A program made the position numbers and the translations under genes. Of a stretch of 64,000 nucleotides of DNA, positions 1-64,000 are shown in pieces. The notes beneath the pieces are model-generated. The model did not search any database. It saw only the letters and a list, made by a program, of their open reading frames with translations, and was not told the DNA's origin. Every line of letters begins with the position of its first letter. The first letter of the stretch is position 1. This DNA is from Tepidisphaeraceae bacterium (GTDB lineage Bacteria > Planctomycetota > Phycisphaerae > Tepidisphaerales > Tepidisphaeraceae): positions 1-64,000 of the forward strand of contig DASYHQ010000047.1 of NCBI GenBank assembly GCA_035998445.1, given 5' to 3'.

Positions 1-1
1 C

Positions 2-127
2 TTCGGCCACAGCCGGCGCATCAAACTGTGCTACGAGAAGTGCCACGCGCACTTCCAGGCGTTCCACGACCTGACCGCCGCGATGCTCTGTTACACCCGC
101 CTCCGCCACTACCGAAGCGGGTTGTGA
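2..127 (+). pseudogene. IS5/IS4-like transposase, C-terminal remnant
   Basis: A reading frame enters from the left edge and stops at a TGA at 125-127. The 41 residues begin FGHSRRIKLCYE and end in a helical, basic tail with an alanine/leucine stretch (DLTAAMLCYTRLRH). This is the pattern of the last helix of IS5-type DDE transposases, after the conserved GR-SRRL-DYE segment. Only the end is visible, so it may belong to a complete insertion sequence outside the window. It fits the other transposase debris up to position 1800. Family assignment is by pattern recognition only. Confidence 0.45.
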
Positions 128-499
128 AACAGGCTCTAAGCTATTCCCCGAGACTACGCTGGCCGCCGGGATCTCTCTATTCGTGGTGGGGCGATCGCAA
201 CGACCAGCTGAAGAAGTGACCTGAAACGTCTGGCCCATCGACGCTGGCAGACCAGCGGTGGGCAGCTCACGCGTGACAGCGAGCAGACCGGTGACGCCGG
301 CCCCGTCATGCGCAGTTAGTGTCCCTAGCTTGCCGTGGAGGATTTAGCGCGACGGCGGATTCTGCTCGCGCCAACAAGATGTCCCGCCCATACATGCGTC
401 TTTCCATGACGCTTCTGCCTACGCGGTTGCGTACGCTTTGAGCCCCGCAGGCTTCAGCGGAGGGTTGCATGGAAATGCCGACGTGTCCGATGTGCGTCA
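128..499. other. Non-coding or degenerate stretch, nothing recognised
   Basis: No reading frame here has a plausible start, ribosome binding site or recognisable protein. The minus-strand reading from the transposase remnant at 500-712 appears to run on into this stretch after frameshifts (for example SYSQFCVPYR near 500-530). The stretch is best read as decayed mobile-element DNA. Confidence 0.4.
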
Positions 500-712
500 T
501 CATCGCGATACGGAACGCAGAACTGGGAGTAGCTCTGCCGCGTGGTCGGGCGGAACCGGGCGTTTGCAGTGCAGCGGATCGTAAGCCCAGGCGAGCGGCC
601 GGTCGTGCCAGACGCACCAGAGGTAAAGCTTGACCACGAGCGCGTCGCTATAGCGAGTGCGTTGTCCCCGCCGCGGGACGGCCCGCGAGGCCGAGATCAC
701 GGCGTGACGCAC
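500..712 (-). pseudogene. DDE transposase N-terminal remnant, frameshifted
   Basis: The minus-strand frame contains RRGQRTRYSDALVVKLY and WCVWHDRPLAWAYD. These match the opening of a DDE transposase family common in planctomycetes (a basic lead, TYSDALI-K-F, then W--HDRP--WA). The frame stops at 500, but the +1 frame continues with SYSQFCVPYR, which resembles the next family motif (LPS-SQF-RR). One or more frameshifts have therefore broken the gene, and no DDE catalytic core is visible. This is a second, separate transposase fragment in the first 2 kb. Confidence 0.5.
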
Positions 713-935
713 CTGGGTGCCAGGTCGCGCGGCCCATACATGCTCCTTTGTAGTTCGTGTCGCCGAAAATGGTCGGTGTGACGCTGATACTCCGCATCCG
801 AGTACGGCTCCTCGCGAAAGGGGCGGGTCGTATCAACCGCGACGTACCGGCCGGTCACATCCATCGTGCAATGCCAGAGGACATCGCTGTGCCACCGAAG
901 CCGGGCTGGCCGGCCATCGGCGAACACCGAGCGTT
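713..935 (-). other. Unrecognised protein-like minus-strand frame
   Basis: A minus-strand frame (697-945) reads DGRPARLRWHSDVL, then GRYVAVDTTRPF and DAEYQRHTDHFRRHE. The composition is protein-like, but I do not recognise the family. It abuts the C-terminal end of the CBM9 fragment in a different frame, so it may be the frameshifted continuation of that gene or of a transposase. Near 745 on the minus strand an AAAGGAG sequence precedes an ATG, but the frame behind it soon becomes transposase-like. I regard the stretch as decayed coding DNA. Confidence 0.2.
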
Positions 936-1336
936 TCAGCCGCATCGGCGCCGGCGAGCGTGCGGACGCGGTACTTGCCGCTTTTCAGCGTAGTCGCCGG
1001 TTTGGGTGAAGGGGACGTCACGGTCGTTGGTGAAGAACTGGAAGGCCAAGTCCGTCCCGTCCGCCAGCCTCAGGCCGAGTTCTGCGACGGGGATGCGGAT
1101 CTCCAAGCGGTAGCCCCCCTTGACGGGGCCACCGGAGATCGCGGGCTGGACCTTCTTGTCCTTCCACCCGCCATGACCCACCACCAGCGACCGTGGCTTC
1201 TCGTCCTTGGAACCGGCGATGCCGGGGGCGATCAGGACCTGCAGGTATTCGGTCGTGCCGACGCGCGGCGCGACAAACAACTCGATTGAGTCGCCGCGGT
1301 GAATCGCGCCCGGCTCGTGCCGTTCGGCGTCCTGCA
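936..1336 (-). pseudogene. CBM9-like carbohydrate-binding domain, broken fragment
   Basis: The minus-strand frame reads QDAERHEPGAIHRGDSIEL, then FVAPRVGTTEYLQVLIAPG and a beta-rich segment ending near DLAFQFFTNDRDVPF. This is the second half of a CBM9-type (DOMON-like) domain, as found at the ends of planctomycete glycosidases and secreted hydrolases. The first half, PAELRVGWDDAGLLLF, lies immediately next to it but on the opposite strand (see 1329-1393). The frame stops at 936 without a plausible protein C-terminus. The domain would bind polysaccharide outside the cell, but the gene is clearly non-functional as it stands. Confidence 0.6.
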
Positions 1337-1393
1337 GAGCTGCGCGTCGGTTGGGATGACGCCGGCCTGCTGCTCTTCGTCGACATGCAGGAC
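1329..1393. repeat. 49-bp inverted segment flanked by 8-bp inverted repeats
   Basis: GTCCTGCA at 1329-1336 and TGCAGGAC at 1386-1393 are perfect inverted repeats around a 49-bp centre. The centre encodes the first half of a CBM9 domain on the plus strand, while the rest of the domain is on the minus strand to the left. Flipping the centre on paper joins LRVGWDDAGLLLFVDMQD in frame to AERHEPGAIHRGDSIEL on the minus strand. That reading is exactly what an intact CBM9 domain looks like. An old inversion, a phase-variable switch or an assembly error could each produce this. Confidence 0.6.
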
Positions 1394-1563
1394 ATCGCCG
1401 CCCTCGTTGCCGGGTACTCCGCGACCACCTTCAAAGCCGAGCTATACCATTTCGGTGAAGGGTCGCGTTCCGACGAGCAAACCGTGCAGCTTGGCTCGGG
1501 CGAACAGGTGAAGCTCACGCTTCCCTCGAAGCGCCTGATCGTCGTGCGGATCGAGCCCGCACC
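1394..1563 (+). pseudogene. Glycoside-hydrolase-like C-terminal beta-sandwich fragment
   Basis: The plus-strand frame reads ATTFKAELYHFGEG, then QTVQLGSGEQVKLTLPSKR and LIVVRIEP. This is the usual closing beta-strand pattern of glycoside hydrolases, in which a short accessory sandwich ends in a hydrophobic strand followed by Glu-Pro. There is no start codon and no catalytic domain. The frame continues unproductively to 1981. It adjoins the inverted CBM9 segment, suggesting that a carbohydrate-active gene was scrambled here. Assignment is by pattern only. Confidence 0.35.
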
Positions 1564-1604
1564 GCAACGCCCGCTCGGAACGGGCGGCCAAGCGGGGGAT
1601 CGAG

Positions 1605-1802
1605 TTGTCGGTCGTGATACTACCGGAGGCCAAGCTTGGGTTCATCCTACTGCTGGGTCGGTGGGTCGCGGAACGCGGCCTCGCGTTGCTCGCTCGGTTC
1701 CGTCGACCGGCAAGAGTCTGCGAGCGGCTGGTGTCGACGCTGAAAGGCATACACCCGATCGCCTTCACCATTGTTATGCTGGCGCAACTCGCCAACTGGA
1801 AT
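1605..1802 (+). pseudogene. IS5-family transposase C-terminal remnant
   Basis: The frame reads LPEAKLGFILLLGRWVAERG, then LARFRRPARVCERL and a hydrophobic helix IAFTIVMLAQLA. This matches the final part of IS5-family transposases: GF-LLPRRWVVERS-AWL-R-RRLA-DYERL followed by a membrane-like helix. Several substitutions at conserved positions (RWVAERG for RWVVERS) indicate decay. The frame runs on to 2081 with no further family resemblance. It is the third transposase trace in the putative island. Confidence 0.6.
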
Positions 1803-1860
1803 CAAAGTGCACAACAACCTCTAGGACCGCAGGAATTACTCAGCCAAAGTCGGATGCTAT

Positions 1861-1961
1861 TGTATCCGCGGCGTGCTCAGCTCAGATTACACCCTGTCGT
1901 TATGATGGCGGGCGGGCTGTATCCGCTTTTGTATCCGCTAATCGCGGTTATCTGTATCCGC
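1861..1961 (+). repeat. Four exact TGTATCCGC 9-mers
   Basis: TGTATCCGC occurs at 1861-1869, 1918-1926, 1930-1938 and 1953-1961, always in the same orientation, and three copies fall within 44 bp. A partial complement, GCGGAT, lies at 2022-2027 just before the tRNA fragment. Repeats of this size and spacing beside a tRNA attachment scar resemble the arm-type sites that tyrosine integrases bind, but this role is inferred from position only. Confidence 0.5.
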
Positions 1962-2030
1962 GATGTGACATGCATATCTAGAATTACGCTGTTTTTCCGG
2001 TCTGAATCGAGATGCTGTCAAGCGGATTTT

Positions 2031-2077
2031 TTGGCCTCCGAAGCCGAAGGTTACAGGTTCGACCCCTGTCGGGCACA
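2031..2077 (+). tRNA. tRNA-Arg(CCG) 3' half, probable att site scar
   Basis: The sequence folds as the 3' half of a tRNA. There is an anticodon stem TTGGC/GCCGA around loop CTCCGAA (anticodon CCG), a five-base variable region and a T-arm ACAGG-TTCGACC-CCTGT. The 3' acceptor strand CGGGCAC and discriminator A follow. No complementary GTGCCCG acceptor strand or D-arm exists upstream, so it is not a working tRNA. Integrases commonly use tRNA 3' halves as attachment sites and leave such fragments at the far end of the inserted element. The orientation puts the element to the left, where the transposase debris is. Confidence 0.7.
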
Positions 2078-2153
2078 TTGATTTTCCCGCCTTAGATCGC
2101 CGCGATTGGCGATCATCCCGTACTGCAGAACTTTCGTTAGGAACCGCAGACCG

Positions 2154-3089
2154 CTAGATGGTGGCCGTCACCGTCATGCCGGCTTCCCAAGCGTAGCCGT
2201 TGCGGAACTCGGCCAGCTTCATCGGGCGCTTGCCTTGCGGTTGCAGTTCGACGATCTCAATCGTTCCGTCGGCAGTCGTGATGTGCCCGCGGCCGTCGAT
2301 GTTGCCGGGGGCGGACGTGGTCGCACTGGCGTGGGGCAGGGCGCGAACGAGCGTCACTGTGGCGCCGGGCTGGCCGTCACGAGTGGTCAACTGCACGCGA
2401 CAGCCTGGCCATGGATAGAGCCCGCGGATCGCGCGGGCGACTTCACCCGCGGGCTGGGTGAAGTCGACCTTTGCCAATTCTCGAGACAGCTTTGGCGCCA
2501 GCGTGGCCAGTGACTCGTCTTGGGCCTGCTCGGTCGTGCGGCCAGTGGCAAGGTCGGCTAACACTTGCGCGACGAGCGGGGCGCCGTCGATCGCCAGGCG
2601 GTCGTGCAGTTCACCGGTGGTCTCCAGGTCGCCGATGGTGACGTGCGATTGGCCGAGGACGGCGCCGGCGTCCATCTTCTGGGCCAGGCGGATGACGGAG
2701 TTGCCCGTGATCGTCTCGCCGCGCAGGATTGCCCAATGGATGGGAGCCGCGCCGCGGTACTTCGGCAATAGCGAGGCGTGCAAATTCATGCTGCCCAGGT
2801 GGGGGCGATGGATGACGGGGTCGCCGATCTTTTGGCCGAACGCGATCACGACCATGGCGTCGGACTCAACCGGTTGCTCGGCGTTGATGTTCGGCGTAGC
2901 GACGACCGGCAGGCCCGCGCCGGCCGCGAAGGCGCCGATGGGCGTCGGCGTCAGCTTGCGACCCCGACCGGCGGGGCGGTCGGGTTGAGTGAAGACGCGC
3001 ACGATCTCGTGACCGTCGGCGGTCAACCGCTGCAGCGTCGGCAGGCCGAACTCACCACTGCCGGCGAAAATAAGTTTCAGTGGGGGCAT
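2154..3089 (-). CDS. fmt: Methionyl-tRNA formyltransferase
   Basis: Transfers a formyl group from 10-formyltetrahydrofolate to Met-tRNA(fMet) for translation initiation in the cytoplasm. The 311 residues match the family length. The N-terminal Rossmann fold opens with FAGSGEFGLPTLQ and FTQPDRPAGRGRK, and the catalytic signature region LHASLLPKYRGAAPI lies near residues 105-120. A C-terminal OB-like tRNA-binding domain ends in FRNGYAWEAGM. It lies 142 bp downstream of def on the same strand, the usual def-fmt pairing, although a palindromic repeat (3126-3205) sits between them. The start ATG at 3089 is the only good N-terminus. Confidence 0.95.
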   Translation of the reverse strand: MPPLKLIFAGSGEFGLPTLQRLTADGHEIVRVFTQPDRPAGRGRKLTPTPIGAFAAGAGLPVVATPNINAEQPVESDAMVVIAFGQKIGDPVIHRPHLGSMNLHASLLPKYRGAAPIHWAILRGETITGNSVIRLAQKMDAGAVLGQSHVTIGDLETTGELHDRLAIDGAPLVAQVLADLATGRTTEQAQDESLATLAPKLSRELAKVDFTQPAGEVARAIRGLYPWPGCRVQLTTRDGQPGATVTLVRALPHASATTSAPGNIDGRGHITTADGTIEIVELQPQGKRPMKLAEFRNGYAWEAGMTVTATI

Positions 3090-3125
3090 GCGTCCTTAAG
3101 AGGGGCCGGAACAAATTTGCAGATC

Positions 3126-3205
3126 GTCATCCTGAGGTTCGCCGAAGGATCTCCTACTTCCCAACGTAAGTACGGGGGAGATCCTTCAGCGTACCTCAGG
3201 ATGAC
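3126..3205. repeat. Long palindromic repeat, GTCATCC family (type B)
   Basis: GTCATCCTGAGG at 3126 is mirrored by CCTCAGGATGAC ending at 3205. The arms are about 29 bp around a variable centre, and the inner motif GAAGGATCTCC pairs with GGAGATCCTTC. Close relatives lie at 11444-11522 and 26466-26544. This copy is in the def-fmt intergenic gap, where it could act as an RNA hairpin in the shared transcript. Confidence 0.8.
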
Positions 3206-3230
3206 GAGTTCTCGGCCGCCGTATGGCCGT

Positions 3231-3761
3231 TTATTTCCGCGTCTGCTTCGTCAATTCCGCGTAATCCTGCTCCATGTCCTTCAGCTTCTTGCGAAATGTG
3301 AGTTTGGCAACCGGACCCATACGGTCGGTGAGCATGACGCCGTTGAGGTGGTCGGTTTCGTGTTGCCAGACGCGGGCGACGAAGCCGGTGGCGTCTTCCT
3401 CGAAGGGTTTGCCTTCGGCATCCTGGGCGGCCATATGCAGCGTGACGTCGCGCACGACCTGGATGTAGATCGTCGGCAGGCTCAGGCAGCCCTCCTCGTC
3501 CTCTTCGGCGCCACTGGCTTCCGAAAGCACGGGGTTGATGTAGACCCGGTCGCCATCCGGTTCGCCTGTAGCGTTCATGACGAATAACCGAAGGTCCACG
3601 CCCACCTGCGGGGCGGCCAGTCCCACGCCCTTGGCGGCGCGCATCAAGGTGAACATGCGGTCGACAAGCGCTCGCAAGTCGTCGTCGAACTGCTGCACCG
3701 GCTTGGCGATGCGCTTCAGGCGGGGGTCGGGGTACTTGATGATCGTCAGGTGGTCGTACAT
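3231..3761 (-). CDS. def: Peptide deformylase
   Basis: Removes the formyl group from the N-terminal methionine of new proteins at the ribosome exit. All three metal-site motifs are present in 176 residues: GVGLAAPQ (45-52), EGCLSLP with ligand Cys92, and QHETDHLNG, whose HExxH-type pair His134/His138 and catalytic Glu135 are intact. The gene is first in the def-fmt pair, and its start at 3761 overlaps a divergent promoter region shared with the TPR gene at 3944. Length and motifs leave little doubt. Confidence 0.95.
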   Translation of the reverse strand: MYDHLTIIKYPDPRLKRIAKPVQQFDDDLRALVDRMFTLMRAAKGVGLAAPQVGVDLRLFVMNATGEPDGDRVYINPVLSEASGAEEDEEGCLSLPTIYIQVVRDVTLHMAAQDAEGKPFEEDATGFVARVWQHETDHLNGVMLTDRMGPVAKLTFRKKLKDMEQDYAELTKQTRK

Positions 3762-3792
3762 AGGTTAGGTATGGGCGTCAGAAATGATTTTA

Positions 3793-3837
3793 GTTATACC
3801 ATTACGATTTGACAGTGCGTCGTCGCGTCGATTAGAA
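3793..3837. promoter_or_regulatory. Divergent promoter candidates between def and the TPR gene
   Basis: On the plus strand TTGACA (3809-3814) and TTAGAA (3832-3837) are 17 bp apart, facing the TPR gene. On the minus strand TATAAC (complement of 3793-3798), preceded by TGG, makes an extended -10 element facing def. The region is also more AT-rich than its surroundings. Predictions are by consensus only. Confidence 0.4.
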
Positions 3838-3943
3838 AACTGTCTTACGGGGAACCTACTATTTAGGTGAAGACGCGAACGCCGTCGTTTGGTGGCGTTC
3901 GGCATATCGTGGTCGCAAGTGCTTGTTAGTCAGGATGTGAACG

Positions 3944-5365
3944 GTGGCTCAGCTTCCCGAAGGGTACAAGGAAATTCCCGAAGAGGATCGTAAGAAGGCC
4001 AAGGTCTTCTTCGACCGCGGCAACACCGTTGCCGGCACGGGCAACTACGAGTACGCCATTGAGATGTACCTGCAGGGGCTGGCGATCGACCCCGACGCGG
4101 TCGAGGCACACGGGACGCTGCGCGACTTCTCGCTGAAGCGCAAGGCCTCGGGCGGCAAGGGCTTGGGGATGACGGAACGGTGGAAGCTGGCTCGTCCGAC
4201 CAGCGACGACAAGGCGAACATGCTGAACGCCGAGAAGCTGCTGGCGTACGACCCCGGCAACACCGACGACATGATCCTCATGCTGCAGAACGCGCAGCGG
4301 GGCGGGTTCTACGACACCGTCATGTGGCTGGGCCCCATCCTGCAGAAGGCCAACGCCGACAGCAAGAAGCCGGACTTCAACAAGTTCATCATCCTGAAGG
4401 ACGTCTACAAGGGCCTGCACCAGTGGAAGCACGCGGTCGACGCCGCCCATTATGCCGCCCTGATGAAGCCCGACGACATGGACCTGCACACCGAGGTGAA
4501 GCACCTGGCGGCCATGCTGACGATGGACGAGGGCAAGTATGGCTCGTCGCGCAGCTTCCGCGACAGCGTGCGCGACATGAACGCGCAACAGTCGCACCTG
4601 GACGCCGACAAGGGCGTGCAGGATCTGGACGCCGTCGGCCGCATGATCGCCGGTGCCGAGCGCGAGCTCGCCGCCGAGCCGGAAGAGGTCGGCAAGCTGA
4701 TGAAGCTGGTCGACATCCTGGTGAAGACCGAGGACCCGCAGCACGAGAACCGCGCCGTCGAATTGCTGGAGGACGCGCATGCCCGCACCGGGCAGTTCCG
4801 CTTCCGCCAGAACATCGGCCGCATCCGCCTGGCGCAGTGGGCGCGCATGGATCGCAGCGAGCGGGCCGAGTACGAGAAGGCCAAAACCGACCCCGCCGCC
4901 CGCAAGCGCTACGAGGAGTTCTTCCGCGAGAAGACGATCGAGGAGCTGAAGGAGTACCAGCTGTGGGCGGAAAACTACCCCACCGACAGCGGAATCCGCT
5001 TCGACGTCGCCAAACGCATGTTCCTGCTCGGCCAGTTCGACGAGGCGATTCCCGTCTTCCAGCAGGTGCGTAACGATCCGAAGTTCCGCACGGAAGCCGG
5101 CATTCTGCTTGGCCGTGCATTCCTGGATGCCCAGTTCGTCGATGAGGCGGTCGACACGCTGTCGTCGGTCATCGGCGAGTACCAGCTGAAGGGCGACGCC
5201 CGCTCGATTGACATGCACTACTGGTACGGCCGAGCGCTGGAAGCCCGTAAGGACACCGCCGGCGCGATCAAGGCGTTCAGCCAGGTCGCCCAGTGGAACT
5301 TCAACTTCCGCGATGTGCAGTCGCGGATCAAGAGGCTTCGCGCTGCGGCGGCGGGGACGACTTAG
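3944..5365 (+). CDS. Tetratricopeptide-repeat protein, cytoplasmic
   Basis: A 473-residue protein without a signal peptide. TPR-like helical pairs occur near residues 20-55 (AKVFFDRGNTVAGTGNYEYA), 335-430 and at the C-terminus (YWYGRALEARKDTAGAI). A more charged middle part (residues 180-310) lacks clear repeats. TPRs bind other proteins, so a scaffold role is likely, but no partner is evident. Start choice: GTG at 3944, with AGGA eight bases upstream and immediate homologous-looking sequence AQLPEGYKEIPEEDR. The gene stands alone between divergent def and a repeat-filled gap. No specific function can be given. Confidence 0.8.
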   Translation: MAQLPEGYKEIPEEDRKKAKVFFDRGNTVAGTGNYEYAIEMYLQGLAIDPDAVEAHGTLRDFSLKRKASGGKGLGMTERWKLARPTSDDKANMLNAEKLLAYDPGNTDDMILMLQNAQRGGFYDTVMWLGPILQKANADSKKPDFNKFIILKDVYKGLHQWKHAVDAAHYAALMKPDDMDLHTEVKHLAAMLTMDEGKYGSSRSFRDSVRDMNAQQSHLDADKGVQDLDAVGRMIAGAERELAAEPEEVGKLMKLVDILVKTEDPQHENRAVELLEDAHARTGQFRFRQNIGRIRLAQWARMDRSERAEYEKAKTDPAARKRYEEFFREKTIEELKEYQLWAENYPTDSGIRFDVAKRMFLLGQFDEAIPVFQQVRNDPKFRTEAGILLGRAFLDAQFVDEAVDTLSSVIGEYQLKGDARSIDMHYWYGRALEARKDTAGAIKAFSQVAQWNFNFRDVQSRIKRLRAAAAGTT

Positions 5366-5840
5366 GCTTCCCGAAATCCGAATTCGCTAGGACGCTCCGC
5401 TCCCCTCTTTCGCCGGGAGAGGGTTAGGCACCGTCTGGCGGATCGCGCGCTGGCGAACCCATGTCATCCCGAAGGGAGCCTAAGGCGACCTGAGGGATCT
5501 CCCACTGGCGTGAATCGCTCGTCCTTCGAGATCCCGCAGGTCGCCTTAGGCTCCCTTCGGGATGACAATCAGGCGCAAGGGCACCCACGTTGATCCGTCA
5601 GACAGTGGCTCGGGTGAGGGCGCGGTACACGGACGAGCTAAGGGTTCCCATCGATTCAAGGAAATCGCTTGCATTTTTGTAGTCCGGAGAATCTCCGGCT
5701 GCGAAACCGCAAGCGAAAGATGATGCTTGCTGCGAGGGATGGGCGATCCGCACCGTCGGGCCCTCACCCCTGCCCTCTCCCGGAGGGAGAGGGGGAGATC
5801 GCTCGTTCTTTCCGCGGCTTCCCGCGACCTTGCGTCCGCT
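5366..5840. other. Intergenic region with repeats, no gene
   Basis: This 475-bp gap holds a 106-bp palindrome (5462-5567, listed separately). It also contains short purine/pyrimidine tracts of the CCCTCTCCCGGAGGGAGAGGG type at 5771-5795, themselves small palindromes. No open frame shows coding character. The region separates two convergent genes. Confidence 0.6.
5462..5567. repeat. Long palindromic repeat, TGTCATCCCGA family (type A)
   Basis: TGTCATCCCGAAGGGAGCC at 5462 is matched by its complement ending at 5567. Arms of about 40 bp contain GACCTGAGGGATCTC and its partner GAGATCCCGCAGGTC, with a loop of about 25 bp. The arms are nearly perfect. Relatives are at 6826-6931 and, degenerate, at 11336-11418. 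It lies between convergent genes and could fold in either transcript. Confidence 0.85.
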
Positions 5841-6704
5841 TCACAGCTCCAGCCCCACGAACTTCACCAGCCGTTCGACCAAGTCATCCATCGTGTACTC
5901 CGCCGCCAAATTCAACGGCAAATAGACGCCGTGGTTGTGGTCGGACGCGATGATCAGGTGCTTGTCGCCGTTCACCGCGTACCCCATCTCCTGCGGTTGG
6001 TGCCCGGTAACGATCAGCTTCGCCCCCATTTGCTCCGCGAATATATCTACACCGGCGGGCGTCATGTGACGGCCCCAGATCAGTTGATAAACCGGACCGA
6101 CGCGCCGCTTGTAATCCGGGCCGCTCAAGGGGCGGTTGAAGACGGTGTAGTCATACTTGGCGATCTGTTCATCGGTCGGCAGGCTGTGCGTGAACAGCAG
6201 GCCATTGGCCGTCTTGATCGCCAGCGGGAGCGACAGCAGGAATTCGGTGATCGCCACCGTGACCGACATGCCACCCTGCGGGAAGTCGCGGATGACGCCG
6301 GCGTTGAACGCCTCGCAGACGCTGATTCCCGACTTCATGATGCCTTCACCATAGATCTGCGCCAGGTCGTGGTTGGCGAGCAGGAAGTGGATCTGCGACG
6401 GGAAGTCACACTTGAGCTTGGCGGCCTCGTAGACCATCTGCCAGCTGTCCTCGGCGCCGGCGGCGTCGTAGTGGTCGCCGTGGATCAGCTCGTGCAGCAC
6501 GAGGTGCCGCTGGGGGTTGTTGGCCAGGTCGGCGTACTTGATCAGCTTTTCCCAGTTTCGGCGATGATCGTGGATGTCCCCGGTCATCCAGACCTCCCCC
6601 TCGGCCGGAAGGTGGACGACCTGCTCGACCCGCAGCGCGTCGATCTGGTTCTCCTCGGTCGCGCAAGCAAACGTCTCAGCTACGGTGTCGGCGGATAGAT
6701 CCAT
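5841..6704 (-). CDS. Calcineurin-like metallophosphoesterase
   Basis: A 287-residue phosphatase of the metallophosphoesterase fold, probably cytoplasmic since no signal peptide is seen. The metal-binding motifs appear in order: GDIHDHRRNW (family GD-HG), a GDH segment in ELIHGDHYD, FLLANHDL in place of GNHD, then LLFTHSLP and VTGHQPQEMGY (GH motif). The substrate cannot be told from sequence; Ser/Thr phosphoprotein or nucleotide substrates are both possible. The asparagine-histidine-aspartate triad is preserved, so it should be active. It is a single gene, with the ATG at 6704 supported by the immediate start of the conserved region. Confidence 0.8.
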   Translation of the reverse strand: MDLSADTVAETFACATEENQIDALRVEQVVHLPAEGEVWMTGDIHDHRRNWEKLIKYADLANNPQRHLVLHELIHGDHYDAAGAEDSWQMVYEAAKLKCDFPSQIHFLLANHDLAQIYGEGIMKSGISVCEAFNAGVIRDFPQGGMSVTVAITEFLLSLPLAIKTANGLLFTHSLPTDEQIAKYDYTVFNRPLSGPDYKRRVGPVYQLIWGRHMTPAGVDIFAEQMGAKLIVTGHQPQEMGYAVNGDKHLIIASDHNHGVYLPLNLAAEYTMDDLVERLVKFVGLEL

Positions 6705-6825
6705 ATGGGTAGTTTACACCAGTTATCGGGCGTTAGGGAAAGTGGGCAGGTAGAAGTGCGAAGCGCAGATCATCGCCGAGCGTACGAACGGTGTTTTTTC
6801 TTTGTGACGTTCCAGCGCACACCGT

Positions 6826-6931
6826 TGTCATCCCGAATGGGAGCGGTAGCGACCTGAGGGATCTCCCACTACCGTAAAATTGCCTGACATTTGAGATCCC
6901 TCGGGTCGCTACCGCTCCCCTCGGGATGACA
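6826..6931. repeat. Long palindromic repeat, TGTCATCCCGA family (type A)
   Basis: TGTCATCCCGAATGGGAGCGG at 6826 pairs with its complement ending at 6931. The inner arms again carry GACCTGAGGGATCTC and GAGATCCCTCGGGTC. Compared with the copy at 5462 the arm interior differs but pairing is preserved (GAGCGGTAGCGACC with GGTCGCTACCGCTC). Such compensatory change suggests the folded form is what is maintained. No gene lies in 6705-7036. Confidence 0.85.
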
Positions 6932-6996
6932 TGATTCGCGTTGGTGGAGTCTGTCTGTGGCCCGTCAGGGTGTTCCCAGGAATCCCTCGCCTTTGC

Positions 6997-7026
6997 TTGA
7001 CCCTGCCACCCCGAATGTCATACTGA
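6997..7026 (+). promoter_or_regulatory. Promoter candidate for the secA leader gene
   Basis: TTGACC at 6997-7002 is followed after 18 bp by TACTGA (7021-7026), or after 16 bp by CATACT (7019-7024). Transcription would begin only a few bases before the ATG at 7037, giving a very short leader. This is a consensus-based prediction. Confidence 0.4.
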
Positions 7027-7036
7027 TTAAGGTCCG

Positions 7037-7336
7037 ATGTCCAATCCACGCCACCTGATTGCGGCCCTCGTGCTCGTGACGGCGCTGTTCGCCGATCGCG
7101 CCGCCGTTGCTGCGCCGTCGCTCAGGCCGGCGGTGATGGAGCAGACGGCCGCGCGGATCATCGATCGGTTGACCGCCCGCGTTCGCCGGGTGGTTCCCGT
7201 CGCGATCGTCTACCGGACGCAGGACGCGCCGACGAGCGCGGTTGCCGCGTTTAAGCCGACCGTCCCAACCGCGGTCGAGCCGGTTCGCCGGCCAAGTTCA
7301 CCGTTTCAGTATCGCCTGCCACCGCCCACCTGCTGA
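7037..7336 (+). CDS. Small exported protein upstream of secA, SecM-like candidate
   Basis: A 99-residue protein with an N-terminal signal peptide (hydrophobic LIAALVLVTALFA, then an AVAAP cleavage-like site near residues 24-28). A short basic helix with Arg repeats follows, and the C-terminus is proline-rich, ending YRLPPPTC. I do not recognise a family. It ends 109 bp before secA in the same orientation. In gamma-proteobacteria that position is held by secM, an exported leader whose C-terminal arrest peptide controls secA translation. The Pro-Pro-Pro near the end is a known type of ribosome-slowing sequence. Function as a secretion monitor is inference; a simple secreted protein is the alternative. 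Confidence 0.6.
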   Translation: MSNPRHLIAALVLVTALFADRAAVAAPSLRPAVMEQTAARIIDRLTARVRRVVPVAIVYRTQDAPTSAVAAFKPTVPTAVEPVRRPSSPFQYRLPPPTC

Positions 7337-7344
7337 ATCCCAGT

Positions 7345-7440
7345 CTCCGTAATCTGATCGTTGCGCGGGCGCAGTTGCTTGCGCGCAACATCGCCTTTCC
7401 ATTCCGCAGATTTGAAGTCCGCCATCCGCCATTCCCGGAG
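7345..7440 (+). promoter_or_regulatory. Possible RNA structure masking the secA ribosome site
   Basis: CTCCG at 7345-7349, nine bases after the leader stop codon, can pair with CGGAG at 7436-7440, which contains the secA Shine-Dalgarno GGAG. Between them GTTGCGCG (7360-7367) and CGCGCAAC (7382-7389) form a perfect 8-bp stem that would bring the two arms together. A ribosome paused at the end of the leader would cover CTCCG and free the secA site. The outer pairing is only 5 bp, so this is tentative. Confidence 0.35.
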
Positions 7441-7445
7441 TTCCC

Positions 7446-10400
7446 ATGTCCAGCGTTCAGAAGGTCCTGACCAAAGTGTTCGGCAGCCGCAACGACCGTT
7501 TGCTGAAGCGTTACCGCAAGATCGTCGCCCAGATCAACGCGCTCGAACCGCAGATGCAGGTGATGACCGACGCGCAGCTGCGCGCCCGGGCCCATGAGAT
7601 TCGCGCCGGCCTGGTCGCCGGCAAGCTGGAGTCGTACGGCGTGCTGCCTGAGTGCTTGGCGATCATGCGCGAGTCGATGGACCGCCACATCGGCATTCGC
7701 GAGATCTTCAACCCCGACCTGAATTTCGACCCCGATAAGTTCGACGACAAGACGCTCGAGGCCTACGACAGCGTTCAGCGGCACATGATTGCCACCGGCG
7801 AACCGTGGCAGCGGGTGACGATTCCGGTCGAGGTGTACGAGGGCGTGCGGAAGATGTACCCCGACAGCCGCCCGCCTTTCCGTGCGCGGTGCTTTGACGT
7901 GCAGTTGATCGGTGGGCTCGTGCTGTACGAGGGCAAGATCGCCGAAATGGCGACGGGTGAAGGTAAGACGTTCGTCGCGCCGCTGGCCTGCTTCATGCGG
8001 GTGATGGAGGGCAACCACGCGCACGTGGTGACGGTGAACGATTACCTCGTCCGCCGCGACGCGACCTGGGTTCGGCCGGCGTTTGAGAACCTCGGCTTTA
8101 CGGTCGGCTTCATCCAGAGCGACATGGAACCGGGTGGCCCCAACCGTCGGCAGATGTACGAGGCGGACGTCACGTACGGCACGAACAGCGAGTTCGGCTT
8201 CGATTACCTGCGCGACAACATGAAGGAGAGCGTGCAGGCCCAGGTGCAGGGCCCGTTGGACTACGCGATCGTCGACGAGGTCGACAGCGCGCTGATCGAC
8301 GAGGCGAAGACGCCGTTGATCATCAGCGGCGCCGCCCACGACGACGCCCCGAAGTACCGCGCCGCCGACGCCGTGGCGCGGCAGATCCTCGAACTGGCCA
8401 AGCCGTGGGTCGCGATCGATCGTCAGGTGGACGCCGCCAAGCGCGGGATCAAGGCCGCCGAGGGTGACGAGGAGAAGGCCAAGGACAAGGCCGCCAAGGA
8501 GGCCGCGCGCCAGCGAAAGGCTACCGCCGAGAAGCAATTGGAAGAGGCCGAGGAGAAGAAGGTCGGCCTGACGCAGTACTACGAGGTCGAGTTGGACCGC
8601 AAGAGCGTCCACCTCACCCACGACGGCATCGCCGCCGCCCAGGAGGCCGCGGGCGTGGGGTCGTTCTACGTCGGCAACAACATGGAGTGGCCGCACCTCA
8701 TGGAGCAGGCGCTGCGCGCCCACGTGGTGTACGAGAAGGACAAGGATTACGTCGTCGAGCGCAACCCGCGCACGGGCGACATGGAAGTGGTGATCGTCGA
8801 CGAGTACACCGGCCGCAAGATGGTCGGGCGGCAGTGGTCGGACGGGCTGCACCAGGCGGTGGAGGCCAAGGAGCGCGTCACGATCAAGCAGGAGACGCAG
8901 ACGCTGGCGACGATCACGCTGCAGAACTTCTTCAAGCTCTACAAGAGCCTGGCCGGCATGACCGGCACTGCCCAGACCGAGGCCGAGGAGTTCCAGAAGA
9001 TCTACAAGCTGGAAGTGGTCACCATCCCCACGAACCGCCCGCGCGTGCGCCTTGACGAAGAGGACCGCGTCTACCGCACCGAGGCGGAGAAGTGGAACGC
9101 GATCATCGACGAAATCCGCGAGGAGTCGCAGAAGGGCCGGCCGGTGCTGGTGGGCACGACGAGCGTGGAGAAGAGCGAGATGCTCTCGGTGATGTTGAAG
9201 CGCAAGCACGGCATCGACCACAACGTGCTCAACGCCAAGTACCACGAGCGCGAGGCGCAGATCATCGCAGAAGCCGGCCAGCAGATCGTCAACGCGCACG
9301 GCGAGACGGTGGGCCGCGTGACGATCGCCACGAACATGGCCGGTCGTGGCACGGACATCAAGCTGTTACCGCAGTCGCACACCGCCGGTGGCTTGCATGT
9401 AATCGGCACCGAGCGCCACACCAGCCGCCGCATCGACAACCAGCTGCGCGGCCGGTCGGGCCGCCAGGGCGACCCCGGTTCCAGCCGGTTCTACGTGTCG
9501 CTGCAGGACGACCTGATGAAGATGTTCATGGGCGACTGGACCATGAAGATGCTCGGCTGGGTCGGCATGGAGGAGAACGTCGCGATCGAGCACAAGTCGA
9601 TCACGAACGGCATCATCCGCGCGCAGAAGAAGGTCGAGGAGCGCAACTACCTCGGCCGGAAGAACCTGCTGGAGTACGACGAGGTGAACGACCACCAGCG
9701 CAACAGCTTCTACGGCATGCGGCAGCGCGTGCTGGAAGGGCGCGACGTCGACGGCGTCATCTGGGGCATGATCGGTGACGCCATTCGCGACGCGGTCGAC
9801 AAGTACATCACCCGCGACTACGTGGCTGGCCAGATCTCTGAGTGGGCCCGCGTGAACGTCGACGTGGTCGTCGACGTGGAAGACCTGCGCGGCAACCGCA
9901 ACCTGGCCGACATCGAGGAATTCATTCGCGATAAGGCCCGCAGCGAGGCGGAGACGAACATCCCCGTGCTGCTCGGCGAGTACACGGGTGAAGATGCGAA
10001 CGACGCGGGCACCTGGGACCTGAAGGGCCTGCAGCAGGCGATCAACGTCGGCTACGGCATCACCATGACGCAGGCGAACATCCGCAAGATGACGCTGCGC
10101 GAGCTGGAGGACACCGTGCGCGACGCGGCGATCGCGCAGATCGACAAACGCGAGATGGAGGGCCTGTCGCGCTACCTGGAACCGAAGTTCGCCGAGAACG
10201 AGCTGGCCGAGTGGGCCCGCGAGAAGTTCGCGATCGAACTGACCGCCGACGAGCTGATCGCCGACACGCGCGATAACCGCCCGAAGGACGCAGACACGAT
10301 CGTCGAACTGATCGAGGGACGCGCCCGCGCCGCCTACACCCGCCGCGAGGTGGAATATCCGGTTGACGAGATCCTGACCTACGTCACGCAGGGCCAGAAC

Positions 10401-11309
10401 GTCGCCACGATCGACAATCCCTACGCCGCCGACTTCCTGCGCGGCTGGATCCGTGCCAAGTTCGGCCAACTGCTGGACCAGGAGTACCTGCGCACCGCGC
10501 CGATCCGCCAGCTGCGCGACGAGCTGATCGGCTATCAGGAGCAGTACCTGCATGACGGTAAGCTGGAGGCGGAGATCGACGCGATGGTGAAGGTGCACCC
10601 GGAGAAGGCCGCGCTCATCCACGCGTTCAACGACCGCTTCGGCCTGGGTTTGACCGAGAAGGACCTGGACCCGAAGGTGGCCATGAGCACCGCCAAGGGG
10701 CGTCGCGGCGATTTGCCGAAGGACACGGACCACGACGGGCAGATCAGCCCGCGCGAGATCTTGATGTCGAAGGCGCGCGGCTTCCTGCGCGGCGAGCTGA
10801 CGCGGCTGGAACAGTTCGTCCTCATCCAGATCTTCGACCAGATGTGGAAGGACCACCTGTACGCGATGGACACGCTCAAGAGCGGCATCGGCCTGCACGC
10901 GTTCGCCGAGAAGGACCCGCGCGTGCTCTTCAAGAAGGAAGGCTTCCGTTACTTCGAAGAGATGATGGCGAGCATCCGCGACAAGGTCACCGACCTGATC
11001 TTCCGCGCCCGTGTCGGTGGTTCACCAGCCGAGCAGGCCCAACCGCGCAATGCGTACCGCGAGACCGCCGCCGTGCACCAGGAAGGCGATAACTACGGCG
11101 TGACCGAATCCCTCGCCGCCACCGCGACGGCAGAAGCGCCCGCGGTGCTGGCCGAGGGCAGTGGCGAGTACGCGGAAGGCAGCGCCAGCGGTGGCGCGAC
11201 CGTGGTAAAAACCATCGTCCGCGACGAGCCCAAGGTCGGCCGCAACGATCCCTGCCCGTGCGGTAGTGGCAAGAAGTACAAGAAGTGCTGCGGTGAGCAC
11301 GCGGCGTAA
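7446..11309 (+). CDS. secA: Preprotein translocase ATPase SecA, long form
   Basis: The motor that pushes preproteins through SecYEG. The Walker A MATGEGKT is at residues 168-175 and the DEAD-box variant [11 protein letters not shown] near 275. [14 protein letters not shown] opens the second ATPase half, followed by GRGTDIKL and [12 protein letters not shown]. The C-terminus is a SEC-C zinc motif, [13 protein letters not shown]. At 1287 residues it is some 400 longer than E. coli SecA. A charged coiled-coil insert (about 340-380) lies in the cross-linking region, and a large insert (about 800-1100) in the helical scaffold ends in a canonical EF-hand loop, [12 protein letters not shown] (1093-1104). 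GGAG lies five bases before the ATG. Confidence 0.97.
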
Positions 11310-11335
11310 TGCGCAACGCTGGCGCGGCGCACCCG

Positions 11336-11418
11336 TGTCATCCCGATGGGAGGCTTGCCGACCTGAGGGATCTCGAACGTCCGAGCGATTCTCGGCCTTG
11401 CGAGATCCCCCGGGTCGT
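11336..11418. repeat. Palindromic repeat, type A, truncated right arm
   Basis: TGTCATCCCGATGGGAGGC starts at 11336, with GACCTGAGGGATCTCG inside. The right arm begins CGAGATCCCCCGGGTCGTC, then loses the terminal part, so only the inner half of the hairpin is preserved. It lies just after secA, next to the type B copy at 11444. Confidence 0.7.
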
Positions 11419-11443
11419 CCAGCGTTTCCAAAGGCGACACCCT

Positions 11444-11522
11444 TCATCCTGAGGTACTCCGAAGGATCTCTTTCTTCTCAAGGCAATTGCGGGGGGAGAT
11501 CCTTCGGAGTACCTCAGGATGA
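11444..11522. repeat. Palindromic repeat, type B
   Basis: TCATCCTGAGGTACTCCGAAG at 11444 is mirrored by CTTCGGAGTACCTCAGGATGA ending at 11522. The inner GGATCTC/GAGATCC pairing and the GGGGGGAGATCC junction match the copies at 3126 and 26466. Types A and B lie side by side here, filling most of the secA-proS gap. Confidence 0.8.
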
Positions 11523-11634
11523 CCGATTGTGCTTGCGCAGGCCATGCTTGTGCCCGCACGCCGCGCGGCTCACTGAGAGGCCAACAGCTGACCTGCTGCG
11601 TGAATCGCCCGCTGCGTGTATCATCCCTCGCCTT

Positions 11635-13176
11635 ATGGCCAAGAACATCAAGCCTCGCAGTGAAGACTACGCGCAGTGGTACCTCGACGTGATCAAGGCC
11701 GCGCAGCTGGCGGATTATTCGCCGGTGCGTGGGTGCATGGTCATTCGGCCGGAAGGGTTCGCCGTCTGGGAGGCCATTCAGCGCGACCTCGATCGGCGGT
11801 TCAAGGAGACCGGCCACGTCAACGCGTACTTCCCGCTGCTGATACCGCAGTCGTTCCTGGCCAAGGAGGCGCAGCACGTCGAGGGGTTCGCGATGGAGTG
11901 CGCGGTCGTCACGCACTCGAAGCTTGAAAAGGACCCGGACAAGCCCGGCACGTTGCGCCCGGCCGGCGAGTTGGAAGAACCATTGGTCGTGCGGCCGACG
12001 AGCGAGACGATCATCGGCCACATGTACGCGCAGTGGATCCAGAGCTACCGCGACCTGCCCGTGCTGATCAACCAGTGGTGCAACGTGATGCGGTGGGAAC
12101 TGCGCACGCGCCTGTTCCTGCGCACGGCCGAGTTTTTGTGGCAGGAAGGGCACACCGCCCACGAGACCGGCGAGCAGGCGCAGGAGGAGACGCTGCGCAT
12201 GCTCGACGTGTACGAGCGCTTCGCCGAAGACTTTTTGGCCATCCCGGTCATCAAGGGCTACAAGACCGAGAGCGAGAAGTTCCCCGGCGCCGACACGACG
12301 TACGCCATCGAAGCCCTCATGCAGGACGGCAAGGCCCTGCAGGCCGGCACCAGCCATAACCTTGGTCAGAACTTCGCCAAGGCGTTCGACATCAAGTACC
12401 TCGGGCGCGATCAGCAGCAGGCGCACTGCCACACGACCAGTTGGGGCGTTAGCACGCGTTTGATCGGCGCGATGATCATGGCGCACAGCGACGACGAGGG
12501 CCTCATCATCCCGCCGCATGCCGCGCCGAACGTGGCGGCGATCGTGCCGATCTTCAAGACGCCGGAAGAACGCGAGACCGTGGCCGGCTTTATCGACAAG
12601 ATCCTGGTCGAACTCGTCGGCCAGACCGAGGTGGAGGCCGCGAAGAAGCGGGCCAGTTCGGACATCGCCAGCTACTTCTTCGACAAGGTGACCGGCCAGA
12701 AGATCGTCGTCGACTGGCGCGATGCACGGCCCGGCGACAAGCAGTACCACTGGGAACAGCGCGGCGTGCCGTTCCGCATGGAGGTTGGCCCGCGCGACGT
12801 GGCGGGGGGCGTGTTCGTGCTGAAGCATCGGCTGGACCGCTCGAAAGCCATCACGAATCTCACCGATGTCTCGCCCGACTGGCTGCGCGGTTTGCTGGCC
12901 GACATGCACACGAAGTTGTTCGGCCGCGCCAAGGCGTTCCGCGATGCCAACACGCACACGGCCACCACGTACGACGAGCTGAAGTCGATCATCGCGGGCA
13001 AGGGTGGCTTCGTCCGCTGCTTCTTCAAGCCCGGCCGCGAGGCGGAGCAGAAGATCAAGGAAGAAACGAAGGCGACCGTCCGCTGCGTGCCGCTCGAGCA
13101 GACAGGCGAGACCGGCAAGTGCATCTTCACCGGTGAAGAGACCAACGTGCAGGTACTGTTCGCGACGGCGTATTAG
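11635..13176 (+). CDS. proS: Prolyl-tRNA synthetase, archaeal/eukaryotic-type short form
   Basis: Charges tRNA-Pro with proline in the cytoplasm. The 513-residue protein has the class II motifs: FPLLIPQSFLAKEA and VVRPTSETIIGHMY early on, RWELRTRLFLRTAEFLWQEGH (motif 2 region) and the SHNLGQNFAKAF segment. A C-terminal anticodon-binding domain and a zinc-like tail follow. It lacks the large insertion domain of the usual bacterial ProRS and has the EFLWQEGHTAH pattern of the archaeal type, which is also found in scattered bacteria. The ATG at 11635 fits the family N-terminus; the longer open frame upstream runs through the repeats and is not translated sense. Confidence 0.95.
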   Translation: MAKNIKPRSEDYAQWYLDVIKAAQLADYSPVRGCMVIRPEGFAVWEAIQRDLDRRFKETGHVNAYFPLLIPQSFLAKEAQHVEGFAMECAVVTHSKLEKDPDKPGTLRPAGELEEPLVVRPTSETIIGHMYAQWIQSYRDLPVLINQWCNVMRWELRTRLFLRTAEFLWQEGHTAHETGEQAQEETLRMLDVYERFAEDFLAIPVIKGYKTESEKFPGADTTYAIEALMQDGKALQAGTSHNLGQNFAKAFDIKYLGRDQQQAHCHTTSWGVSTRLIGAMIMAHSDDEGLIIPPHAAPNVAAIVPIFKTPEERETVAGFIDKILVELVGQTEVEAAKKRASSDIASYFFDKVTGQKIVVDWRDARPGDKQYHWEQRGVPFRMEVGPRDVAGGVFVLKHRLDRSKAITNLTDVSPDWLRGLLADMHTKLFGRAKAFRDANTHTATTYDELKSIIAGKGGFVRCFFKPGREAEQKIKEETKATVRCVPLEQTGETGKCIFTGEETNVQVLFATAY

Positions 13177-13187
13177 TCGGGTGTCCG

Positions 13188-13328
13188 CAATGACCAATGC
13201 CCAAACCCGAATGACCAATCAAATCCCAATGACGAATGACCAATGACCAATGACCTTGCATCCCTTTGGTCATTGGTGATTGGGCATTCATTGGTCATTC
13301 GGATTTGGGTATTGGTCATTCCCAATGC
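13188..13328. repeat. ATGACCAATG-type tandem and palindromic repeat
   Basis: Multiple copies of AATGACCAAT and its complement ATTGGTCATT fill the gap between proS and bpt. Clusters on the left (13188-13250) face complementary clusters on the right (13266-13320), so the whole unit can fold as a long hairpin. A second unit lies at 36772-36897 and a trace at 19384-19430. No coding function is visible. Confidence 0.75.
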
Positions 13329-13354
13329 GCCCACCCCACGTCACCGTAAACAAA

Positions 13355-14116
13355 ATGTCCGCCGACGTGCCCATCTCGTACTGCGACTATCCCTCCATTC
13401 CACCGCCGGTGCGCGTGAGCCTGACGTTGTTGCCGGAGCACCAATGTCCGTACCTGCCGGACCGGATGGCGCAGTACCGCGGCTGCCGGGCCGACTTGTT
13501 GCCGCCGGAGCTATACCGGCGGTTCATGGATGCCAATTTCCGTCGCAGCGGCACGGTGCTGTACCAGCCGGTGTGCCGTGGGTGCCGGTTGTGCATTCAG
13601 CTGCGCGTGCCGGTGGCGCGCTTCCAACCCAGCAAGTCGCAGCGGCGCTGCGGGCGGCGGAACGCCGATCTGCGCGTTGAGGTGGCGGTGCCAAAATTGA
13701 CCGACGAGAAGTTCGATTTGTACCGCCGGTACGTGCTCGACTGGCACGGCCAACCCACCGAGGAACCGACGGGCGAGGACCTCGAACGCTTCCTGTACGA
13801 ACCCTGCACCGAGACGCGCGAGTTCACCTACCGCGACGCCGCGGGGCAGCTGATGGCAGTCGGCATCTGCGACGTGAGCGACGCCTCGCTCAGCAGCGTC
13901 TACTTCTACTTCGACCCGCGCCACGCGGCCCGCGGGCTCGGCACGTACGGCGCGCTGTACGAATTGGCGTGGGCCGCCGAGCGCAACGTGCAACACTATT
14001 ACCTCGGCTACTGGGTTGCAGGATGCACTACAATGCACTACAAAATGTCATACGCGCCGGCGGAGTTGCTGGGCGCAGATGGACGGTGGCGTGACGCGGC
14101 GCCGGGACGGGCTTGA
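13355..14116 (+). CDS. bpt: Leucyl (aspartate/glutamate) tRNA-protein transferase
   Basis: Attaches leucine from Leu-tRNA to proteins with acidic N-termini, marking them for ClpSAP degradation (the bacterial N-end rule). The 253-residue protein has the family features: a cysteine-containing N-terminal part (YLPDRMAQYRGCRADLLPP), YQPVCRGCRLCIQLRVPV, and the GNAT-like core YFYFDPRHAARGLGTYG followed by YYLGYWVAGCTTMHYK. The ATG at 13355 is chosen over earlier in-frame starts because the upstream part lies in the ATGACCAATG repeat. ClpS and ClpA are not in the window. The Ate/Bpt distinction rests on the short bacterial form. Confidence 0.9.
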   Translation: MSADVPISYCDYPSIPPPVRVSLTLLPEHQCPYLPDRMAQYRGCRADLLPPELYRRFMDANFRRSGTVLYQPVCRGCRLCIQLRVPVARFQPSKSQRRCGRRNADLRVEVAVPKLTDEKFDLYRRYVLDWHGQPTEEPTGEDLERFLYEPCTETREFTYRDAAGQLMAVGICDVSDASLSSVYFYFDPRHAARGLGTYGALYELAWAAERNVQHYYLGYWVAGCTTMHYKMSYAPAELLGADGRWRDAAPGRA

Positions 14117-14242
14117 GGTTGATCCTGACCGCGGTTGCGGTTACTTATTTTCCCTACGGATGTCCGAACGAAGTTGTTGCCGCGTTTCGGCGATTCGTCA
14201 CGACCGCTACGCATTCCGGGGATCAATCGGCGGCGGATCAGC

Positions 14243-14629
14243 ATGACACAGGACGCCGTTAACTCTACGGTAAAGAAGTTGAAGATCTTAGTTGTTGAAG
14301 ATCACGCCCCGACCCGACTCGCGATGACTCGCCTCATCCGGCAGGCCGGCGCCGACGTGCAGAGCGCCCGCGACGGTGAAGAGGCGCTGGGGTTCCTGCT
14401 CACCCAGCGGTTCGACGTGCTGCTGACCGACCTGCGCATGCCCGTCATGGACGGCTTCGAGCTGCTGCACCACGCGATGAAACTCCCCGAAAGCCACCGC
14501 CCCAAGCGCGTGATCGCGATCTCCGGCGAGTACGGCGCCGGCGCCCTGCACGGCCAACCCGTCTCGTTTCTCGCCAAGCCCTTCAACCTCGACGTGCTGC
14601 TGGAAATGCTCAGCGGCAAGCCGAACTAG
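14243..14629 (+). CDS. Stand-alone response-regulator receiver
   Basis: A 128-residue CheY-like receiver with no output domain. The acidic pair is in ILVVEDHAPTR, the phospho-acceptor Asp in VLLTDLRMPVMDG, the switch Ser in VIAISGEYG and the conserved Lys in SFLAKPF. All catalytic positions are intact. Without an effector domain it probably works by protein-protein contact or as a phosphorelay intermediate. No histidine kinase is nearby. The ATG at 14243 is preferred because the longer upstream frame has no receiver-like sequence. Confidence 0.85.
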   Translation: MTQDAVNSTVKKLKILVVEDHAPTRLAMTRLIRQAGADVQSARDGEEALGFLLTQRFDVLLTDLRMPVMDGFELLHHAMKLPESHRPKRVIAISGEYGAGALHGQPVSFLAKPFNLDVLLEMLSGKPN

Positions 14630-14790
14630 AAGCATTCCCACGACCGCGTCTATTGATCCGTCAGCCTGCTCACGGGGCCCGATGCCTACGGGCAAGGTCA
14701 TGGCTCGATCTGCCTCGCGATAGACCTTCTGTAGCGGTCGCCGCGGGAATACCCGCGGGGCAAACTAACGTAAATCGGACCTCTCAGCCG

Positions 14791-16347
14791 ATGACATGGA
14801 CAAGCATCAATGCGCGTTTGCGCGCGCAGGGTGCAAGGCGAACGTACAACGCGCGAGCACACACTATGGCAATGCCTTCGCTGGACGATGTGGGAATCAA
14901 CGATGAGTCGTTCAAATCGCTCGCCTGTTCAGGCCAGCGCGACGCGGCCGACCGGCGCGCGCGCGGGCAACTGGGGCTGGCGCTGAGCGACATGGCCGTC
15001 ACGCACATCATGGCGGGTCGCCGCGACGAGGCGCTGCGCATCCTGCGTCAGGCGGGCGACCTGGCGCCGCACGAGCAGCTGGTTTTCCACAACCTGCTGG
15101 CCACTTTGAGCGGCGGCAAGCTGCTGCGCGACGGCGAGTTGACGACGCTCAAGCATCGGCTGATCGATCTGCTGCCACAGACCACCTGGGCGGCCGACTA
15201 CCGCCCGCTGTTGTTCCTGCCGCGATTTCTGAACCTCGAGTTCGTGTCGGGCAAGTGCAACCTGCATTGCCGCATGTGCGTCGGCGTGCAGGACGAGAAG
15301 TACCCGAACAAGTTTGAGGCGATGCCCGTTGAGGCGTTCGAGAGCATCCTGCTGGCCGCCCCGACCATCAGTGGCATCACGCTCAGTTCCGGCAACAGCG
15401 ACCCGCTGCTGCACCCGCACATCGAGCGGGTGGTGCGGTTCAGCAAGGAGCACGATGTCCGGCTGGACATCTACACGAACGGGCACCCGCTGACCGAGGC
15501 GCGCGCCAAGCTGTTCGTCGAGACCGGCGCGGTGCAGATGCTGAACGTCTCGCTGGACGCCGCCACGCCCGAGATGTATCGAAAGATTCGCGGGGCGGAC
15601 CTCGGGCGCGTGCTGAAGAACGTCGAGCGCCTGCAGCAACTGAAGAGCGCCGCCGGCGCGGGGCTGCCGTGGTTGTCGCTGTCGATCGTCGCGATGGCCG
15701 ACAACATCCACGAGCTGCCGGCGTTCGTGCGCATGGCCGCTGAGTTGGGGGCGGGTCGCGTGAACATCGAGGATCTGATCGGCTGGGAAGATCGCAAGAG
15801 CGACAACCGCCATGCCACCGACAACCCGGCCTGCGCCGACCTGCTGCGCGAGTCGGTGGAACTGGCGGCGCAACTGAAGGTGAAGATCTTCGTGCCCGAA
15901 GGCCTTCGCCGGGTGATGGAAGCGTCGCAGCGGGTCGCGGCAACCGCAGGTTCGACCGTGCCGGTCGCCACCAGCGTTGCCGACCCAGCGGCGCAGGAAC
16001 TGCAGAGCTGCTCGTGGGCCGAGGGGCTTTACGTGAATGGTGACGCGTCGATCAGCCCCTGCTGCATGGTGCACGACGTCGCCGACATGGGTTCGGTGAA
16101 CGATGGGCCGCTGCAGGAGAACGCGAAGTACAATAAGGTGAAGGAGCTGCTGTTCAGCGGCAAGGTCTTCAACGACTGCACCGGCCGGCCATGCGAATAC
16201 GTGCAGCAACAGAAGGCGCTTGGCATCCCGTTGAACTACATTACCGACGCCGACCTCGGCGACCTGTTGCCACGCCGCAAGCGCGCTGTCGCACCGGTTG
16301 AGCTGACGGTGAATGGGCTGCGCCCGTCCGCGAGTGCAGCGGCGTAG
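14791..16347 (+). CDS. Radical SAM/SPASM protein with N-terminal TPR-like region
   Basis: A 518-residue enzyme. Residues 60-105 form a TPR-like helical pair (AVTHIMAGRRDEALRILRQ). The radical SAM core begins with EFVSGKCNLHCRMCVG, in which Cys156, Cys160 and Cys163 would hold the 4Fe-4S cluster. A C-terminal SPASM-like region has a Cys-rich set (SCSWAEGLYVNGDASISPCC and CTGRPCEY) for auxiliary clusters. Such proteins modify peptides or carry out other radical chemistry; the substrate is unknown. The product has no evident maturation partners nearby. ATG 14791 is the likely start, with ATG 14869 as an alternative. A short open frame starts right after its stop but falls in a repeat. Confidence 0.85.
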   Translation: MTWTSINARLRAQGARRTYNARAHTMAMPSLDDVGINDESFKSLACSGQRDAADRRARGQLGLALSDMAVTHIMAGRRDEALRILRQAGDLAPHEQLVFHNLLATLSGGKLLRDGELTTLKHRLIDLLPQTTWAADYRPLLFLPRFLNLEFVSGKCNLHCRMCVGVQDEKYPNKFEAMPVEAFESILLAAPTISGITLSSGNSDPLLHPHIERVVRFSKEHDVRLDIYTNGHPLTEARAKLFVETGAVQMLNVSLDAATPEMYRKIRGADLGRVLKNVERLQQLKSAAGAGLPWLSLSIVAMADNIHELPAFVRMAAELGAGRVNIEDLIGWEDRKSDNRHATDNPACADLLRESVELAAQLKVKIFVPEGLRRVMEASQRVAATAGSTVPVATSVADPAAQELQSCSWAEGLYVNGDASISPCCMVHDVADMGSVNDGPLQENAKYNKVKELLFSGKVFNDCTGRPCEYVQQQKALGIPLNYITDADLGDLLPRRKRAVAPVELTVNGLRPSASAAA

Positions 16348-16395
16348 ATGCTGAAGCGTGTCGTGAAGCAGCGCCTCGAGATATCACGGAAGGTG

Positions 16396-16566
16396 CTCTT
16401 AGAGCGTGCTATGCACTTTCCAGTTCAGAAACTGGATTGGGTGTTACCGTTTGGTACTCCAAGCCGTGCTGAAAACGCAGGACACGGCTTGGAGTACCAA
16501 ACCGTGGCATCCAGCGCCCTCATGCCTGCGTTACTGACCCCGAAAGTGCGAACACACGCTCTTAAG
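16396..16566. repeat. MITE-like element with nested inverted repeats
   Basis: Outer imperfect inverted repeats of about 25 bp lie at 16396-16420 (CTCTTAGAGCGTG...) and 16541-16566 (...CACGCTCTTAAG). Inside, TTTGGTACTCCAAGCCGTG (16450-16468) and its complement (16483-16501) form a near-perfect stem around a 14-bp loop. The 171-bp unit has no transposase and resembles a miniature inverted-repeat element. The rest of the 16348-16724 gap has no gene. Confidence 0.6.
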
Positions 16567-16724
16567 GCGAACGACGATTGAAGTCCGGCCCCCCCTGTGG
16601 ACCGAACCTCGGTACAACGGGTCACGCAACGAAATCTCCGTGATGTGATGACGTAGGCTTCCTTGAGCCGGCCAAGTCGCTTGGGCAACCCTGCCAACGA
16701 ATGCTACGTCACCACGCGGGTGCT

Positions 16725-17342
16725 TTAGTTCATGTAGCTACGCAGCACGCCGATGACCACGCCCTGCACGCGGACCTGGTCAGCCGGCAGCACGCGGGGC
16801 TCCATCGTGTGGTTGGCAGGTTGCAGGCGCACGCGGTTGCCCGGCTCCTTGTACCAGCGCTTCAGCGTGGCCTCACCGGAATCCAGCAGCGCCACGACCT
16901 GCTCGCCGTTGCGGGCGGACTCACGGCGTTCGATGACGACGTAGTCGCCGTCGCACAGGTGATCTTCGATCATGCTCTCGCCACGCACGCGCAGGACGTA
17001 CACGCCCGCCTTGGCGCTGAACATCTCTTCCAGGTCCAGCTCTTCCCGGTTTTCCACGGCTTCGATTGGGGAACCGGCAGCGATGTTGCCCAAAAGGGGC
17101 AGCTTCGTGCTGCGATTCTCGTCGGGCAGGCGTTCATCGGAGACCAGCTCCAGCGAGCGGGCCTTGTGCTTGTCTCGCCGAAGGACGCGCTTCTTCTCCA
17201 AGGCGCCGACGTGCTCAAAGATGGTCACCTTGCTCGTGCCCAACTGGTCGGCCAATTCCTGCATGGTGGGGGCGTAACCGTGAATGTGGCGATAATTCCG
17301 GATCGCGACAACGACGTCGAGCTGGCGAGGAGTGAGATTCAT
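16725..17342 (-). CDS. lexA: LexA repressor
   Basis: Repressor of the SOS DNA-damage response. The 205 residues comprise a winged-helix DNA-binding domain (TPRQLDVVVAI, APTMQELADQLG) and a self-cleaving serine-protease-like domain. The scissile Ala89-Gly90 lies in LLGNIAAGSPIEA, the catalytic Ser124 in RGESM and Lys162 in EATLKRWY. It is monocistronic, with promoter elements (17408-17436) just upstream. The operator consensus of this phylum is not known to me, so autoregulation cannot be read from the sequence, although it is usual for LexA. Confidence 0.95.
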   Translation of the reverse strand: MNLTPRQLDVVVAIRNYRHIHGYAPTMQELADQLGTSKVTIFEHVGALEKKRVLRRDKHKARSLELVSDERLPDENRSTKLPLLGNIAAGSPIEAVENREELDLEEMFSAKAGVYVLRVRGESMIEDHLCDGDYVVIERRESARNGEQVVALLDSGEATLKRWYKEPGNRVRLQPANHTMEPRVLPADQVRVQGVVIGVLRSYMN

Positions 17343-17407
17343 GGTTCGATATCCTTTTCGACCAATCCACCGGGCTCAGCGAACCCGTTTGGCGGCTGTT
17401 TGCTTGA

Positions 17408-17436
17408 ACACTACCCTAACAGTGGGGCGGGGTCAA
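17408..17436 (-). promoter_or_regulatory. lexA promoter
   Basis: On the minus strand TTGACC (complement of 17431-17436) and TAGTGT (complement of 17408-17413) are separated by exactly 17 bp and lie about 65 bp upstream of the lexA ATG. This is a good sigma-70-type match. No GAAC-N4-GTTC type LexA box overlaps it. Confidence 0.5.
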
Positions 17437-17542
17437 GCGCGAATGTTGAATTCGCTGTAGCAAGTTTCCTTTGGCGGGTGAGATTATCGGGCACGCCTGG
17501 TGACAAAAGTCGGGTGGGGCTGTTCGCCGATGAATAGAGCAC

Positions 17543-17758
17543 ATGGATCTCACAGCCGTCATGTCGGGCATTCAGACCTCAAAGGTCAACAGCCAGATCA
17601 ACATCGCCGTGGCGAAGAAGATGCTGGACGTGCAGAAGCAGGCGGGGGCGAACGTGCTCCAAATGCTGCAGGCCGCCACGACTGGTCCTGCCGCCGCGGG
17701 CGACGCGCTGGTGGCGGCGGCGACGGGACTCGGTGGCACGATCGACGCGTACGCGTAA
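17543..17758 (+). CDS. YjfB-like putative motility protein
   Basis: A 71-residue protein starting MDLTAVMSGIQTSKVNSQ, with INIAVAKKMLDVQKQAGANV and a small-residue C-terminus ending GGTIDAYA. The pattern (short N-terminal helix, V-V-KK-LD helix, QG-N/Q-L--ML) is that of the YjfB/putative motility protein family, found next to flagellar or motility genes in some bacteria. No flagellar genes are in the window, and its biochemical role is unknown in general. A GTCATG context with weak ribosome site precedes it. Confidence 0.65.
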   Translation: MDLTAVMSGIQTSKVNSQINIAVAKKMLDVQKQAGANVLQMLQAATTGPAAAGDALVAAATGLGGTIDAYA

Positions 17759-17811
17759 AGGCGACGTGCCGAGAGGTTAGGACGGTTAAACCACTGGATA
17801 GCGTCCTCACG

Positions 17812-17873
17812 TTCAGCCGCGAGCTTGCTCGCGGTGGGGCACGAAAGTCATCGCGAGCAAGCTTGCGGCTAGA
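17812..17873. repeat. REP-like hairpin, AGCCGCGAGCTTGCTCGC family
   Basis: AGCCGCGAGCTTGCTCGCG near 17815 and CGCGAGCAAGCTTGCGGCT ending at 17871 form a hairpin with 19-bp arms. Relatives are a half-site at 33690-33717 and a full unit at 58358-58422. It lies between the YjfB-like gene and rnpB. Confidence 0.7.
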
Positions 17874-17955
17874 CGACGTTATGCTTGAAGGTATATGGGT
17901 CTAGCGGTGGGGCAGGACGCGTAGCGGTCACAATGCTGCGTCTGAATCAATAAAA

Positions 17956-17988
17956 ACGGCGGCGGGCCCGGTGGGGTCCGCCGCCGAT
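17956..17988 (-). terminator. Rho-independent terminator of rnpB
   Basis: On the minus strand CGGCGGCGGACCC pairs with GGGCCCGCCGCCG around a short loop and is followed by TTTTTATT. The hairpin lies eight bases beyond the 3' end of the RNase P RNA. Confidence 0.85.
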
Positions 17989-17995
17989 TGTATTT

Positions 17996-18423
17996 GTTGC
18001 GGCCGCTTGTAAGCCGAGTTTTGTTCCCACCAGTGAAGGTGGGGGCCATCATTTCTCTGGGACGCCCGTCACCGGGCGCCTCAAGCAACCTACCCGCGGA
18101 TCGTCCCGATGAACTTTCGCTCATCGGGCTTGCCGGCCCAGGCGGGGCCTGTCCGCATATTTGGTCTTGCTGCCGATGGGGTTTGCCATGCCACCGATGT
18201 CACCATCGGCGCGGTGCGCTCTTACCGCACCATTTCACCCTTGCCTGTGCGGTAGCCTTCTGAGGCGTAAACCTCAGGCGCAACTTCCGTCATCGGCGGT
18301 ATCTTTCTGTTGCACTTTCCGTCGGATTGCTCCGCCTTGGCGTTACCAAGCATCGTGCCTTGTGCAGTTCGGACTTTCCTCACCGGGCGCAAGGCCCGGC
18401 GCGATCGCCACCACAGCCGCAAC
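17996..18423 (-). ncRNA. rnpB: RNase P RNA, bacterial type A
   Basis: The catalytic RNA that trims the 5' ends of pre-tRNAs. Read on the minus strand, it contains the hallmark GAGGAAAGTCCGAACT (18366-18381) of the P3-P4 region and the universal ACAGAAAGATACCGCC (complement of 18295-18310). The 3' segment AAACTCGGCTTACAAGC completes P4. The ends pair as P1 (GTTGCGGC with GCCGCAAC), which fixes the length at about 428 nt. A -10 element lies just upstream and a strong terminator follows. The exact ends may be off by a few bases. Confidence 0.95.
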
Positions 18424-18676
18424 GAGCGGATTGTATCAGATTGGGGGCGACGGGGCGCGGCGGGTTGAGTTGATCTGAAGTGGAGAGTCGGTGTTTTAAA
18501 TCCGGAGGAAGACCACCGGCAAGCCGGCGGCTATATGGGAATCAGAACGATCTACCCCTCATTCTTCCTTGGCTTTCTCGGCGTCCTTGGCGGTTCATCC
18601 TTCTTCATCCCAACCACCAATCGATTTGCACCGTGGCCCAACGGCGGTATCGTGGTCCGTCTCGCAACGGAGCTTC
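18424..18676. other. Gap upstream of the sigma factor gene, partial repeat
   Basis: Apart from the rnpB -10 element there is a half-copy of a palindromic repeat (GACCACCGGCAAGCCGGCGG with CTATATGGG, 18508-18540). The full form of this repeat splits coaC and coaB. A longer frame (18569) reads through but lacks a ribosome site and family resemblance. Confidence 0.5.
18430..18435 (-). promoter_or_regulatory. rnpB -10 element
   Basis: TACAAT on the minus strand lies six bases before the inferred 5' end of the RNase P RNA, as expected of a -10 element. No convincing -35 hexamer is seen at the normal distance. Confidence 0.5.
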
Positions 18677-19414
18677 ATGGCGGTTCGGCGGACACAGCAT
18701 GCGGACGAGGCCAAAGCGGGCGCACGGTCCACGCCGTCCGCCTTACCCACGCCCGGCAAGCCGGCCAAGCCACCGTTGCCCGCCATCGACGAGCCGGGCG
18801 ACCTCCAGCCGATCGCGCTCGGTCGCGCCAGTGATGAAGACCTGATGCGCCGCACGCAGATGGGCGATCGCCAGGCCTACAGCCTGCTCTACGAGCGGTA
18901 CAACGCGTCCGTGCTGTCGTACCTTTACCGCATGCTCGGCAACGCGGAAGACGTCGAGTCGATCGGCCAGGAAGTCTTCCTTCGCGCGTTCCGCTTTGCC
19001 CCCACGTACAAGTACCCGGCTAAGCTCTCGACCTGGCTGTTCACCATCACGCGCAATCTCGCGATTAACCACGCCCGCAGGCGCAAGCGCAGCCCGGTGC
19101 GAAACGTGACCGAGCTAAACTTAGAGGGTCACGATGCGTCGGGCGACCCATATCAGGTCGCGACGCGGGCCACGGATGATGTCGAAAAACAGGAAGAAAT
19201 CGTGCGCGTCCTGACGGCCCTCGACGATCTGCCCAGCGATCAGAAAGAGGTGATCGTCATGGGCGTCTTCCAGGATCTGAGCTACGCCGAGATGGAAGAG
19301 ATCACCGGCACCAAGGCCGTCACGCTTCGCTCGCGCATGTTCCACGGCCTGAAACGGCTGGCGAAGATGGCGGGTGGGGAGGGGAATGACCAAGCCCCAA
19401 TGCCAAACAAATGA
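18677..19414 (+). CDS. ECF-type RNA polymerase sigma factor
   Basis: A 245-residue extracytoplasmic-function sigma factor that would direct RNA polymerase to a small regulon. Region 2 spans about residues 60-130 (DRQAYSLLYERYNASVLSYL, then NAEDVESIGQEVFLRAFRF and STWLFTITRNLAINHARR). Region 4 follows near 185-240 (LPSDQKEVIVMGVF, LSYAEMEEITG, VTLRSRMFHGLKRL). A 55-residue proline-rich N-terminal extension is unusual. The ATG at 18677 has a GGAG five bases upstream. The next gene encodes a single-span membrane protein that may be its partner. Confidence 0.9.
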   Translation: MAVRRTQHADEAKAGARSTPSALPTPGKPAKPPLPAIDEPGDLQPIALGRASDEDLMRRTQMGDRQAYSLLYERYNASVLSYLYRMLGNAEDVESIGQEVFLRAFRFAPTYKYPAKLSTWLFTITRNLAINHARRRKRSPVRNVTELNLEGHDASGDPYQVATRATDDVEKQEEIVRVLTALDDLPSDQKEVIVMGVFQDLSYAEMEEITGTKAVTLRSRMFHGLKRLAKMAGGEGNDQAPMPNK

Positions 19415-19596
19415 CCGAGTGCCAACGTCCAAGGCCGTGCGATGACTGGCCAGATTGTCTGCTTGCTACGATATCGAGATTGAACCGCCAAGGACGCCAA
19501 GAACGCCACGAACGCGAAGTAGGAAAAGGATCAATCTCCTTGGCGTCCCGGCCGTTCCAACGTCCTTGAACTCCAGCGATCCTTGAACCGAATAAA

Positions 19597-20562
19597 ATGG
19601 CCGAAGACCTCGACACCACCGCCGACCCGTTCCTGCAATTGCTGACCGACGCGCTGCGCGCTGGGCCGGGCAGTCCGGAATGGCATCAGGCGACGACGAA
19701 GCTCCGTCGCGACGGCATCGAGGGCAACAACGAGCACGCGATGCTGATCGCGGTGCGCGAGCACCTGGCCAGCGGCAAGGACTACCGGACCGTTCGCGCC
19801 GGGCCCGGGTTCACGCGACGGTTGATGGAGCGGTTGGATGAGGAACCGGTCGGCCAGCGCCGCACGCTGCCGTTGGCCACGCTGATGGCAGCAGTGGGGG
19901 CGGCAACGCTCGCGTTGTTCTTCGTCGGGCTGTTCGTCCTTATGCTGCGCGGGGGTGGAGGGGACGCGACGGCGGAACTGGCGGGGCTGCGCAACAGCGC
20001 GTTTACGCAAACCATTTCGTCGGCGTCGTTCGATGGTGAAATTCCGATTGGCTGGACCGGGGACCGCGCGATGTTCGACGCCAGCGCCGGCCTGCGACCG
20101 GCGGCCACCCGGCCGGCGGCGAACCTCAGCATGCAGGTGCTGGCCGACCCGGTCATCGCCGCCGATGGTTCGGCCGCGTTCGAGGTGCTGCTGCGACCGC
20201 CGACCGACCCCAACACGATCGTGCAGATCTTCGTCACCGACTCGGCCGGCGCCGCGGAATCCGGGCAAATGCCTCCCGGGCTCCTCTGGGTGCTGCAGGG
20301 TGGCGACGGTCGCGTCGCGCTGCCCAGCGGCCGCCTGTCCGGTGGTGCCAGCACGTTCCCCACGACGCCCGTTGGCACGCTGGTGCGCCTCGTCGTCGGG
20401 CCGCGCAGCGCCATCATCTCGGTGGGCGATCGCGAACTGTTCGCCGCCGAGCACGGCTTGTCGGACGATGCCAACCGGCGGTTCGGCGTGCGCTTCCTGA
20501 CCCGCGGCGGTCCCGGCAAAGATGACGGCGCGATCCTGTCGGCCCGGGTGTTAAAGCCATAA
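19597..20562 (+). CDS. Single-span membrane protein, possible sigma partner
   Basis: A 321-residue protein with a cytoplasmic N-terminus of about 90 residues, one membrane span ([20 protein letters not shown], about 91-115) and a long outside domain rich in beta-strand patterns (about 125-321). I do not recognise the family. The topology and position after an ECF sigma gene suggest an anti-sigma-like regulator, but the zinc-finger HxxxCxxC motif of typical anti-sigma factors is missing. A repeat-containing gap of 182 bp separates it from the sigma gene, so co-transcription is uncertain. Confidence 0.6.
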
Positions 20563-20623
20563 CCTGCCCGTGCCGCGTCTTCGCTGTGTTCTTCCAGCCA
20601 TCTAGCGGTACCATCTGCCGTTG

Positions 20624-21682
20624 ATGTCTTCCTCCATCTTCAACTCCAGCGATGTCGATTCCGCCACCGCAGCCGGTGAGAACGACCTGGCCGCCGCCAA
20701 GTACCTCGGTGAAGCCTATCACCGCGTTGAAGCGGAACTGTCGAAGGTCATCGTGGGCCAGCAGCGCGTGATCGAGGAGTTGCTGATCGCCATCTTCGCG
20801 CGCGGCCACTGCCTGATGCAGGGCGTGCCGGGGCTCGCCAAGACCCTGTTGATCTCGACGCTGTCGCAGACGATGGATTTGTCGTTCCAGCGCATTCAGT
20901 TCACGCCCGACCTCATGCCGTCGGACATCACCGGCACCGACATCCTGCAGGAGGATGCCGACACCGGCCGCCGGCGGTTCGAGTTTCAGAAGGGGCCGAT
21001 CTTCGCGAACCTGCTGCTGGCCGACGAGATCAACCGCACGCCCCCCAAGACGCAGGCGGCGCTGTTGCAGGCGATGCAGGAGCGTCAGGTGACGGCCGGC
21101 AGTCACACGTTCTCACTTCCCGATCCGTTCTTCGTGCTGGCGACGCAGAACCCGATCGAGCAGGAGGGTACGTACCCGCTGCCCGAGGCGCAGCTGGACC
21201 GTTTCATGTTCATGGTCACCGTGACCTACCCGACGCGCGAGGACGAGCTGGAGGTGCTGAAGCGCACGACCGGCGACGTGCGCACGAGCGTGGCGAAGGT
21301 GATCGACGCCGCCCACGTGCTGCAACTGCAGTCGATCGTCCGGCGGGTGCCAGTGGGCGATCCGGTCTATCACTTCGCGCTCGACATCGTCCGCGCCACG
21401 CGGCCCAACGAGCCCACCGCCAGCGATTTCGTCCGCCATTGGCTGTCGTGGGGCGCCGGCCCGCGTGCGGGGCAGTACCTGATTCTCGCGGGCAAGGCGC
21501 GGGCGCTCATCCGCGGGCGTTTGTTCGTCACGATCGAGGACATCGAGGCGGTCGCCGCCCCGGTCTTGCGGCACCGCATCGTGCCGAACTTCAACGCCGA
21601 GGCCGAGGGGGTCAGCGTCGAGCAGATCATCGAGAAAATCCTGACCCTCGTGCCGCGCGGCAAGGGCGAGCGGTTGTTGTAG
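20624..21682 (+). CDS. MoxR-family AAA+ ATPase
   Basis: A 352-residue AAA+ ATPase of the MoxR group, chaperone-like proteins that help assemble or activate membrane and secreted complexes. The Walker [11 protein letters not shown], Walker [16 protein letters not shown] and sensor 1 [22 protein letters not shown] region are all intact, followed by the lid domain. MoxR genes normally precede a DUF58 gene and von Willebrand factor genes; here the next gene encodes a pseudokinase instead. Start ATG 20624, with TTG 20621 directly before it. Confidence 0.92.
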
Positions 21683-21729
21683 GGCTTCTCGAGTGCTGGT
21701 CCGTAGCCGGAGTGATCGATTTCATCGCG

Positions 21730-22539
21730 ATGCCTTCACTACCGTCCAATCTCGCGACCACGCCCGACGAGATCGCCGGGTATCGGGTGGTGCGCCGGCT
21801 GGGTGAGTCGTCCTACCTCTGCCTTGCGCCTGGCGATCGTCATGTCGTGCTGAAGGGGTTGGACCCGGATTGCATCATCAAGGGCCAGTTGCACCCCAGC
21901 GTGAAGGAACGCCTTGCGCGCGTGCGCGAGTTGGCACACGCGGGCGTGACGAACCTCTATAGCGTCGAGCGCGACGATGGCGCCGTCTGGCTGGTGTGGG
22001 AACACGCCGATGCGCCGACGCTGGCCGATCTCATGTCGAGCGAGCCGTCGCAGCGGGACGTGTGGGTGGTGGCGCGGGAACTAATTCTGGCGGTCGAGTC
22101 GCTGCATGCGCGGGGCATCGTGCACGGCGCGATCCAAGAGCGCAACGTGATCGTCGAACGCTCGCGGCAGGTCCGGCTGACGCACGTCAGCCCGCTGCTC
22201 TACACCGATCCGGCCGACGACGCCGTTGCGCTGCTGGACCTGTTCGAGCGCATCGCGGCGCCACCGTTCGAACGATTGGCCGATCTGGCATCGAGCGCCC
22301 GTGGGCAGGCGCAACCGCTTCGCTGGGCACGAGGAGAACTCGCCGGGCTGATCGAAGAACGGCCGAGGAACACCGCCATGGCTGAAGCCGATGTTGCGCC
22401 ACTGGAGTCATCGACGCGCAAGCCCATGCTGATCGCCGCGCTCCTGCTGGCTCTGATGGGGATCGCGTTCGCTTGTGGCGTGGTTTACGTGGTCGAGCAA
22501 CGACCGCCCGCGAGCCCGCCAACCTTACTTGCGCGGTAA
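21730..22539 (+). CDS. Membrane-anchored pseudokinase
   Basis: A 269-residue protein with a protein-kinase-like fold and a C-terminal membrane span (LIAALLLALMGIAFACGVVYV). The N-lobe is recognisable (YRVVRRLGESSYLCL, then VVLKGLD with Lys42 at the ATP-lysine position). The catalytic loop is HGAIQERNV (132-140) where active kinases have HRDLKPxN, and THVS replaces DFG. Both catalytic aspartates are therefore missing and phosphotransfer is unlikely. A scaffold or sensor role is probable. It begins 47 bp after moxR, so the two are likely co-transcribed. Confidence 0.7.
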   Translation: MPSLPSNLATTPDEIAGYRVVRRLGESSYLCLAPGDRHVVLKGLDPDCIIKGQLHPSVKERLARVRELAHAGVTNLYSVERDDGAVWLVWEHADAPTLADLMSSEPSQRDVWVVARELILAVESLHARGIVHGAIQERNVIVERSRQVRLTHVSPLLYTDPADDAVALLDLFERIAAPPFERLADLASSARGQAQPLRWARGELAGLIEERPRNTAMAEADVAPLESSTRKPMLIAALLLALMGIAFACGVVYVVEQRPPASPPTLLAR

Positions 22540-22601
22540 GCGGCCTCACTCCGCCGTACCACGGGCGGGCGAGCCGCCGGTGGCACGTCGTTTTGCAGAG
22601 C

Positions 22602-23240
22602 CTACTGCCGGCCTACCAGCGCCACGGCGCGGTCGATCAATCGTTGCGCAAATGCCGTCTTAGAACTCGCGGCCAGTGCTTCCGCCTGTCCATCCGGCGT
22701 GAGCAGCGTCGCCTCAATCGCGTCGGCGTCCATGGTCTCGGTGGGGTTGAACACCATCAGGTCGAGCCGTTTGCGGAGCATCTTCTCGCGCGCCCGGTCT
22801 AGGTCGCCACGATGTTCGAGGCTGAAGCCAACGATGCGCTGGTGCGGCGACTTAATTTGCGCCGCCGCTGCGACGATGTCGGTGGTCGGCTCCAGTTCCA
22901 GCGTCAGGTTCCCCAGCCGGCCGAGCTTGGAAGGCGACACGTTCTTCGGCCGATAGTCCGCCACCGCGGCGGCCATGATCAGCACGTCGCAACTCGGCAG
23001 GTGCGCCATCACCGCGTCGTGCATCTGCTGCGACGTCTCAACGTCCACCCGTTCCACGTCCGCGGGCATGGGTAGTGACACGGGACCTAAAATGAGCGTG
23101 ACGGCGTGGCCCTGGGCGATCGCCGCGGTCGCGAGCGCCGCACCCATCTTCCCACTGCTGCGGTTGCCGATGTAGCGCACCGGGTCGATCGGCTCGCGCG
23201 TCGGCCCGGCGGTGATCAGGAATCGCAGGGGGGCGGGAAT
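22602..23240 (-). CDS. coaB: Phosphopantothenoylcysteine synthetase (CoaB)
   Basis: Joins phosphopantothenate and cysteine (CTP-dependent) in coenzyme A synthesis. The Rossmann core starts FLITAGPTREPIDPVRYI, followed by NRSSGKMGAALA, the substrate region AAAVADYRPKN, and NPTETMDADAIEATLLT. The protein is about 212 residues, a normal stand-alone CoaB. No ATG, GTG or TTG stands just before the core. However, AAGGAG seven bases before an ATT at 23240-23238 gives a good ribosome site, so an ATT start is proposed. A TTG at 23312 lies inside the upstream repeat and is a poorer choice. CoaC is encoded just upstream. Confidence 0.88.
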   Translation of the reverse strand: MPAPLRFLITAGPTREPIDPVRYIGNRSSGKMGAALATAAIAQGHAVTLILGPVSLPMPADVERVDVETSQQMHDAVMAHLPSCDVLIMAAAVADYRPKNVSPSKLGRLGNLTLELEPTTDIVAAAAQIKSPHQRIVGFSLEHRGDLDRAREKMLRKRLDLMVFNPTETMDADAIEATLLTPDGQAEALAASSKTAFAQRLIDRAVALVGRQ

Positions 23241-23253
23241 GGGTGTTCTCCTT

Positions 23254-23326
23254 ACATAGCCGCCGGCTTGCCGGTGGTCTTCTCTTCCGTCATGCAAAAC
23301 GACCACCGGCAAACCGGGGGCTATAT
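23254..23326. repeat. Palindromic repeat at the coaC/coaB junction
   Basis: CATAGCCGCCGGCTTGCCGGTGGTC (23254 onward, quoted here in part as ATAGCCGCCGGCTTGCC) is mirrored by GACCACCGGCAAACCGGGG with CTATATGG ending at 23326. The TAG stop codon of coaC (minus strand) is part of the right arm. Half-copies occur at 18508-18540, 30072-30095 and near 46390-46410. Confidence 0.8.
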
Positions 23327-23977
23327 GGTTGCGGATGATTCCTGTCGCGTCGTCACCTGCGGCCCCACGGGCGCGGGCAGGGCGCCGGGAACCGTCAGCA
23401 TTCGAGTCACTTCCTCAACGATCACCGCGGGGTCGCTCAGTCGACCCGCGCCCACATTGCGGCAGGCCAGCCAGCCACTATCAGGACCGATGAACTGGTA
23501 ACCCACCGACCGCAGCTTCGCGACGTTTTCCTGCGCGATCGGATGATCCCACATGCGGTTGTTCATCGCCGGCGCGAAAACGACCGGGCAGGCTGCAGCG
23601 CAGATCATCAGGCTGACCAGATCATCGCACAGCCCATGGGCGACCTTCGCGATGATGTTGTTGGTCGCGGGCCCGATTAGCATCAGGTTCGCCCGTTCCG
23701 TCAGTCCGATGTGCTGCGGGTCGCTCGTTTCGACCAGGTGAAACGTGTCCGTCCGTACCGGCCGACCCGATAACGCCTCGAACGTCAGCGGGGCGATGAA
23801 CTTCTGGGCCTCGGCCGTCATGATGACGGTCACGCCCGCCCCCGCCTGCACCAGCTTCGAGACCACGTCGGCCATCTTGTAAGCCGCAATGCCCCCGCAG
23901 ACCGCAACGTTGATTTCTCGGCTTTTTAGCGGTTTTCCGCCCGGTTCGACTGAAGGAGTGGAGGGCTGATGGACCAT
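23321..23977 (-). CDS. coaC: Phosphopantothenoylcysteine decarboxylase (CoaC)
   Basis: Flavoprotein that decarboxylates phosphopantothenoylcysteine to phosphopantetheine. The 218 residues hold the CoaC features: VAVCGGIAAYKMADVV at the FMN-binding N-terminus, the active-site region around ERANLMLIGPATNNIIAKVA and VVFAPAMNNRMWDHP (the PAMN motif), and a C-terminal GWLACRNVGAGRL flap with the catalytic Cys. In most bacteria CoaB and CoaC are one polypeptide; here a palindromic repeat splits them and supplies the coaC stop. The two genes are in different frames and both look intact. Confidence 0.92.
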   Translation of the reverse strand: MVHQPSTPSVEPGGKPLKSREINVAVCGGIAAYKMADVVSKLVQAGAGVTVIMTAEAQKFIAPLTFEALSGRPVRTDTFHLVETSDPQHIGLTERANLMLIGPATNNIIAKVAHGLCDDLVSLMICAAACPVVFAPAMNNRMWDHPIAQENVAKLRSVGYQFIGPDSGWLACRNVGAGRLSDPAVIVEEVTRMLTVPGALPAPVGPQVTTRQESSATI

Positions 23978-24161
23978 GACGGAATTTTAGCATCGCGGCG
24001 GCAGCTAGGCGAACGCGTTGACGAGTTCGGTAGGGTTCAAGCCATCATTCTGGGCAATCGGCATGGCTTATCAGACCCCAGGCGGTACATCGGGTTGGCT
24101 ATCCATTTGCAACAGGATTCGCAATAATGTGGCCCGACGAGCGTTGGAAGGGTGACGGCCT

Positions 24162-24752
24162 ATGACAGCGACTTCAATGCGAATAGTGGCCGCGCCGGCA
24201 GACGTGCCGCTGTCGGAGACCGATGACGAGTCGCTGGCGCTCCGTCTGAAGGACGGGGACGACGCGGCGTCCGAAGAGCTCGTCCGGCGATACGCCCAGC
24301 CTCTGTTGCGATACCTGCATCGCCTCAGTGGCAGTGAACACGCGGCCGAGGAACTGTTCCAGCAGACGTGGCTCAGCGTGCTGGAACACGTCGACCGGTT
24401 TAATCCGTCGGCGGGGGGTGGTTTCCGGGCGTGGCTGTACCGCATCGCGACCAACAAGGCCAACGATCTCTGGCGGTCGCGCGGGCGGGAGAAGAACGCC
24501 AAGGCCGGGCTGAAGCTCGTCACAGATGAATCGTTCCCCGACGCCAGCCACCGCATGGCCGGGTCGGAACAGGAACAAAAGCTCAAGCGAGCCCTGGCCC
24601 AGCTGCCCGAACCGCAACGGCAGGTACTGCTTTTGCGGTACTACAGCGAACTGAAGTTCGTTGAGATCGCCGAGATGCTGGGATGTCCGCTGAACACCGC
24701 CCTTGGGCGCATGCACAAGGCGATGCAGAAGTTGAAGCAGATGATGGAATAG
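24162..24752 (+). CDS. ECF-type RNA polymerase sigma factor
   Basis: A 196-residue ECF sigma factor. Region 2 covers about residues 25-95 (LALRLKDGDDAASEELVRRY, EELFQQTWLSVLEHVDRF, FRAWLYRIATNKANDLWR). Region 4 covers about 135-190 (LPEPQRQVLLLRYYSELKF, VEIAEMLGCPLNTALGRM). Helix-turn-helix residues are well kept. The next gene starts 82 bp downstream and encodes a small single-span protein, probably its anti-sigma factor, and then a secreted protein. The three form a likely operon. Confidence 0.92.
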   Translation: MTATSMRIVAAPADVPLSETDDESLALRLKDGDDAASEELVRRYAQPLLRYLHRLSGSEHAAEELFQQTWLSVLEHVDRFNPSAGGGFRAWLYRIATNKANDLWRSRGREKNAKAGLKLVTDESFPDASHRMAGSEQEQKLKRALAQLPEPQRQVLLLRYYSELKFVEIAEMLGCPLNTALGRMHKAMQKLKQMME

Positions 24753-24834
24753 GAAAAGTGGACGGTGGGCCGTGGTTCGTGGGCAGTTGGACTTTCTTCA
24801 ACTAGCCACTGGCCACTACCCGCTGCAAAACAAA

Positions 24835-25395
24835 ATGCCAAGCCTTCTCGAACAACTTGAGAACAACGAGGCCGTCCTGCTGATGTACCTGTCGGGCGAA
24901 CTGCCGGACGAGGACCGGGACGAGGTCAAGCAGATGCTGTCGACGGACGCGCAGATGGCCGCCGAGCTGACGCGCCTGCGGGCGGCGCTGGCCGACAGTG
25001 ACGCGTTGATCGCGTCGAGCGATGGCAATGCGCGGCTACCGATCGCCGCGGACGTCGCGGTACGCAACACGGTGCGCGCGATGCGGCAATGGCGGTTGAC
25101 CCACCCGGAGAAGCCACCGCAACCGGTGGTCAAGGCCGGGTTGCCGTATCCCTGGTGGGCCTATCCCACCTCGGCGGCGGCCATGGTGCTGCTGGCGGCG
25201 CTGGCATGGTGGGGCATTCGCCCCGATGCGCCAGACCTGCGGATGTCGCATCTACCGATGCCATCGTTGACGTCGCAAACCGTGCCGGTCTTTGTCGAAG
25301 GGCCCGACGAGCGCGATGCGTTCGTCTCCGTCGATCCGCTCGACCAGGCGTACCTCGAATTGCGCAGCATTCACGATTTGGCCGAGGGACTGTAG
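24835..25395 (+). CDS. Single-span membrane protein, probable anti-sigma factor
   Basis: A 186-residue protein. The N-terminal cytoplasmic part (EAVLLMYLSGELPDEDRDEV, residues 12-31) resembles the helical start of anti-sigma domains (LLL-YLDGELPEEER), without the zinc ligands. A single span lies at about 111-127 (AAAMVLLAALAWWG), followed by a short external tail. Directly after an ECF sigma gene, it most likely holds the sigma factor at the membrane until a signal arrives. The start ATG at 24835 was chosen because the region upstream is not protein-like. Confidence 0.65.
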   Translation: MPSLLEQLENNEAVLLMYLSGELPDEDRDEVKQMLSTDAQMAAELTRLRAALADSDALIASSDGNARLPIAADVAVRNTVRAMRQWRLTHPEKPPQPVVKAGLPYPWWAYPTSAAAMVLLAALAWWGIRPDAPDLRMSHLPMPSLTSQTVPVFVEGPDERDAFVSVDPLDQAYLELRSIHDLAEGL

Positions 25396-25495
25396 TAGAA
25401 GTCGAGATCGAAATGCAGGACGACATGCCGAAGGGGCAGCGCCGGGCAGTCGCTTTTGCGGTGGTGCACGCCGAGTGGACGAAGAAGGACCGAAC

Positions 25496-26269
25496 ATGAA
25501 TCGTGGGAAGCTTCTCATCATCGCCGTCGCATCGGTCTTGCTCTGTTCGCACGCGCACCTTGCGATGGCAGCCGACGACGGGCCACCGCCGAGCGAGCAG
25601 CGCGGCCCTAAGCGTGACGGCGGTGGGGGACCGGGCGGTGAGCGACCGGGCCTAGGGCGGTTCTCACCACCGACCGACGAGGAATGGCAGCAGATCGAGG
25701 CCTTCGCCGCCGAGAATTCTCCACGGCGCCTGACGCGATTGCAGCAGATGCGCGAGACGCAGGACCCGGCGTTGCGGGCCGTGCAGAACTTCCTCGTCAC
25801 CCGTTATCGCGCGTTGCAGGCGATGAAGCAGCACGACCCCGACCTGTACGCCCGCCGGCTGGAGGGGCTGAAGGTGGAGGATAAAGTCTTCGGCGCCGTG
25901 GAGGATGGCGCCGGCGCCGCCGACGCGTCGCCCGATCAGAAGCAGGCGCTGCGGGAAGACGTGCGGTTGCTGGTCACGATGAACCTCGAGGAACGCGAGG
26001 AACGCATCAACCGTATGGCCGAGTTCCTCGAAGCGCAACGGCTGAAGCTGCTGGAGGACAAGGGACGCGAGGAAGAACTGACCGAAGAGAAGATGGCCGA
26101 GATCGAGCGCGACGGCGTGCGCAGCCTGCTTCCCGACCGCCCCTCCCACCGCCACCACGACAAGGACGGCAAACGTGGCGAACGAGGTGAACGCGGCGAA
26201 AAAGGCGACCGCGGCGATCTCCGCGGCCCACCCCCCGGTCCCGACGGTCCCCCGCCCGGCCAACCCTGA
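25496..26269 (+). CDS. Exported helical protein with collagen-like tail
   Basis: A 257-residue protein with a signal peptide (LLIIAVASVLLCSHA, cleavage near AMAAD). A Pro/Gly/Asp-rich linker comes next, then a helical, highly charged central domain (about 60-215, with LTRLQQMRETQDPALRAVQ). The tail has Gly-X-Y triplets (GERGERGEKGDRGDLRG, then GPPPGPDGPPPGQ). Collagen-like triplets can form rod-shaped trimers, and the helical part could sense or bind ions in the manner of Spy/CpxP-like proteins, but I do not recognise the family. Following a sigma/anti-sigma pair, it is probably the regulated product or signal sensor. Confidence 0.65.
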   Translation: MNRGKLLIIAVASVLLCSHAHLAMAADDGPPPSEQRGPKRDGGGGPGGERPGLGRFSPPTDEEWQQIEAFAAENSPRRLTRLQQMRETQDPALRAVQNFLVTRYRALQAMKQHDPDLYARRLEGLKVEDKVFGAVEDGAGAADASPDQKQALREDVRLLVTMNLEEREERINRMAEFLEAQRLKLLEDKGREEELTEEKMAEIERDGVRSLLPDRPSHRHHDKDGKRGERGERGEKGDRGDLRGPPPGPDGPPPGQP

Positions 26270-27071
26270 TCGCACCGGCAGCCGGCACCGGTTCTAGTTT
26301 TTCTCTTCTGTAGGACAGGCATTCCTGCCTGTCTCTCCCCCCGTATTCTCTGCCTCTCTTCTGTGGCACAGGCATTCTTGCCTGTGTCTCTTCTGCCTTC
26401 TGTCTTTGGTGGGGCGGACATCCTCGTCGGTGCGTATCGACTTGACGCAACCCTTAACGAACTCCTCATCCTGACGTACTCCGAAGGATCTCTGCCCGCC
26501 CATGGCAAACACGGGGGGAGATCCTTCGGAGTCCCCCAGGATGACGGCTAGGCAATGTGCTGCTTTCTAGAGTGATAGACCCGTTCGTGCCTGTCTCGCG
26601 GCCAAGCCACGTTTCAATATCAGAGAGCCACGGTGAAAAGGCACGAAGCAGGACACGAAGAAATGCGACGGGTGTTGCGCCGCATCCACCTTAAATGCGC
26701 AGCGCCAGCGTAGAAATGGATAGTGCGTTCTTTGACAACCGAATAGCCGACACCGTGGCAGCGAGACACCTGTCGCCAACCTCGGATGGTGCGCATTGGT
26801 GCATAATGGTGCACAAGTTCGCGTGTTCGCTTACCCAAACCGCCGCGAACGCGCCTGCTCATCCACTGCTCCGCGTCTTTCTTCGTGACTTCGCGCCTTC
26901 GCGTCGCTTCGCGTTCGACACGCGCGCAACGCCGGACGCGCGGGAGCGAAAAATTGAGGCGTGTTTGAAATGTACGATCGAGGGCAGCAAAACAGAAGAA
27001 GGTCGCCTCCCTCCGAAGCGACCTCCCTCCACGCATCCTTGCGTGTTTCGATTGTCTGTACTGGCGTCGCC
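26270..27071. other. Repeat-filled region, copy A of a composite repeat
   Basis: An 800-bp gap without genes. At 26305-26425 two hairpins read CTGTAGGACAGGCATTCC and GTGGCACAGGCATTCTTGCC, followed by TCTGTCTTTGG. A type B palindrome sits at 26466-26544. From about 26620 to 26900 the sequence matches, inverted, the stretch at 62650-62960 (for example CGCAGCGCCAGCGTAGAAA, TTCTTTGACAAC and TTACCCAAACCGCC). The frames seen here are not coding. The composite is probably a decayed mobile or structural repeat. Confidence 0.6.
26466..26544. repeat. Palindromic repeat, type B
   Basis: TCATCCTGACGTACTCCGAAGG at 26466 pairs with CCTTCGGAGTCCCCCAGGATGA (both listed in part) ending at 26544, around GGATCTC/GAGATCC. 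It interrupts the composite repeat whose other copy at 62600-63150 lacks it, so it seems a later insertion. Confidence 0.75.
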
Positions 27072-27656
27072 TTAGTACACCACGGCCATCGCGTCCTCGA
27101 TGGCCTCGATGACCTGGCGTACGTGGAACGGCTTCTTCAGGTAGCCGTCGAAGCCTTGGGTGGTGAGGGCCTTGAGCTCGTCCTCGCTCATCTTGCCGCT
27201 CATCGCGATCACCTTGGTCAGCTGCAGGTCCGGGTTGGCCTTCACGTGCTTGGCCAGCTCGCGGCCGTCCAAGTCGCGCAGGTGCATGTCCAGCAGGATC
27301 ACGTGTGGGCGGTACTTCTCGGCGCTGATGCCGGCGGCGAAGCCACCCTTGGCGACCTCGACCTCGTACTTGGCTTCACCTTCGAGGATCTTCTCGAGCA
27401 CCTCGACGATGTCCTGCTCGTCGTCGACGATCATGATGCGGCTGCTGCCGGTCATCAGGCCGTTGAGCGGCATGCCGTGGTGCTTCATGAAGCGGATCAG
27501 CTGGTTCAGCGGGATCCGGCGGTCCTTGCTGCCCGGAATGCGGTAGCCGTGCAACGCGCCACTGTCGAACCATTTGGAAACGGTCCGTGGGGCGACATTA
27601 CAGATCTTTGCGACTTCGCCGGTCGTCAGCACGTCTTTGACTTTCGTTGCGTTCAT
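27072..27656 (-). CDS. HTH (excisionase-type) plus receiver regulator
   Basis: A 194-residue protein with reversed order. An N-terminal MerR/excisionase-like helix-turn-helix (LTTGEVAKICNVAPRTVSKW, then GYRIPGSKDRRIPLNQLIRF) spans residues 10-58. A C-terminal receiver domain (about 72-194) has IMIVDDEQDI, the phospho-Asp in VILLDMHLRDLDG, AMSGKM and the Lys in YLKKPF. All phosphorylation positions are present. Most response regulators have the receiver first. The HTH would bind DNA under phosphorylation control. No kinase gene is near, so the signal is unknown. Confidence 0.85.
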   Translation of the reverse strand: MNATKVKDVLTTGEVAKICNVAPRTVSKWFDSGALHGYRIPGSKDRRIPLNQLIRFMKHHGMPLNGLMTGSSRIMIVDDEQDIVEVLEKILEGEAKYEVEVAKGGFAAGISAEKYRPHVILLDMHLRDLDGRELAKHVKANPDLQLTKVIAMSGKMSEDELKALTTQGFDGYLKKPFHVRQVIEAIEDAMAVVY

Positions 27657-27996
27657 TGCGTTCTCTCCCGAGTTCCCTTGCGTCTCGCGTAGCGACCGAC
27701 ACCGTCGCCAACACTGTCTATATCGACCGCAACGGCTCTGCCTTTAGGTGCGGTGCGCACAAATTGCCGACCTGTGCGGGAGCATCGCCAACTGAAGGAT
27801 TATCAGACGCAACCGATCCAAAGGCCCGCCGCCCACTATCGCGAGTGGTTTCGCTTCCGGTCGGCGGGCTGGAGAAGGGCGATTTCAACGCGATAGGCGA
27901 CGGTGCCACCATGCGATATAGTCCCATCGCGCGCGATGGCGCCGCCGTACGATGTTGATCGCGGTAGCTCGAGCGCATTGTTGAAGGAACAGCACG
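27657..27996. other. Intergenic region, nothing recognised
   Basis: A 340-bp gap between divergent genes. There is a weak inverted match (CCGATCCAAAGGCCCGCCG with CGGCGGGCTGG) but no convincing promoter hexamer pair and no coding frame with family resemblance. Confidence 0.5.
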
Positions 27997-28887
27997 ATGG
28001 CGAAGGTTCGCAAGGCAGTGGTACCGGTGGCAGGCTTGGGGACTCGGCATTTCCCGGCGTCGCACGCCGTGAAGAAGGAGATGTTTCCGGTCGTGGGTGA
28101 GGACGGCATCGCCCGGGCGCTGTTCCACTATCACCTGCTGGAGATGGAGCAGGCCGGCATCGAAGAGATCTGCATCATTGTGCAGCCGGGCGACGAGGCG
28201 GTGATCCGCGCTTACCTGAACGGGCCGGACGACACCTACCTGAAGCGCCTCGATAAGTACCCGCAGCTGGCGGCCGAGGCCCGGCACATGCGGCAGCTGG
28301 GACAGCGCGTGACGTTCGCCGTGCAGCACCAGCAGGAAGGCTACGGCCACGCCGTCTTTCAAAGCCGCGCGTTTGCCGCCGGCGAACCGGTGCTGCTCTG
28401 CCTGGGCGACCACCTGTTCCGCGGCAAGCCGGTGTCACCGTATCGCGAACTGGCGGAGATGGCGGCGCGATCCGGTGGTAAGAGCGTGTCTGCGGTCAAC
28501 CGCATCGGACCGGCCGAGCTGAAGGGCTTCGGCACAATCGCCGGCCGACGGCGTGCTGGCGACCCGAAGCTGATCGACGTTTCACTCATCATCGAAAAGC
28601 CCGACGTGGAAACCGCCCGCCAGAAGCTGCGCGTTGACGGCGTACCGGACGACGAGTTTCTCGGCTGGTTCGGCATGCACCTGCTGGCGCCGTCGATCTA
28701 CGACATCCTCGAAGAGATGATCAAGAACGACGTCCGCGACAACCGTGAATTTCAGCTTACCCGCGCCCAGGAAATCCAACGGTCGCGCGAAGGGTACCTC
28801 GCATTGGAGATGCTGACCGCCAAGCGCTACGACTTCGGCATTCCCGACGACTTCGTCGCCAGCGTGCAGGCGTTTCGGGCTGACTGA
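27997..28887 (+). CDS. galU: UTP-glucose-1-phosphate uridylyltransferase
   Basis: Makes UDP-glucose, the precursor of surface polysaccharides and glycolipids. The 296 residues start with KAVVPVAGLGTRHFPASHAV (nucleotide-binding loop) and KKEMFPVVGEDGIARALF. The further family regions are QHQQEGYGHAVFQ, LCLGDHLFRG, the EKPD segment and the glucose-binding GWFGMHLLAPSIYDILEE. It lacks the C-terminal extension of eukaryotic forms, as expected for GalU. The ATG at 27997 is the only start near the conserved N-terminus. It is a single-gene unit. Confidence 0.9.
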   Translation: MAKVRKAVVPVAGLGTRHFPASHAVKKEMFPVVGEDGIARALFHYHLLEMEQAGIEEICIIVQPGDEAVIRAYLNGPDDTYLKRLDKYPQLAAEARHMRQLGQRVTFAVQHQQEGYGHAVFQSRAFAAGEPVLLCLGDHLFRGKPVSPYRELAEMAARSGGKSVSAVNRIGPAELKGFGTIAGRRRAGDPKLIDVSLIIEKPDVETARQKLRVDGVPDDEFLGWFGMHLLAPSIYDILEEMIKNDVRDNREFQLTRAQEIQRSREGYLALEMLTAKRYDFGIPDDFVASVQAFRAD

Positions 28888-28932
28888 TTGCTTCGGACCA
28901 GGCCATGGCCCACCACGAGCGCATGCCTTGGA

Positions 28933-29208
28933 TCACCAGCTGATCGTGAACGTGTCGGCCATGCCGATCTCGTCGCCTTCCAGCACGTCGGCCAGCACGC
29001 TGTAGCCCTCCAGGCGCAGCGCGATGTGAACGGTCATCCGGCGGTCATCCGGCACGTCCGCCGGCGTCGGATCGCGCACCGCCCGCTGCTGCGCCCGCGC
29101 CGCCGCCGCCTTGATCGCAGCATGTGCCGGCCGCATCATGGGCTCCAGCCAAGGGTTGGCAGCGTGAAGGGCCTCCAACGTAATTGCGCGTGCTTCGTCG
29201 GCGTTCAT
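28933..29208 (-). CDS. Small hypothetical protein
   Basis: A 91-residue protein starting MNADEARAITLEALHAANPW, with an alanine-rich helix (AHAAIKAAAARAQQ) and a beta-rich end (MTVHIALRLEGYSVLADVLEG, quoted in part). I do not recognise the family. It resembles small cytoplasmic proteins with a helical half and a sheet half. It runs convergent to galU and directly downstream of the tRNA-Ala gene on the same strand, behind that tRNA's terminator. No signal peptide or membrane span. Confidence 0.5.
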   Translation of the reverse strand: MNADEARAITLEALHAANPWLEPMMRPAHAAIKAAAARAQQRAVRDPTPADVPDDRRMTVHIALRLEGYSVLADVLEGDEIGMADTFTISW

Positions 29209-29323
29209 GGTGGGATTGTCCACCCGAAGTGGGTCGAACCGCAACCTACGCCTTCACGGTAAGTCGGCTGGCAGCCTCTTGCAGCAGAGTCGACTTCAAC
29301 GGAACGCGGGGCACTGGGAAATG

Positions 29324-29351
29324 AAGAAACCCCTGCAAAGCAGGGGTTTCT
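29324..29351. terminator. Rho-independent terminator, bidirectional
   Basis: GAAACCCCTGC, a short AAA/TTT loop and GCAGGGGTTTC form a strong 11-bp hairpin with T-runs on both sides. It lies five bases after the tRNA-Ala 3' end and would end that transcript on the minus strand. Confidence 0.8.
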
Positions 29352-29355
29352 TAAG

Positions 29356-29426
29356 TGGAGCCACGGAGAATCGAACTCCGATTTGCTGAATGCGATTCAG
29401 CCGTCATCCCGTTAGACCATGGCCCC
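29356..29426 (-). tRNA. tRNA-Ala (anticodon CGC), unusual body
   Basis: A 71-nt tRNA on the minus strand. The acceptor GGGGCCA/TGGCTCC pairs fully and contains a G3-U70 wobble, the key alanine identity element, with discriminator A73. The anticodon arm GCTGA-ATCGCAT-TCAGC gives CGC, reading GCG alanine codons. The short D-arm (GTC-TAACGGGAT-GAC) and four-base variable loop resemble tRNA-Gln/Glu bodies rather than normal tRNA-Ala. No CCA is encoded. A terminator follows. The isotype is therefore based on anticodon and G3-U70 together. Confidence 0.85.
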
Positions 29427-29634
29427 GGGTACTGTGGGGGGCAATTGTAACGTGAGTACGAAAACGGTCAAGCGGCTTTGTCACTCGGTGCTGGGGCCGC
29501 TGTCGTCCGCCCTGCAGGTGGCTTTCGCACGTCTGGCGGGCGCGGCGAACCCTTCGCCACGTCTGAGATTGGCCATCCAACACCTCGCGCGGACGGTCCG
29601 ACCCTTACATCGAATAATAATGTTACGTTTATCT

Positions 29635-29664
29635 TTGACGGGAAAATCACGCCGCCCGTATAGT
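29635..29664 (+). promoter_or_regulatory. Promoter of the ArsR-type gene
   Basis: TTGACG (29635-29640) and TATAGT (29659-29664) are 18 bp apart in an AT-rich stretch 42 bp before the gene start. This is the clearest sigma-70-type promoter seen in the window. Confidence 0.6.
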
Positions 29665-29705
29665 GGAAATAACCAAACCGCGACGCAATGAATGGAGCTC
29701 CTGTA

Positions 29706-30038
29706 ATGCGTAAGCGTGGTCCGGGAATGACGGAACTTGAATTGGAACCGTTGACTAGCCTGTTTCGCCTGCTGTCTGACAAAACCCGTTTGAACATCCT
29801 CCTGCTGCTGGCCAGCGGGGAGCGGAACGTCACGAGCCTATGTAACGAGCTTGGTCTTCCACAGCCCACGGTCAGCCATCATCTCGGGCTCTTGCGGATG
29901 AACAACCTGATCGCCAATCGCCGCGATGGGAAGCAGGTCTTCTACGGGTTGAACAATTCCGTCAACTCGTCGGACGGCAACACGTTGCTCGTCGCGCTCG
30001 AGTTGTTTGATCTGAAGATTATCGAGAAGGTTGCGTAG
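29706..30038 (+). CDS. ArsR-family winged-helix regulator
   Basis: A 110-residue repressor-type protein. The winged helix is clear: LFRLLSDKTRLNILLLLASGE, then NVTSLCNELGLPQPTVSHHL (recognition helix) and GLLRMNNLIANRRDGKQVFYG (wing, quoted in full length of 21 only by region 68-88). The metal-binding ELCVCDL motif of ArsR/SmtB is replaced by VTSLCNEL, so one Cys remains and metal sensing is doubtful. The start at ATG 29706 is preferred, with GGAG nine bases upstream; ATG 29688 is an alternative. It is alone, so its targets are unknown. Confidence 0.85.
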   Translation: MRKRGPGMTELELEPLTSLFRLLSDKTRLNILLLLASGERNVTSLCNELGLPQPTVSHHLGLLRMNNLIANRRDGKQVFYGLNNSVNSSDGNTLLVALELFDLKIIEKVA

Positions 30039-30129
30039 AGCGAAGCGCCCAACCGCGTTCCGGTTCTCCGCACATAGCCGCCAACGTGCCGGTGGGTCCA
30101 TCGCGACATGCCGAAGCGCGCCAATCGCG

Positions 30130-31149
30130 TTATCGGTGCCCGCGCTGCGGTTCGGCGCCGCGGTTTGGTGTCGCGACTTCAGACCGATAGTTCCGCCCCG
30201 TCAGTTCGACGAACACGTCGGCGAGTGACGGGCGGCCGACCGACACCGAATCCACCAGCCCCGGCGCGGCCTCGATCAGCGCGGGCACGAACTCGTGCCC
30301 GCGCGGCCGCTGAAGGCGCAACGCGTCGCCCACGCGTTCCATTTCGATTCCCAGTTTTTCCCGCAGGCGATCGCGCAGCGCATCCGGCTGAGCCGACGTC
30401 AGCGTAATCACCTCGCCACGAATGCGCCCCTTCAGCGCCGCCGGGCTATCGCACGCCAGCAGGCGGCCGTCCATTAGGATCGCCAGGCGGTCGCACAGGT
30501 CGGCCTCCTCCATCAGATGCGTGGTGAGCAGGATCGTCACGTCCTGCTGCGCGCGGATGTCGTTCAGGAGTTGCCACAGGTCGAGCCGCGCCCCGGGATC
30601 GAGTCCGGTGCTGGGCTCATCGAGGATGAGCAGCTTCGGGCGATGCAGCAGGCCCTTGGCGATCTCGACGCGCCGTCGCATGCCACCGCTGAAGCGGTCC
30701 GTGCGCTCGTGGGCGCGGTCCAGCAAATTGACTGCCGCCAGCAGCGTCTCGATGCGTTCCTTCATTACCGGGCCGCTTAAGCCGTACAGCGCGGCCTGGC
30801 AGGCGAGGTTCTCGTAGGCGGTGAGTTGCTTGTCGAGCGCTGGCGATTGGAAGACGACACCGATGTCCCGCCGCACGCAATCGCGGTCGGTCGCGAGATT
30901 GTGACCGAGGACCGTCACCTTCCCCGACTGCGGCGGGATGAGGGTCGACAGCACGCGGAACAGCGTCGTCTTGCCACTGCCGTTGGGGCCAAGCAGGCCG
31001 AAGATCTCGCCCGTCGGCACCTGGAGCGACAGGTTGTCGATCGCGGTTCGGTCGCCATACGCGTACGAGAGATCCTCGATGGAGACGGCCGTCGTGCCGA
31101 CGGTGGCGGTTGTGGGGGCGGCCGGGATGGATGGGGCGATCGCATGCAT
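30130..31149 (-). CDS. ABC transporter ATP-binding protein, DrrA-like
   Basis: A 339-residue ATPase with Walker A GLLGPNGSGKTTLFR, Q-loop VVFQSPALDKQLT, signature RFSGGMRRRVEIAKGL, Walker B LLILDEPSTGLDP and switch TTHLMEEAD. The C-terminal domain is typical of multidrug or NatA/CcmA-like exporters that need a separate permease. The usual downstream permease gene is absent: the next gene (29706) is divergent and regulatory. Four bp separate its start from the end of ctaE, so it is part of the oxidase operon, perhaps for cofactor or copper-related export, which is inference. Confidence 0.9.
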   Translation of the reverse strand: MHAIAPSIPAAPTTATVGTTAVSIEDLSYAYGDRTAIDNLSLQVPTGEIFGLLGPNGSGKTTLFRVLSTLIPPQSGKVTVLGHNLATDRDCVRRDIGVVFQSPALDKQLTAYENLACQAALYGLSGPVMKERIETLLAAVNLLDRAHERTDRFSGGMRRRVEIAKGLLHRPKLLILDEPSTGLDPGARLDLWQLLNDIRAQQDVTILLTTHLMEEADLCDRLAILMDGRLLACDSPAALKGRIRGEVITLTSAQPDALRDRLREKLGIEMERVGDALRLQRPRGHEFVPALIEAAPGLVDSVSVGRPSLADVFVELTGRNYRSEVATPNRGAEPQRGHR

Positions 31150-31153
31150 GAGA

Positions 31154-31912
31154 TCAGGTCCAGTAAAGCAGCCAGAGGACGACGACGACGGCCGCGGTGA
31201 CGAACTGCCAGTACAACGCGATCGCGCCGAACGCGTCGGTCGATAGCGACCGTCGAATCGTTCGCAGGATCAAGAGGATGCTCAGGAGCGCTAGGGCCAG
31301 CACGTGCAGCGCGAGCGTGCCGGCCAGCAGGTAATAGCAGCTGAGGTAGACGTTCGCCCATGGGCCGGATGTCGTCGTAGTCTCGGCCGCCGGGGTGTTG
31401 AGGAGCGTCGTCCACTGCCAAGCCAGAATGGCGAGAAACGTGATCGCCGTTGTGCTGGCGATCGCTGGCAGTACGAGCGATAGCCTTTCCGGCCCCTCTC
31501 TCGTGTACTCACGGGGGAGGTTGGGAGGGGGTGATTTCGACTGCTGGTGATGCTCGTCGTTCGAATGGCCCCCTCCCAACCTCCCCCGGAGTACCGGGAG
31601 AGGGGCAGGAGTGCGTCGTCCGGCGCTTGTGCGGAACCGGCGAGCGGCCAACGTCACCGCGGCACATCCAACCAGCATCACGCCCACCGCGATCACCGCG
31701 GCCGTCCCGTTCAAGATTGCACTGCTGTCGCGGAACAACTCGCCATTGCCACCGCGCAGCACGAGGTACGCCGCGATCAGGCCGCTGAAGAGCATCAGGT
31801 CGGCGGCCAGCAGCAGCAGCATGCCGAGGCGGGTGGGCGAGGGAAGGTCGGCCCACGTGGGCGAGGCCGCCACCGTCGTCGACTCAAGGCGATCGGCGAG
31901 TGGGGTGATCAT
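31154..31912 (-). CDS. ctaE: Cytochrome c oxidase subunit III-like protein
   Basis: A 252-residue membrane protein, with about five spans at residues 27-49, 66-90, 145-166, 183-211 and 226-250. The family signs are LGMLLLLAADLMLFSGLIAAY near the N-terminus and the closing IALYWQFVTAAVVVVLWLLYW pattern (HFVDVVWLFLF in typical subunits). Residues 103-141 are encoded by a palindromic repeat and are low-complexity, lying in the loop between spans 2 and 3. It overlaps the upstream lipoprotein gene by ATGA, so translation is coupled. It supports the CtaC/CtaD oxidase core. Confidence 0.85.
   Translation of the reverse strand: MITPLADRLESTTVAASPTWADLPSPTRLGMLLLLAADLMLFSGLIAAYLVLRGGNGELFRDSSAILNGTAAVIAVGVMLVGCAAVTLAARRFRTSAGRRTPAPLPVLRGRLGGGHSNDEHHQQSKSPPPNLPREYTREGPERLSLVLPAIASTTAITFLAILAWQWTTLLNTPAAETTTTSGPWANVYLSCYYLLAGTLALHVLALALLSILLILRTIRRSLSTDAFGAIALYWQFVTAAVVVVLWLLYWT
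31491..31607. repeat. Palindromic element inside the ctaE coding sequence
   Basis: GCCCCTCTCTCGTGTACTC at 31492 and its near-complement GAGTACCGGGAGAGGGGC ending at 31606 form arms of about 39 bp, also including GGGGGAGGTTGGGAGGGGG and its mirror. The total of 117 bp is exactly 39 codons, so the reading frame is kept. Confidence 0.85.
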
Positions 31913-32670
31913 GGAGCGTAGGTGAACGTAACCTCAGGAGTCGGCGTGCCGTCGGTAATCGTGATCGTTTCCTGCAACTCGCCGTAGCGTTCGTGCCACG
32001 CCGTCAGCGTATACGTGCCGACCGGCAGGTTCGTCAGCTCGAAGCTGCCGTCGTTGCCGGTGACGTGGAAGAACGGGTGCGGGAAGACGCCCACATAGGC
32101 GTTCATCCACGGGTGAATGTCGCACTTGAAGCGCACGAACTCGGGGTGCTCGAACGTCACCTGCTGCTCGTCGGGGCCCGGCATATTCAGGTTGCGCGAC
32201 TTGTTCTTCGACGGCGTGAAGTGGACGTTGTGAATCGTCGGGTCGCTCGATCGCACGGTCAACGGCTGCCCCGCCTGCACCGCGACCACGTGCGGCACGT
32301 ACTGGCAACCCACCTGGTCCAGCGCCGGTGGCGTGCTGCGCGGCAGCGGGTCGGCGCTAACGCCGCTCAGCGAGACGATGACGTTCGCCAGCGTGCCGTT
32401 GTCGTTCAGGACGACCGACTCTTCCTTCATCGGCTTGGCCGTCCCGTGGCAGGGCTGGTTGGCGATCTCCTTCATCACCGGCGGGGTGCCGGTGAACTTC
32501 ACCGCGCCGCGCACCGTGGCTGTACCGGCGGCTACCTTCGGCAGGGCGGATGCCGCGCTTTCGGATTGGCTGGAAGTCGACTCGCCGCATCCACCGATGA
32601 GCGTCGCGAGGCCAAAGGACAGCAGCAAAGCCGAACAGCGAACGGAAGTCACGCACCACGCAGCAGGCAT
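31909..32670 (-). CDS. Copper-type (cupredoxin-like) lipoprotein
   Basis: A 253-residue lipoprotein with lipobox ATLIGGC (Cys28). Residues 110-200 resemble a cupredoxin: DPTIHNVHFTP provides a His, and FKCDIHPWMNAYVGVF supplies Cys183, His186 and Met189, the order of a type 1 copper site. A C-terminal carboxypeptidase-regulatory-like sandwich follows (NLPVGTYTLTAWHERYG). The likely role is electron delivery or copper binding outside the cytoplasmic membrane. It lies between ctaB and ctaE. The real start is ATG 32670; the longer upstream frame is antisense-like sequence over ctaB. Confidence 0.8.
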   Translation of the reverse strand: MPAAWCVTSVRCSALLLSFGLATLIGGCGESTSSQSESAASALPKVAAGTATVRGAVKFTGTPPVMKEIANQPCHGTAKPMKEESVVLNDNGTLANVIVSLSGVSADPLPRSTPPALDQVGCQYVPHVVAVQAGQPLTVRSSDPTIHNVHFTPSKNKSRNLNMPGPDEQQVTFEHPEFVRFKCDIHPWMNAYVGVFPHPFFHVTGNDGSFELTNLPVGTYTLTAWHERYGELQETITITDGTPTPEVTFTYAP

Positions 32671-32678
32671 CACGGAAA

Positions 32679-33626
32679 TCACCTCTTGTCGAGCATCATC
32701 GCGCCCAGGATCAACGGCAGGTAGATGATGGAAGCGAAGAACAACCGCCGGGCGTCGAGCCGCGTCTTGTGCACCGCGCATACGACGCCAAACCACAGGA
32801 AACCGAACCCCAGCACCGCCGCCGACACCGCGTACAGCCGGCCGAACAACACCGGGTTCAGCACGGCCGGCAAGACGCTGACCGCGATCAGCGCAATCGT
32901 GTACAGGATGATCATCCGGCTGGTCATCGACAGTTTCGGGTCGACCGACGGCAGCATCATGAATCCGCCCGCCTCGTAGTCCTTGCGGTACATGATCGCG
33001 ATCGCGAGGAAGTGCGGCATCTGCCACAGGAACAAGATGCCAAACAGCGCCGCCGCCTCGATCGAGATGTCGTTGGTGACGGCCGTCCAGCCCATCATTG
33101 GGGGAATCGCGCCCGGCACGGCGCCAACGACCGTGTTAAGGGTGCTGTAGCGCTTCATCGGGGTGTAGATGAAGATGTACGACAGCATCGTGAACGCGCC
33201 CAGGAACGCCGTCAGCACGTTCACGAATAGCGCCAGGTGCAGCACGCCGACGATGCCCAACGCCAGGCCGAACCACATCGCCTCACCCAATCCCAACCGG
33301 CCGGCGGCCAGGGGGCGGTTGCGCGTGCGGGGCATGAGGGCGTCGTACTCGCGCTCGATGTACTGGTTGAAGACGCTGGCGCTGGCGGCGCACAGCGTAG
33401 TGCCGAACAGCGCGTTCACCAGCAGCAGCCAGTTCACGCCCTCGAACGACGCCATGTAGAAACCAACCATCGTCGTGATGACGACCAGCAGGTTCATGCG
33501 CGGCTTGGTCAGTTCGTAAAAGTCGACCGCGCGCGATCGCACGCGCTGCGAGACGACCGCCTCGGCCACGTCGTCGAGCAGGGGCGATGCGTTCAGTATG
33601 TCGGGCATGTCGGCAACTGGTTTCAT
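32679..33626 (-). CDS. ctaB: Protoheme IX farnesyltransferase (heme O synthase)
   Basis: Adds a farnesyl tail to heme b, giving heme O, the first step to heme A. The 315 residues have the UbiA-family prenyl-binding motif NQYIEREYDALMPRTRNRPL, with the Asp cluster NxxxDxxMxRT. Nine likely spans include the second motif region YTPMKRYSTLNTVVGAVPGA. It overlaps nothing but is 84 bp from ctaA. Its product is passed to CtaA, encoded just upstream. The start at 33626 (ATG) precedes the conserved ELTKPRMNLLVVITTMVGF. Confidence 0.95.
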   Translation of the reverse strand: MKPVADMPDILNASPLLDDVAEAVVSQRVRSRAVDFYELTKPRMNLLVVITTMVGFYMASFEGVNWLLLVNALFGTTLCAASASVFNQYIEREYDALMPRTRNRPLAAGRLGLGEAMWFGLALGIVGVLHLALFVNVLTAFLGAFTMLSYIFIYTPMKRYSTLNTVVGAVPGAIPPMMGWTAVTNDISIEAAALFGILFLWQMPHFLAIAIMYRKDYEAGGFMMLPSVDPKLSMTSRMIILYTIALIAVSVLPAVLNPVLFGRLYAVSAAVLGFGFLWFGVVCAVHKTRLDARRLFFASIIYLPLILGAMMLDKR

Positions 33627-33710
33627 GTATATCTGCTCGTAGAGGCGACACGCGTGTCGCCCGCTTCTCGGTCTTTACGCGAACGCCGACCAGGGCGAGC
33701 AAGCTCGCGG

Positions 33711-34835
33711 CTAAACGGTGGCGTACTGGGCTTCGGTATCAACGAACTTGTCCAACGCCTGATTCTGCGGGGTCGGCCGGGCCCAATATAGCCGAATCGC
33801 CATGATTGTCAGCACGAACGACGTCGCCAGCACCAGGGCCCCGCACGCCACGTGCAGCGTGGCGATGTCGGCGGGTTTGCCCTTCAGAACGGTGTAAACG
33901 CCGAGCGTTACCTGCGTTACCAGCAGCAACAGCAACACCGTTGCCCAGGGAAGCAGCACGCGGTCGGCCCGGTGCCGCACGAAGATCGCGCCCACCAGCG
34001 TCAGGATGGCCGACGTCACGAAGATCGCGCCCACGCGATGCCCGAAGTGCAGCCAGATTTGGGTGAGCGATTCGACCGGCTGGATGTGCAGTTCCCAGGC
34101 GCGAATCTTGTTCACCGCCAGCAAACCCTCTTCCGAGACGGGCGGTAGCAATCGACCGTATGCGAACGGCAGGTCGGGAATGGCTAGCCCCGCGTCGTAG
34201 TGACGCATCAGGGCGCCGATGATGAGCTGCAGGTAAATCATCCCCGTCGCCGCCAGCGCAGCGATGATGAGGAACCGCCCTCGGCTGAGCGTGATGAGCG
34301 GCGGCGTCTGCCGTAGCCACCAGGAACTGGTCACGATCACCAGCAGCGTCGCCAGGCAGAAGAACGCCTGCGCCACGCAGGCATGCACCACCGCCAGCTT
34401 CAGGTCGACCCATACCACCCGCAGGCCCCCCAGCACGCCCTGAAAGATCACCAGCGCCAGCACGCCCGTCGCCAGCCATCGCACCCATCGCCGGCCCTCG
34501 GTTCGCCAGGCGATGATCGTCACGACGATCGCCAGGAATCCGACGAACGACGCCAGCAAGCGGTGCGAATGTTCGTAGAAGATGCCGCCCTTGTCCGGCC
34601 CCAGCCATTGGCTGAAGGGGAAGGCAAACATGTTGTAGCCGTAGCTGTTAGGCCAGTCGGGCACGCTCATGCCGGCGCCGTGCGAGGTCACCAGGCCGCC
34701 CATGAAGATGAGCGGGAAGGTCGAGAGCGCCGTCACCCACGCCGCGCGGTGCAACCACGGGTTGTACGGGGCGCGTGGCTCGACGAACTCGGGCTCGCTA
34801 CGGAAGGGCAGGCGATGGTCGATCGAATGGCTCAT
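33711..34835 (-). CDS. ctaA: Heme A synthase
   Basis: Oxidises heme O to heme A for the oxidase. The 374-residue membrane protein has about eight spans and the CtaA/Cox15 His pairs: YEHSHRLLASFVGF in the first half and LHFGHRVGAIFV in the second, plus VVHACVAQAFFCLA and IATLHVACGALVLATS. The GGLVTSHGAGMSVPDWPNSYG segment is typical of the second CtaA type, with a loop near the outside. Its start overlaps the ctaD stop by ATGA, so translation is coupled. The C-terminal 30 residues are less conserved. Confidence 0.93.
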   Translation of the reverse strand: MSHSIDHRLPFRSEPEFVEPRAPYNPWLHRAAWVTALSTFPLIFMGGLVTSHGAGMSVPDWPNSYGYNMFAFPFSQWLGPDKGGIFYEHSHRLLASFVGFLAIVVTIIAWRTEGRRWVRWLATGVLALVIFQGVLGGLRVVWVDLKLAVVHACVAQAFFCLATLLVIVTSSWWLRQTPPLITLSRGRFLIIAALAATGMIYLQLIIGALMRHYDAGLAIPDLPFAYGRLLPPVSEEGLLAVNKIRAWELHIQPVESLTQIWLHFGHRVGAIFVTSAILTLVGAIFVRHRADRVLLPWATVLLLLLVTQVTLGVYTVLKGKPADIATLHVACGALVLATSFVLTIMAIRLYWARPTPQNQALDKFVDTEAQYATV

Positions 34836-36721
34836 GACACGGGCCGCGATTGCGGCAGGAAGTCGTCGTCGCCGGACAACGGGTTGTTGTACTCGTACGC
34901 TCCATGATAGACACTCGGCCGGCTTTCAAAATTTTCGCGAATCGGTGGGCTCGCAGCGTCCGTCCATTCCAGCGTCGTCGCGTTCCACGGGTTCGCCGGC
35001 GCCGCTTTGCCCCAGATGAGGCTGCCGAAGAAATTTACCACCAACGGCAGTTGGGCGACGCCGAGCGCGAAGGCGCTGATCGTGATGAAGACGTTCAACG
35101 GCTGAAGGTCCTTAAAGCTTTCCAGGTGCGAGATGTCAAAGTACCGCCGCGGCACACCGCGAATGCCGAGGATGTGCATGGGGAAGAAGACGCAGTTGAA
35201 CGCGACGTAACTGCCGAAGAAGTGGACCTTGCCGAGCGTCTCGTTCATCATTCGGCCGAAGAACTTCGGGTACCAGTAGTAGATCGCCGCGAACAGCCCA
35301 AACGTGCTGCCACCGAACAGCACGTAGTGAATGTGGGCGACGACGAAGTAGGTGTCGTGCAGATGCACGTTGACCGCCGTGCTCGCCAGGAAGAGGCCCG
35401 AGAGGCCACCGATGACGAAGAGGCTGACGAACGCGACCGCGTTCCACATGGCGGTGGTGAAGTGGATGTTGCCGCCCCACAGCGTGCCGAGCCAGTTGAA
35501 GACCTTGATGCCGCTGGGCACGGCGATGAACATCGTGCTGAGCGCGAACGCGGTTCCCAGCGCCGGGTTCATACCGCTTTGAAACATGTGGTGGGCCCAG
35601 ACGAAAAAGCCTAGGAACGTGATGGCGGCCAGCGCATAGATCATCGGCCGATAGCCGAAGACGGGCTTCCGCGCAAACACGCTAAGGATGTCGCTGACCA
35701 TCCCAAACGCCGGCAGAATCATGATGTAGACGGCCGGGTGACTGTAGAACCAGAACAAATGCTGATGCAGCAACGGCGAACCCCCACCGGCGACGGCGGG
35801 GTGGACGCGGCTTTCCGCTAACCAGTCGCCCGGCAGGAAGAACGACGTGAGCCGATGATGATCTAGAAGGTTCATCACCAGCGCTCCCGTGAGCACCGGC
35901 GTCGCCAGCAACACGAGCACGGCGGTGAACAGCAGGCTCCAGACGCTCAGCGGCAGGCGCGACGGCGTCATCCCCGGACAGCGGAACAGCACGATCGTCG
36001 CAAGGTAATTGATGGCGCCCAGAAGCGTCGCGATGCCCACCAGCAGCAGGCTGACGAACCAGCAGGCCTGCCCGTCGAACGCCACCCCCTGCATGACCAG
36101 AACCGTCACGACCGCGGCGATCACAGCAAACGGGACTGCGGCCCATCTCGATCGAAGCACATTCGTGGCGACGAAACCCCAGAGAAATAGCGCCGCTGTC
36201 GACACCATTACTAGCGGAATCACCGGCCAACCCGATTGCGGCGCACTGCCCGCGCCCCAGATGGCGCTCAGCGGCGGGTAACCCGTCCAACCCGTCTCCA
36301 CCGCGCCGCCCGGCAGGAACGGGCCGGTGAACAGCACCGCGCCCGCGAGCAGCGTCGTCCAGACCGAAAGCCCCCCCAGCACCGGGAACGCCATGCGCGG
36401 CGCGCCGATCTTCAGCGGGATGAGGTAGTTGCCGAACGCGCCGACGAGCAGTGGGATGATCACGAGGAAGATCATCACCGTCGCGTGCAGGCTGAACGTC
36501 GCGTTGTACACGTCCGGCGGCATCTGCCCGTTGGGCCAACCGAAGATCAACTCGGCCAGTGGCATCGGCATGCCGTCGGTCGCGCCGGGCCAGGCCAGTT
36601 GCCACCGCATCGCCATCGCCAGCAGCCCACCGAGCGCGAAGAACCCCAGCCCCATGAACAGGAACTGCAGGCCGATCACCTTGTGGTCGGTGCTGAAGAT
36701 GTCGCGAAGGCGGAGGGTCAT
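34832..36721 (-). CDS. ctaD: Cytochrome c oxidase subunit I, A2-type
   Basis: The catalytic core of the aa3-type oxygen reductase: it reduces O2 and pumps protons. It has 629 residues. Ligands are visible: low-spin heme His79 (FSLHATVMIF), CuB site YSHPAVY (326-332) with cross-linked Tyr332, WAHHMF, and VVAHIHYVL for the two hemes. The YSHP motif replaces the Glu-bearing GHPEVY of A1-type enzymes, which places it in the A2 subfamily with Tyr/Ser in the D-channel. Residues about 165-220 are a roughly 50-residue insert with extra hydrophobic stretches. Start ATG 36721. Confidence 0.96.
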   Translation of the reverse strand: MTLRLRDIFSTDHKVIGLQFLFMGLGFFALGGLLAMAMRWQLAWPGATDGMPMPLAELIFGWPNGQMPPDVYNATFSLHATVMIFLVIIPLLVGAFGNYLIPLKIGAPRMAFPVLGGLSVWTTLLAGAVLFTGPFLPGGAVETGWTGYPPLSAIWGAGSAPQSGWPVIPLVMVSTAALFLWGFVATNVLRSRWAAVPFAVIAAVVTVLVMQGVAFDGQACWFVSLLLVGIATLLGAINYLATIVLFRCPGMTPSRLPLSVWSLLFTAVLVLLATPVLTGALVMNLLDHHRLTSFFLPGDWLAESRVHPAVAGGGSPLLHQHLFWFYSHPAVYIMILPAFGMVSDILSVFARKPVFGYRPMIYALAAITFLGFFVWAHHMFQSGMNPALGTAFALSTMFIAVPSGIKVFNWLGTLWGGNIHFTTAMWNAVAFVSLFVIGGLSGLFLASTAVNVHLHDTYFVVAHIHYVLFGGSTFGLFAAIYYWYPKFFGRMMNETLGKVHFFGSYVAFNCVFFPMHILGIRGVPRRYFDISHLESFKDLQPLNVFITISAFALGVAQLPLVVNFFGSLIWGKAAPANPWNATTLEWTDAASPPIRENFESRPSVYHGAYEYNNPLSGDDDFLPQSRPVS

Positions 36722-36771
36722 TCCGGTCCCGCTCCTGCCTGCGTCGCGAAGGCAAGGTAAGGGCGTTCTTG

Positions 36772-36897
36772 AATGACCAATGTCCAAATCCGAATGACCA
36801 ATGAATGTCCAAGCACCAATGTCCAATGAAGAGGTGCTTCGGGTTGGGCATTCGTCATTGGGATTTGATTGGTCATTCGGGTTTGGTCATTGGTCAT
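36772..36897. repeat. ATGACCAATG-type repeat
   Basis: Repeats of GAATGACCAATG and complementary CATTGGTCATTC flank GAAGAGGTGCTTCGGG, giving a long imperfect hairpin between ctaC and ctaD. It matches the unit at 13188-13328. The ctaC stop lies at its left edge. Confidence 0.75.
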
Positions 36898-37796
36898 TTT
36901 CTTCCCCCGTTTGCCCATTCCGCCGCCGACACGATGCGGAGCCGGGCGTTCATCTTGTAGTGACCGCTGCCGCACAGTTCTTGGCAGACAAGGTCGAAGT
37001 AGCCGGTCGGACTGACGTCGCTCGTCTGCGTCGCAGTGAAGTTGATCGTGCCGATCAGCCCTGGCACCGCGTCCATCTTCACGCGCAGCAGCGGGATCGA
37101 CACGTTGTGGATCACATCACGGCTACCGATCTGCAACTCGATCGGCCGATCGACCGGCAGCACGAGGTCGCGCGCTAGTGCGTTCTCCCAATCATCGTCG
37201 GCACCAGCGGGGTCGGTGAAGTCTTTCCCCAGCGGGTTGATCTGCTCGACGTATGCGTTGATCGCCTCGACCGCGGTCTCGCGCGGCAACGCCGCCGGCC
37301 CACTGACGCCACGGAAGCGCTCGCCGTCCGGCCAGCGGGTGTCGGTTGGCTTCGGGTAGGTCAGGTAGCGGCCTAGCACACCATCGGGACCGGGATAGAT
37401 GACGTTCCACTTGAACTGCTGTCCGATCACCATCGCCCGGACTAGCGGAAGCGCGTCCGCCACGGTGCGGGGTGTGTCGGTTCGCTGATACTTGTCCCAA
37501 ACGCGCGTGCTGAGCACCGCCAATCCGGTCAACACGCCCGCGGTGAACAGGGTCCAGCCGATCTCGAGCCGTGTGTAACCGTGGATGAACTTGGCCGTCC
37601 GCTGGCCTTTGCGGTGACGGTATCGCACCAGGAAAAACGCCAGTGCCGCGTGAACGCCAACCAAAACTGCGACCGAAATACAGAAAATTAGCGTAAAAAG
37701 GTCGTCAATCGCACGTCCATTGCGCGAATGGTCGGGCGGCAACCACCAGGTGGCGGTAACCATTGCCGCATGCAACATGACGCAAGGTCCATTCAT
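36894..37796 (-). CDS. ctaC: Cytochrome c oxidase subunit II
   Basis: Carries the CuA centre that receives electrons for CtaD. The 300-residue protein has two membrane spans (about 33-58 and 76-96) and an outside cupredoxin domain. CuA ligands are in IHNVSIPLLRVKMDAVPG and in YFDLVCQELCGSGHYKM (two Cys, His, Met). It lacks a C-terminal cytochrome c domain, so electrons must come from a separate donor, perhaps the copper lipoprotein at 31909. First gene of the operon. The start could be ATG 37796, 37778 or 37763. Confidence 0.93.
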   Translation of the reverse strand: MNGPCVMLHAAMVTATWWLPPDHSRNGRAIDDLFTLIFCISVAVLVGVHAALAFFLVRYRHRKGQRTAKFIHGYTRLEIGWTLFTAGVLTGLAVLSTRVWDKYQRTDTPRTVADALPLVRAMVIGQQFKWNVIYPGPDGVLGRYLTYPKPTDTRWPDGERFRGVSGPAALPRETAVEAINAYVEQINPLGKDFTDPAGADDDWENALARDLVLPVDRPIELQIGSRDVIHNVSIPLLRVKMDAVPGLIGTINFTATQTSDVSPTGYFDLVCQELCGSGHYKMNARLRIVSAAEWANGGRK

Positions 37797-38017
37797 GGAA
37801 GAGACCGCTTCTCCACCCGTCTAGACTGGCCGCTTTCGTGGCCCGATATTCCAAAGGTTACTGGAGAACCCATTCGCATCCATGCCCATCTCAAGTTTAG
37901 GCATGCGCAGTAGCGTCGCCACATACGTCCAATGTCAAAACTGCTGAACGAAAGCTATCCCCGTGAGCACCCGTCGACCGATAAACCCGATACAGCATCC
38001 TTTGGAGTCCGCACACG
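37797..38017. other. Intergenic region between divergent genes
   Basis: A 221-bp gap that must hold the oxidase operon promoter (minus strand) and a promoter for the TPR lipoprotein gene (plus strand). No hexamer pair is strong enough to name. No repeat or RNA gene is seen. Confidence 0.4.
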
Positions 38018-38752
38018 ATGGCAAAGCGTACGATAACCGCGATCCTGGCAGCCGCGACGATGGTGGGGGTTGGCGCCTGCGCGCCGAAGGACCCCAACAG
38101 CGCCAAGGTGCGCGCCAAGACCAACATCGTCGGCGATCCCGTCGACGACTTCGGTACGAAGAAGGATCCGGAGATCGCGGCCTCCACGCACTTGGCGGCG
38201 GGGCAGATGTCCGAGAATCAGGGTGACCTGGCCGCTGCGGTGGAACAGTACGAGAAGACGCTGGCGATCGACCCCAAACAGCCGCGCGCCTGGTACCTGC
38301 TGGCGGCCCTGCGGGCGCGCATGGGGCAGTACGACGCGTCGATCACGGCGTGGCAGCGCTACCTGAAGCTCGTCGGGAACGACGCCGCTGCGTATGCGAA
38401 CATGGGTTTCACCTACGACTTGGCCGACCGATTCAGCGACGCTGAGGCGGCCTACAAACAGGCGATCGCGATCGACCCAATGCACAAGGCGACGCGCGTG
38501 AACTATGGCCTGATGCTCGCCAAGGCGGGTCAGATCGACGCCGCCACGAGCCACTTCGCCGCTGTGCTGCCACCGGCGGCCGTGCAGTACAACCTGGCGT
38601 CGTTCCACGAGCAGCAGGGCGACATCGACGCCGCCCGCGTCGCTTACAGCGCGGCGCTGAAGATCGACCCGAACTTCCGGGACGCCAAGGTTCGCCTGGC
38701 GGCGCTGCCGACCACGCGCCCCGTGACGCAGCAGTCAGCCAGCGGGGAGTAG
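38018..38752 (+). CDS. TPR-containing lipoprotein
   Basis: A 244-residue protein with a short lipoprotein signal: TAILAAATMVGVGAC (lipobox VGAC, Cys21). Five TPR units follow: ASTHLAAGQMSENQGDLAAA, AWYLLAALRARMGQYDASI, AYANMGFTYDLADRFSDAE, RVNYGLMLAKAGQID and YNLASFHEQQGDIDAA. Such lipoproteins act as scaffolds at the outer membrane or periplasm, for example PilF/NlpI-like pilotins. It lies convergent with the pilus-like operon (38988-44750), which makes a pilotin role attractive but unproven. Confidence 0.8.
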   Translation: MAKRTITAILAAATMVGVGACAPKDPNSAKVRAKTNIVGDPVDDFGTKKDPEIAASTHLAAGQMSENQGDLAAAVEQYEKTLAIDPKQPRAWYLLAALRARMGQYDASITAWQRYLKLVGNDAAAYANMGFTYDLADRFSDAEAAYKQAIAIDPMHKATRVNYGLMLAKAGQIDAATSHFAAVLPPAAVQYNLASFHEQQGDIDAARVAYSAALKIDPNFRDAKVRLAALPTTRPVTQQSASGE

Positions 38753-38774
38753 GGTGGCGTGGGAACGAAGCAAC

Positions 38775-38872
38775 GGGCCGCTAAAACGGCCAGTCCTGTA
38801 AAGTAATGCGAACACTCCCGCTTAAGGCTCCATCGAATCTCGTACACCCGTACTGGCCGCTTTAGCGGCCAG
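38775..38872. repeat. Palindromic repeat, GGCCGCTAAAACGGCCAGT family
   Basis: GGGCCGCTAAAACGGCCAGT at 38775 is followed by TACTGGCCGCTTTAGCGGCC at 38850-38869. Each unit is itself a small palindrome and the pair is inverted. It lies between the convergent TPR lipoprotein gene and the pilus-like operon. Confidence 0.6.
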
Positions 38873-38902
38873 TTCTTCAAGCACTTACAGTTCTCAAAAG
38901 AA

Positions 38903-38933
38903 AAGGCCGGGCCGCTTCACGCGGCCCGGCCTT
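38903..38933. terminator. Rho-independent terminator
   Basis: AAGGCCGGGCCGC, loop TTCAC, GCGGCCCGGCCTT form a GC-rich 13-bp stem. On the minus strand it is followed by TTTCTTTTG, so it ends the operon coming from 44750. On the plus strand it follows the TPR gene. Confidence 0.8.
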
Positions 38934-38987
38934 CTTCGATTTAGATGTCGGCCAGTCGAACCGACCGACCAATCCAGATCTGCCACG

Positions 38988-40925
38988 CTATCGCGGGAAC
39001 GCGGCGCCGATCGGCGTTTCCGCACCCCGCGCGGTCGGGGGCGTCAGGGTCTGCTGCAGCTTCTGGAACTCCGGATCGCGGCGGTCGGCATCGAAGCTGC
39101 GCTCGGCCAGCGCGCTCTGGTCGTTCATGACCAGCACTGACGCGTTGTCGCGAATGTCGACCACCGTGTGACCGGTCGAGTAGTCGATGTCACCGTCGCG
39201 GGTGCCGATTGTGTCGCCGGGGTAGACCGTGAAGTCCTTCGAGTTCAACCGGCCGTCCTGCCAGCGGAAGACGCGCATTGTCGCGCGGTTCTGCAGCACG
39301 CTGGCAATGAAGAACTGCGTGCGGGTCGCGATCATCACGGGTTCGGTCCAGGCGCTGGCCTGCTTTTCGTCCTGCTTGATCGCGAAGACCTTCACAACGT
39401 CCGGGCCGGCCAGGTTTGTGTTGTAGACCGGGTTCTTCATCGAATAGCGGATGCGGTAGCGGTAGGACTTGCCCGGCTCCACGGTGTCGTCGTGCACCCA
39501 GGTCACCACGTCCTGCATCTGCGGCGCCGGGACGAACTGCCCCTGCGGCACCTGACCCGCCTGCGGGGCCGGGTTGCCGGGTGCGCCGGGCTGACCCATC
39601 ATGCCGGGCATGGGATACGGCGGTGCACCACCGGGCGGTCCACCGAATCGTGGGTCGTAGCCACCACCGATCGGGGGACGATAGCCACCCGGGCGGTTCG
39701 GATCGTACGCTTGGAAACGGGGTGCGCCGGGCGGCGGACCACCGGGACCACCCGGGCCACCCGGGTTGCGCTGCTGGCGGCGCATCTGCTGTTCCTGCAT
39801 TTGCTGTTCGCGCCGTGCCTTGGCGGCCGCAGCCTTCTGCTCGCGTTCCGCGGCGAGGCGGGCGCGGATCTCAGCGGGGGTCTCCTTGCGGTTCGGGTCG
39901 TCCATGCCCGGTGGGGGCATCATCTCTCCGTCGCCGAACATGTTGTTGGGGTTATTCGGGTCGTTCCCACCGATCGGCGCGACGACCATGCCCGGCTCGT
40001 GCCACGGTTCACCGCCACCCACCACGTAGAACGGTGGCTGGAGGATGTCACCCTGATGCGTCTCGGCCCATTGCTGGAACGCCAACTGCACGCCCGGTGG
40101 CATCGCGGCGGCAGGCACGGGCAGCGTCGCGACGGTCGGCAGGGACTTGAGCGTCACGCGGTTGCCCCAGGTCGGCTTGCCGTCCGGGCCGGTGCCGGTC
40201 TGCTCCTCACGCTCGGCCGTCACATCCAAAAATAGCGTCAGCTGCGCAGCCTGTGGGACGTTCGGGGGCACCAGACCGGCGTTGCGCCACTCCTGCGCCA
40301 GGTCCTTCATCGAGATGCGGAAGAAGGCGCTGGCCCAATCGCGGTCGGCCAGCCCCTGCGCGGGCTGCACCTGCTGCCCGTTGGGGTCCATCATCATCGG
40401 GTTCATCATGTTCGGGTCGCCGGCCATCTGACCGTTCGGGTCGGCGTTCGGTGGGGCAGGCATCTGCACCATCGAACGGCCCTTCGAGACCGACTGGGCA
40501 CCCAGCGGCTTGGCAGGGGGCAGATTGACGAGCTTCACGTTCGAGTCGCGATTGACTTCCCCGCCCTCAGGACCGGGGCCCGGCGTGGGGGTGATCGATC
40601 CCTCGGGCACCGTGGGCGCAAACGCGCCGGCAAACCGCTGAACCTCGACGTCCTTATTCCCAATCGTCGCCAGGAACTTGTCGTCGAACGGTTCGATCCG
40701 CATGTCCAGGCCGGTCGAGCGTTCCATCTCCGAGTTCAGGTTGGCGGCAACCTTGTCGCGGATCTCGTCGTCGACCTCCGACGCCGTCAGCTCGCGCGTG
40801 CCGATCGTCACCGTCGCCGGTGGCGTCAGCACGTAACCGTAGATCATGTAGAGCACGAAGACGGCCCCAAGGCCGAGCACGATCCATTGCACGTGCTTTT
40901 CGAGCAGGTCGAGTACTTTTTGCAT
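38988..40925 (-). CDS. Single-span low-complexity protein of pilus-like operon
   Basis: A 645-residue protein with a membrane span at 14-34 (WIVLGLGAVFVLYMIYGYV) and a large outside part. A charged domain (about 35-140) is followed by Met/Pro/Gly/Gln-rich stretches, a domain at 185-320, a basic helix with RREQQMQEQQMRRQQR, then PGGPGGPGGPPPG-type sequence. A C-terminal beta-rich domain (about 495-600, with YRYRIRYSMKNPVYN) ends it. It does not match a known family clearly. Its place as the last gene after PilMN- and PilO-like genes suggests a PilP-like partner that contacts the secretin, though the length is three times that of PilP. Confidence 0.55.
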   Translation of the reverse strand: MQKVLDLLEKHVQWIVLGLGAVFVLYMIYGYVLTPPATVTIGTRELTASEVDDEIRDKVAANLNSEMERSTGLDMRIEPFDDKFLATIGNKDVEVQRFAGAFAPTVPEGSITPTPGPGPEGGEVNRDSNVKLVNLPPAKPLGAQSVSKGRSMVQMPAPPNADPNGQMAGDPNMMNPMMMDPNGQQVQPAQGLADRDWASAFFRISMKDLAQEWRNAGLVPPNVPQAAQLTLFLDVTAEREEQTGTGPDGKPTWGNRVTLKSLPTVATLPVPAAAMPPGVQLAFQQWAETHQGDILQPPFYVVGGGEPWHEPGMVVAPIGGNDPNNPNNMFGDGEMMPPPGMDDPNRKETPAEIRARLAAEREQKAAAAKARREQQMQEQQMRRQQRNPGGPGGPGGPPPGAPRFQAYDPNRPGGYRPPIGGGYDPRFGGPPGGAPPYPMPGMMGQPGAPGNPAPQAGQVPQGQFVPAPQMQDVVTWVHDDTVEPGKSYRYRIRYSMKNPVYNTNLAGPDVVKVFAIKQDEKQASAWTEPVMIATRTQFFIASVLQNRATMRVFRWQDGRLNSKDFTVYPGDTIGTRDGDIDYSTGHTVVDIRDNASVLVMNDQSALAERSFDADRRDPEFQKLQQTLTPPTARGAETPIGAAFPR

Positions 40926-41043
40926 GCTACACCTGATTCCGTTGTACGTCCGCGATCCGCTTGTTGCCGATCGCAGCTTCTCGTCCTTGCGACACCCGCA
41001 TCACTGAACGCGCGGCCATCGACCGTGCCCCCGACGGGCGTCC

Positions 41044-42408
41044 CTATCCTTCCGTTCCGGCCGGTGGTGGGTCGGCGATGCCCAGCGACCGCTTCACGGC
41101 CGCGGGCATCAGCGGTTCAGTCCACTTACGCAGGAACAGCATCTCGCAGTGCATCGTCACGCGCACGACGGGCGCCGACCCGTAAATGAACCCAGCGGCC
41201 TTTTGCTGGTTCAGGTCAACCGGTTCCATGTCGATCGAGTGCACCGCGACGAACTTCTCACGTGTCAGCTCGGCCAGCAGTTCGGGCAGGCGGGCGGCAT
41301 CGACGTCGGCCACCAACACGAACTCGTGCACGTCGTACAGGCCGTTGGTCACACGACCGGTCGGCGAGCGGGTGAAGTCGAAGGTGAGCGCCTCGGTGGG
41401 GTCGGAGACCTTGGCACCCGTGCCGGCGGCTTCCTCACCACCACCCATGCCGCCCATGCCCATCATGCCCGGAGGGCCACCCATTCCAAATCGGCCAGCG
41501 CCGGCCGCACTGGCGGCCCCGGTGGTGCCCAGTGGCGTGAGCGGGACGTTCAGTTGGATCAGCTGCTTCACCGGCGCATCGATGATGCCGCTCTGTGACG
41601 ACGCGTTGGTTGCGGCAATCGCGCGGGCGACGTCCTGCTGGATCCAGAGGCTCACCTGCGAGGTCCAGATGTCCTCCTCGCGCGGCGGGGTGTTCGGCTG
41701 CAGCGCGGGGTTCAGCGTGAGCGCGCCGGGCAGCAGGTAAATCTTGGCCTGCTCTGCGGTCTGCCGGCGCATCTGCTCGGGCAGCTTCGAGGCCTCGGTG
41801 ACAAAATCGTTGCTGACCTGCTCGGCATTGGCGGGCTGGCCGTTGATCGTAACGATCTTGGGGATGTACTTGTCTGCCCACATCTGGTCCTGCGCCAGCG
41901 TGATCTGCTCGGGGCTGGGGGGCTGGGCGGACTTCAGGATGCCGACGGGGATGTTGAACTCGGGTGCCAGGCGGTTGTTCAGTTCCCACGGCATCGCGAA
42001 CGCGGCGCGGTAGGCGTTTAGGAAGTCGAGCTTCTTCACGTCACCGGAACGCGGCACCGAACCCGGCACCAGCAGCGGGCGCTGGTTGACGTTGATGGCG
42101 GCGGTGAACAGGCGCTGGCTGACCGACTTCATCTGCTCGGTCGCCTCGGTGCCCTGCTTGATCAACGTCTGGTTCGGGAACGGTCGAAGCGGCACCTGTT
42201 CGGTGCTGTTGGGGTCGAGATTGGGCAGGTAACGCGTCTTGCGCGCCAAGCCCTCCAGCGACGTGTTGACTGCCTTACGCGCGTTCATGCGCGACTGCAG
42301 CGCCTCGACCCACGCGTCGGCGGGCCAGATGGAGGCGATGAGGGCGATCAGGATCACCACGCCGCAGGCGATGCTGATCGCGTTCTTTTTAGCGATGTCT
42401 TTCCACAT
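41044..42408 (-). CDS. PilO-like single-span protein
   Basis: A 454-residue inner-membrane protein: span at 11-29 (ISIACGVVILIALIASIWP), then a helical region (about 30-150) and a beta-rich C-terminal domain (about 330-430: VHEFVLVADVDAARLPELL, FVAVHSIDMEPVD). This matches PilO/GspM topology, though twice as long. A Gly/Met-rich insertion (FGMGGPPGMMGMGGMGGG) lies at about 305-325. It would pair with the PilN part of the upstream fused protein in the inner-membrane platform of a type IV pilus or type II secretion machine. Sequence similarity is weak, so the call rests on topology and neighbours. Confidence 0.55.
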   Translation of the reverse strand: MWKDIAKKNAISIACGVVILIALIASIWPADAWVEALQSRMNARKAVNTSLEGLARKTRYLPNLDPNSTEQVPLRPFPNQTLIKQGTEATEQMKSVSQRLFTAAINVNQRPLLVPGSVPRSGDVKKLDFLNAYRAAFAMPWELNNRLAPEFNIPVGILKSAQPPSPEQITLAQDQMWADKYIPKIVTINGQPANAEQVSNDFVTEASKLPEQMRRQTAEQAKIYLLPGALTLNPALQPNTPPREEDIWTSQVSLWIQQDVARAIAATNASSQSGIIDAPVKQLIQLNVPLTPLGTTGAASAAGAGRFGMGGPPGMMGMGGMGGGEEAAGTGAKVSDPTEALTFDFTRSPTGRVTNGLYDVHEFVLVADVDAARLPELLAELTREKFVAVHSIDMEPVDLNQQKAAGFIYGSAPVVRVTMHCEMLFLRKWTEPLMPAAVKRSLGIADPPPAGTEG

Positions 42409-42491
42409 GGGGGATGCTCCGCAATGGTATCGTCAGTCGCGGGCCCGGGCGTGCAGCTGTCGCGGCACGCTCGGGCCCGAAGTTCGAGGGC

Positions 42492-44750
42492 CTACTCCGC
42501 CAGGGCCGTCTCGGCCGGCGCTGCGGGCGCCGGGGGTGGTGGGTCGAGCACGACGACGAACACGACGGTGACGTCGGTATCGTTCCGAATGTTCTCACCG
42601 GTCAACGGGTCGGTGAACGGGTCGATTAGTTCGACCTGGTTCGTCTCGTTGGGAATCTGCGGCCGTTGGACGACCGGCTGCTGCTGGCCCTCTCCCCCTT
42701 CGGGGTTGAAGTTGCCACCCATCTGCGGCGGTCGACCGACGGTGCGGCCCGGGTTGAAGCCACCGGGGTTGAAACCGCCGCCAGGATTGAACCCCGGACC
42801 GCCCGGGTTGAAGCCACCCATCGGTGGGCGCTGGCCGCCCCAGCCACCGCCACCACCGCCGTTGACGTTGTTGCGGGGATCGTTGGCGCCGGCGCGGGCA
42901 TTGACGGGCGTGGTGGTCAGGATGCCGGCGCGGGCGACGTAGTAATTGCGGCCGGCCAGCGCCTGATCGACCGTAATCGCGCGCAACGCGCGGATGAACG
43001 TGTCGTTGACGAACGTGAAGCCTTGGGCGTTGGGCGTACGCAGGTTCAGCGTGATCAACAGCCCGCGTTGCGGGCCGGCGGTCGTGCCCTCGGCGGGGGC
43101 ACCCGTCTCACCACCCATGCCCATGCCCATATCCATACCCATCATGTCGGGCGGTCCACCCATGGGGGCAAACCGACCGGCAGCGGCGCCGCGCCCTGCG
43201 CCTCCACCACCGGGCTGCGAGGCAACCATGCCTTTGAAGTCCGAATCGTTGGCAGCGAGGATCGCGCTCAGGTCGCTGATGTAGGTCGACGACAGCTGTT
43301 CGACGAAGATCTGCCGACGCTCGTTGCGCGGGATCACCTTGATCTTGGCGACGTCGTCGCCCATCAGCTCCGGTTGCGGCTGGGCCGTCATCAGGGCCGC
43401 GTGCAGGTCGCTGAGCAGGCTGGCCCAGGTGTGGCGGTACTTCTCCAGCGAGCGCACGTTCAGCACGAGATTGCGGTCGGGGCCACCTTCCTGCTCGATC
43501 GTGTTCCAGGCGCCGTCATTGGCCTGCGCCTTCGACTGAATGGCAGCGATCTGGCTCTGCGTGCTGGCGGCGTTGCTGAGCTTCAGGTCCTCCAACTGCG
43601 TCGCGCCCATCTTGATGCCCGCGCCCAGCACGAACAGCGCGGCTGCGGCGCCGAACCACTTCGTCTTGTCGCGCCACATCTTCTCGCGCTGGATGGCAGC
43701 GGGCAGCAGCGAACTGACGATCTTGCCCTCGCCCATCGCCTGCAGCGCCAGGCCGTAGGCCCCAACGCTCGACAGCAGGTTCTCACTGTAGTTCGTCGCA
43801 ATGCGCGAGTCGGCGGGTGGGGCGGCGGCGAGACGGTCGATCTTCTGCACGTCCAGCTGCAGGTTCTGCGACAAATACTTCTGCAGCGACGGCAAGCGGA
43901 ACGTGCCACCGAGCGCCAACACCTTGGTGATGCGCGAGTCGCGGTTGACCGAGGAGTAGAACCCGATCGACCGCTGAATCTCACCCACGAGGTCGGCGAA
44001 GACCGGCTTCATGGCCTGCATGATCTGCCGGGCGTACTTGCTGGTGGCGGCGTTGCGCTTCAGCTCTTCGGCCTTGGCGAAGTTCAGCTTGAACGCCTTC
44101 ACGAGCGCTTCGGTGAAGTTGTTGCCACCGATCGGGATCGACCGCAGCCAGATGCGCTCGCCGTCGGCGATGATCAGGTCGGCGTTCTCGGCGCCGAGGT
44201 CGATGATCATCGTGGTGCCGTCGATCTGCCCGTCGTGGTACATCGCGTTGTAGACGGCCAGCGGGTTCATCTGCACGACCTGCACGTTCAGGTCGACGTC
44301 GGTGAAGTACCCGATGTGCTGCGCGATCAGCTCCTTGCGCATCGCGAAGATGCCGACCTCGACGTCGGGGCTCTCGGGCTCGCGGAAGAGCTGGTAGGAC
44401 CACTCGACGTCGTCGAGCGGGAAGGGGATCTGCTGGATCGCCTCGAAGCGGACGATCTCGGGGATCTTCTTCTCCTCGACGGGCGGCAGCTTGATGAAGC
44501 GGGCGAAGCTCTGCTGCCCGCTGACGCCGATCGCCGCGATGCCACCCTTCTGCGGGTGGCGCTGGACGAAGTTGGCCAGCGCGGTCTGGATGAGCGACTC
44601 GCGGTTGTCGCCGGCGCTGGAGAGGACGGTCTCGTGTTCGACGACCTCGAAGTCGTCGATGCGGTAACCGGCGCCGTCGGGAACGAGCTTGACCGCCTTC
44701 AGTGCGCGGTTGCCGACATCAATGCCCCAGGCGAAACGAGCGGTGGCCAT
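42492..44750 (-). CDS. pilM: PilM-PilN-like fusion, type IV pilus platform
   Basis: A 752-residue protein. Residues 1-340 are PilM, an actin-like ATPase: FAWGIDVGNRALKAVKL (phosphate 1), the ELLV-like IVRFEAIQQIPFPLDDVEW, TTMIIDLGAENADLII (phosphate 2) and KVLALGGTFRLPSLQKYL (adenosine). A membrane span lies near 363-383, and residues 384-520 look like PilN. The tail is glycine-rich with FNPGG repeats. PilM and PilN are normally two proteins joined by a PilN peptide docking into PilM; here they are covalently fused. First gene of a three-gene operon ending at 38988. No pilin or motor ATPase gene is in the window. Confidence 0.8.
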   Translation of the reverse strand: MATARFAWGIDVGNRALKAVKLVPDGAGYRIDDFEVVEHETVLSSAGDNRESLIQTALANFVQRHPQKGGIAAIGVSGQQSFARFIKLPPVEEKKIPEIVRFEAIQQIPFPLDDVEWSYQLFREPESPDVEVGIFAMRKELIAQHIGYFTDVDLNVQVVQMNPLAVYNAMYHDGQIDGTTMIIDLGAENADLIIADGERIWLRSIPIGGNNFTEALVKAFKLNFAKAEELKRNAATSKYARQIMQAMKPVFADLVGEIQRSIGFYSSVNRDSRITKVLALGGTFRLPSLQKYLSQNLQLDVQKIDRLAAAPPADSRIATNYSENLLSSVGAYGLALQAMGEGKIVSSLLPAAIQREKMWRDKTKWFGAAAALFVLGAGIKMGATQLEDLKLSNAASTQSQIAAIQSKAQANDGAWNTIEQEGGPDRNLVLNVRSLEKYRHTWASLLSDLHAALMTAQPQPELMGDDVAKIKVIPRNERRQIFVEQLSSTYISDLSAILAANDSDFKGMVASQPGGGGAGRGAAAGRFAPMGGPPDMMGMDMGMGMGGETGAPAEGTTAGPQRGLLITLNLRTPNAQGFTFVNDTFIRALRAITVDQALAGRNYYVARAGILTTTPVNARAGANDPRNNVNGGGGGGWGGQRPPMGGFNPGGPGFNPGGGFNPGGFNPGRTVGRPPQMGGNFNPEGGEGQQQPVVQRPQIPNETNQVELIDPFTDPLTGENIRNDTDVTVVFVVVLDPPPPAPAAPAETALAE

Positions 44751-45037
44751 TCGATGCTCCTCTGCTGTCTCCTCGCGAGCCGTCAGGAAAGGATTCGGTT
44801 CCGGCGTGCGTCGGAGACCGCTGACGACTTCGGTTGCGTGGGGCGGCCCGGGTGAAAGGTGTGAGACCGGCCGCCACCGGTGCGAAAGTCTATGGTGTAA
44901 CCGTTCTTGGGCGCGCGTACAACTAACGCTTCGCGCGCCGACAACGGCCTTATATTATTGGACGCGAAAGGGCACCTGAAGTTCAACATCGTTCTTGGAT
45001 TCACGATGTTTTTTCAGCTGCCCCGAAAGACAACCAG

Positions 45038-45490
45038 ATGATAGGCATCGTGCAGCGGGTAATCGAGGCTCGCGTGACCGTAAATGGTGACGTCATCGGC
45101 CAAATCGAGCGTGGCTTGGTCGTGCTGCTAAGCGTGCACGCCGACGACGCGCCAGCGGACGTTACGTGGACCGCCAGCAAGCTGGCGTCGCTTCGCATTT
45201 TCCCCGAGGGGGATAAGCACTACCACCTAGACGTAACCGAGGCCGGCGGGTCAATCTTGCTGATCAGCAACTTCACGGTAGCCGCCGCGACGCGCCAGGG
45301 CCGCCGCCCCAGCCTCGATGCTGCCGCCAAGGGCGACGCCGGACAGAGATTGTTCGATTCGGTCGTGTCGACGTTGCGCGATGCAGGCGTTCGGGTGGAA
45401 ACGGGCCGATTCGGGGCGGAGATGCTCGTTCACATCATCAACGACGGTCCAGCGACGTTCATCGTCGACAGTCGCCATTCACGCGGGTGA
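45038..45490 (+). CDS. dtd: D-aminoacyl-tRNA deacylase
   Basis: Hydrolyses D-amino acids (and glycine mis-charged on tRNA-Ala) from tRNA. The 150-residue protein has the two signatures of DTD: SNFTVAAATRQGRRPSL (SQxTLxAxxxKGxRPS type) and the C-terminal NDGPATF (NxGPVT type). These build the active site at the dimer interface. The start ATG at 45038 begins right at the conserved IGIVQRVIEARVTV. It diverges from pilM across 287 bp. Confidence 0.95.
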   Translation: MIGIVQRVIEARVTVNGDVIGQIERGLVVLLSVHADDAPADVTWTASKLASLRIFPEGDKHYHLDVTEAGGSILLISNFTVAAATRQGRRPSLDAAAKGDAGQRLFDSVVSTLRDAGVRVETGRFGAEMLVHIINDGPATFIVDSRHSRG

Positions 45491-45548
45491 GGGCCTGAGC
45501 GGTGCTTCGCGGGCGTGGGGCTGCTAAGGTGTGCCGTGGAAAGCGCCT

Positions 45549-46343
45549 ATGGAACTGCCCATTTTGAACTTCGTGCCACCCGTGTCGCCAAGCGACCTCG
45601 TGCGGCACTACCACAAGTTGGTGCACGACTTCACCGCCGCGCTCGCTGAGCCGGAGCAGATTGACATCGGTGTGGCGTTCTGCAATCCGGAACTGCCTGA
45701 CGTGACGGAAGCGAACGGTGTCTTTGACGCCGCGCTGTCACCCGATGTTGCTGCGGGTGCCGCGATCGAGAAGGTGGAAGCATTTTTTCGCGAGCGGGGC
45801 GTTCGGCCGTTGCGTTGGGTGATGAATTCGTCAGCACCGATGTCGCAGACGGCGCCGGTGATTAGCGAACTGAGCAAGCGAGGGTTCGTCCGGCGTGAGA
45901 CCGATATCCTGCACCTGACCGGCCGGGCTGCGATCGAACTGGCTGACGTTCCCGACCTAATGATCATTCCCGCCAGGTCGGCGTTTCGACATGCGCAGGA
46001 ACTGGCGATGGAGTCGACTGACAACAAGGCCACTGCCGCAAGGGCGATGGTGCAGCATCTGGATGTGCCGCGGTTCGACGCTTTGCTGGCGTTGGTGGAT
46101 GGCCGGGCGATTGGACGCATCGGGGTGCTGGCGGTGGGGGACTTGGGGTTGGTTGCGCACCTGTACGTCTCGCCGGCGCACCGCGAACGTGGGATCGAGT
46201 CGATTTTGCTCTCGCGGGCAATCGACTTTTGTGCGCGTAGTGGGTTCAAACATGTGCTGGCGGGGGATGATGGTGCGCGTCGTCCGCTCTTGGAGCGCAA
46301 CGGTTTCGAAAGGGTGGGAGCGTTCAATGAGTTCGTGCGATAG
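45549..46343 (+). CDS. GNAT-family acetyltransferase
   Basis: A 264-residue protein. The C-terminal GNAT fold is clear: LVDGRAIGRIGVLAVGDLGLV, then VAHLYVSPAHRERGIESILL (acetyl-CoA-binding R/Q-x-x-G-x-G/A replaced by RERGIES) and the late RPLLERNGFERVGAF. The N-terminal 120 residues resemble a first, degenerate GNAT half (EKVEAFFRERGVRPLRWVM), so it may be a double-GNAT protein. The Gly is retained, so it may bind acetyl-CoA, but the substrate is unknown. Start ATG 45549, with GTG 45531 as an alternative. It follows dtd by 58 bp and may share its transcript. Confidence 0.8.
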   Translation: MELPILNFVPPVSPSDLVRHYHKLVHDFTAALAEPEQIDIGVAFCNPELPDVTEANGVFDAALSPDVAAGAAIEKVEAFFRERGVRPLRWVMNSSAPMSQTAPVISELSKRGFVRRETDILHLTGRAAIELADVPDLMIIPARSAFRHAQELAMESTDNKATAARAMVQHLDVPRFDALLALVDGRAIGRIGVLAVGDLGLVAHLYVSPAHRERGIESILLSRAIDFCARSGFKHVLAGDDGARRPLLERNGFERVGAFNEFVR

Positions 46344-46526
46344 TAGACCCAGATAAACCCGGGCTTGCCCAGAGGACCGAAGCTCCCCCGGGCACGCTCG
46401 GGGCTATATGGGTGGCAATGCCAAAGAATGAAACGCCAGAAGCTGGCTTGCCCACCGGGCTCGACCGCGTGACAATGGGGGCGCTTTCGTTCGAACTGTA
46501 CGTGACCACGCTGGGGAACATCACAC

Positions 46527-47300
46527 ATGCGACCAGAAGAACTAGAGGCCGGCTCATCCCTTCGCCGGGCGCGGGAGGCGAAGGGCACGAACCTGTTTCG
46601 CCAACTCGACGCGCCGCGCATCGTGGCGACCGGCGAGACGCTCGCCAAGCGCATCCACGAGCGGTTCCCACAGTCGAACCTCGCCGCGGTCGCGACCGAT
46701 CTGGTGGCCGTGTCGCGCGACGCGAGCCAACTCGCGGGTCAGTTGGCGCAGCCGATGGTCGGGTGGCGGGCGCTGTCGATCACGCTGACGGTGGCGTTGC
46801 TAGTCCTGGTGATCGTGGTGGCGTTGAACCTGCGCGTGTCGTTGCACGTCGGCGACGCGATCCAGCTCGTTCAGGGGATCGAGGCGCTGATCAACGACAT
46901 TGTCTTCGCCGGCATCGCGATCTGGTTCGCGTTCTCGATCGAAACGCGACGTAAGCGGGGGAAGGCGCTGCGATTCATCTCGCAGCTGCGCTCGCTGGCC
47001 CACGTGATCGACATGCACCAGTTGGACAAGGACCCCGACCGCTACGATCCGAACTACAAGTCGACCGCGTCGTCCCCGAAGCCCGACATGACGCCGGCGC
47101 AGCTCATGCGGTACCTGGACTACTGCAGCGAGATGCTGGCGATCCTCGGCAAGCTGGCGGCGTTGTGCGCCCAGCGCTCCAGCGACCCGCCGACGCTGGC
47201 CGCGGTGAATGAATTGGAAGACCTGTCGAGTGGCCTGTCCCGCAAGGTGTGGCAGAAGATCATGATTCTCGACCGCATGCTCGCTCAAAGGCCGGCTTGA
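46527..47300 (+). CDS. Two-span membrane protein, unknown function
   Basis: A 257-residue protein with a cytoplasmic-type N-terminus of about 80 residues (helical, DLVAVSRDASQLAGQLAQ). Two adjacent spans lie at about 80-104 (ALSITLTVALLVLVIVVALNL, quoted as a region) and 121-141. A helical C-terminal half (about 145-257) with MRYLDYCSEMLAILGKLAAL follows. I do not recognise a family. It ends nine bp before the convergent glycosyltransferase gene. Confidence 0.65.
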   Translation: MRPEELEAGSSLRRAREAKGTNLFRQLDAPRIVATGETLAKRIHERFPQSNLAAVATDLVAVSRDASQLAGQLAQPMVGWRALSITLTVALLVLVIVVALNLRVSLHVGDAIQLVQGIEALINDIVFAGIAIWFAFSIETRRKRGKALRFISQLRSLAHVIDMHQLDKDPDRYDPNYKSTASSPKPDMTPAQLMRYLDYCSEMLAILGKLAALCAQRSSDPPTLAAVNELEDLSSGLSRKVWQKIMILDRMLAQRPA

Positions 47301-47308
47301 TCATCACG

Positions 47309-48379
47309 TCATCGTGCGACGGGTGCGGGTGGCGGCGAGGTTAAGTCGACCGGGGCGCCACCGGCCAGTTGCCGGTAGAGCGTGCGGTACTGCTGGACCA
47401 TGTGGCTGAGCGAGAAGTGCGCGTAAGCCTCACCCCGCGCGGTCTCGGCGATGTGCCATTGGGTGCGGGAATCGTCGCGCAGGTCGCGAACTCGCCTTGC
47501 GATCTCGCGCGGCGTGGGATTGGTCGCCATCAGCGCGGTGTGACGATCTTCCAGCAATTCGGCGACCGTGTAGGTAACCGTCGACACGATCGGCAGCGCC
47601 GCCGCCATCGCGACGGCAATCGGCAGGGTCGGCACAGGCGCGCCGGCGGTCACCAGCACGCAATCGGTTGCGGGCAGCAAGGCTTCGTACGACACCTCGG
47701 CCCCCAGTCGTTCAACCGCCACTGAAGCAAACGTGGGGCGTGGCATGGTGCGGGCGTAGCGGGCCACGCGCTGGCCGCGCGGGCCCTGGCCCCAGATCAG
47801 CAGGCGCACGTGCGGGTCCAGCACGTGCAGGATGCTGCCCGCCCAGACCGCCCGCTCGTGGTCGGCGGCCCGCGTTGATTCACCGTTGAGCAGGATGACG
47901 AAGTCGTCAGGGCCGAAGTTCAACTGCGCGCGCAGCGCGTCGTCACGCCGCCTGCGGATCTTCGAGAAGTCGACACCGGGGCGAATCAGGTGGTACCGTT
48001 CGTCGGCCAGTCCACCGACGATCATCGCGCGGTGCTGCGTGGACGTCGTCGCCACCGCCTGCACGTTCCGGTACGCCGATACCGCCCGCGTCCAACGCAG
48101 CGCTCGGCGTGTGGGGAACTCGGTCGGTGTGAAGATGATGGGCCCGTCGAACCCCATGGCGGCCGCGGTGAGGGCGTCGGTGCCGAAGGCGTGAACGGCG
48201 TCGACCTGCTTCGCGTGCCTTCGCACCCACCGCACCGCCGTCAGCCCGTCGCGCAGGTCGGCGCCGATAAAGCCTGCGGTGACGGTGAAGTCCTTGCCCA
48301 TGCCGCGCACGATCGCGTCGGTGGTGCGCTCGGTTTGGTAGTCACTTCGCCGGCCGGTGAGTAGGAGAACCTTCGTCAT
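47309..48379 (-). CDS. Glycosyltransferase, GT4-like
   Basis: A 356-residue GT-B enzyme. The N-terminal domain holds a nucleotide-fold opening (TKVLLLTGRRSDYQTERTTD) and the linker ADERYHLIRPGVDFSKI, typical of family 4 (PNGVD). The C-terminal domain has FVILLNGESTRAADHER, RLLIWGQGPRGQRVARYAR and the donor-site region DCVLVTAGAPVPTLPIAVAMA, with AALPIVST and ENRHT-like EDRHTALMA. The catalytic E-x7-E motif is only partly visible (APVPTLPIAVA replaces the first Glu). It probably acts on lipid or surface sugar; its acceptor is unknown. Confidence 0.8.
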   Translation of the reverse strand: MTKVLLLTGRRSDYQTERTTDAIVRGMGKDFTVTAGFIGADLRDGLTAVRWVRRHAKQVDAVHAFGTDALTAAAMGFDGPIIFTPTEFPTRRALRWTRAVSAYRNVQAVATTSTQHRAMIVGGLADERYHLIRPGVDFSKIRRRRDDALRAQLNFGPDDFVILLNGESTRAADHERAVWAGSILHVLDPHVRLLIWGQGPRGQRVARYARTMPRPTFASVAVERLGAEVSYEALLPATDCVLVTAGAPVPTLPIAVAMAAALPIVSTVTYTVAELLEDRHTALMATNPTPREIARRVRDLRDDSRTQWHIAETARGEAYAHFSLSHMVQQYRTLYRQLAGGAPVDLTSPPPAPVAR

Positions 48380-48445
48380 CGCAGCGACGCATGATCGTCA
48401 AAACGGCGTGCGACACAATCCCACGCAGTGATCGGCGGGCGACGC

Positions 48446-50074
48446 TTACGCGGCGTGGGGCAGGCAGCGCTCGTGGTCGGCCAGCAGGGCGTCGAACGCT
48501 GCAAGGTCGAGCGACAGGAAGGCGTGGACGGCGTCGGGCCAGAACTGCCGGCCCGCCTGGTTGCGCAGTTCGTCCAGCACCTGGGCGCGCTCCAGTCGCC
48601 GGCGGTACGAACGCGTCGAGCTCATCGCGTCGAACGTGTCGCAGACCGCCAGCACGCGCGCCGCCAATGGGATCTGCTCGCCCGCCAGCTTGTGCGGGTA
48701 ACCGGTGCCGCTCCAGCTTTCGTGATGGTGCAGCACGGCCGGCAATAAGGCCTCGACGCCGGGGATGCCCTTCAGGATTGCGTGACTGACCACTGGGTGA
48801 CGTTTGATCTGCGCAAATTCCTCATCCGTCAGCTTGCCCGGTTTGGTCAGCACCGCCTCGGGCACGCCGATCTTGCCCACGTCGTGCAGCAGACCGGCGA
48901 CGCGCAAGTCCTCGACCTCATTCGGCGGCAAGCCCAGCGCGGTGCCGACCATGCCGGCGAGCAGGCCGACGCGTTCCGAGTGACCGCAGGTGTACGGGTC
49001 CTTCGCGTCGATGGACGCCGACAGGGCGCGCACGGTGCCGAAGAACAGTTCCTTCTGCTGGACGAGCTGGAACAAATTCTGGTGGAAGACACCGACGAAC
49101 TTCGCCGCCGTCGTGCCGAACTGCGTCTCGAAGCTGCTGATGTCAGGATCGGGCCCGTAGCGGTTGCCCGCCAGCAGCACGCCGACCACCTCGCCATTCT
49201 GAATGATCGGCTCGGCGAGCACCTCCGCGCCGGTCAGCAGCGCCAGCGGATGCTTGGCGCGGGGCGTCAGGATGCGCTTGCTCGCTTCGTCGGTGCACTG
49301 TCGCAGGAAGTCCTGAGCGAGCGTCGCCAGCGCGGCGCTTTCGCATGGCAGCGTGCCACTGACGATCAGCTGCTCGCGCAGCGACCGCAGCACGCCGGGG
49401 CGATCGCCGAACGCCATCGCGATCCAGCCGAAGGTCTGTGCCTCGTGCAATTGCTGGCAGGCGGTCCGCATAACGTCCTGGGGCTCGGACGAACTGTTGA
49501 ACGTCCGGCCGATGCGCGACCACAGGTTCGTCTCCTCGTACGCCTGCCCGAGCCGCTCGGCGAACTCGTTGATGGTCGATTCATCTTCGCGCCAACCGGC
49601 GAGGTCGGCGTGACTCCAGCCGAAGGCGGTCAGCGCCTCGCGGGCGTGGTCGGCGTCGTGCTTGCAGATGGCGTGCAGCGCCGCGACCGCGGCGCTGGTG
49701 CTCAGGTCGGCCGAACCGCAGGCGCGGTCGAACGCGTCGCCGGCGAGCAAGACCGGTGTGATCGCGACGGCCAGCAGGCGGGCGGTCGATCCCTTGCCGG
49801 CCGCTTCGTCTAATTGCATCGCGAGGCCGCCGGGCACCAGTTCGATAATATCGTTTGTCGTTGGCGATGAAGGCGAGGACGCGCCCGAGCGCACTGTGAG
49901 GGCGCCCGCGACGATCTGCAGCAGGACCTGCTGTGCATTATCGGTCGCCATACAGGCGACACAACGCAAGCCGTTCGGCTCGATCGACCAGAGCGACACG
50001 CGCAGGGCCCGGGCGCGCTCGATCAGTCGAGCGTCGATGGGGGTCGCGAGGTTGTCGGTCGTCATGTCCGTCAT
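48446..50074 (-). CDS. HD-GYP domain protein with GAF-like sensor
   Basis: A 542-residue protein. The C-terminal HD-GYP phosphodiesterase (about 350-500) has the HD pair in LLHDVGKIGVPEAVL, the catalytic HHHESWSGTGYPHKLAG and VCDTFDAMSSTRSYR. A GAF-like domain (about 200-345) includes LAEPIIQNGEVVGVLLAGNRYG. The N-terminal 190 residues are unrecognised. HD-GYP enzymes usually hydrolyse cyclic di-GMP, which here would link the signal sensed by GAF to the cell-surface or motility state. The start is ATG 50074 (or 50065). It lies next to a glycosyltransferase gene. Confidence 0.88.
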   Translation of the reverse strand: MTDMTTDNLATPIDARLIERARALRVSLWSIEPNGLRCVACMATDNAQQVLLQIVAGALTVRSGASSPSSPTTNDIIELVPGGLAMQLDEAAGKGSTARLLAVAITPVLLAGDAFDRACGSADLSTSAAVAALHAICKHDADHAREALTAFGWSHADLAGWREDESTINEFAERLGQAYEETNLWSRIGRTFNSSSEPQDVMRTACQQLHEAQTFGWIAMAFGDRPGVLRSLREQLIVSGTLPCESAALATLAQDFLRQCTDEASKRILTPRAKHPLALLTGAEVLAEPIIQNGEVVGVLLAGNRYGPDPDISSFETQFGTTAAKFVGVFHQNLFQLVQQKELFFGTVRALSASIDAKDPYTCGHSERVGLLAGMVGTALGLPPNEVEDLRVAGLLHDVGKIGVPEAVLTKPGKLTDEEFAQIKRHPVVSHAILKGIPGVEALLPAVLHHHESWSGTGYPHKLAGEQIPLAARVLAVCDTFDAMSSTRSYRRRLERAQVLDELRNQAGRQFWPDAVHAFLSLDLAAFDALLADHERCLPHAA

Positions 50075-50379
50075 CAGCGTCTGCCGTGGTCGCCGTTGGG
50101 CTCGGGAGAGCCGAAGGGGGCGACCGTCGTTCAAGTTCTACTGCCAGATGTGCATCGCAATCGCGGACTCAAACACAAATGGAGGCGCTGTGTCATCGGC
50201 CCGCGAGCCGCGACAGATTACGACTGATCGAAACTCTATTCGCTGAATATGCTGCCCACGATCGCTATCGGACCCTGATTCGGCTGGTTGTACGGGCGGG
50301 ATGATCTATGCCGGTTCGCGTGTTGCTGCGTTACCGGGCCGATATGGTACATAGTTGCCGGACTATCCAAGGCTGATCT
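50075..50379. other. Intergenic region, nothing recognised
   Basis: A 305-bp gap between divergent genes. It is not rich in palindromes and contains no tRNA or terminator. Promoters for both neighbours must lie here, but no hexamer pair stands out. Confidence 0.4.
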
Positions 50380-50661
50380 ATGAGCGACTCATCCGAAATC
50401 GTGCTTCCCGGGCTGTTTCGCGTTCTGGCGCCGTACCTGGAACGGGCTGGCGCAAGCCCGGCCGATGTGAAACGGCAGGTTCTGGCAATCCAGCGGGAGA
50501 GCGGGATCGCTGATCTCGCCAGCGCCTGTCATGCGATCGCCGACGACCTTCAGGCCGCTGCAGATCGCGATTTCAAGGCGTTTCACGATGAGGTCGTGGC
50601 GCTGCCCGCCGAGCAATGGCGGGCGTTCCTGGAAGCCTACCGCAAGCTGAGCAAAGGTTAG
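50380..50661 (+). CDS. Small helical hypothetical protein
   Basis: A 93-residue protein: LPGLFRVLAPYLERAGASPA, ADVKRQVLAIQRESGIADLA and a C-terminal FHDEVVALPAEQWRAFLEAY. All helical, no signal peptide or span. I do not recognise a family. A good fit of codon use and an ATG preceded by AAGGCTG make it likely real. It runs convergent with the large glycosidase gene. Confidence 0.5.
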   Translation: MSDSSEIVLPGLFRVLAPYLERAGASPADVKRQVLAIQRESGIADLASACHAIADDLQAAADRDFKAFHDEVVALPAEQWRAFLEAYRKLSKG

Positions 50662-50700
50662 AGTCGGGGATTCTCGATCAATTCAGCCAGCGATGGGCCT

Positions 50701-53559
50701 TCAGACCAGCGCGACCGCCAACTGATCCAGATTAGGTCCACCCGCAACGCCGGCGGTCAGCCGGATCGTATTCGAGCCGGACCGAAGCGCCGCGACCAGC
50801 GTCGTCGTGCCCCATTGGTTCCAACCACCGGTGCCACCAAACGACAACGTCGTGACCGCCACACCGTTCACGGACACGGTTAACGGCCGACCCGCGGTCG
50901 TGCCGCTGGCGTAGCGGAATGCTAGCGACGCGCTGCCCGCACTGGCCTGGTTGACGGTGAACTGCACGTAGGAACCGTTGCCCCCGTAGTCGACGTAGCC
51001 ACCACCGGTGTAACCGCCGTGCTCGCGGGAGATCGCCGAGTTGCCGAACGTTGCGGCCTCGGCTTGGTAAACCAAGGGCGAAGACATCGCGGTCGTGAGA
51101 TTGACGATCAACCGATCCACGTTCGGTCCACCGGCGGCGCCGGCAAGCAGGCGAATCGTGTTGTTGCCACTGTTGAGCGTGGCCGGGATCGACGCGATCG
51201 CCCACGTGCCCCAATTGCCGGTTGGTCCAAATTGAACCGTACCGACATTCGTGCCGTTGACGATCACCGTGAGTGGCCGGTTTGATGTCGATCCATTTGC
51301 ATAGCGGAAGTCGAGCCGTACCGCACCGCTGGCAGGGCGGTTCACGGTCCACTGCACCGCTGACCCGTTACCAGCGAAGTCGGCAAAGCCACTGCCACCA
51401 AAGCCCGCCCAGTTGCTCGCCGCGACGGTGCCACCCGACAGCGCCGCCGACTCGGCTTCGTACACAGCGGCGCTCGGCGTGATGCTGGCGGGGCTGACGA
51501 TCAACTGGTCGACGTTCGGCCCACCGGCACTGCCCGCGACCAGCCGCACCGTATTGTTTCCCGCCTGCAACGCGGTGTTCAGCGAGACCGTCGACCACGT
51601 CGCCCAACTGCCGGTGGGACCGAACGACAGCGTGCCAACGTTTGTGCCGTTGACGATCACCGTTAGCGGCCGATTGCCGGTCGAACCATTGGCGTAGCGG
51701 AACTCGAGCTTGGCGCTACCGGCCGCGGCGCGGTCGACCGTCCACTGCACCGCCGACCCATTGCCGGCGAAGTCGGCGAAGCCGTTGCCGTTGTATCCCA
51801 CCCAATTTTTTGCCGAGACGGTGCCGCCCGACAGTGCTGCGCTTTCCGCCTGCAGTGTGACCGTGGTGGGCGGGGTAACGGTCGACTGGCGCGTGCCGAA
51901 GTTCTTGCCACTCATCGCGGCGCCGGCGGCCACGGTCACACTATGCGCCGCGTTGTTGGCCGGCGATGTTTGTGTCCAGCCGCTGGGGACCACCTCGCGC
52001 ACCACGTACGAGCCGGGCAGCAGTTTGGTGAAGGCGTAGTCACCGGCGCCATCGGTAAGCGTGGACCGCTCGCCGGCGTTGAGCGAACCATTGTTGTTGG
52101 CGTCGACGTAGACGGTTCGACCGGACACGCCCGCCTCACTGCTGCCGCGCGATCCATTGTCATCTGCATCGTTGAAGACGCTGCCCTTGATCGACCCGTC
52201 CACCGCAACGCGGATGAACGTCGGGCTTTCGTTGACCGTCAACCGCACCTGACCCGCCGCGGGCTTCGTGTACGAGACGGACGGCGCGGCGCCACTAGCC
52301 AGCGGCATACGCTCGGCACTCACGACCGACCCTGGCAGGCCAGAGAGCGTGGCCGTGGTCGACGTGTTGTTGCCGGTGGCCGACCAAACCGCCCAGATGA
52401 CGTCCGACGGGTCGCCGGCCCGTTCATAGGCGTACGCGTGGACGCCGTTGTTCGTGGATTGCACGACGCCCTTGAACTTGTAGTCGCCGAGCGTCTTCTG
52501 CAGGTGCGCCACGGCCCAGTACGATTCCTTCGGCTGGAAATCGCGCGTGAGGCCCGACCCGCCGTAGAGCGTGGGGCTGTCGCTGTCGTTGAACCAGAAC
52601 TGGTACGCCCGGTCGATGTCCATCCGCGAGAACTCGAGCCACGACCGCACGAGGTACTGCGCCTGCTGCGTGTCGGTGACGTCCTTGAAGTCCTTGAACG
52701 TGCCGGTGGTCTGATTGGGCTTGGTGCTGGAGTCGTAGCCGAACTCGGTGATCCAGGTTTGGGCGGTGGGGTCGTGGGCGTCCTTCCAGTCGATGATCTT
52801 CTGCACGTCGGTGAGGTAACTCAGCCGGGCGTCTTCGGGATAGCTGCGTTCCCACGTCGGATATCCGGTGAGGAATGGGTAGGAGTGCGTGTTGTAGACG
52901 TCAACGAGGTGTTCGAGGCCGTCGAAGAGGTTGATGTTCTTCGCGTACTGCCCGCTGGGCCCGTCGGTGACGTTCATGGTGGCGATCGGCAGCGCGGCGT
53001 CGCCATCGCGAATGCCTTGAGCCATGTTCTGGAAGATCTGCCGATAGACGGCGTCGGAGAACTGGCCTTCCTCGTTGCCGATCTCGACGGAGCGCACGAG
53101 CCCGTTTCCGTTGGTCGGCCCGAAGTAAGAGGCGAACGCCTTCCCGTACTTGTACGCATCGGCGGCGAGGTTCGTCCAGGAGGAGTCGGTGAAGCCCTTC
53201 AGCTGAATGCAGGCGTCGATCCGGAAACCACCCGCCACCCAAGGCGAATACTCGCGGTCCCAGTTCACGCCGTTGCGGGCGAAGGGGAACGTGGTCGTGT
53301 AACTGGTGTCGCTGCCGACGTCCCAGTTCATGTTGTGATAATCGCGCACGTGGCTGGCGACCGGGATGTACAACTGCGGGTCGAACCCATTGAACGAGTG
53401 CGTGTTGATCCCCATGAACTCGCTGAATGTCGGCTCGGCCGAAAGCAGGGTACGCGGCTCAAGCGTTTCGATCGCAAAGCGATCCGTTTGCAGTTGGAGC
53501 GCGGGCGTGCTTTGAACGAGGGGACGCCGGGACACGATTGCCAACGGTGCCTTGCGCAT
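50701..53559 (-). CDS. Secreted glycosidase with SdrD-like domain and three CBM35-like modules
   Basis: A 952-residue exported enzyme. The LEPRTLLS motif (33-40) is the planctomycete surface-protein signature. A (beta/alpha)8 glycosidase domain (about 42-450) has likely acid/base Glu163 (IGNEEG) and nucleophile Glu272 (WITEFGYDS). A SdrD/Cna-B-like spacer (about 455-560: GSVFNDADDNGSRGSSEAG) follows. Three CBM35/CBM6-like modules of about 125 residues each (565-690, 695-825, 830-952) share AESAALSGGTV and GNGSAVQWTV-type sequence; modules 1 and 2 are very alike. It probably degrades polysaccharides outside the cell. GGAGAAG precedes the ATG by seven bases. Confidence 0.8.
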   Translation of the reverse strand: MRKAPLAIVSRRPLVQSTPALQLQTDRFAIETLEPRTLLSAEPTFSEFMGINTHSFNGFDPQLYIPVASHVRDYHNMNWDVGSDTSYTTTFPFARNGVNWDREYSPWVAGGFRIDACIQLKGFTDSSWTNLAADAYKYGKAFASYFGPTNGNGLVRSVEIGNEEGQFSDAVYRQIFQNMAQGIRDGDAALPIATMNVTDGPSGQYAKNINLFDGLEHLVDVYNTHSYPFLTGYPTWERSYPEDARLSYLTDVQKIIDWKDAHDPTAQTWITEFGYDSSTKPNQTTGTFKDFKDVTDTQQAQYLVRSWLEFSRMDIDRAYQFWFNDSDSPTLYGGSGLTRDFQPKESYWAVAHLQKTLGDYKFKGVVQSTNNGVHAYAYERAGDPSDVIWAVWSATGNNTSTTATLSGLPGSVVSAERMPLASGAAPSVSYTKPAAGQVRLTVNESPTFIRVAVDGSIKGSVFNDADDNGSRGSSEAGVSGRTVYVDANNNGSLNAGERSTLTDGAGDYAFTKLLPGSYVVREVVPSGWTQTSPANNAAHSVTVAAGAAMSGKNFGTRQSTVTPPTTVTLQAESAALSGGTVSAKNWVGYNGNGFADFAGNGSAVQWTVDRAAAGSAKLEFRYANGSTGNRPLTVIVNGTNVGTLSFGPTGSWATWSTVSLNTALQAGNNTVRLVAGSAGGPNVDQLIVSPASITPSAAVYEAESAALSGGTVAASNWAGFGGSGFADFAGNGSAVQWTVNRPASGAVRLDFRYANGSTSNRPLTVIVNGTNVGTVQFGPTGNWGTWAIASIPATLNSGNNTIRLLAGAAGGPNVDRLIVNLTTAMSSPLVYQAEAATFGNSAISREHGGYTGGGYVDYGGNGSYVQFTVNQASAGSASLAFRYASGTTAGRPLTVSVNGVAVTTLSFGGTGGWNQWGTTTLVAALRSGSNTIRLTAGVAGGPNLDQLAVALV

Positions 53560-53829
53560 TTGATGCTTCTCCGGGATGTGCAGTAGTGTCGCTCGTTTGA
53601 ACGACGAATGCAGATTCGAGACTGGAGCCTGTGCGCGAAACCACCGCCAGGGGCTTCACGACACAGTCATCATTATGACCCCAATTCAACAATGTGCAAC
53701 TGTTGCGAAGAGAGATTTTGTGTGCCGACGCGCAGATTAAAAATGGTCTATTTCAAGCAGATGGGCGAATGTCTGGGGTGACGAGTGTCGCGCCTCACAA
53801 TTCCAAGAGGGCCGCTTCGTCTCAACGCA
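53560..53829. other. Intergenic region, nothing recognised
   Basis: A 270-bp gap between two minus-strand genes. It contains the ribosome site of the glycosidase and a moderately AT-rich stretch (53670-53760), a likely promoter region, but no convincing hexamer pair. Confidence 0.4.
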
Positions 53830-54378
53830 TCACTCGAACGCCTGCGCCACCTTGCAGCGGAACCCGCTCAGCACGATGCCGCCATCGAGCGTGTCGGTCG
53901 ACCGCAGCGTGCGCGGCTCGGCCATTGGTTGGTGAACAGTAATGCTCTTGCGCTTCGGACTGACGACCCACACCAACAACGCGCCGGCCGCCAGGTAATC
54001 GTCCACCTTGCGCGCCACTTCCCCGGGCCGATCATCGGGGGACAACACTTCGACCGCGAGGTCCGGAGCGCCGATCCAAAACGATTTCGGCCGTGGTCCT
54101 AGCAGCCGATCCGCCCGTACAAAGGCAATGTCCGCCCCGCGAACCGTGTCCGGATCGCGCGCGACGATGAAACCGGTCTCGGCCCCAACCACTACCCCAA
54201 GTTTGTGCTTCTTAACGTGCGCCGCCAACAAGAACGACAGGTTGATGATCGTCGCCCCGTGATCGAACCCCGACGGTGCCATCATGACGATCTCTCCCCG
54301 AATCAGCTCACACCGTCCCGGCGGCGGATTCTTCCACAACTCGCGGGCGGTCACGATCTGGGTCGCGATGGAGGGCAT
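53830..54378 (-). CDS. Uma2-family (DUF820) putative endonuclease
   Basis: A 182-residue protein of the Uma2 family, a PD-(D/E)XK nuclease-like fold very common in planctomycetes and cyanobacteria. The features are CELIRGEIVMMAPSGFDHGA, RGADIAFVRADR, DLAVEVLSPDDRPGEVARKV (D-x-n-ExLS, the catalytic pair) and YLAAGALLVWVVSPKRKSI. The biological role of this family is largely unknown. It lies 77 bp from lepA on the same strand, perhaps by read-through. Confidence 0.85.
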   Translation of the reverse strand: MPSIATQIVTARELWKNPPPGRCELIRGEIVMMAPSGFDHGATIINLSFLLAAHVKKHKLGVVVGAETGFIVARDPDTVRGADIAFVRADRLLGPRPKSFWIGAPDLAVEVLSPDDRPGEVARKVDDYLAAGALLVWVVSPKRKSITVHQPMAEPRTLRSTDTLDGGIVLSGFRCKVAQAFE

Positions 54379-54455
54379 GACGGAAGTATACCATCCCCAA
54401 ATATCTGCCGGAATCCATTGCGCCTGGCACCGGCGTAGTCGGACTGGGTCGAGGG

Positions 54456-56243
<1,788 letters not shown>

Positions 56244-56771
56244 AAGGTCCTGTGGGCGCGAACGACTACGTAAGGGGGTCAATCTTATTCGCCCGCATGC
56301 CGTTGAACAAATCCGGATGCCTCCCAATCTGCCGCCGATGCACAGCTGCGCGTTCTCTGCGCACGCGGCTGAAGCTACCCATGACGCTGCTTACTAAGTG
56401 CGCGCGTTGCCGTAACACCGGCGGGTGACCTGAAGGCCCACCGGTTCCAAGAAAACCGGGATTCTGGAGCAGGGGCGGGGTCTGCGGGCATCAAAACATG
56501 CTTGGCATTTGTTTTGATATGTACCCCGAGCGGTCGAAGCCAGATCGAGGCGCACGTTCCGGACGTGTGCGAGCCGGCTGGCCTTCGAGCGCAGATCACA
56601 CGATCGAGCTCGTGTTGCCGGTGGCTGGGCGGAAGCGTTCGTTCCAGCGTGCGGTGACCGAGCGGGTGGGACCGGGCAGTAGTAGGAAACGAACGACCAC
56701 GCGACCGCCGATGGACCGGCGGACGCACATCAACTTAAGGGCGCAGGATGCGCGAACAGGGAAAACCGTCT
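56244..56771. other. Intergenic region upstream of amt1
   Basis: A 528-bp gap between divergent lepA and amt1. A longer frame (56498-56917) is basic and without family resemblance. There is no strong palindrome or tRNA. An AT-richer stretch at 56500-56525 may mark a promoter, but no clear hexamers or nitrogen-regulation site can be assigned. Confidence 0.4.
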
Positions 56772-58226
56772 ATGTCGAACCAGTTACTCCGTCGGTGGGC
56801 CTTGCCTGCCGTTCTCGCAATGGCCGTGGTGGTGCCTGCCGTCTGCATGGCGCAGGACACCATGACGCCTCCCCCGGCCGCCGCCGAAGTGGCGGCGGTG
56901 GTGGAAGCCGCGGTTGAAGCGCCGGCGACGTCGGACGAGATGTTTCGCGTCAACAACGTGTGGATGATGGTCTGTACCGGGCTGGTCTTCCTGATGCACC
57001 TGGGCTTCGCCACGCTGGAAACCGGCTTGTGCCGGGCGAAGAACACCGTCAACATCCTGACGAAGAACGCCGCGATCCCGATGATCGGCGTGATCACGTA
57101 CTACGCGATCGGCTTCAACCTGATGTACCCGGGCGATGAGGGCTGGACGGTCAGCAACTGGATCGGCGCGTTCTCGCCGGGCATTGCCACGGATGCGGCG
57201 GGCGTCACCAGCGGCTACAACGTCGGCTACACGTACTGGACCGACTTCCTGTTCCAGGCGATGTTCTGCGCTACTGCCTGCACAATCGTTTCGGGTGCGG
57301 TCGCCGAGCGCATCAAGCTCTACCCGTTCCTGATCTTCTCGACATTGTTCACCGCGTTCGCCTATCCGCTCATGGGCGCGTGGAAGTGGGGCTATGGCTG
57401 GCTGCATGACATGGCCACCCCGTTCTATGACTTTGCCGGTTCGACGCTGGTGCACTCGGTGGGTGGCTGGGCCGCGCTGGTCGGCATCATCCTCCTTGGG
57501 CCCCGTCTCGGTAAGTACAACGCCGACGGTTCGACCAATCCGATCCCCGGCCACAACATGCCGCTGGTGGCCGCCGGCGTGTTCATGCTGTTCCTCGGTT
57601 GGTTCGGCTTCAACGGCGGTTCGGTGCTGAGCGCCGATCCGGGTCTGGTATCGCTCGTGCTCGTTACGACGACCCTCGCCGGCGCCGCTGGTACGCTGGC
57701 CGCGCTGTTCACGTCGCAGCTGGTCCTGGGCAAGCCCGACTTCTCGATGGCGATGAACGGCGCGTTGGCAGGCCTCGTCGGTATCACCGCAGGTGCTGAC
57801 AAGATGACTCCGGGGATTGCGATCATCATCGGTCTGGTCGCCGGCATCTTGGTGGTCTTCGCGGTCCTGTTCTTCGACAAGATCCGCATCGACGATCCGG
57901 TCGGCGCCCTGTCCGTCCACCTTGTGTGCGGCATCTGGGGCACGCTGGCGGTCGGCATCTTCGGTGAGCTGGCCAGCGTACAGCAGCTCATCAGCCAGCT
58001 GATCGGTGTGGCTGCCTACGGCATCGCCACTGTGGCCTTCAGCTTCGTCTTCTTCGGCATTATCAAGGCCGTCATGGGCCTGCGTGTGAGCGAAGCGGAA
58101 GAGATCGAAGGTCTGGACATCGGCGAGCACGGGATGGAAGCCTATCCCAACTTCGCCACCCCCACGATCGACGGTATGGGCGACAGCAGCACCACGGCCG
58201 GCACCCGCCGGGCGGTGACGGCCTAA
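56772..58226 (+). CDS. amt: Ammonium transporter
   Basis: A 484-residue Amt/Rh channel that moves ammonium across the cytoplasmic membrane. It starts with a signal-like segment (LPAVLAMAVVVPAVCMA) and an Ala/Pro-rich stretch, then about 11 spans. The twin-His pore is in STLVHSVGGWAALVG and LSVHLVCGIWGTLAVG. The outside recruitment region has LETGLCRAKNTVNI, and the C-terminal tail (GLRVSEAEEIEGLDIGEHG) is the part that PII proteins usually bind. No glnK is adjacent. ATG 56772 was chosen since it precedes the signal segment. Confidence 0.93.
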   Translation: MSNQLLRRWALPAVLAMAVVVPAVCMAQDTMTPPPAAAEVAAVVEAAVEAPATSDEMFRVNNVWMMVCTGLVFLMHLGFATLETGLCRAKNTVNILTKNAAIPMIGVITYYAIGFNLMYPGDEGWTVSNWIGAFSPGIATDAAGVTSGYNVGYTYWTDFLFQAMFCATACTIVSGAVAERIKLYPFLIFSTLFTAFAYPLMGAWKWGYGWLHDMATPFYDFAGSTLVHSVGGWAALVGIILLGPRLGKYNADGSTNPIPGHNMPLVAAGVFMLFLGWFGFNGGSVLSADPGLVSLVLVTTTLAGAAGTLAALFTSQLVLGKPDFSMAMNGALAGLVGITAGADKMTPGIAIIIGLVAGILVVFAVLFFDKIRIDDPVGALSVHLVCGIWGTLAVGIFGELASVQQLISQLIGVAAYGIATVAFSFVFFGIIKAVMGLRVSEAEEIEGLDIGEHGMEAYPNFATPTIDGMGDSSTTAGTRRAVTA

Positions 58227-58275
58227 GCCTTTGCGACCCTAAGGGTGGGGTTGCAGGATCGCAAGTTTGAAGACG

Positions 58276-58312
58276 AGCCACGCGTCGAAGGACGCGTGGC
58301 TTGTTTCGTTTT
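58276..58312 (+). terminator. Rho-independent terminator of amt1
   Basis: AGCCACGCGTC, loop GAAG, GACGCGTGGCT form a perfect 11-bp stem, followed by TGTTTCGTTTTG. It lies 50 bp after the amt1 stop. Confidence 0.8.
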
Positions 58313-58357
58313 GTGTGCTCTCCCGAGTTGTGTGTCGCCCCGCACGCAAAGCCGAAC

Positions 58358-58422
58358 GTTCAGCCGCGGGCTCGCCCGCAAGGGGACACACAGGAGATCG
58401 CAGGCAAGCCTGCGGCTAAACG
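58358..58422. repeat. REP-like hairpin, AGCCGCGAGCTTGC family
   Basis: TTCAGCCGCGGGCTCGCCCGC at 58360 (quoted in part) faces GCAGGCAAGCCTGCGGCTAA ending at 58419, a hairpin related to the unit at 17812-17873. It is in the gap between the two amt genes and has drifted. Confidence 0.6.
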
Positions 58423-58643
58423 TGATGTCGGCTGCCTCCGAAGTTTCGTTCGCCTGTCGATATGCTGGCGGATAGTTCCCCTCGCATGCCTCTTTTGCTA
58501 GCCTGCCGCCGCGATCGGGCGAGCGAGCCGGTCGTGCCGTGGCCATGCGCGTTGGTTAGAGCGGGCTTGGCGTCCACCGATTCGGGCTTAGCGGATGTAC
58601 CGTGCCCGGCGGAGGAGCGGCAGATTCGAATCAGGGAGCGAGC

Positions 58644-60176
58644 ATGCAGAGTGAGTTCTGGAGGCGCCGCCGGTCCACGTTGACCGCCGCTGCGATGGTT
58701 TTGTGCGTCACGGTGTTCTGCGGACTGGTTAGCGCTCAGGAGGTGGCCCCGCAGGTCGCTCCGATCGCCGAGGCTACCGTCGTCGAAGCCCCTGCGATCG
58801 AATCGGCCGATAGGATCATTCGCGGTGTCGACACCGGTTCGACCGCGTGGATGCTCGTCTCCAGCGCGTTCGTTCTGCTGATGGTGCCTGGCCTGGCGCT
58901 GTTCTACGGCGGGATGGTGCGCGCCAAGAACGTGCTGAACATGTTCCTCTGCTGCATGGTCGCGATCGGCGTCATCGGCATCACCTGGACGATCTACGGC
59001 TACGCGATCGCGTTCGGCAGCCAATCGCTGATTTCGATCGAGAACGAGGGCGGCACGCCCTGGAGCCTGTTGGGGTGGGACAGAAGCCTGCTCTTCCTGC
59101 AGGCGTTCTCCGACTTCAAGCGATCGGTCTATAGCGGCAACACCACCGGGGCGGTCACGACCCACATCCCCGAACTGGCGTTCGTGATGTTCCAAGGGAA
59201 GTTCGCGATCATCACGCCAGCGATCATTGTTGGGGCGCTGGCCGAGCGGGTGCGATTTGGCCCGTTCGTGCTGTTCATGGTGCTCTGGAGCACGTTCATC
59301 TACCTGCCGGTGGCCCACTGGGTGTGGAACGTGAACGGCTGGCTGTACCAGTACGGCGCGCTCGACTTCGCGGGTGGCACGGTCGTTCACGTGTTGGGTG
59401 GTGTGAGTGGCTTGGCGGTCTGCCTCGTGTTGGGGCCGCGCACGGGTTACGGGCGCATCCCGATGCCGCCGCACAGCTTGGGATTGACGTTGATCGGTGC
59501 GGGCCTGCTGTGGTTCGGCTGGTTCGGCTTCAACGCCGGCTCGGCGATCGCGTTGCCGGGTGAGGAACTGCCCGTCGCCGGCGCGATTGCGGCGCTGGCC
59601 TTCACCAACACCCAGATCGCCGCCGCGGCCGCCGCGACGGCGTGGATGTTCGTCGAGTGGGCGCACGGTGGAAAACCGACGATCCTCGGCTTCGCCAGCG
59701 GCATGGTCGCGGGGCTAGTCGTCATCACGCCTTGCGCCGGTCACGTGCTGCCATGGCATTCGCTGATCATCGGCGGCCTGGGTGGGGGCGTCTGCTACTT
59801 CGGGTGTCGGCTGAAGAACGTGTTCAAGTATGACGACTCGCTCGACGCATTCGGCGTCCACGGCATCGGTGGGGCGCTGGGGGCCGTGCTCGTCGGTGTC
59901 TTCGCGATCCGCCCGGTCATGGGTGGCCTCGAACAGGTGACCAAGCAGGTCGTGGCCGTCGTGGTCTGCGCGGCCTTCGCGTTCGTCGGCAGCCTGATCC
60001 TGGCGCAGATCATCAAGATGACCGTCGGCCTGCGCGTCTCGGAGGAGGACGAGTTCGATGGTTTGGACATCGCCGTCCATGGCGAGTCCGGCTACAACCT
60101 CACCGAACCCATGGGCTCCAACATGGCCGGCGCCGAGGGCTACCCCGACGCGCGTGGTTCCAGTGCTCATCGGTAG
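58644..60176 (+). CDS. amt: Ammonium transporter, second copy
   Basis: A 510-residue Amt-family protein, only moderately similar to its neighbour. It has a signal-like start (LTAAAMVLCVTVFCGLVSA), an Ala/Pro/Glu-rich linker, then about 11 spans. FYGGMVRAKNVLNMFLCC and WAVVYLPVAHW-like YLPVAHWVWN are the classical Amt signatures. The twin His are in FAGGTVVHVLGGVSGLAV and DAFGVHGIGGALGAVLVG, and the phospho/PII-tail GLRVSEEDEFDGLDIAVHGE is conserved. It keeps the canonical form (AmtB-like) more than amt1. Start ATG 58644, with GGGAGCG just before. Confidence 0.94.
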   Translation: MQSEFWRRRRSTLTAAAMVLCVTVFCGLVSAQEVAPQVAPIAEATVVEAPAIESADRIIRGVDTGSTAWMLVSSAFVLLMVPGLALFYGGMVRAKNVLNMFLCCMVAIGVIGITWTIYGYAIAFGSQSLISIENEGGTPWSLLGWDRSLLFLQAFSDFKRSVYSGNTTGAVTTHIPELAFVMFQGKFAIITPAIIVGALAERVRFGPFVLFMVLWSTFIYLPVAHWVWNVNGWLYQYGALDFAGGTVVHVLGGVSGLAVCLVLGPRTGYGRIPMPPHSLGLTLIGAGLLWFGWFGFNAGSAIALPGEELPVAGAIAALAFTNTQIAAAAAATAWMFVEWAHGGKPTILGFASGMVAGLVVITPCAGHVLPWHSLIIGGLGGGVCYFGCRLKNVFKYDDSLDAFGVHGIGGALGAVLVGVFAIRPVMGGLEQVTKQVVAVVVCAAFAFVGSLILAQIIKMTVGLRVSEEDEFDGLDIAVHGESGYNLTEPMGSNMAGAEGYPDARGSSAHR

Positions 60177-60424
60177 ACATTCGGAAATCGCAATGGGTAT
60201 CACTGGGGCAGCGCGGCACGCTCGCGCTGCCCCTTTCGCTTCGATGTTTTCTGGCGTCCTTGCCACGAAGTCGCCGTCTGCGTTGCTAAGCCGTTATCGA
60301 AACCAGACCGTTCCAGTCCGCCTGGAATGCGGGTATCGACCGCGACACGCAGGCCTGCACTTTCCACATCGCGCGTGACGAGCCTTGTCAACCCGCGTAC
60401 AATTGGTATCTTTCCTGCCTGCAC

Positions 60425-60497
60425 AGCAGCGTAGCTCAGTTGGTAGAGCAAGGGATTCATAAGCCCTGGGTCACCGGTTCGAATCCGGTCGCTGCTA
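60425..60497 (+). tRNA. tRNA-Met (CAT), elongator type
   Basis: A 73-nt cloverleaf. The acceptor AGCAGCG/CGCTGCT is fully paired, with D-arm GCTC...GAGC, anticodon arm AGGGA-TTCATAA-GCCCT (CAT, with one A-G mismatch at the stem base), a variable loop and T-arm ACCGG-TTCGAAT-CCGGT. No CCA is encoded. The paired first base excludes an initiator. A tRNA-Ile(CAT) with lysidine cannot be excluded from sequence alone. A strong terminator follows at 60507. Confidence 0.92.
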
Positions 60498-60506
60498 TTT
60501 CCTGAT

Positions 60507-60538
60507 GGGCACTGGTTTTAGAACCAGTGCCCATTTTC
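60507..60538 (+). terminator. Rho-independent terminator of tRNA-Met
   Basis: GGGCACTGGTT, loop TTAG, AACCAGTGCCC form an 11-bp stem followed by ATTTTCG. It lies ten bases after the tRNA end. Confidence 0.85.
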
Positions 60539-60735
60539 GTTTCCGACTTTCACGAGCCGGGGGTTCATGCCACGTCGATCGTGGGCTCACACCCGAGGCT
60601 CATAAAGATCAGCTCCAATGGTCACTGCATCTATGGACCCCGAGTTGCGCCCGATAATCAGGGAAGCTCGTGCCTAACCTGTGTCCGGTTCCTGCCGATA
60701 GTGCTAACAGGTCGTCATACTGTTAGGAGCCGTCG

Positions 60736-61203
60736 ATGCCAGGGATTCAAATCGGACAATTGCTGATCGAGCAGGGCGTGCTGACGCGCAAGCAGGTGGA
60801 TCACATTCTCGTGATTCAGAAGCAGTCGCACCGTCCGTTCGGCGACTTGGCCGAGCGCCTCTTCGGCGTCGATCCGCGGGCCGTCGAAGATGCCTGGGTC
60901 GAGCAGTACGTGCGTACGGTCGGCGTGGTCGACCTGCAGGATCAGCAAGTTGAGACCGAGGCCCTGCGCATGCTGAACCGCCGGCAGGCCTGGCAGTTCC
61001 ACACGCTGCCGTTGCACCGCAAGAACAACGACCTGCACATGGCCACCAGCGCCGAGAACCTCGTGCGGGCCGTGAACTTCTCGGGCAAGAAGCTGGACGA
61101 ACCGGTCTACTTCCTGATCGCCGAACGCGAGCAGTTGCGCGACTTCCTGATGAAGCATTACCCGGTGCCGAACTACATCGCGCAGTACGCGGCTTCGATG
61201 TAG
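60736..61203 (+). CDS. Stand-alone GspE/MshE N-terminal-type domain protein
   Basis: A 155-residue protein that starts IQIGQLLIEQGVLTRKQVDH and continues with ILVIQKQSHRPFGDLAERLF. This is the pattern of the MshEN/GspE N-terminal domain (lgeLLve-GliteeQL-ea-----k-LG--Li). A second part, FHTLPLHRKNNDLHMATSAEN, resembles the domain second half (-P-----g-L-vAm-dP). There is no ATPase domain. Isolated domains of this type may bind cyclic di-GMP or dock to secretion ATPases. It could serve the pilus-like operon at 39-45 kb or HD-GYP signalling, which is inference. Confidence 0.7.
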   Translation: MPGIQIGQLLIEQGVLTRKQVDHILVIQKQSHRPFGDLAERLFGVDPRAVEDAWVEQYVRTVGVVDLQDQQVETEALRMLNRRQAWQFHTLPLHRKNNDLHMATSAENLVRAVNFSGKKLDEPVYFLIAEREQLRDFLMKHYPVPNYIAQYAASM

Positions 61204-61326
61204 AGCCTTTTCTGCGTCGGGAAGAGAACGCGAAGACGCGATGGCGCGAAGGAAGCGGCGAAGGAGATGACGCCGCGATTCATGTTGCCCCGTTTCTCTC
61301 AAATTCTCGCGCCTTCGGCTTTCCCT

Positions 61327-62526
61327 TCATATAACTAACATCGAAGCATCGCCCACGCCCAGCGCGGCGAACATCGCTTTGGCCTTCACGATCGTCTCAT
61401 CGTATTCCTCGGCCGGGTTGGAGTCGGCGACGATGCCGCCGCCGACGGAGACGTGGGCGAGGCCGTCCTTTAGCACCATCGTGCGGATGGCGACGTTGAA
61501 CTCCATCGATCCGTCGGCGTTCAGGTAGCCGATCGCGCCGCAGTAGGGGCCGCGGCGGACGGGTTCCAGTTCGTCGATGATCTCCATCGCACGCACCTTG
61601 GGCGCGCCGGTGACGCTGCCGCCGGGGAAGGTGGCGCGCAGCAGTTGAACGAACGAGACGTCGTTGCGGAGCTGGCCCTCGATGGTCGCCACGCCGTGCA
61701 GCACGGTGGGATGGCGCTCGATGCGGCGGGGCTCGGTCACGCGCACCGAACCGATCTCGCAGACCCGGCCGAGGTCGTTGCGCTCCAGGTCGACGATCAT
61801 GTTCAGCTCGGCGGCGTCCTTGGCGCTGTCGCGAAGGGCCTCTTCCATTCCGTCGGTCGCAGGGCGCGTGCCCTTGATCGGGCGCGTCGTGACGTGCCGG
61901 CCAGCGGTTACGCGGAGCAGCAGTTCGGGGGAGTTGCTGATGATCGCGTAATCGTCGTAGTTCAACAGCCCGCCGAAGAGCGCGGGGGTTTCCCGGCTCA
62001 AGCGGTAGTAGACGTCGGCCGGTTGGTCGGGCACGCCGACGGTGAAGCGCTGGGACAGGTTCACCTGGAACACGTCGCCGGCAGCGATGTAGTCGATCGC
62101 GCGTTGGACGGCGGCCTCGTAGGCGGGGCGTGAGAAGTGTCCACGCAACGGCGCGTCGCTCGTCGGGTGCCGTGGCTCGGCGAAGTTGCTGCGGTCCAGC
62201 AACGGTACGCAGTAGTGGAAGTGGAACAGCGGCACGTTCAGGTCATCCCGCGGCGGGGCGGGCAAGCGCTCGAACCAGCGGCCAAGGTCGTAGCTGAGAT
62301 GCCCGACCCAGCGGCCCCCCTTGAACGGGAACTGCGTCGACATCCAGTCCAGCGCTTCCAGGGGTTCGCTCCACCGCTTGAAGACGCTCGTCCCAGCCGT
62401 TGCGGTGACGGTCCCGTCCGCCTCACAGCGCAGTGCGATTCGTGGTTGCAGAAACCCGGTCGGCCAGCGGTTGGCAAAGGTCTCGTTCGCTGCAGACGTG
62501 GCAAGATTGATGCGTGGCGATGTCAT
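61327..62526 (-). CDS. pabB: Aminodeoxychorismate synthase component I
   Basis: Converts chorismate (with glutamine from PabA) to 4-amino-4-deoxychorismate for folate. The 399 residues have the chorismate-enzyme core: ISNSPELLLRV, the RPIKGTRPA motif (the Lys is the PabB catalytic residue, rather than the Ala of TrpE), DLERNDLGRVCEIGSV and FPGGSVTGAPKVRAMEIIDE. CGAIGYLNADGSMEFNVAIRT closes the site. The start ATG at 62526 was chosen because the longer frame upstream runs through repeat DNA. PabA and PabC are not seen nearby. Confidence 0.93.
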   Translation of the reverse strand: MTSPRINLATSAANETFANRWPTGFLQPRIALRCEADGTVTATAGTSVFKRWSEPLEALDWMSTQFPFKGGRWVGHLSYDLGRWFERLPAPPRDDLNVPLFHFHYCVPLLDRSNFAEPRHPTSDAPLRGHFSRPAYEAAVQRAIDYIAAGDVFQVNLSQRFTVGVPDQPADVYYRLSRETPALFGGLLNYDDYAIISNSPELLLRVTAGRHVTTRPIKGTRPATDGMEEALRDSAKDAAELNMIVDLERNDLGRVCEIGSVRVTEPRRIERHPTVLHGVATIEGQLRNDVSFVQLLRATFPGGSVTGAPKVRAMEIIDELEPVRRGPYCGAIGYLNADGSMEFNVAIRTMVLKDGLAHVSVGGGIVADSNPAEEYDETIVKAKAMFAALGVGDASMLVI

Positions 62527-62559
62527 GGCTGCTGCATTGTAGGAATGAAGTCGCGGGAT

Positions 62560-63160
62560 GAAACGGGGGACGGCGGAGTCATCCCCTCGGTTACGTCTCG
62601 CCGCTTTTGTAGGACAGGCATTCGTGCCAATCTCTCTCTCCCTTTTGTGTTGCGCTGTCATGAACGCAGGAGAGACGCGAAGTCGCGAAGGCGCGAAGCA
62701 GGACACGAAGGAGGATGCAACGAACAGCGCGATCTCAACTTTTGGCGGCGGTTTGGGTAAGGCAAGACACGAATCGGTGCACCATTTTGCACCATTGTGC
62801 ACCATCGGGTGATGACGATGAGGTCCGGCCATGTCCGCCGCGTCACATATTCGATTGTCAAAGAGCACACTATCCATCTCTACGCTGGCGCTGCGCGGAA
62901 GAGAGGGTGCTGGCGCAACGCTTTTCGGAATTCTTCGGGTCCTCCTTTGTGCTTTCGTGGATCGGTGAGCGCCGCTTGGCAGACAAGAATGTCCGCACTC
63001 ACCAAAGACAGAAGACAGCAGACAGAAAGCAGAAGAGACACAGGCAGGAATGCCTGTGCCACAGAAGAGAGGCAGAATACGGGGGGAGAGGCGGACGGGG
63101 GGAGAGACAGGCAGGAATGCCTGTCCTACAGAAGAGGTGCAGGGGCGGGGGGATGGTTTT
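62560..63160. repeat. Copy B of the composite repeat, inverted
   Basis: Hairpins CACAGGCAGGAATGCCTGTGCC (63036-63062) and GACAGGCAGGAATGCCTGTCC (63105-63135), here given in part, correspond to those at 26305-26390 in opposite orientation. The stretch 62650-62960 matches 26620-26900 inverted (GGCGCTGCG, TCAAAGA and GGTTTGGGTAAG). Order and spacing of the parts are conserved, so it is one composite of about 600 bp in two inverted places. No gene lies in 62527-63267. Confidence 0.65.
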
Positions 63161-63197
63161 GCCCGCGAGGTCGGCAACAACGAGGGCTGGGGAAACG

Positions 63198-63235
63198 AAG
63201 ACGGCCCCGGACGAGGTCGTCCGGGGCCGTCTTCA
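63198..63235. terminator. Rho-independent terminator of glnN
   Basis: GAAGACGGCCCCGGACGA and TCGTCCGGGGCCGTCTTC form a perfect 18-bp stem with a two-base loop. The T-tract on the minus strand is short. It lies 33 bp beyond the stop of the glutamine synthetase gene. Confidence 0.7.
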
Positions 63236-63267
63236 ATGGTGCGATGTCCGCGCTTCAGCGGGCCGCG

Positions 63268-64000
63268 TTAGCGGATGAAGAGCATCTCGCGGTAGGTCGG
63301 CAACGGCCAGAGGTCGTCGGCGACGATGGCCTCGAGCTTGTCGCCCGCCTCACGCACCGTGCCGAGCGCGGTGAAGACGTGCTCGCGGGCGTGCTTCGCG
63401 TGGTCGTAGGGCTCGCCTTCCACGTGGTGGTTGACGGCCTTCTCGAGCTTCTTGATGCCGTCGGTCAGCTCGTTGATCGTGTTGACCAGCGTGCTGAACG
63501 TCTCGGTGCCGGCAGCACTGGTGACACCGGCGGCCTTCACGGCGGCGATGCTCTCGCCGACTTCCTTCTGGTAGCGAAGGGCGGCCGGCAGGATCATCGT
63601 CTTGGCCATCAGCAGAGCGGTCTTGCCCTCGATCGTCAGCGCCTTCACGTACGCTTCCGACAGGATGTTGAACCGGCTCTGCAGCTCGCGCTCGGTGTAG
63701 ACGTTGTACTTCGTGAACAGCGCGATCGTGTCGGGCTCCACGATCGTCGGCAGCACGTCGACGGTGTTCTTCAGGTTCGGCAGGCCGCGCTTCTCGGCCT
63801 CGGCGTGCCATTCCTCACCGTACCCGTTGCCGTTGAAGATGACCTTCTTGTTCTCCTTGATAATGCCCGGCAGCAGGGCCTGGATGGCCTCGGTCAGGCT
63901 CTTACCACCCTTGGTCGCCTTTTCCAGATCCGTCGCGACGTAGTCGAGCGACTCGGCGACGATCGTGTTCAGCACCGTGTTGGCGCCGGCGATGTTGGCC
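63268..64000 (-). CDS. glnN: Glutamine synthetase type III, C-terminal part
   Basis: Makes glutamine from glutamate and ammonia. The 244 visible residues (frame open to the right edge) match the C-terminal third of GSIII: ANIAGANTVLNTIVAESLDY, the active-site region VIFNGNGYGEEWHAEAEKRG, LPNLKNTVDVLPTIVEP, LFTKYNVYTERELQSRFNIL, and DLWPLPTYREMLFIR at the end, the strongly conserved GSIII C-terminus. The N-terminal catalytic part lies outside. With two amt genes within 4-7 kb it suggests a nitrogen-assimilation neighbourhood. Confidence 0.93.
   Translation of the reverse strand, partial: ANIAGANTVLNTIVAESLDYVATDLEKATKGGKSLTEAIQALLPGIIKENKKVIFNGNGYGEEWHAEAEKRGLPNLKNTVDVLPTIVEPDTIALFTKYNVYTERELQSRFNILSEAYVKALTIEGKTALLMAKTMILPAALRYQKEVGESIAAVKAAGVTSAAGTETFSTLVNTINELTDGIKKLEKAVNHHVEGEPYDHAKHAREHVFTALGTVREAGDKLEAIVADDLWPLPTYREMLFIR

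Follow-up and report, generated by a model that had tools for sequence, protein, structure and literature searches.

Phase-variable inversions, or invertons, are described as short DNA segments that lie within inverted repeats, as in the PhaseFinder-type loci (PMC11892184). Template-switch micro-inversions and microhomology-mediated rearrangements (PMC7954356, PMC8755829, PMC3161906) are described as having short inverted junctions at which a few bases overlap. The locus described here lies near the start of a 64,000-nucleotide stretch of contig C47 from a Tepidisphaeraceae bacterium (the window), and it shares features with both of these systems. Like an inverton, it holds a short segment within inverted repeats; however, it has no sign of two orientations, no complete gene and no promoter-like site, and its repeat is short and common. 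Like the rearrangements in the micro-inversion reports, it has short inverted junctions that overlap by a few bases, but it adds a large internal deletion, and its mechanism would have to be read from one frozen sequence. The coding DNA resembles the carbohydrate-binding family CBM9_1 of Pfam (PF06452): relatives align along the entire preserved part, and the score of the frame obtained by reversing the segment on paper (the flipped frame) exceeds the curated cut-off. Unlike that family, the locus carries its domain as two pieces on opposite strands, without the N-terminal part and without the remainder of the protein. We conclude, with a probability of about two in three, that a rearrangement in what remains of one dead gene left the locus as a frozen scar.

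A strand switch within a CBM9 domain

We observed a perfect 8-bp inverted repeat, as the first-pass annotation had reported, with its left arm GTCCTGCA at 1329..1336 and its right arm TGCAGGAC at 1386..1393 (both given on the plus strand), and a spacer of 49 bp between them. The right arm forms the end of the first CBM9 piece, and it overlaps the probable native (R)-D codon of the C-terminal piece that follows. The repeat has no significance by itself, since 568 perfect 8-bp inverted repeats with spacers of 10-150 bp were counted in the window (9 within its initial 2.1 kb); it is therefore informative only through its position exactly at the strand switch. At a spacing of 35-65 bp the arm pair occurs twice in the 5.8 Mb genome, the other occurrence being in gene-like sequence on contig C23. 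No second copy of the locus was found in the genome in either orientation, and the assembly holds one copy in one orientation.

The first CBM9 piece, AELRVGWDDAGLLLFVDMQD (1334..1393, plus strand), is 70% identical to residues 76-95 of L026, a 980-aa protein encoded on contig C51 of the same genome, and scores 18.2 bits against a profile built from ten relatives. The second piece (AERHEPGAIHRGDSIELFV...FFTNDRD; 1017..1337, minus strand) is inverted relative to both the first piece and the C-terminal piece. Its frame stops at 939, and past this there is at most a possible, weak and frameshifted continuation to about 893 (residues 214-252 of L026 against 1006-893, E 1.7). When 1329-1393 is reversed on paper, the minus strand reads PAELRVGWDDAGLLLFVDMQDAERHEPGAIHRGDSIELFVAP... 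and the profile score becomes 99.0 bits, as compared to 65.3 for the minus half and 18.2 for the plus half as found. With Pfam CBM9_1 the flipped frame scored 27.3 bits and the unflipped one 16.2 bits, so that only the former passes the curated cut-off of 23.4 bits. These scores, together with the unbroken homologues, bear out the earlier proposal of a single CBM9 domain with one half on each strand, and the strand switch is real in the assembly.

The further proposal, that the flip restores an intact CBM9 reading frame, goes too far. The N-terminal part of the domain (profile positions 1-32) is absent in both orientations, and the frame concerned, of 164 aa on the minus strand (1430-939), is open in both as well; the flip alters only about 20 of its residues. 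The upstream edge of this frame is a stop, and neither a CBM9 N-terminus nor a leader was found upstream of it in either orientation. As it stands, no open frame at the locus holds a complete CBM9 domain, which is split across the strands.

We also searched the relatives for the unflipped domain, as had been suggested. Intact homologues with the domain unbroken are present on contigs C51 and C18 of the same genome (37-38% identity) and in the genomes of two relatives, G016 and G008 (33% identity). The alignment with the best of these, the C51 protein, crosses the flipped join without a gap. A search of 100 relatives, of the GTDB collection, and of 397 genomes from the class and 26 from the order gave no closer relative with an intact gene, the best being 31-38% identical over the domain.

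Three pieces that match one homologous gene

L026 matches all three pieces at the locus. Besides the first piece, its residues 90-199 align with 1346-1017 on the minus strand (E 1e-8) and its residues 898-949 with 1388-1537 on the plus strand (E 0.002). The C-terminal piece, DIAALVAGYSATTFKAELYHFGEG...VKLTLPSKRLIVVRIEP (1391..1561, plus strand), which the first-pass annotation had overlooked, is in frame with the first CBM9 piece. Among further family members in the class, it is 64% identical to L061 over 25 aa and also matches L062, both matches being stronger than that to the C51 protein; the C-termini of L061 and L062 end in ...RWLTPPRDIAALVA and ...RWLTSPRNIAALVT. The matches to these three proteins rule out the C-terminal piece as an unrelated gene.

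In L026, the CBM9 domain (residues about 75-228) and the C-terminal match (898-949) are on one strand. Since the first piece is in frame with the C-terminus at the locus also, it is the second half of the CBM9 domain that is inverted, and not the 49 bp. The idea of a 49-bp inversion thus found little support, as the 49 bp keep their native orientation to the C-terminus (1394-1561). In comparison to the 980-aa homologue, roughly 700-800 residues are absent between the first piece and the C-terminus. The locus has the make-up of a rearranged pseudogene remnant: three pieces that match one 980-aa homologue, in disrupted orientation, with the body missing.

Two side observations concern these proteins. 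Within the C-terminal remnant (1391-1561), about 28 residues of L062 are absent, in frame, which is a further internal deletion. The gene for L026 (L026:900-3839, on C51) encodes, beside the CBM9 domain, a long body and a C-terminus without a credible Pfam family; this C-terminus is common to L061 and L062, and so, by eye, is the body, while L061 and L062 show no CBM9.

Origin of the inverted repeat

We examined the bases of the two arms against the relatives. The residue that precedes the usual Ala of the motif A-x-[LV]-R-[LV]-G-W is most commonly D or E (11 of 25 relatives) and is Pro in none of the 25. The window has CCT (Pro) in this place, so on the plus strand CBM9 is an unlikely source for the outer GTCC of the left arm. 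On the minus strand, the left arm reads TGCAGGAC and gives the QD with which the second half of the CBM9 domain natively begins; the outer bases of this arm are likely to belong to the beginning of this inverted piece, where TGCAGGAC-GCC-GAA reads (M)QDAE. At the other arm, the native C-terminus starts (R)D-I-A-A-L, and the codons CGG GAC ATC GCC GCC of L061 overlap the right-arm GGAC.

The arms most likely arose as follows. The ancestor would have been a protein of about 900-1000 aa like that of C51, with an N-terminal leader, a CBM9-like domain, a long body and a C-terminal end. Loss of the body would have joined the first CBM9 piece (1334-1393) in frame to the C-terminus of the gene (from 1391), and the second CBM9 piece would have been set inverted on the other side, from 1337 down to about 1017. 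Each junction would show an overlap of about 3-4 bases, (T)GCA where the second piece is inverted and (G)GAC where the body was lost, and both overlaps together would yield the apparent 8-bp inverted repeat. The mechanism was probably template switching or end joining driven by microhomology, in DNA free of selection within the end of an island that is integrated at tRNA-Arg and holds transposase fragments. The identity, strand and frame of the three pieces, the absence of the other parts, and the island and insertion-sequence setting are observed; we infer in what order the events took place, by which mechanism, and that the pieces stem from a single gene copy (rather than from two paralogues). 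As the best intact homologue is only 31-38% identical, the bases originally present at the junctions are estimates. A two-step history, set out below, would give the identical sequence, and we disfavour it on parsimony alone. A frozen inversion by microhomology had been among the options listed by the first-pass annotation; the frozen microhomology rearrangement was well chosen, but the inverted part is the second half of the CBM9 domain.

We also considered that the 49 bp (65 bp with the arms) were truly inverted between the 8-bp repeats, in a gene that was already broken, and are now frozen. A CBM9 remnant would first have come to lie opposite to the C-terminal piece, and slippage during replication, or an exchange of strands at the repeats, would then have flipped the segment. 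This would account for a perfect repeat exactly at both edges, and for the continuous domain obtained on reversal, over whose join the best homologue aligns without a gap. However, it requires three novel adjacencies as compared to two, and with an outer half of the left arm that is not CBM9-like (Pro in 0 of 25), the repeat would have to be present by chance at the earlier junction. We consider a true flip unlikely.

Island and mobile-element setting

Decayed DNA makes up the first 2.1 kb of the window, and remnants of transposases and insertion sequences flank the locus on both sides. The contig breaks inside an insertion sequence, of which the 3' end of the transposase (DDE_Tnp_1) is at 1..141 on the plus strand, 99-100% identical to copies on C8 and C60. 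A repeat remnant at 516..755 (not assigned to a strand) is 75% identical to C13:9283-9519; it appeared transposase-like by eye and gave no match in Pfam. On the other side, a probable transposase remnant (1605..1800, plus strand) has a weak DDE match (PF13586, E 0.06) that is below the cut-off.

Beyond it, at 2031..2079 on the plus strand, 49 bp copy exactly the 3' end of the tRNA-Arg(CCG) gene (this end being C33:237126-237174), a probable attachment-site duplicate of an integrated island. Just inside this copy are four direct TGTATCCGC repeats (starting at 1861, 1918, 1930 and 1953, and spanning 1861..1961, plus strand), the only ones in the window. Two TGTATCCGC repeats (L064:334-353) were also found on C33, just downstream of the tRNA-Arg gene and between it and an integrase-like gene. 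From the tRNA-end copy and these repeats, the end of C33 and the start of C47 are probably the two ends of one island, a linkage that we infer across unjoined contigs.

This setting also bears on the option, rightly raised earlier, of an assembly artefact, in which a multi-copy insertion sequence nearby would have led to a chimeric contig end. Only 1.3 kb separate the site from the end of a contig that breaks in such a repeated element, and the genome has no further copy of the locus, flipped or unflipped. The junctions are, however, away from the repeated element itself, and the other remnants and the exact tRNA-end duplicate nearby are as expected of real decayed island DNA. An artefact is also unlikely in our estimate, to about the same degree as the true flip.

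Is the locus a phase-variable switch?

An intragenic switch that alters a CBM9 protein had also been proposed. What speaks for it is coding DNA between perfect inverted repeats, in a frame that is open in both orientations. However, neither orientation supplies the leader or signal peptide, the start of CBM9 or about 700 residues of the body; 8-bp arms are as common as the 568 pairs in 64 kb indicate; and the other closely spaced arm pair, on C23, reads like gene sequence. Scans of the locus for promoters and terminators gave no promoter-like site and no terminator, and no Rfam match was found near it. No invertase or recombinase was found beside the locus, the only candidate being the integrase-like gene, which lies at what is presumed to be the opposite end of the island. 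The flip would also not act as an on-off control of a gene or promoter, as the 164-aa frame is open and most of the protein is absent in both states. With no complete gene either way, no recombinase found beside it, no promoter-like site and a short, common repeat, the switch lacks support and is very improbable. Least credible of all is a still-flipping inversion at the 8-bp arms, mediated by the island integrase, that, with the frame kept, would exchange about 20 residues in a small protein expressed from the CBM9-like fragment.

A short inverted repeat may therefore result from microhomology junctions within a dead gene and not be the cause of a flip, which calls for caution with inverton calls made from an assembly alone. 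Beyond this, the locus has little significance; the more interesting by-product is an integrase-like family that adjoins three different tRNA-Arg genes.

An integrase-like family at tRNA-Arg genes

The integrase-like gene on C33 belongs to a family of proteins of about 500 aa, with members at L064:297-1949 (C33:237196-238848), C8:26487-27923 and C52:42731-44071. Each adjoins a different tRNA-Arg gene (CCG, ACG and TCG, respectively), and the other members are 47-50% identical to the C33 copy. When we examined the C33 protein in Pfam, PHROGs and the PDB, there was no significant match, the nearest being a weak one to the phage-integrase SAM-like domain (E 0.26). The members are probably divergent tyrosine recombinases with a specificity for tRNA-Arg. 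The TGTATCCGC repeats at both presumed ends of the island are candidate arm-type sites for an integrase, and a related motif, GTATCCG, is present near the tRNA-Arg(ACG) gene on C8, where both the motif and the tRNA are on the opposite strand.
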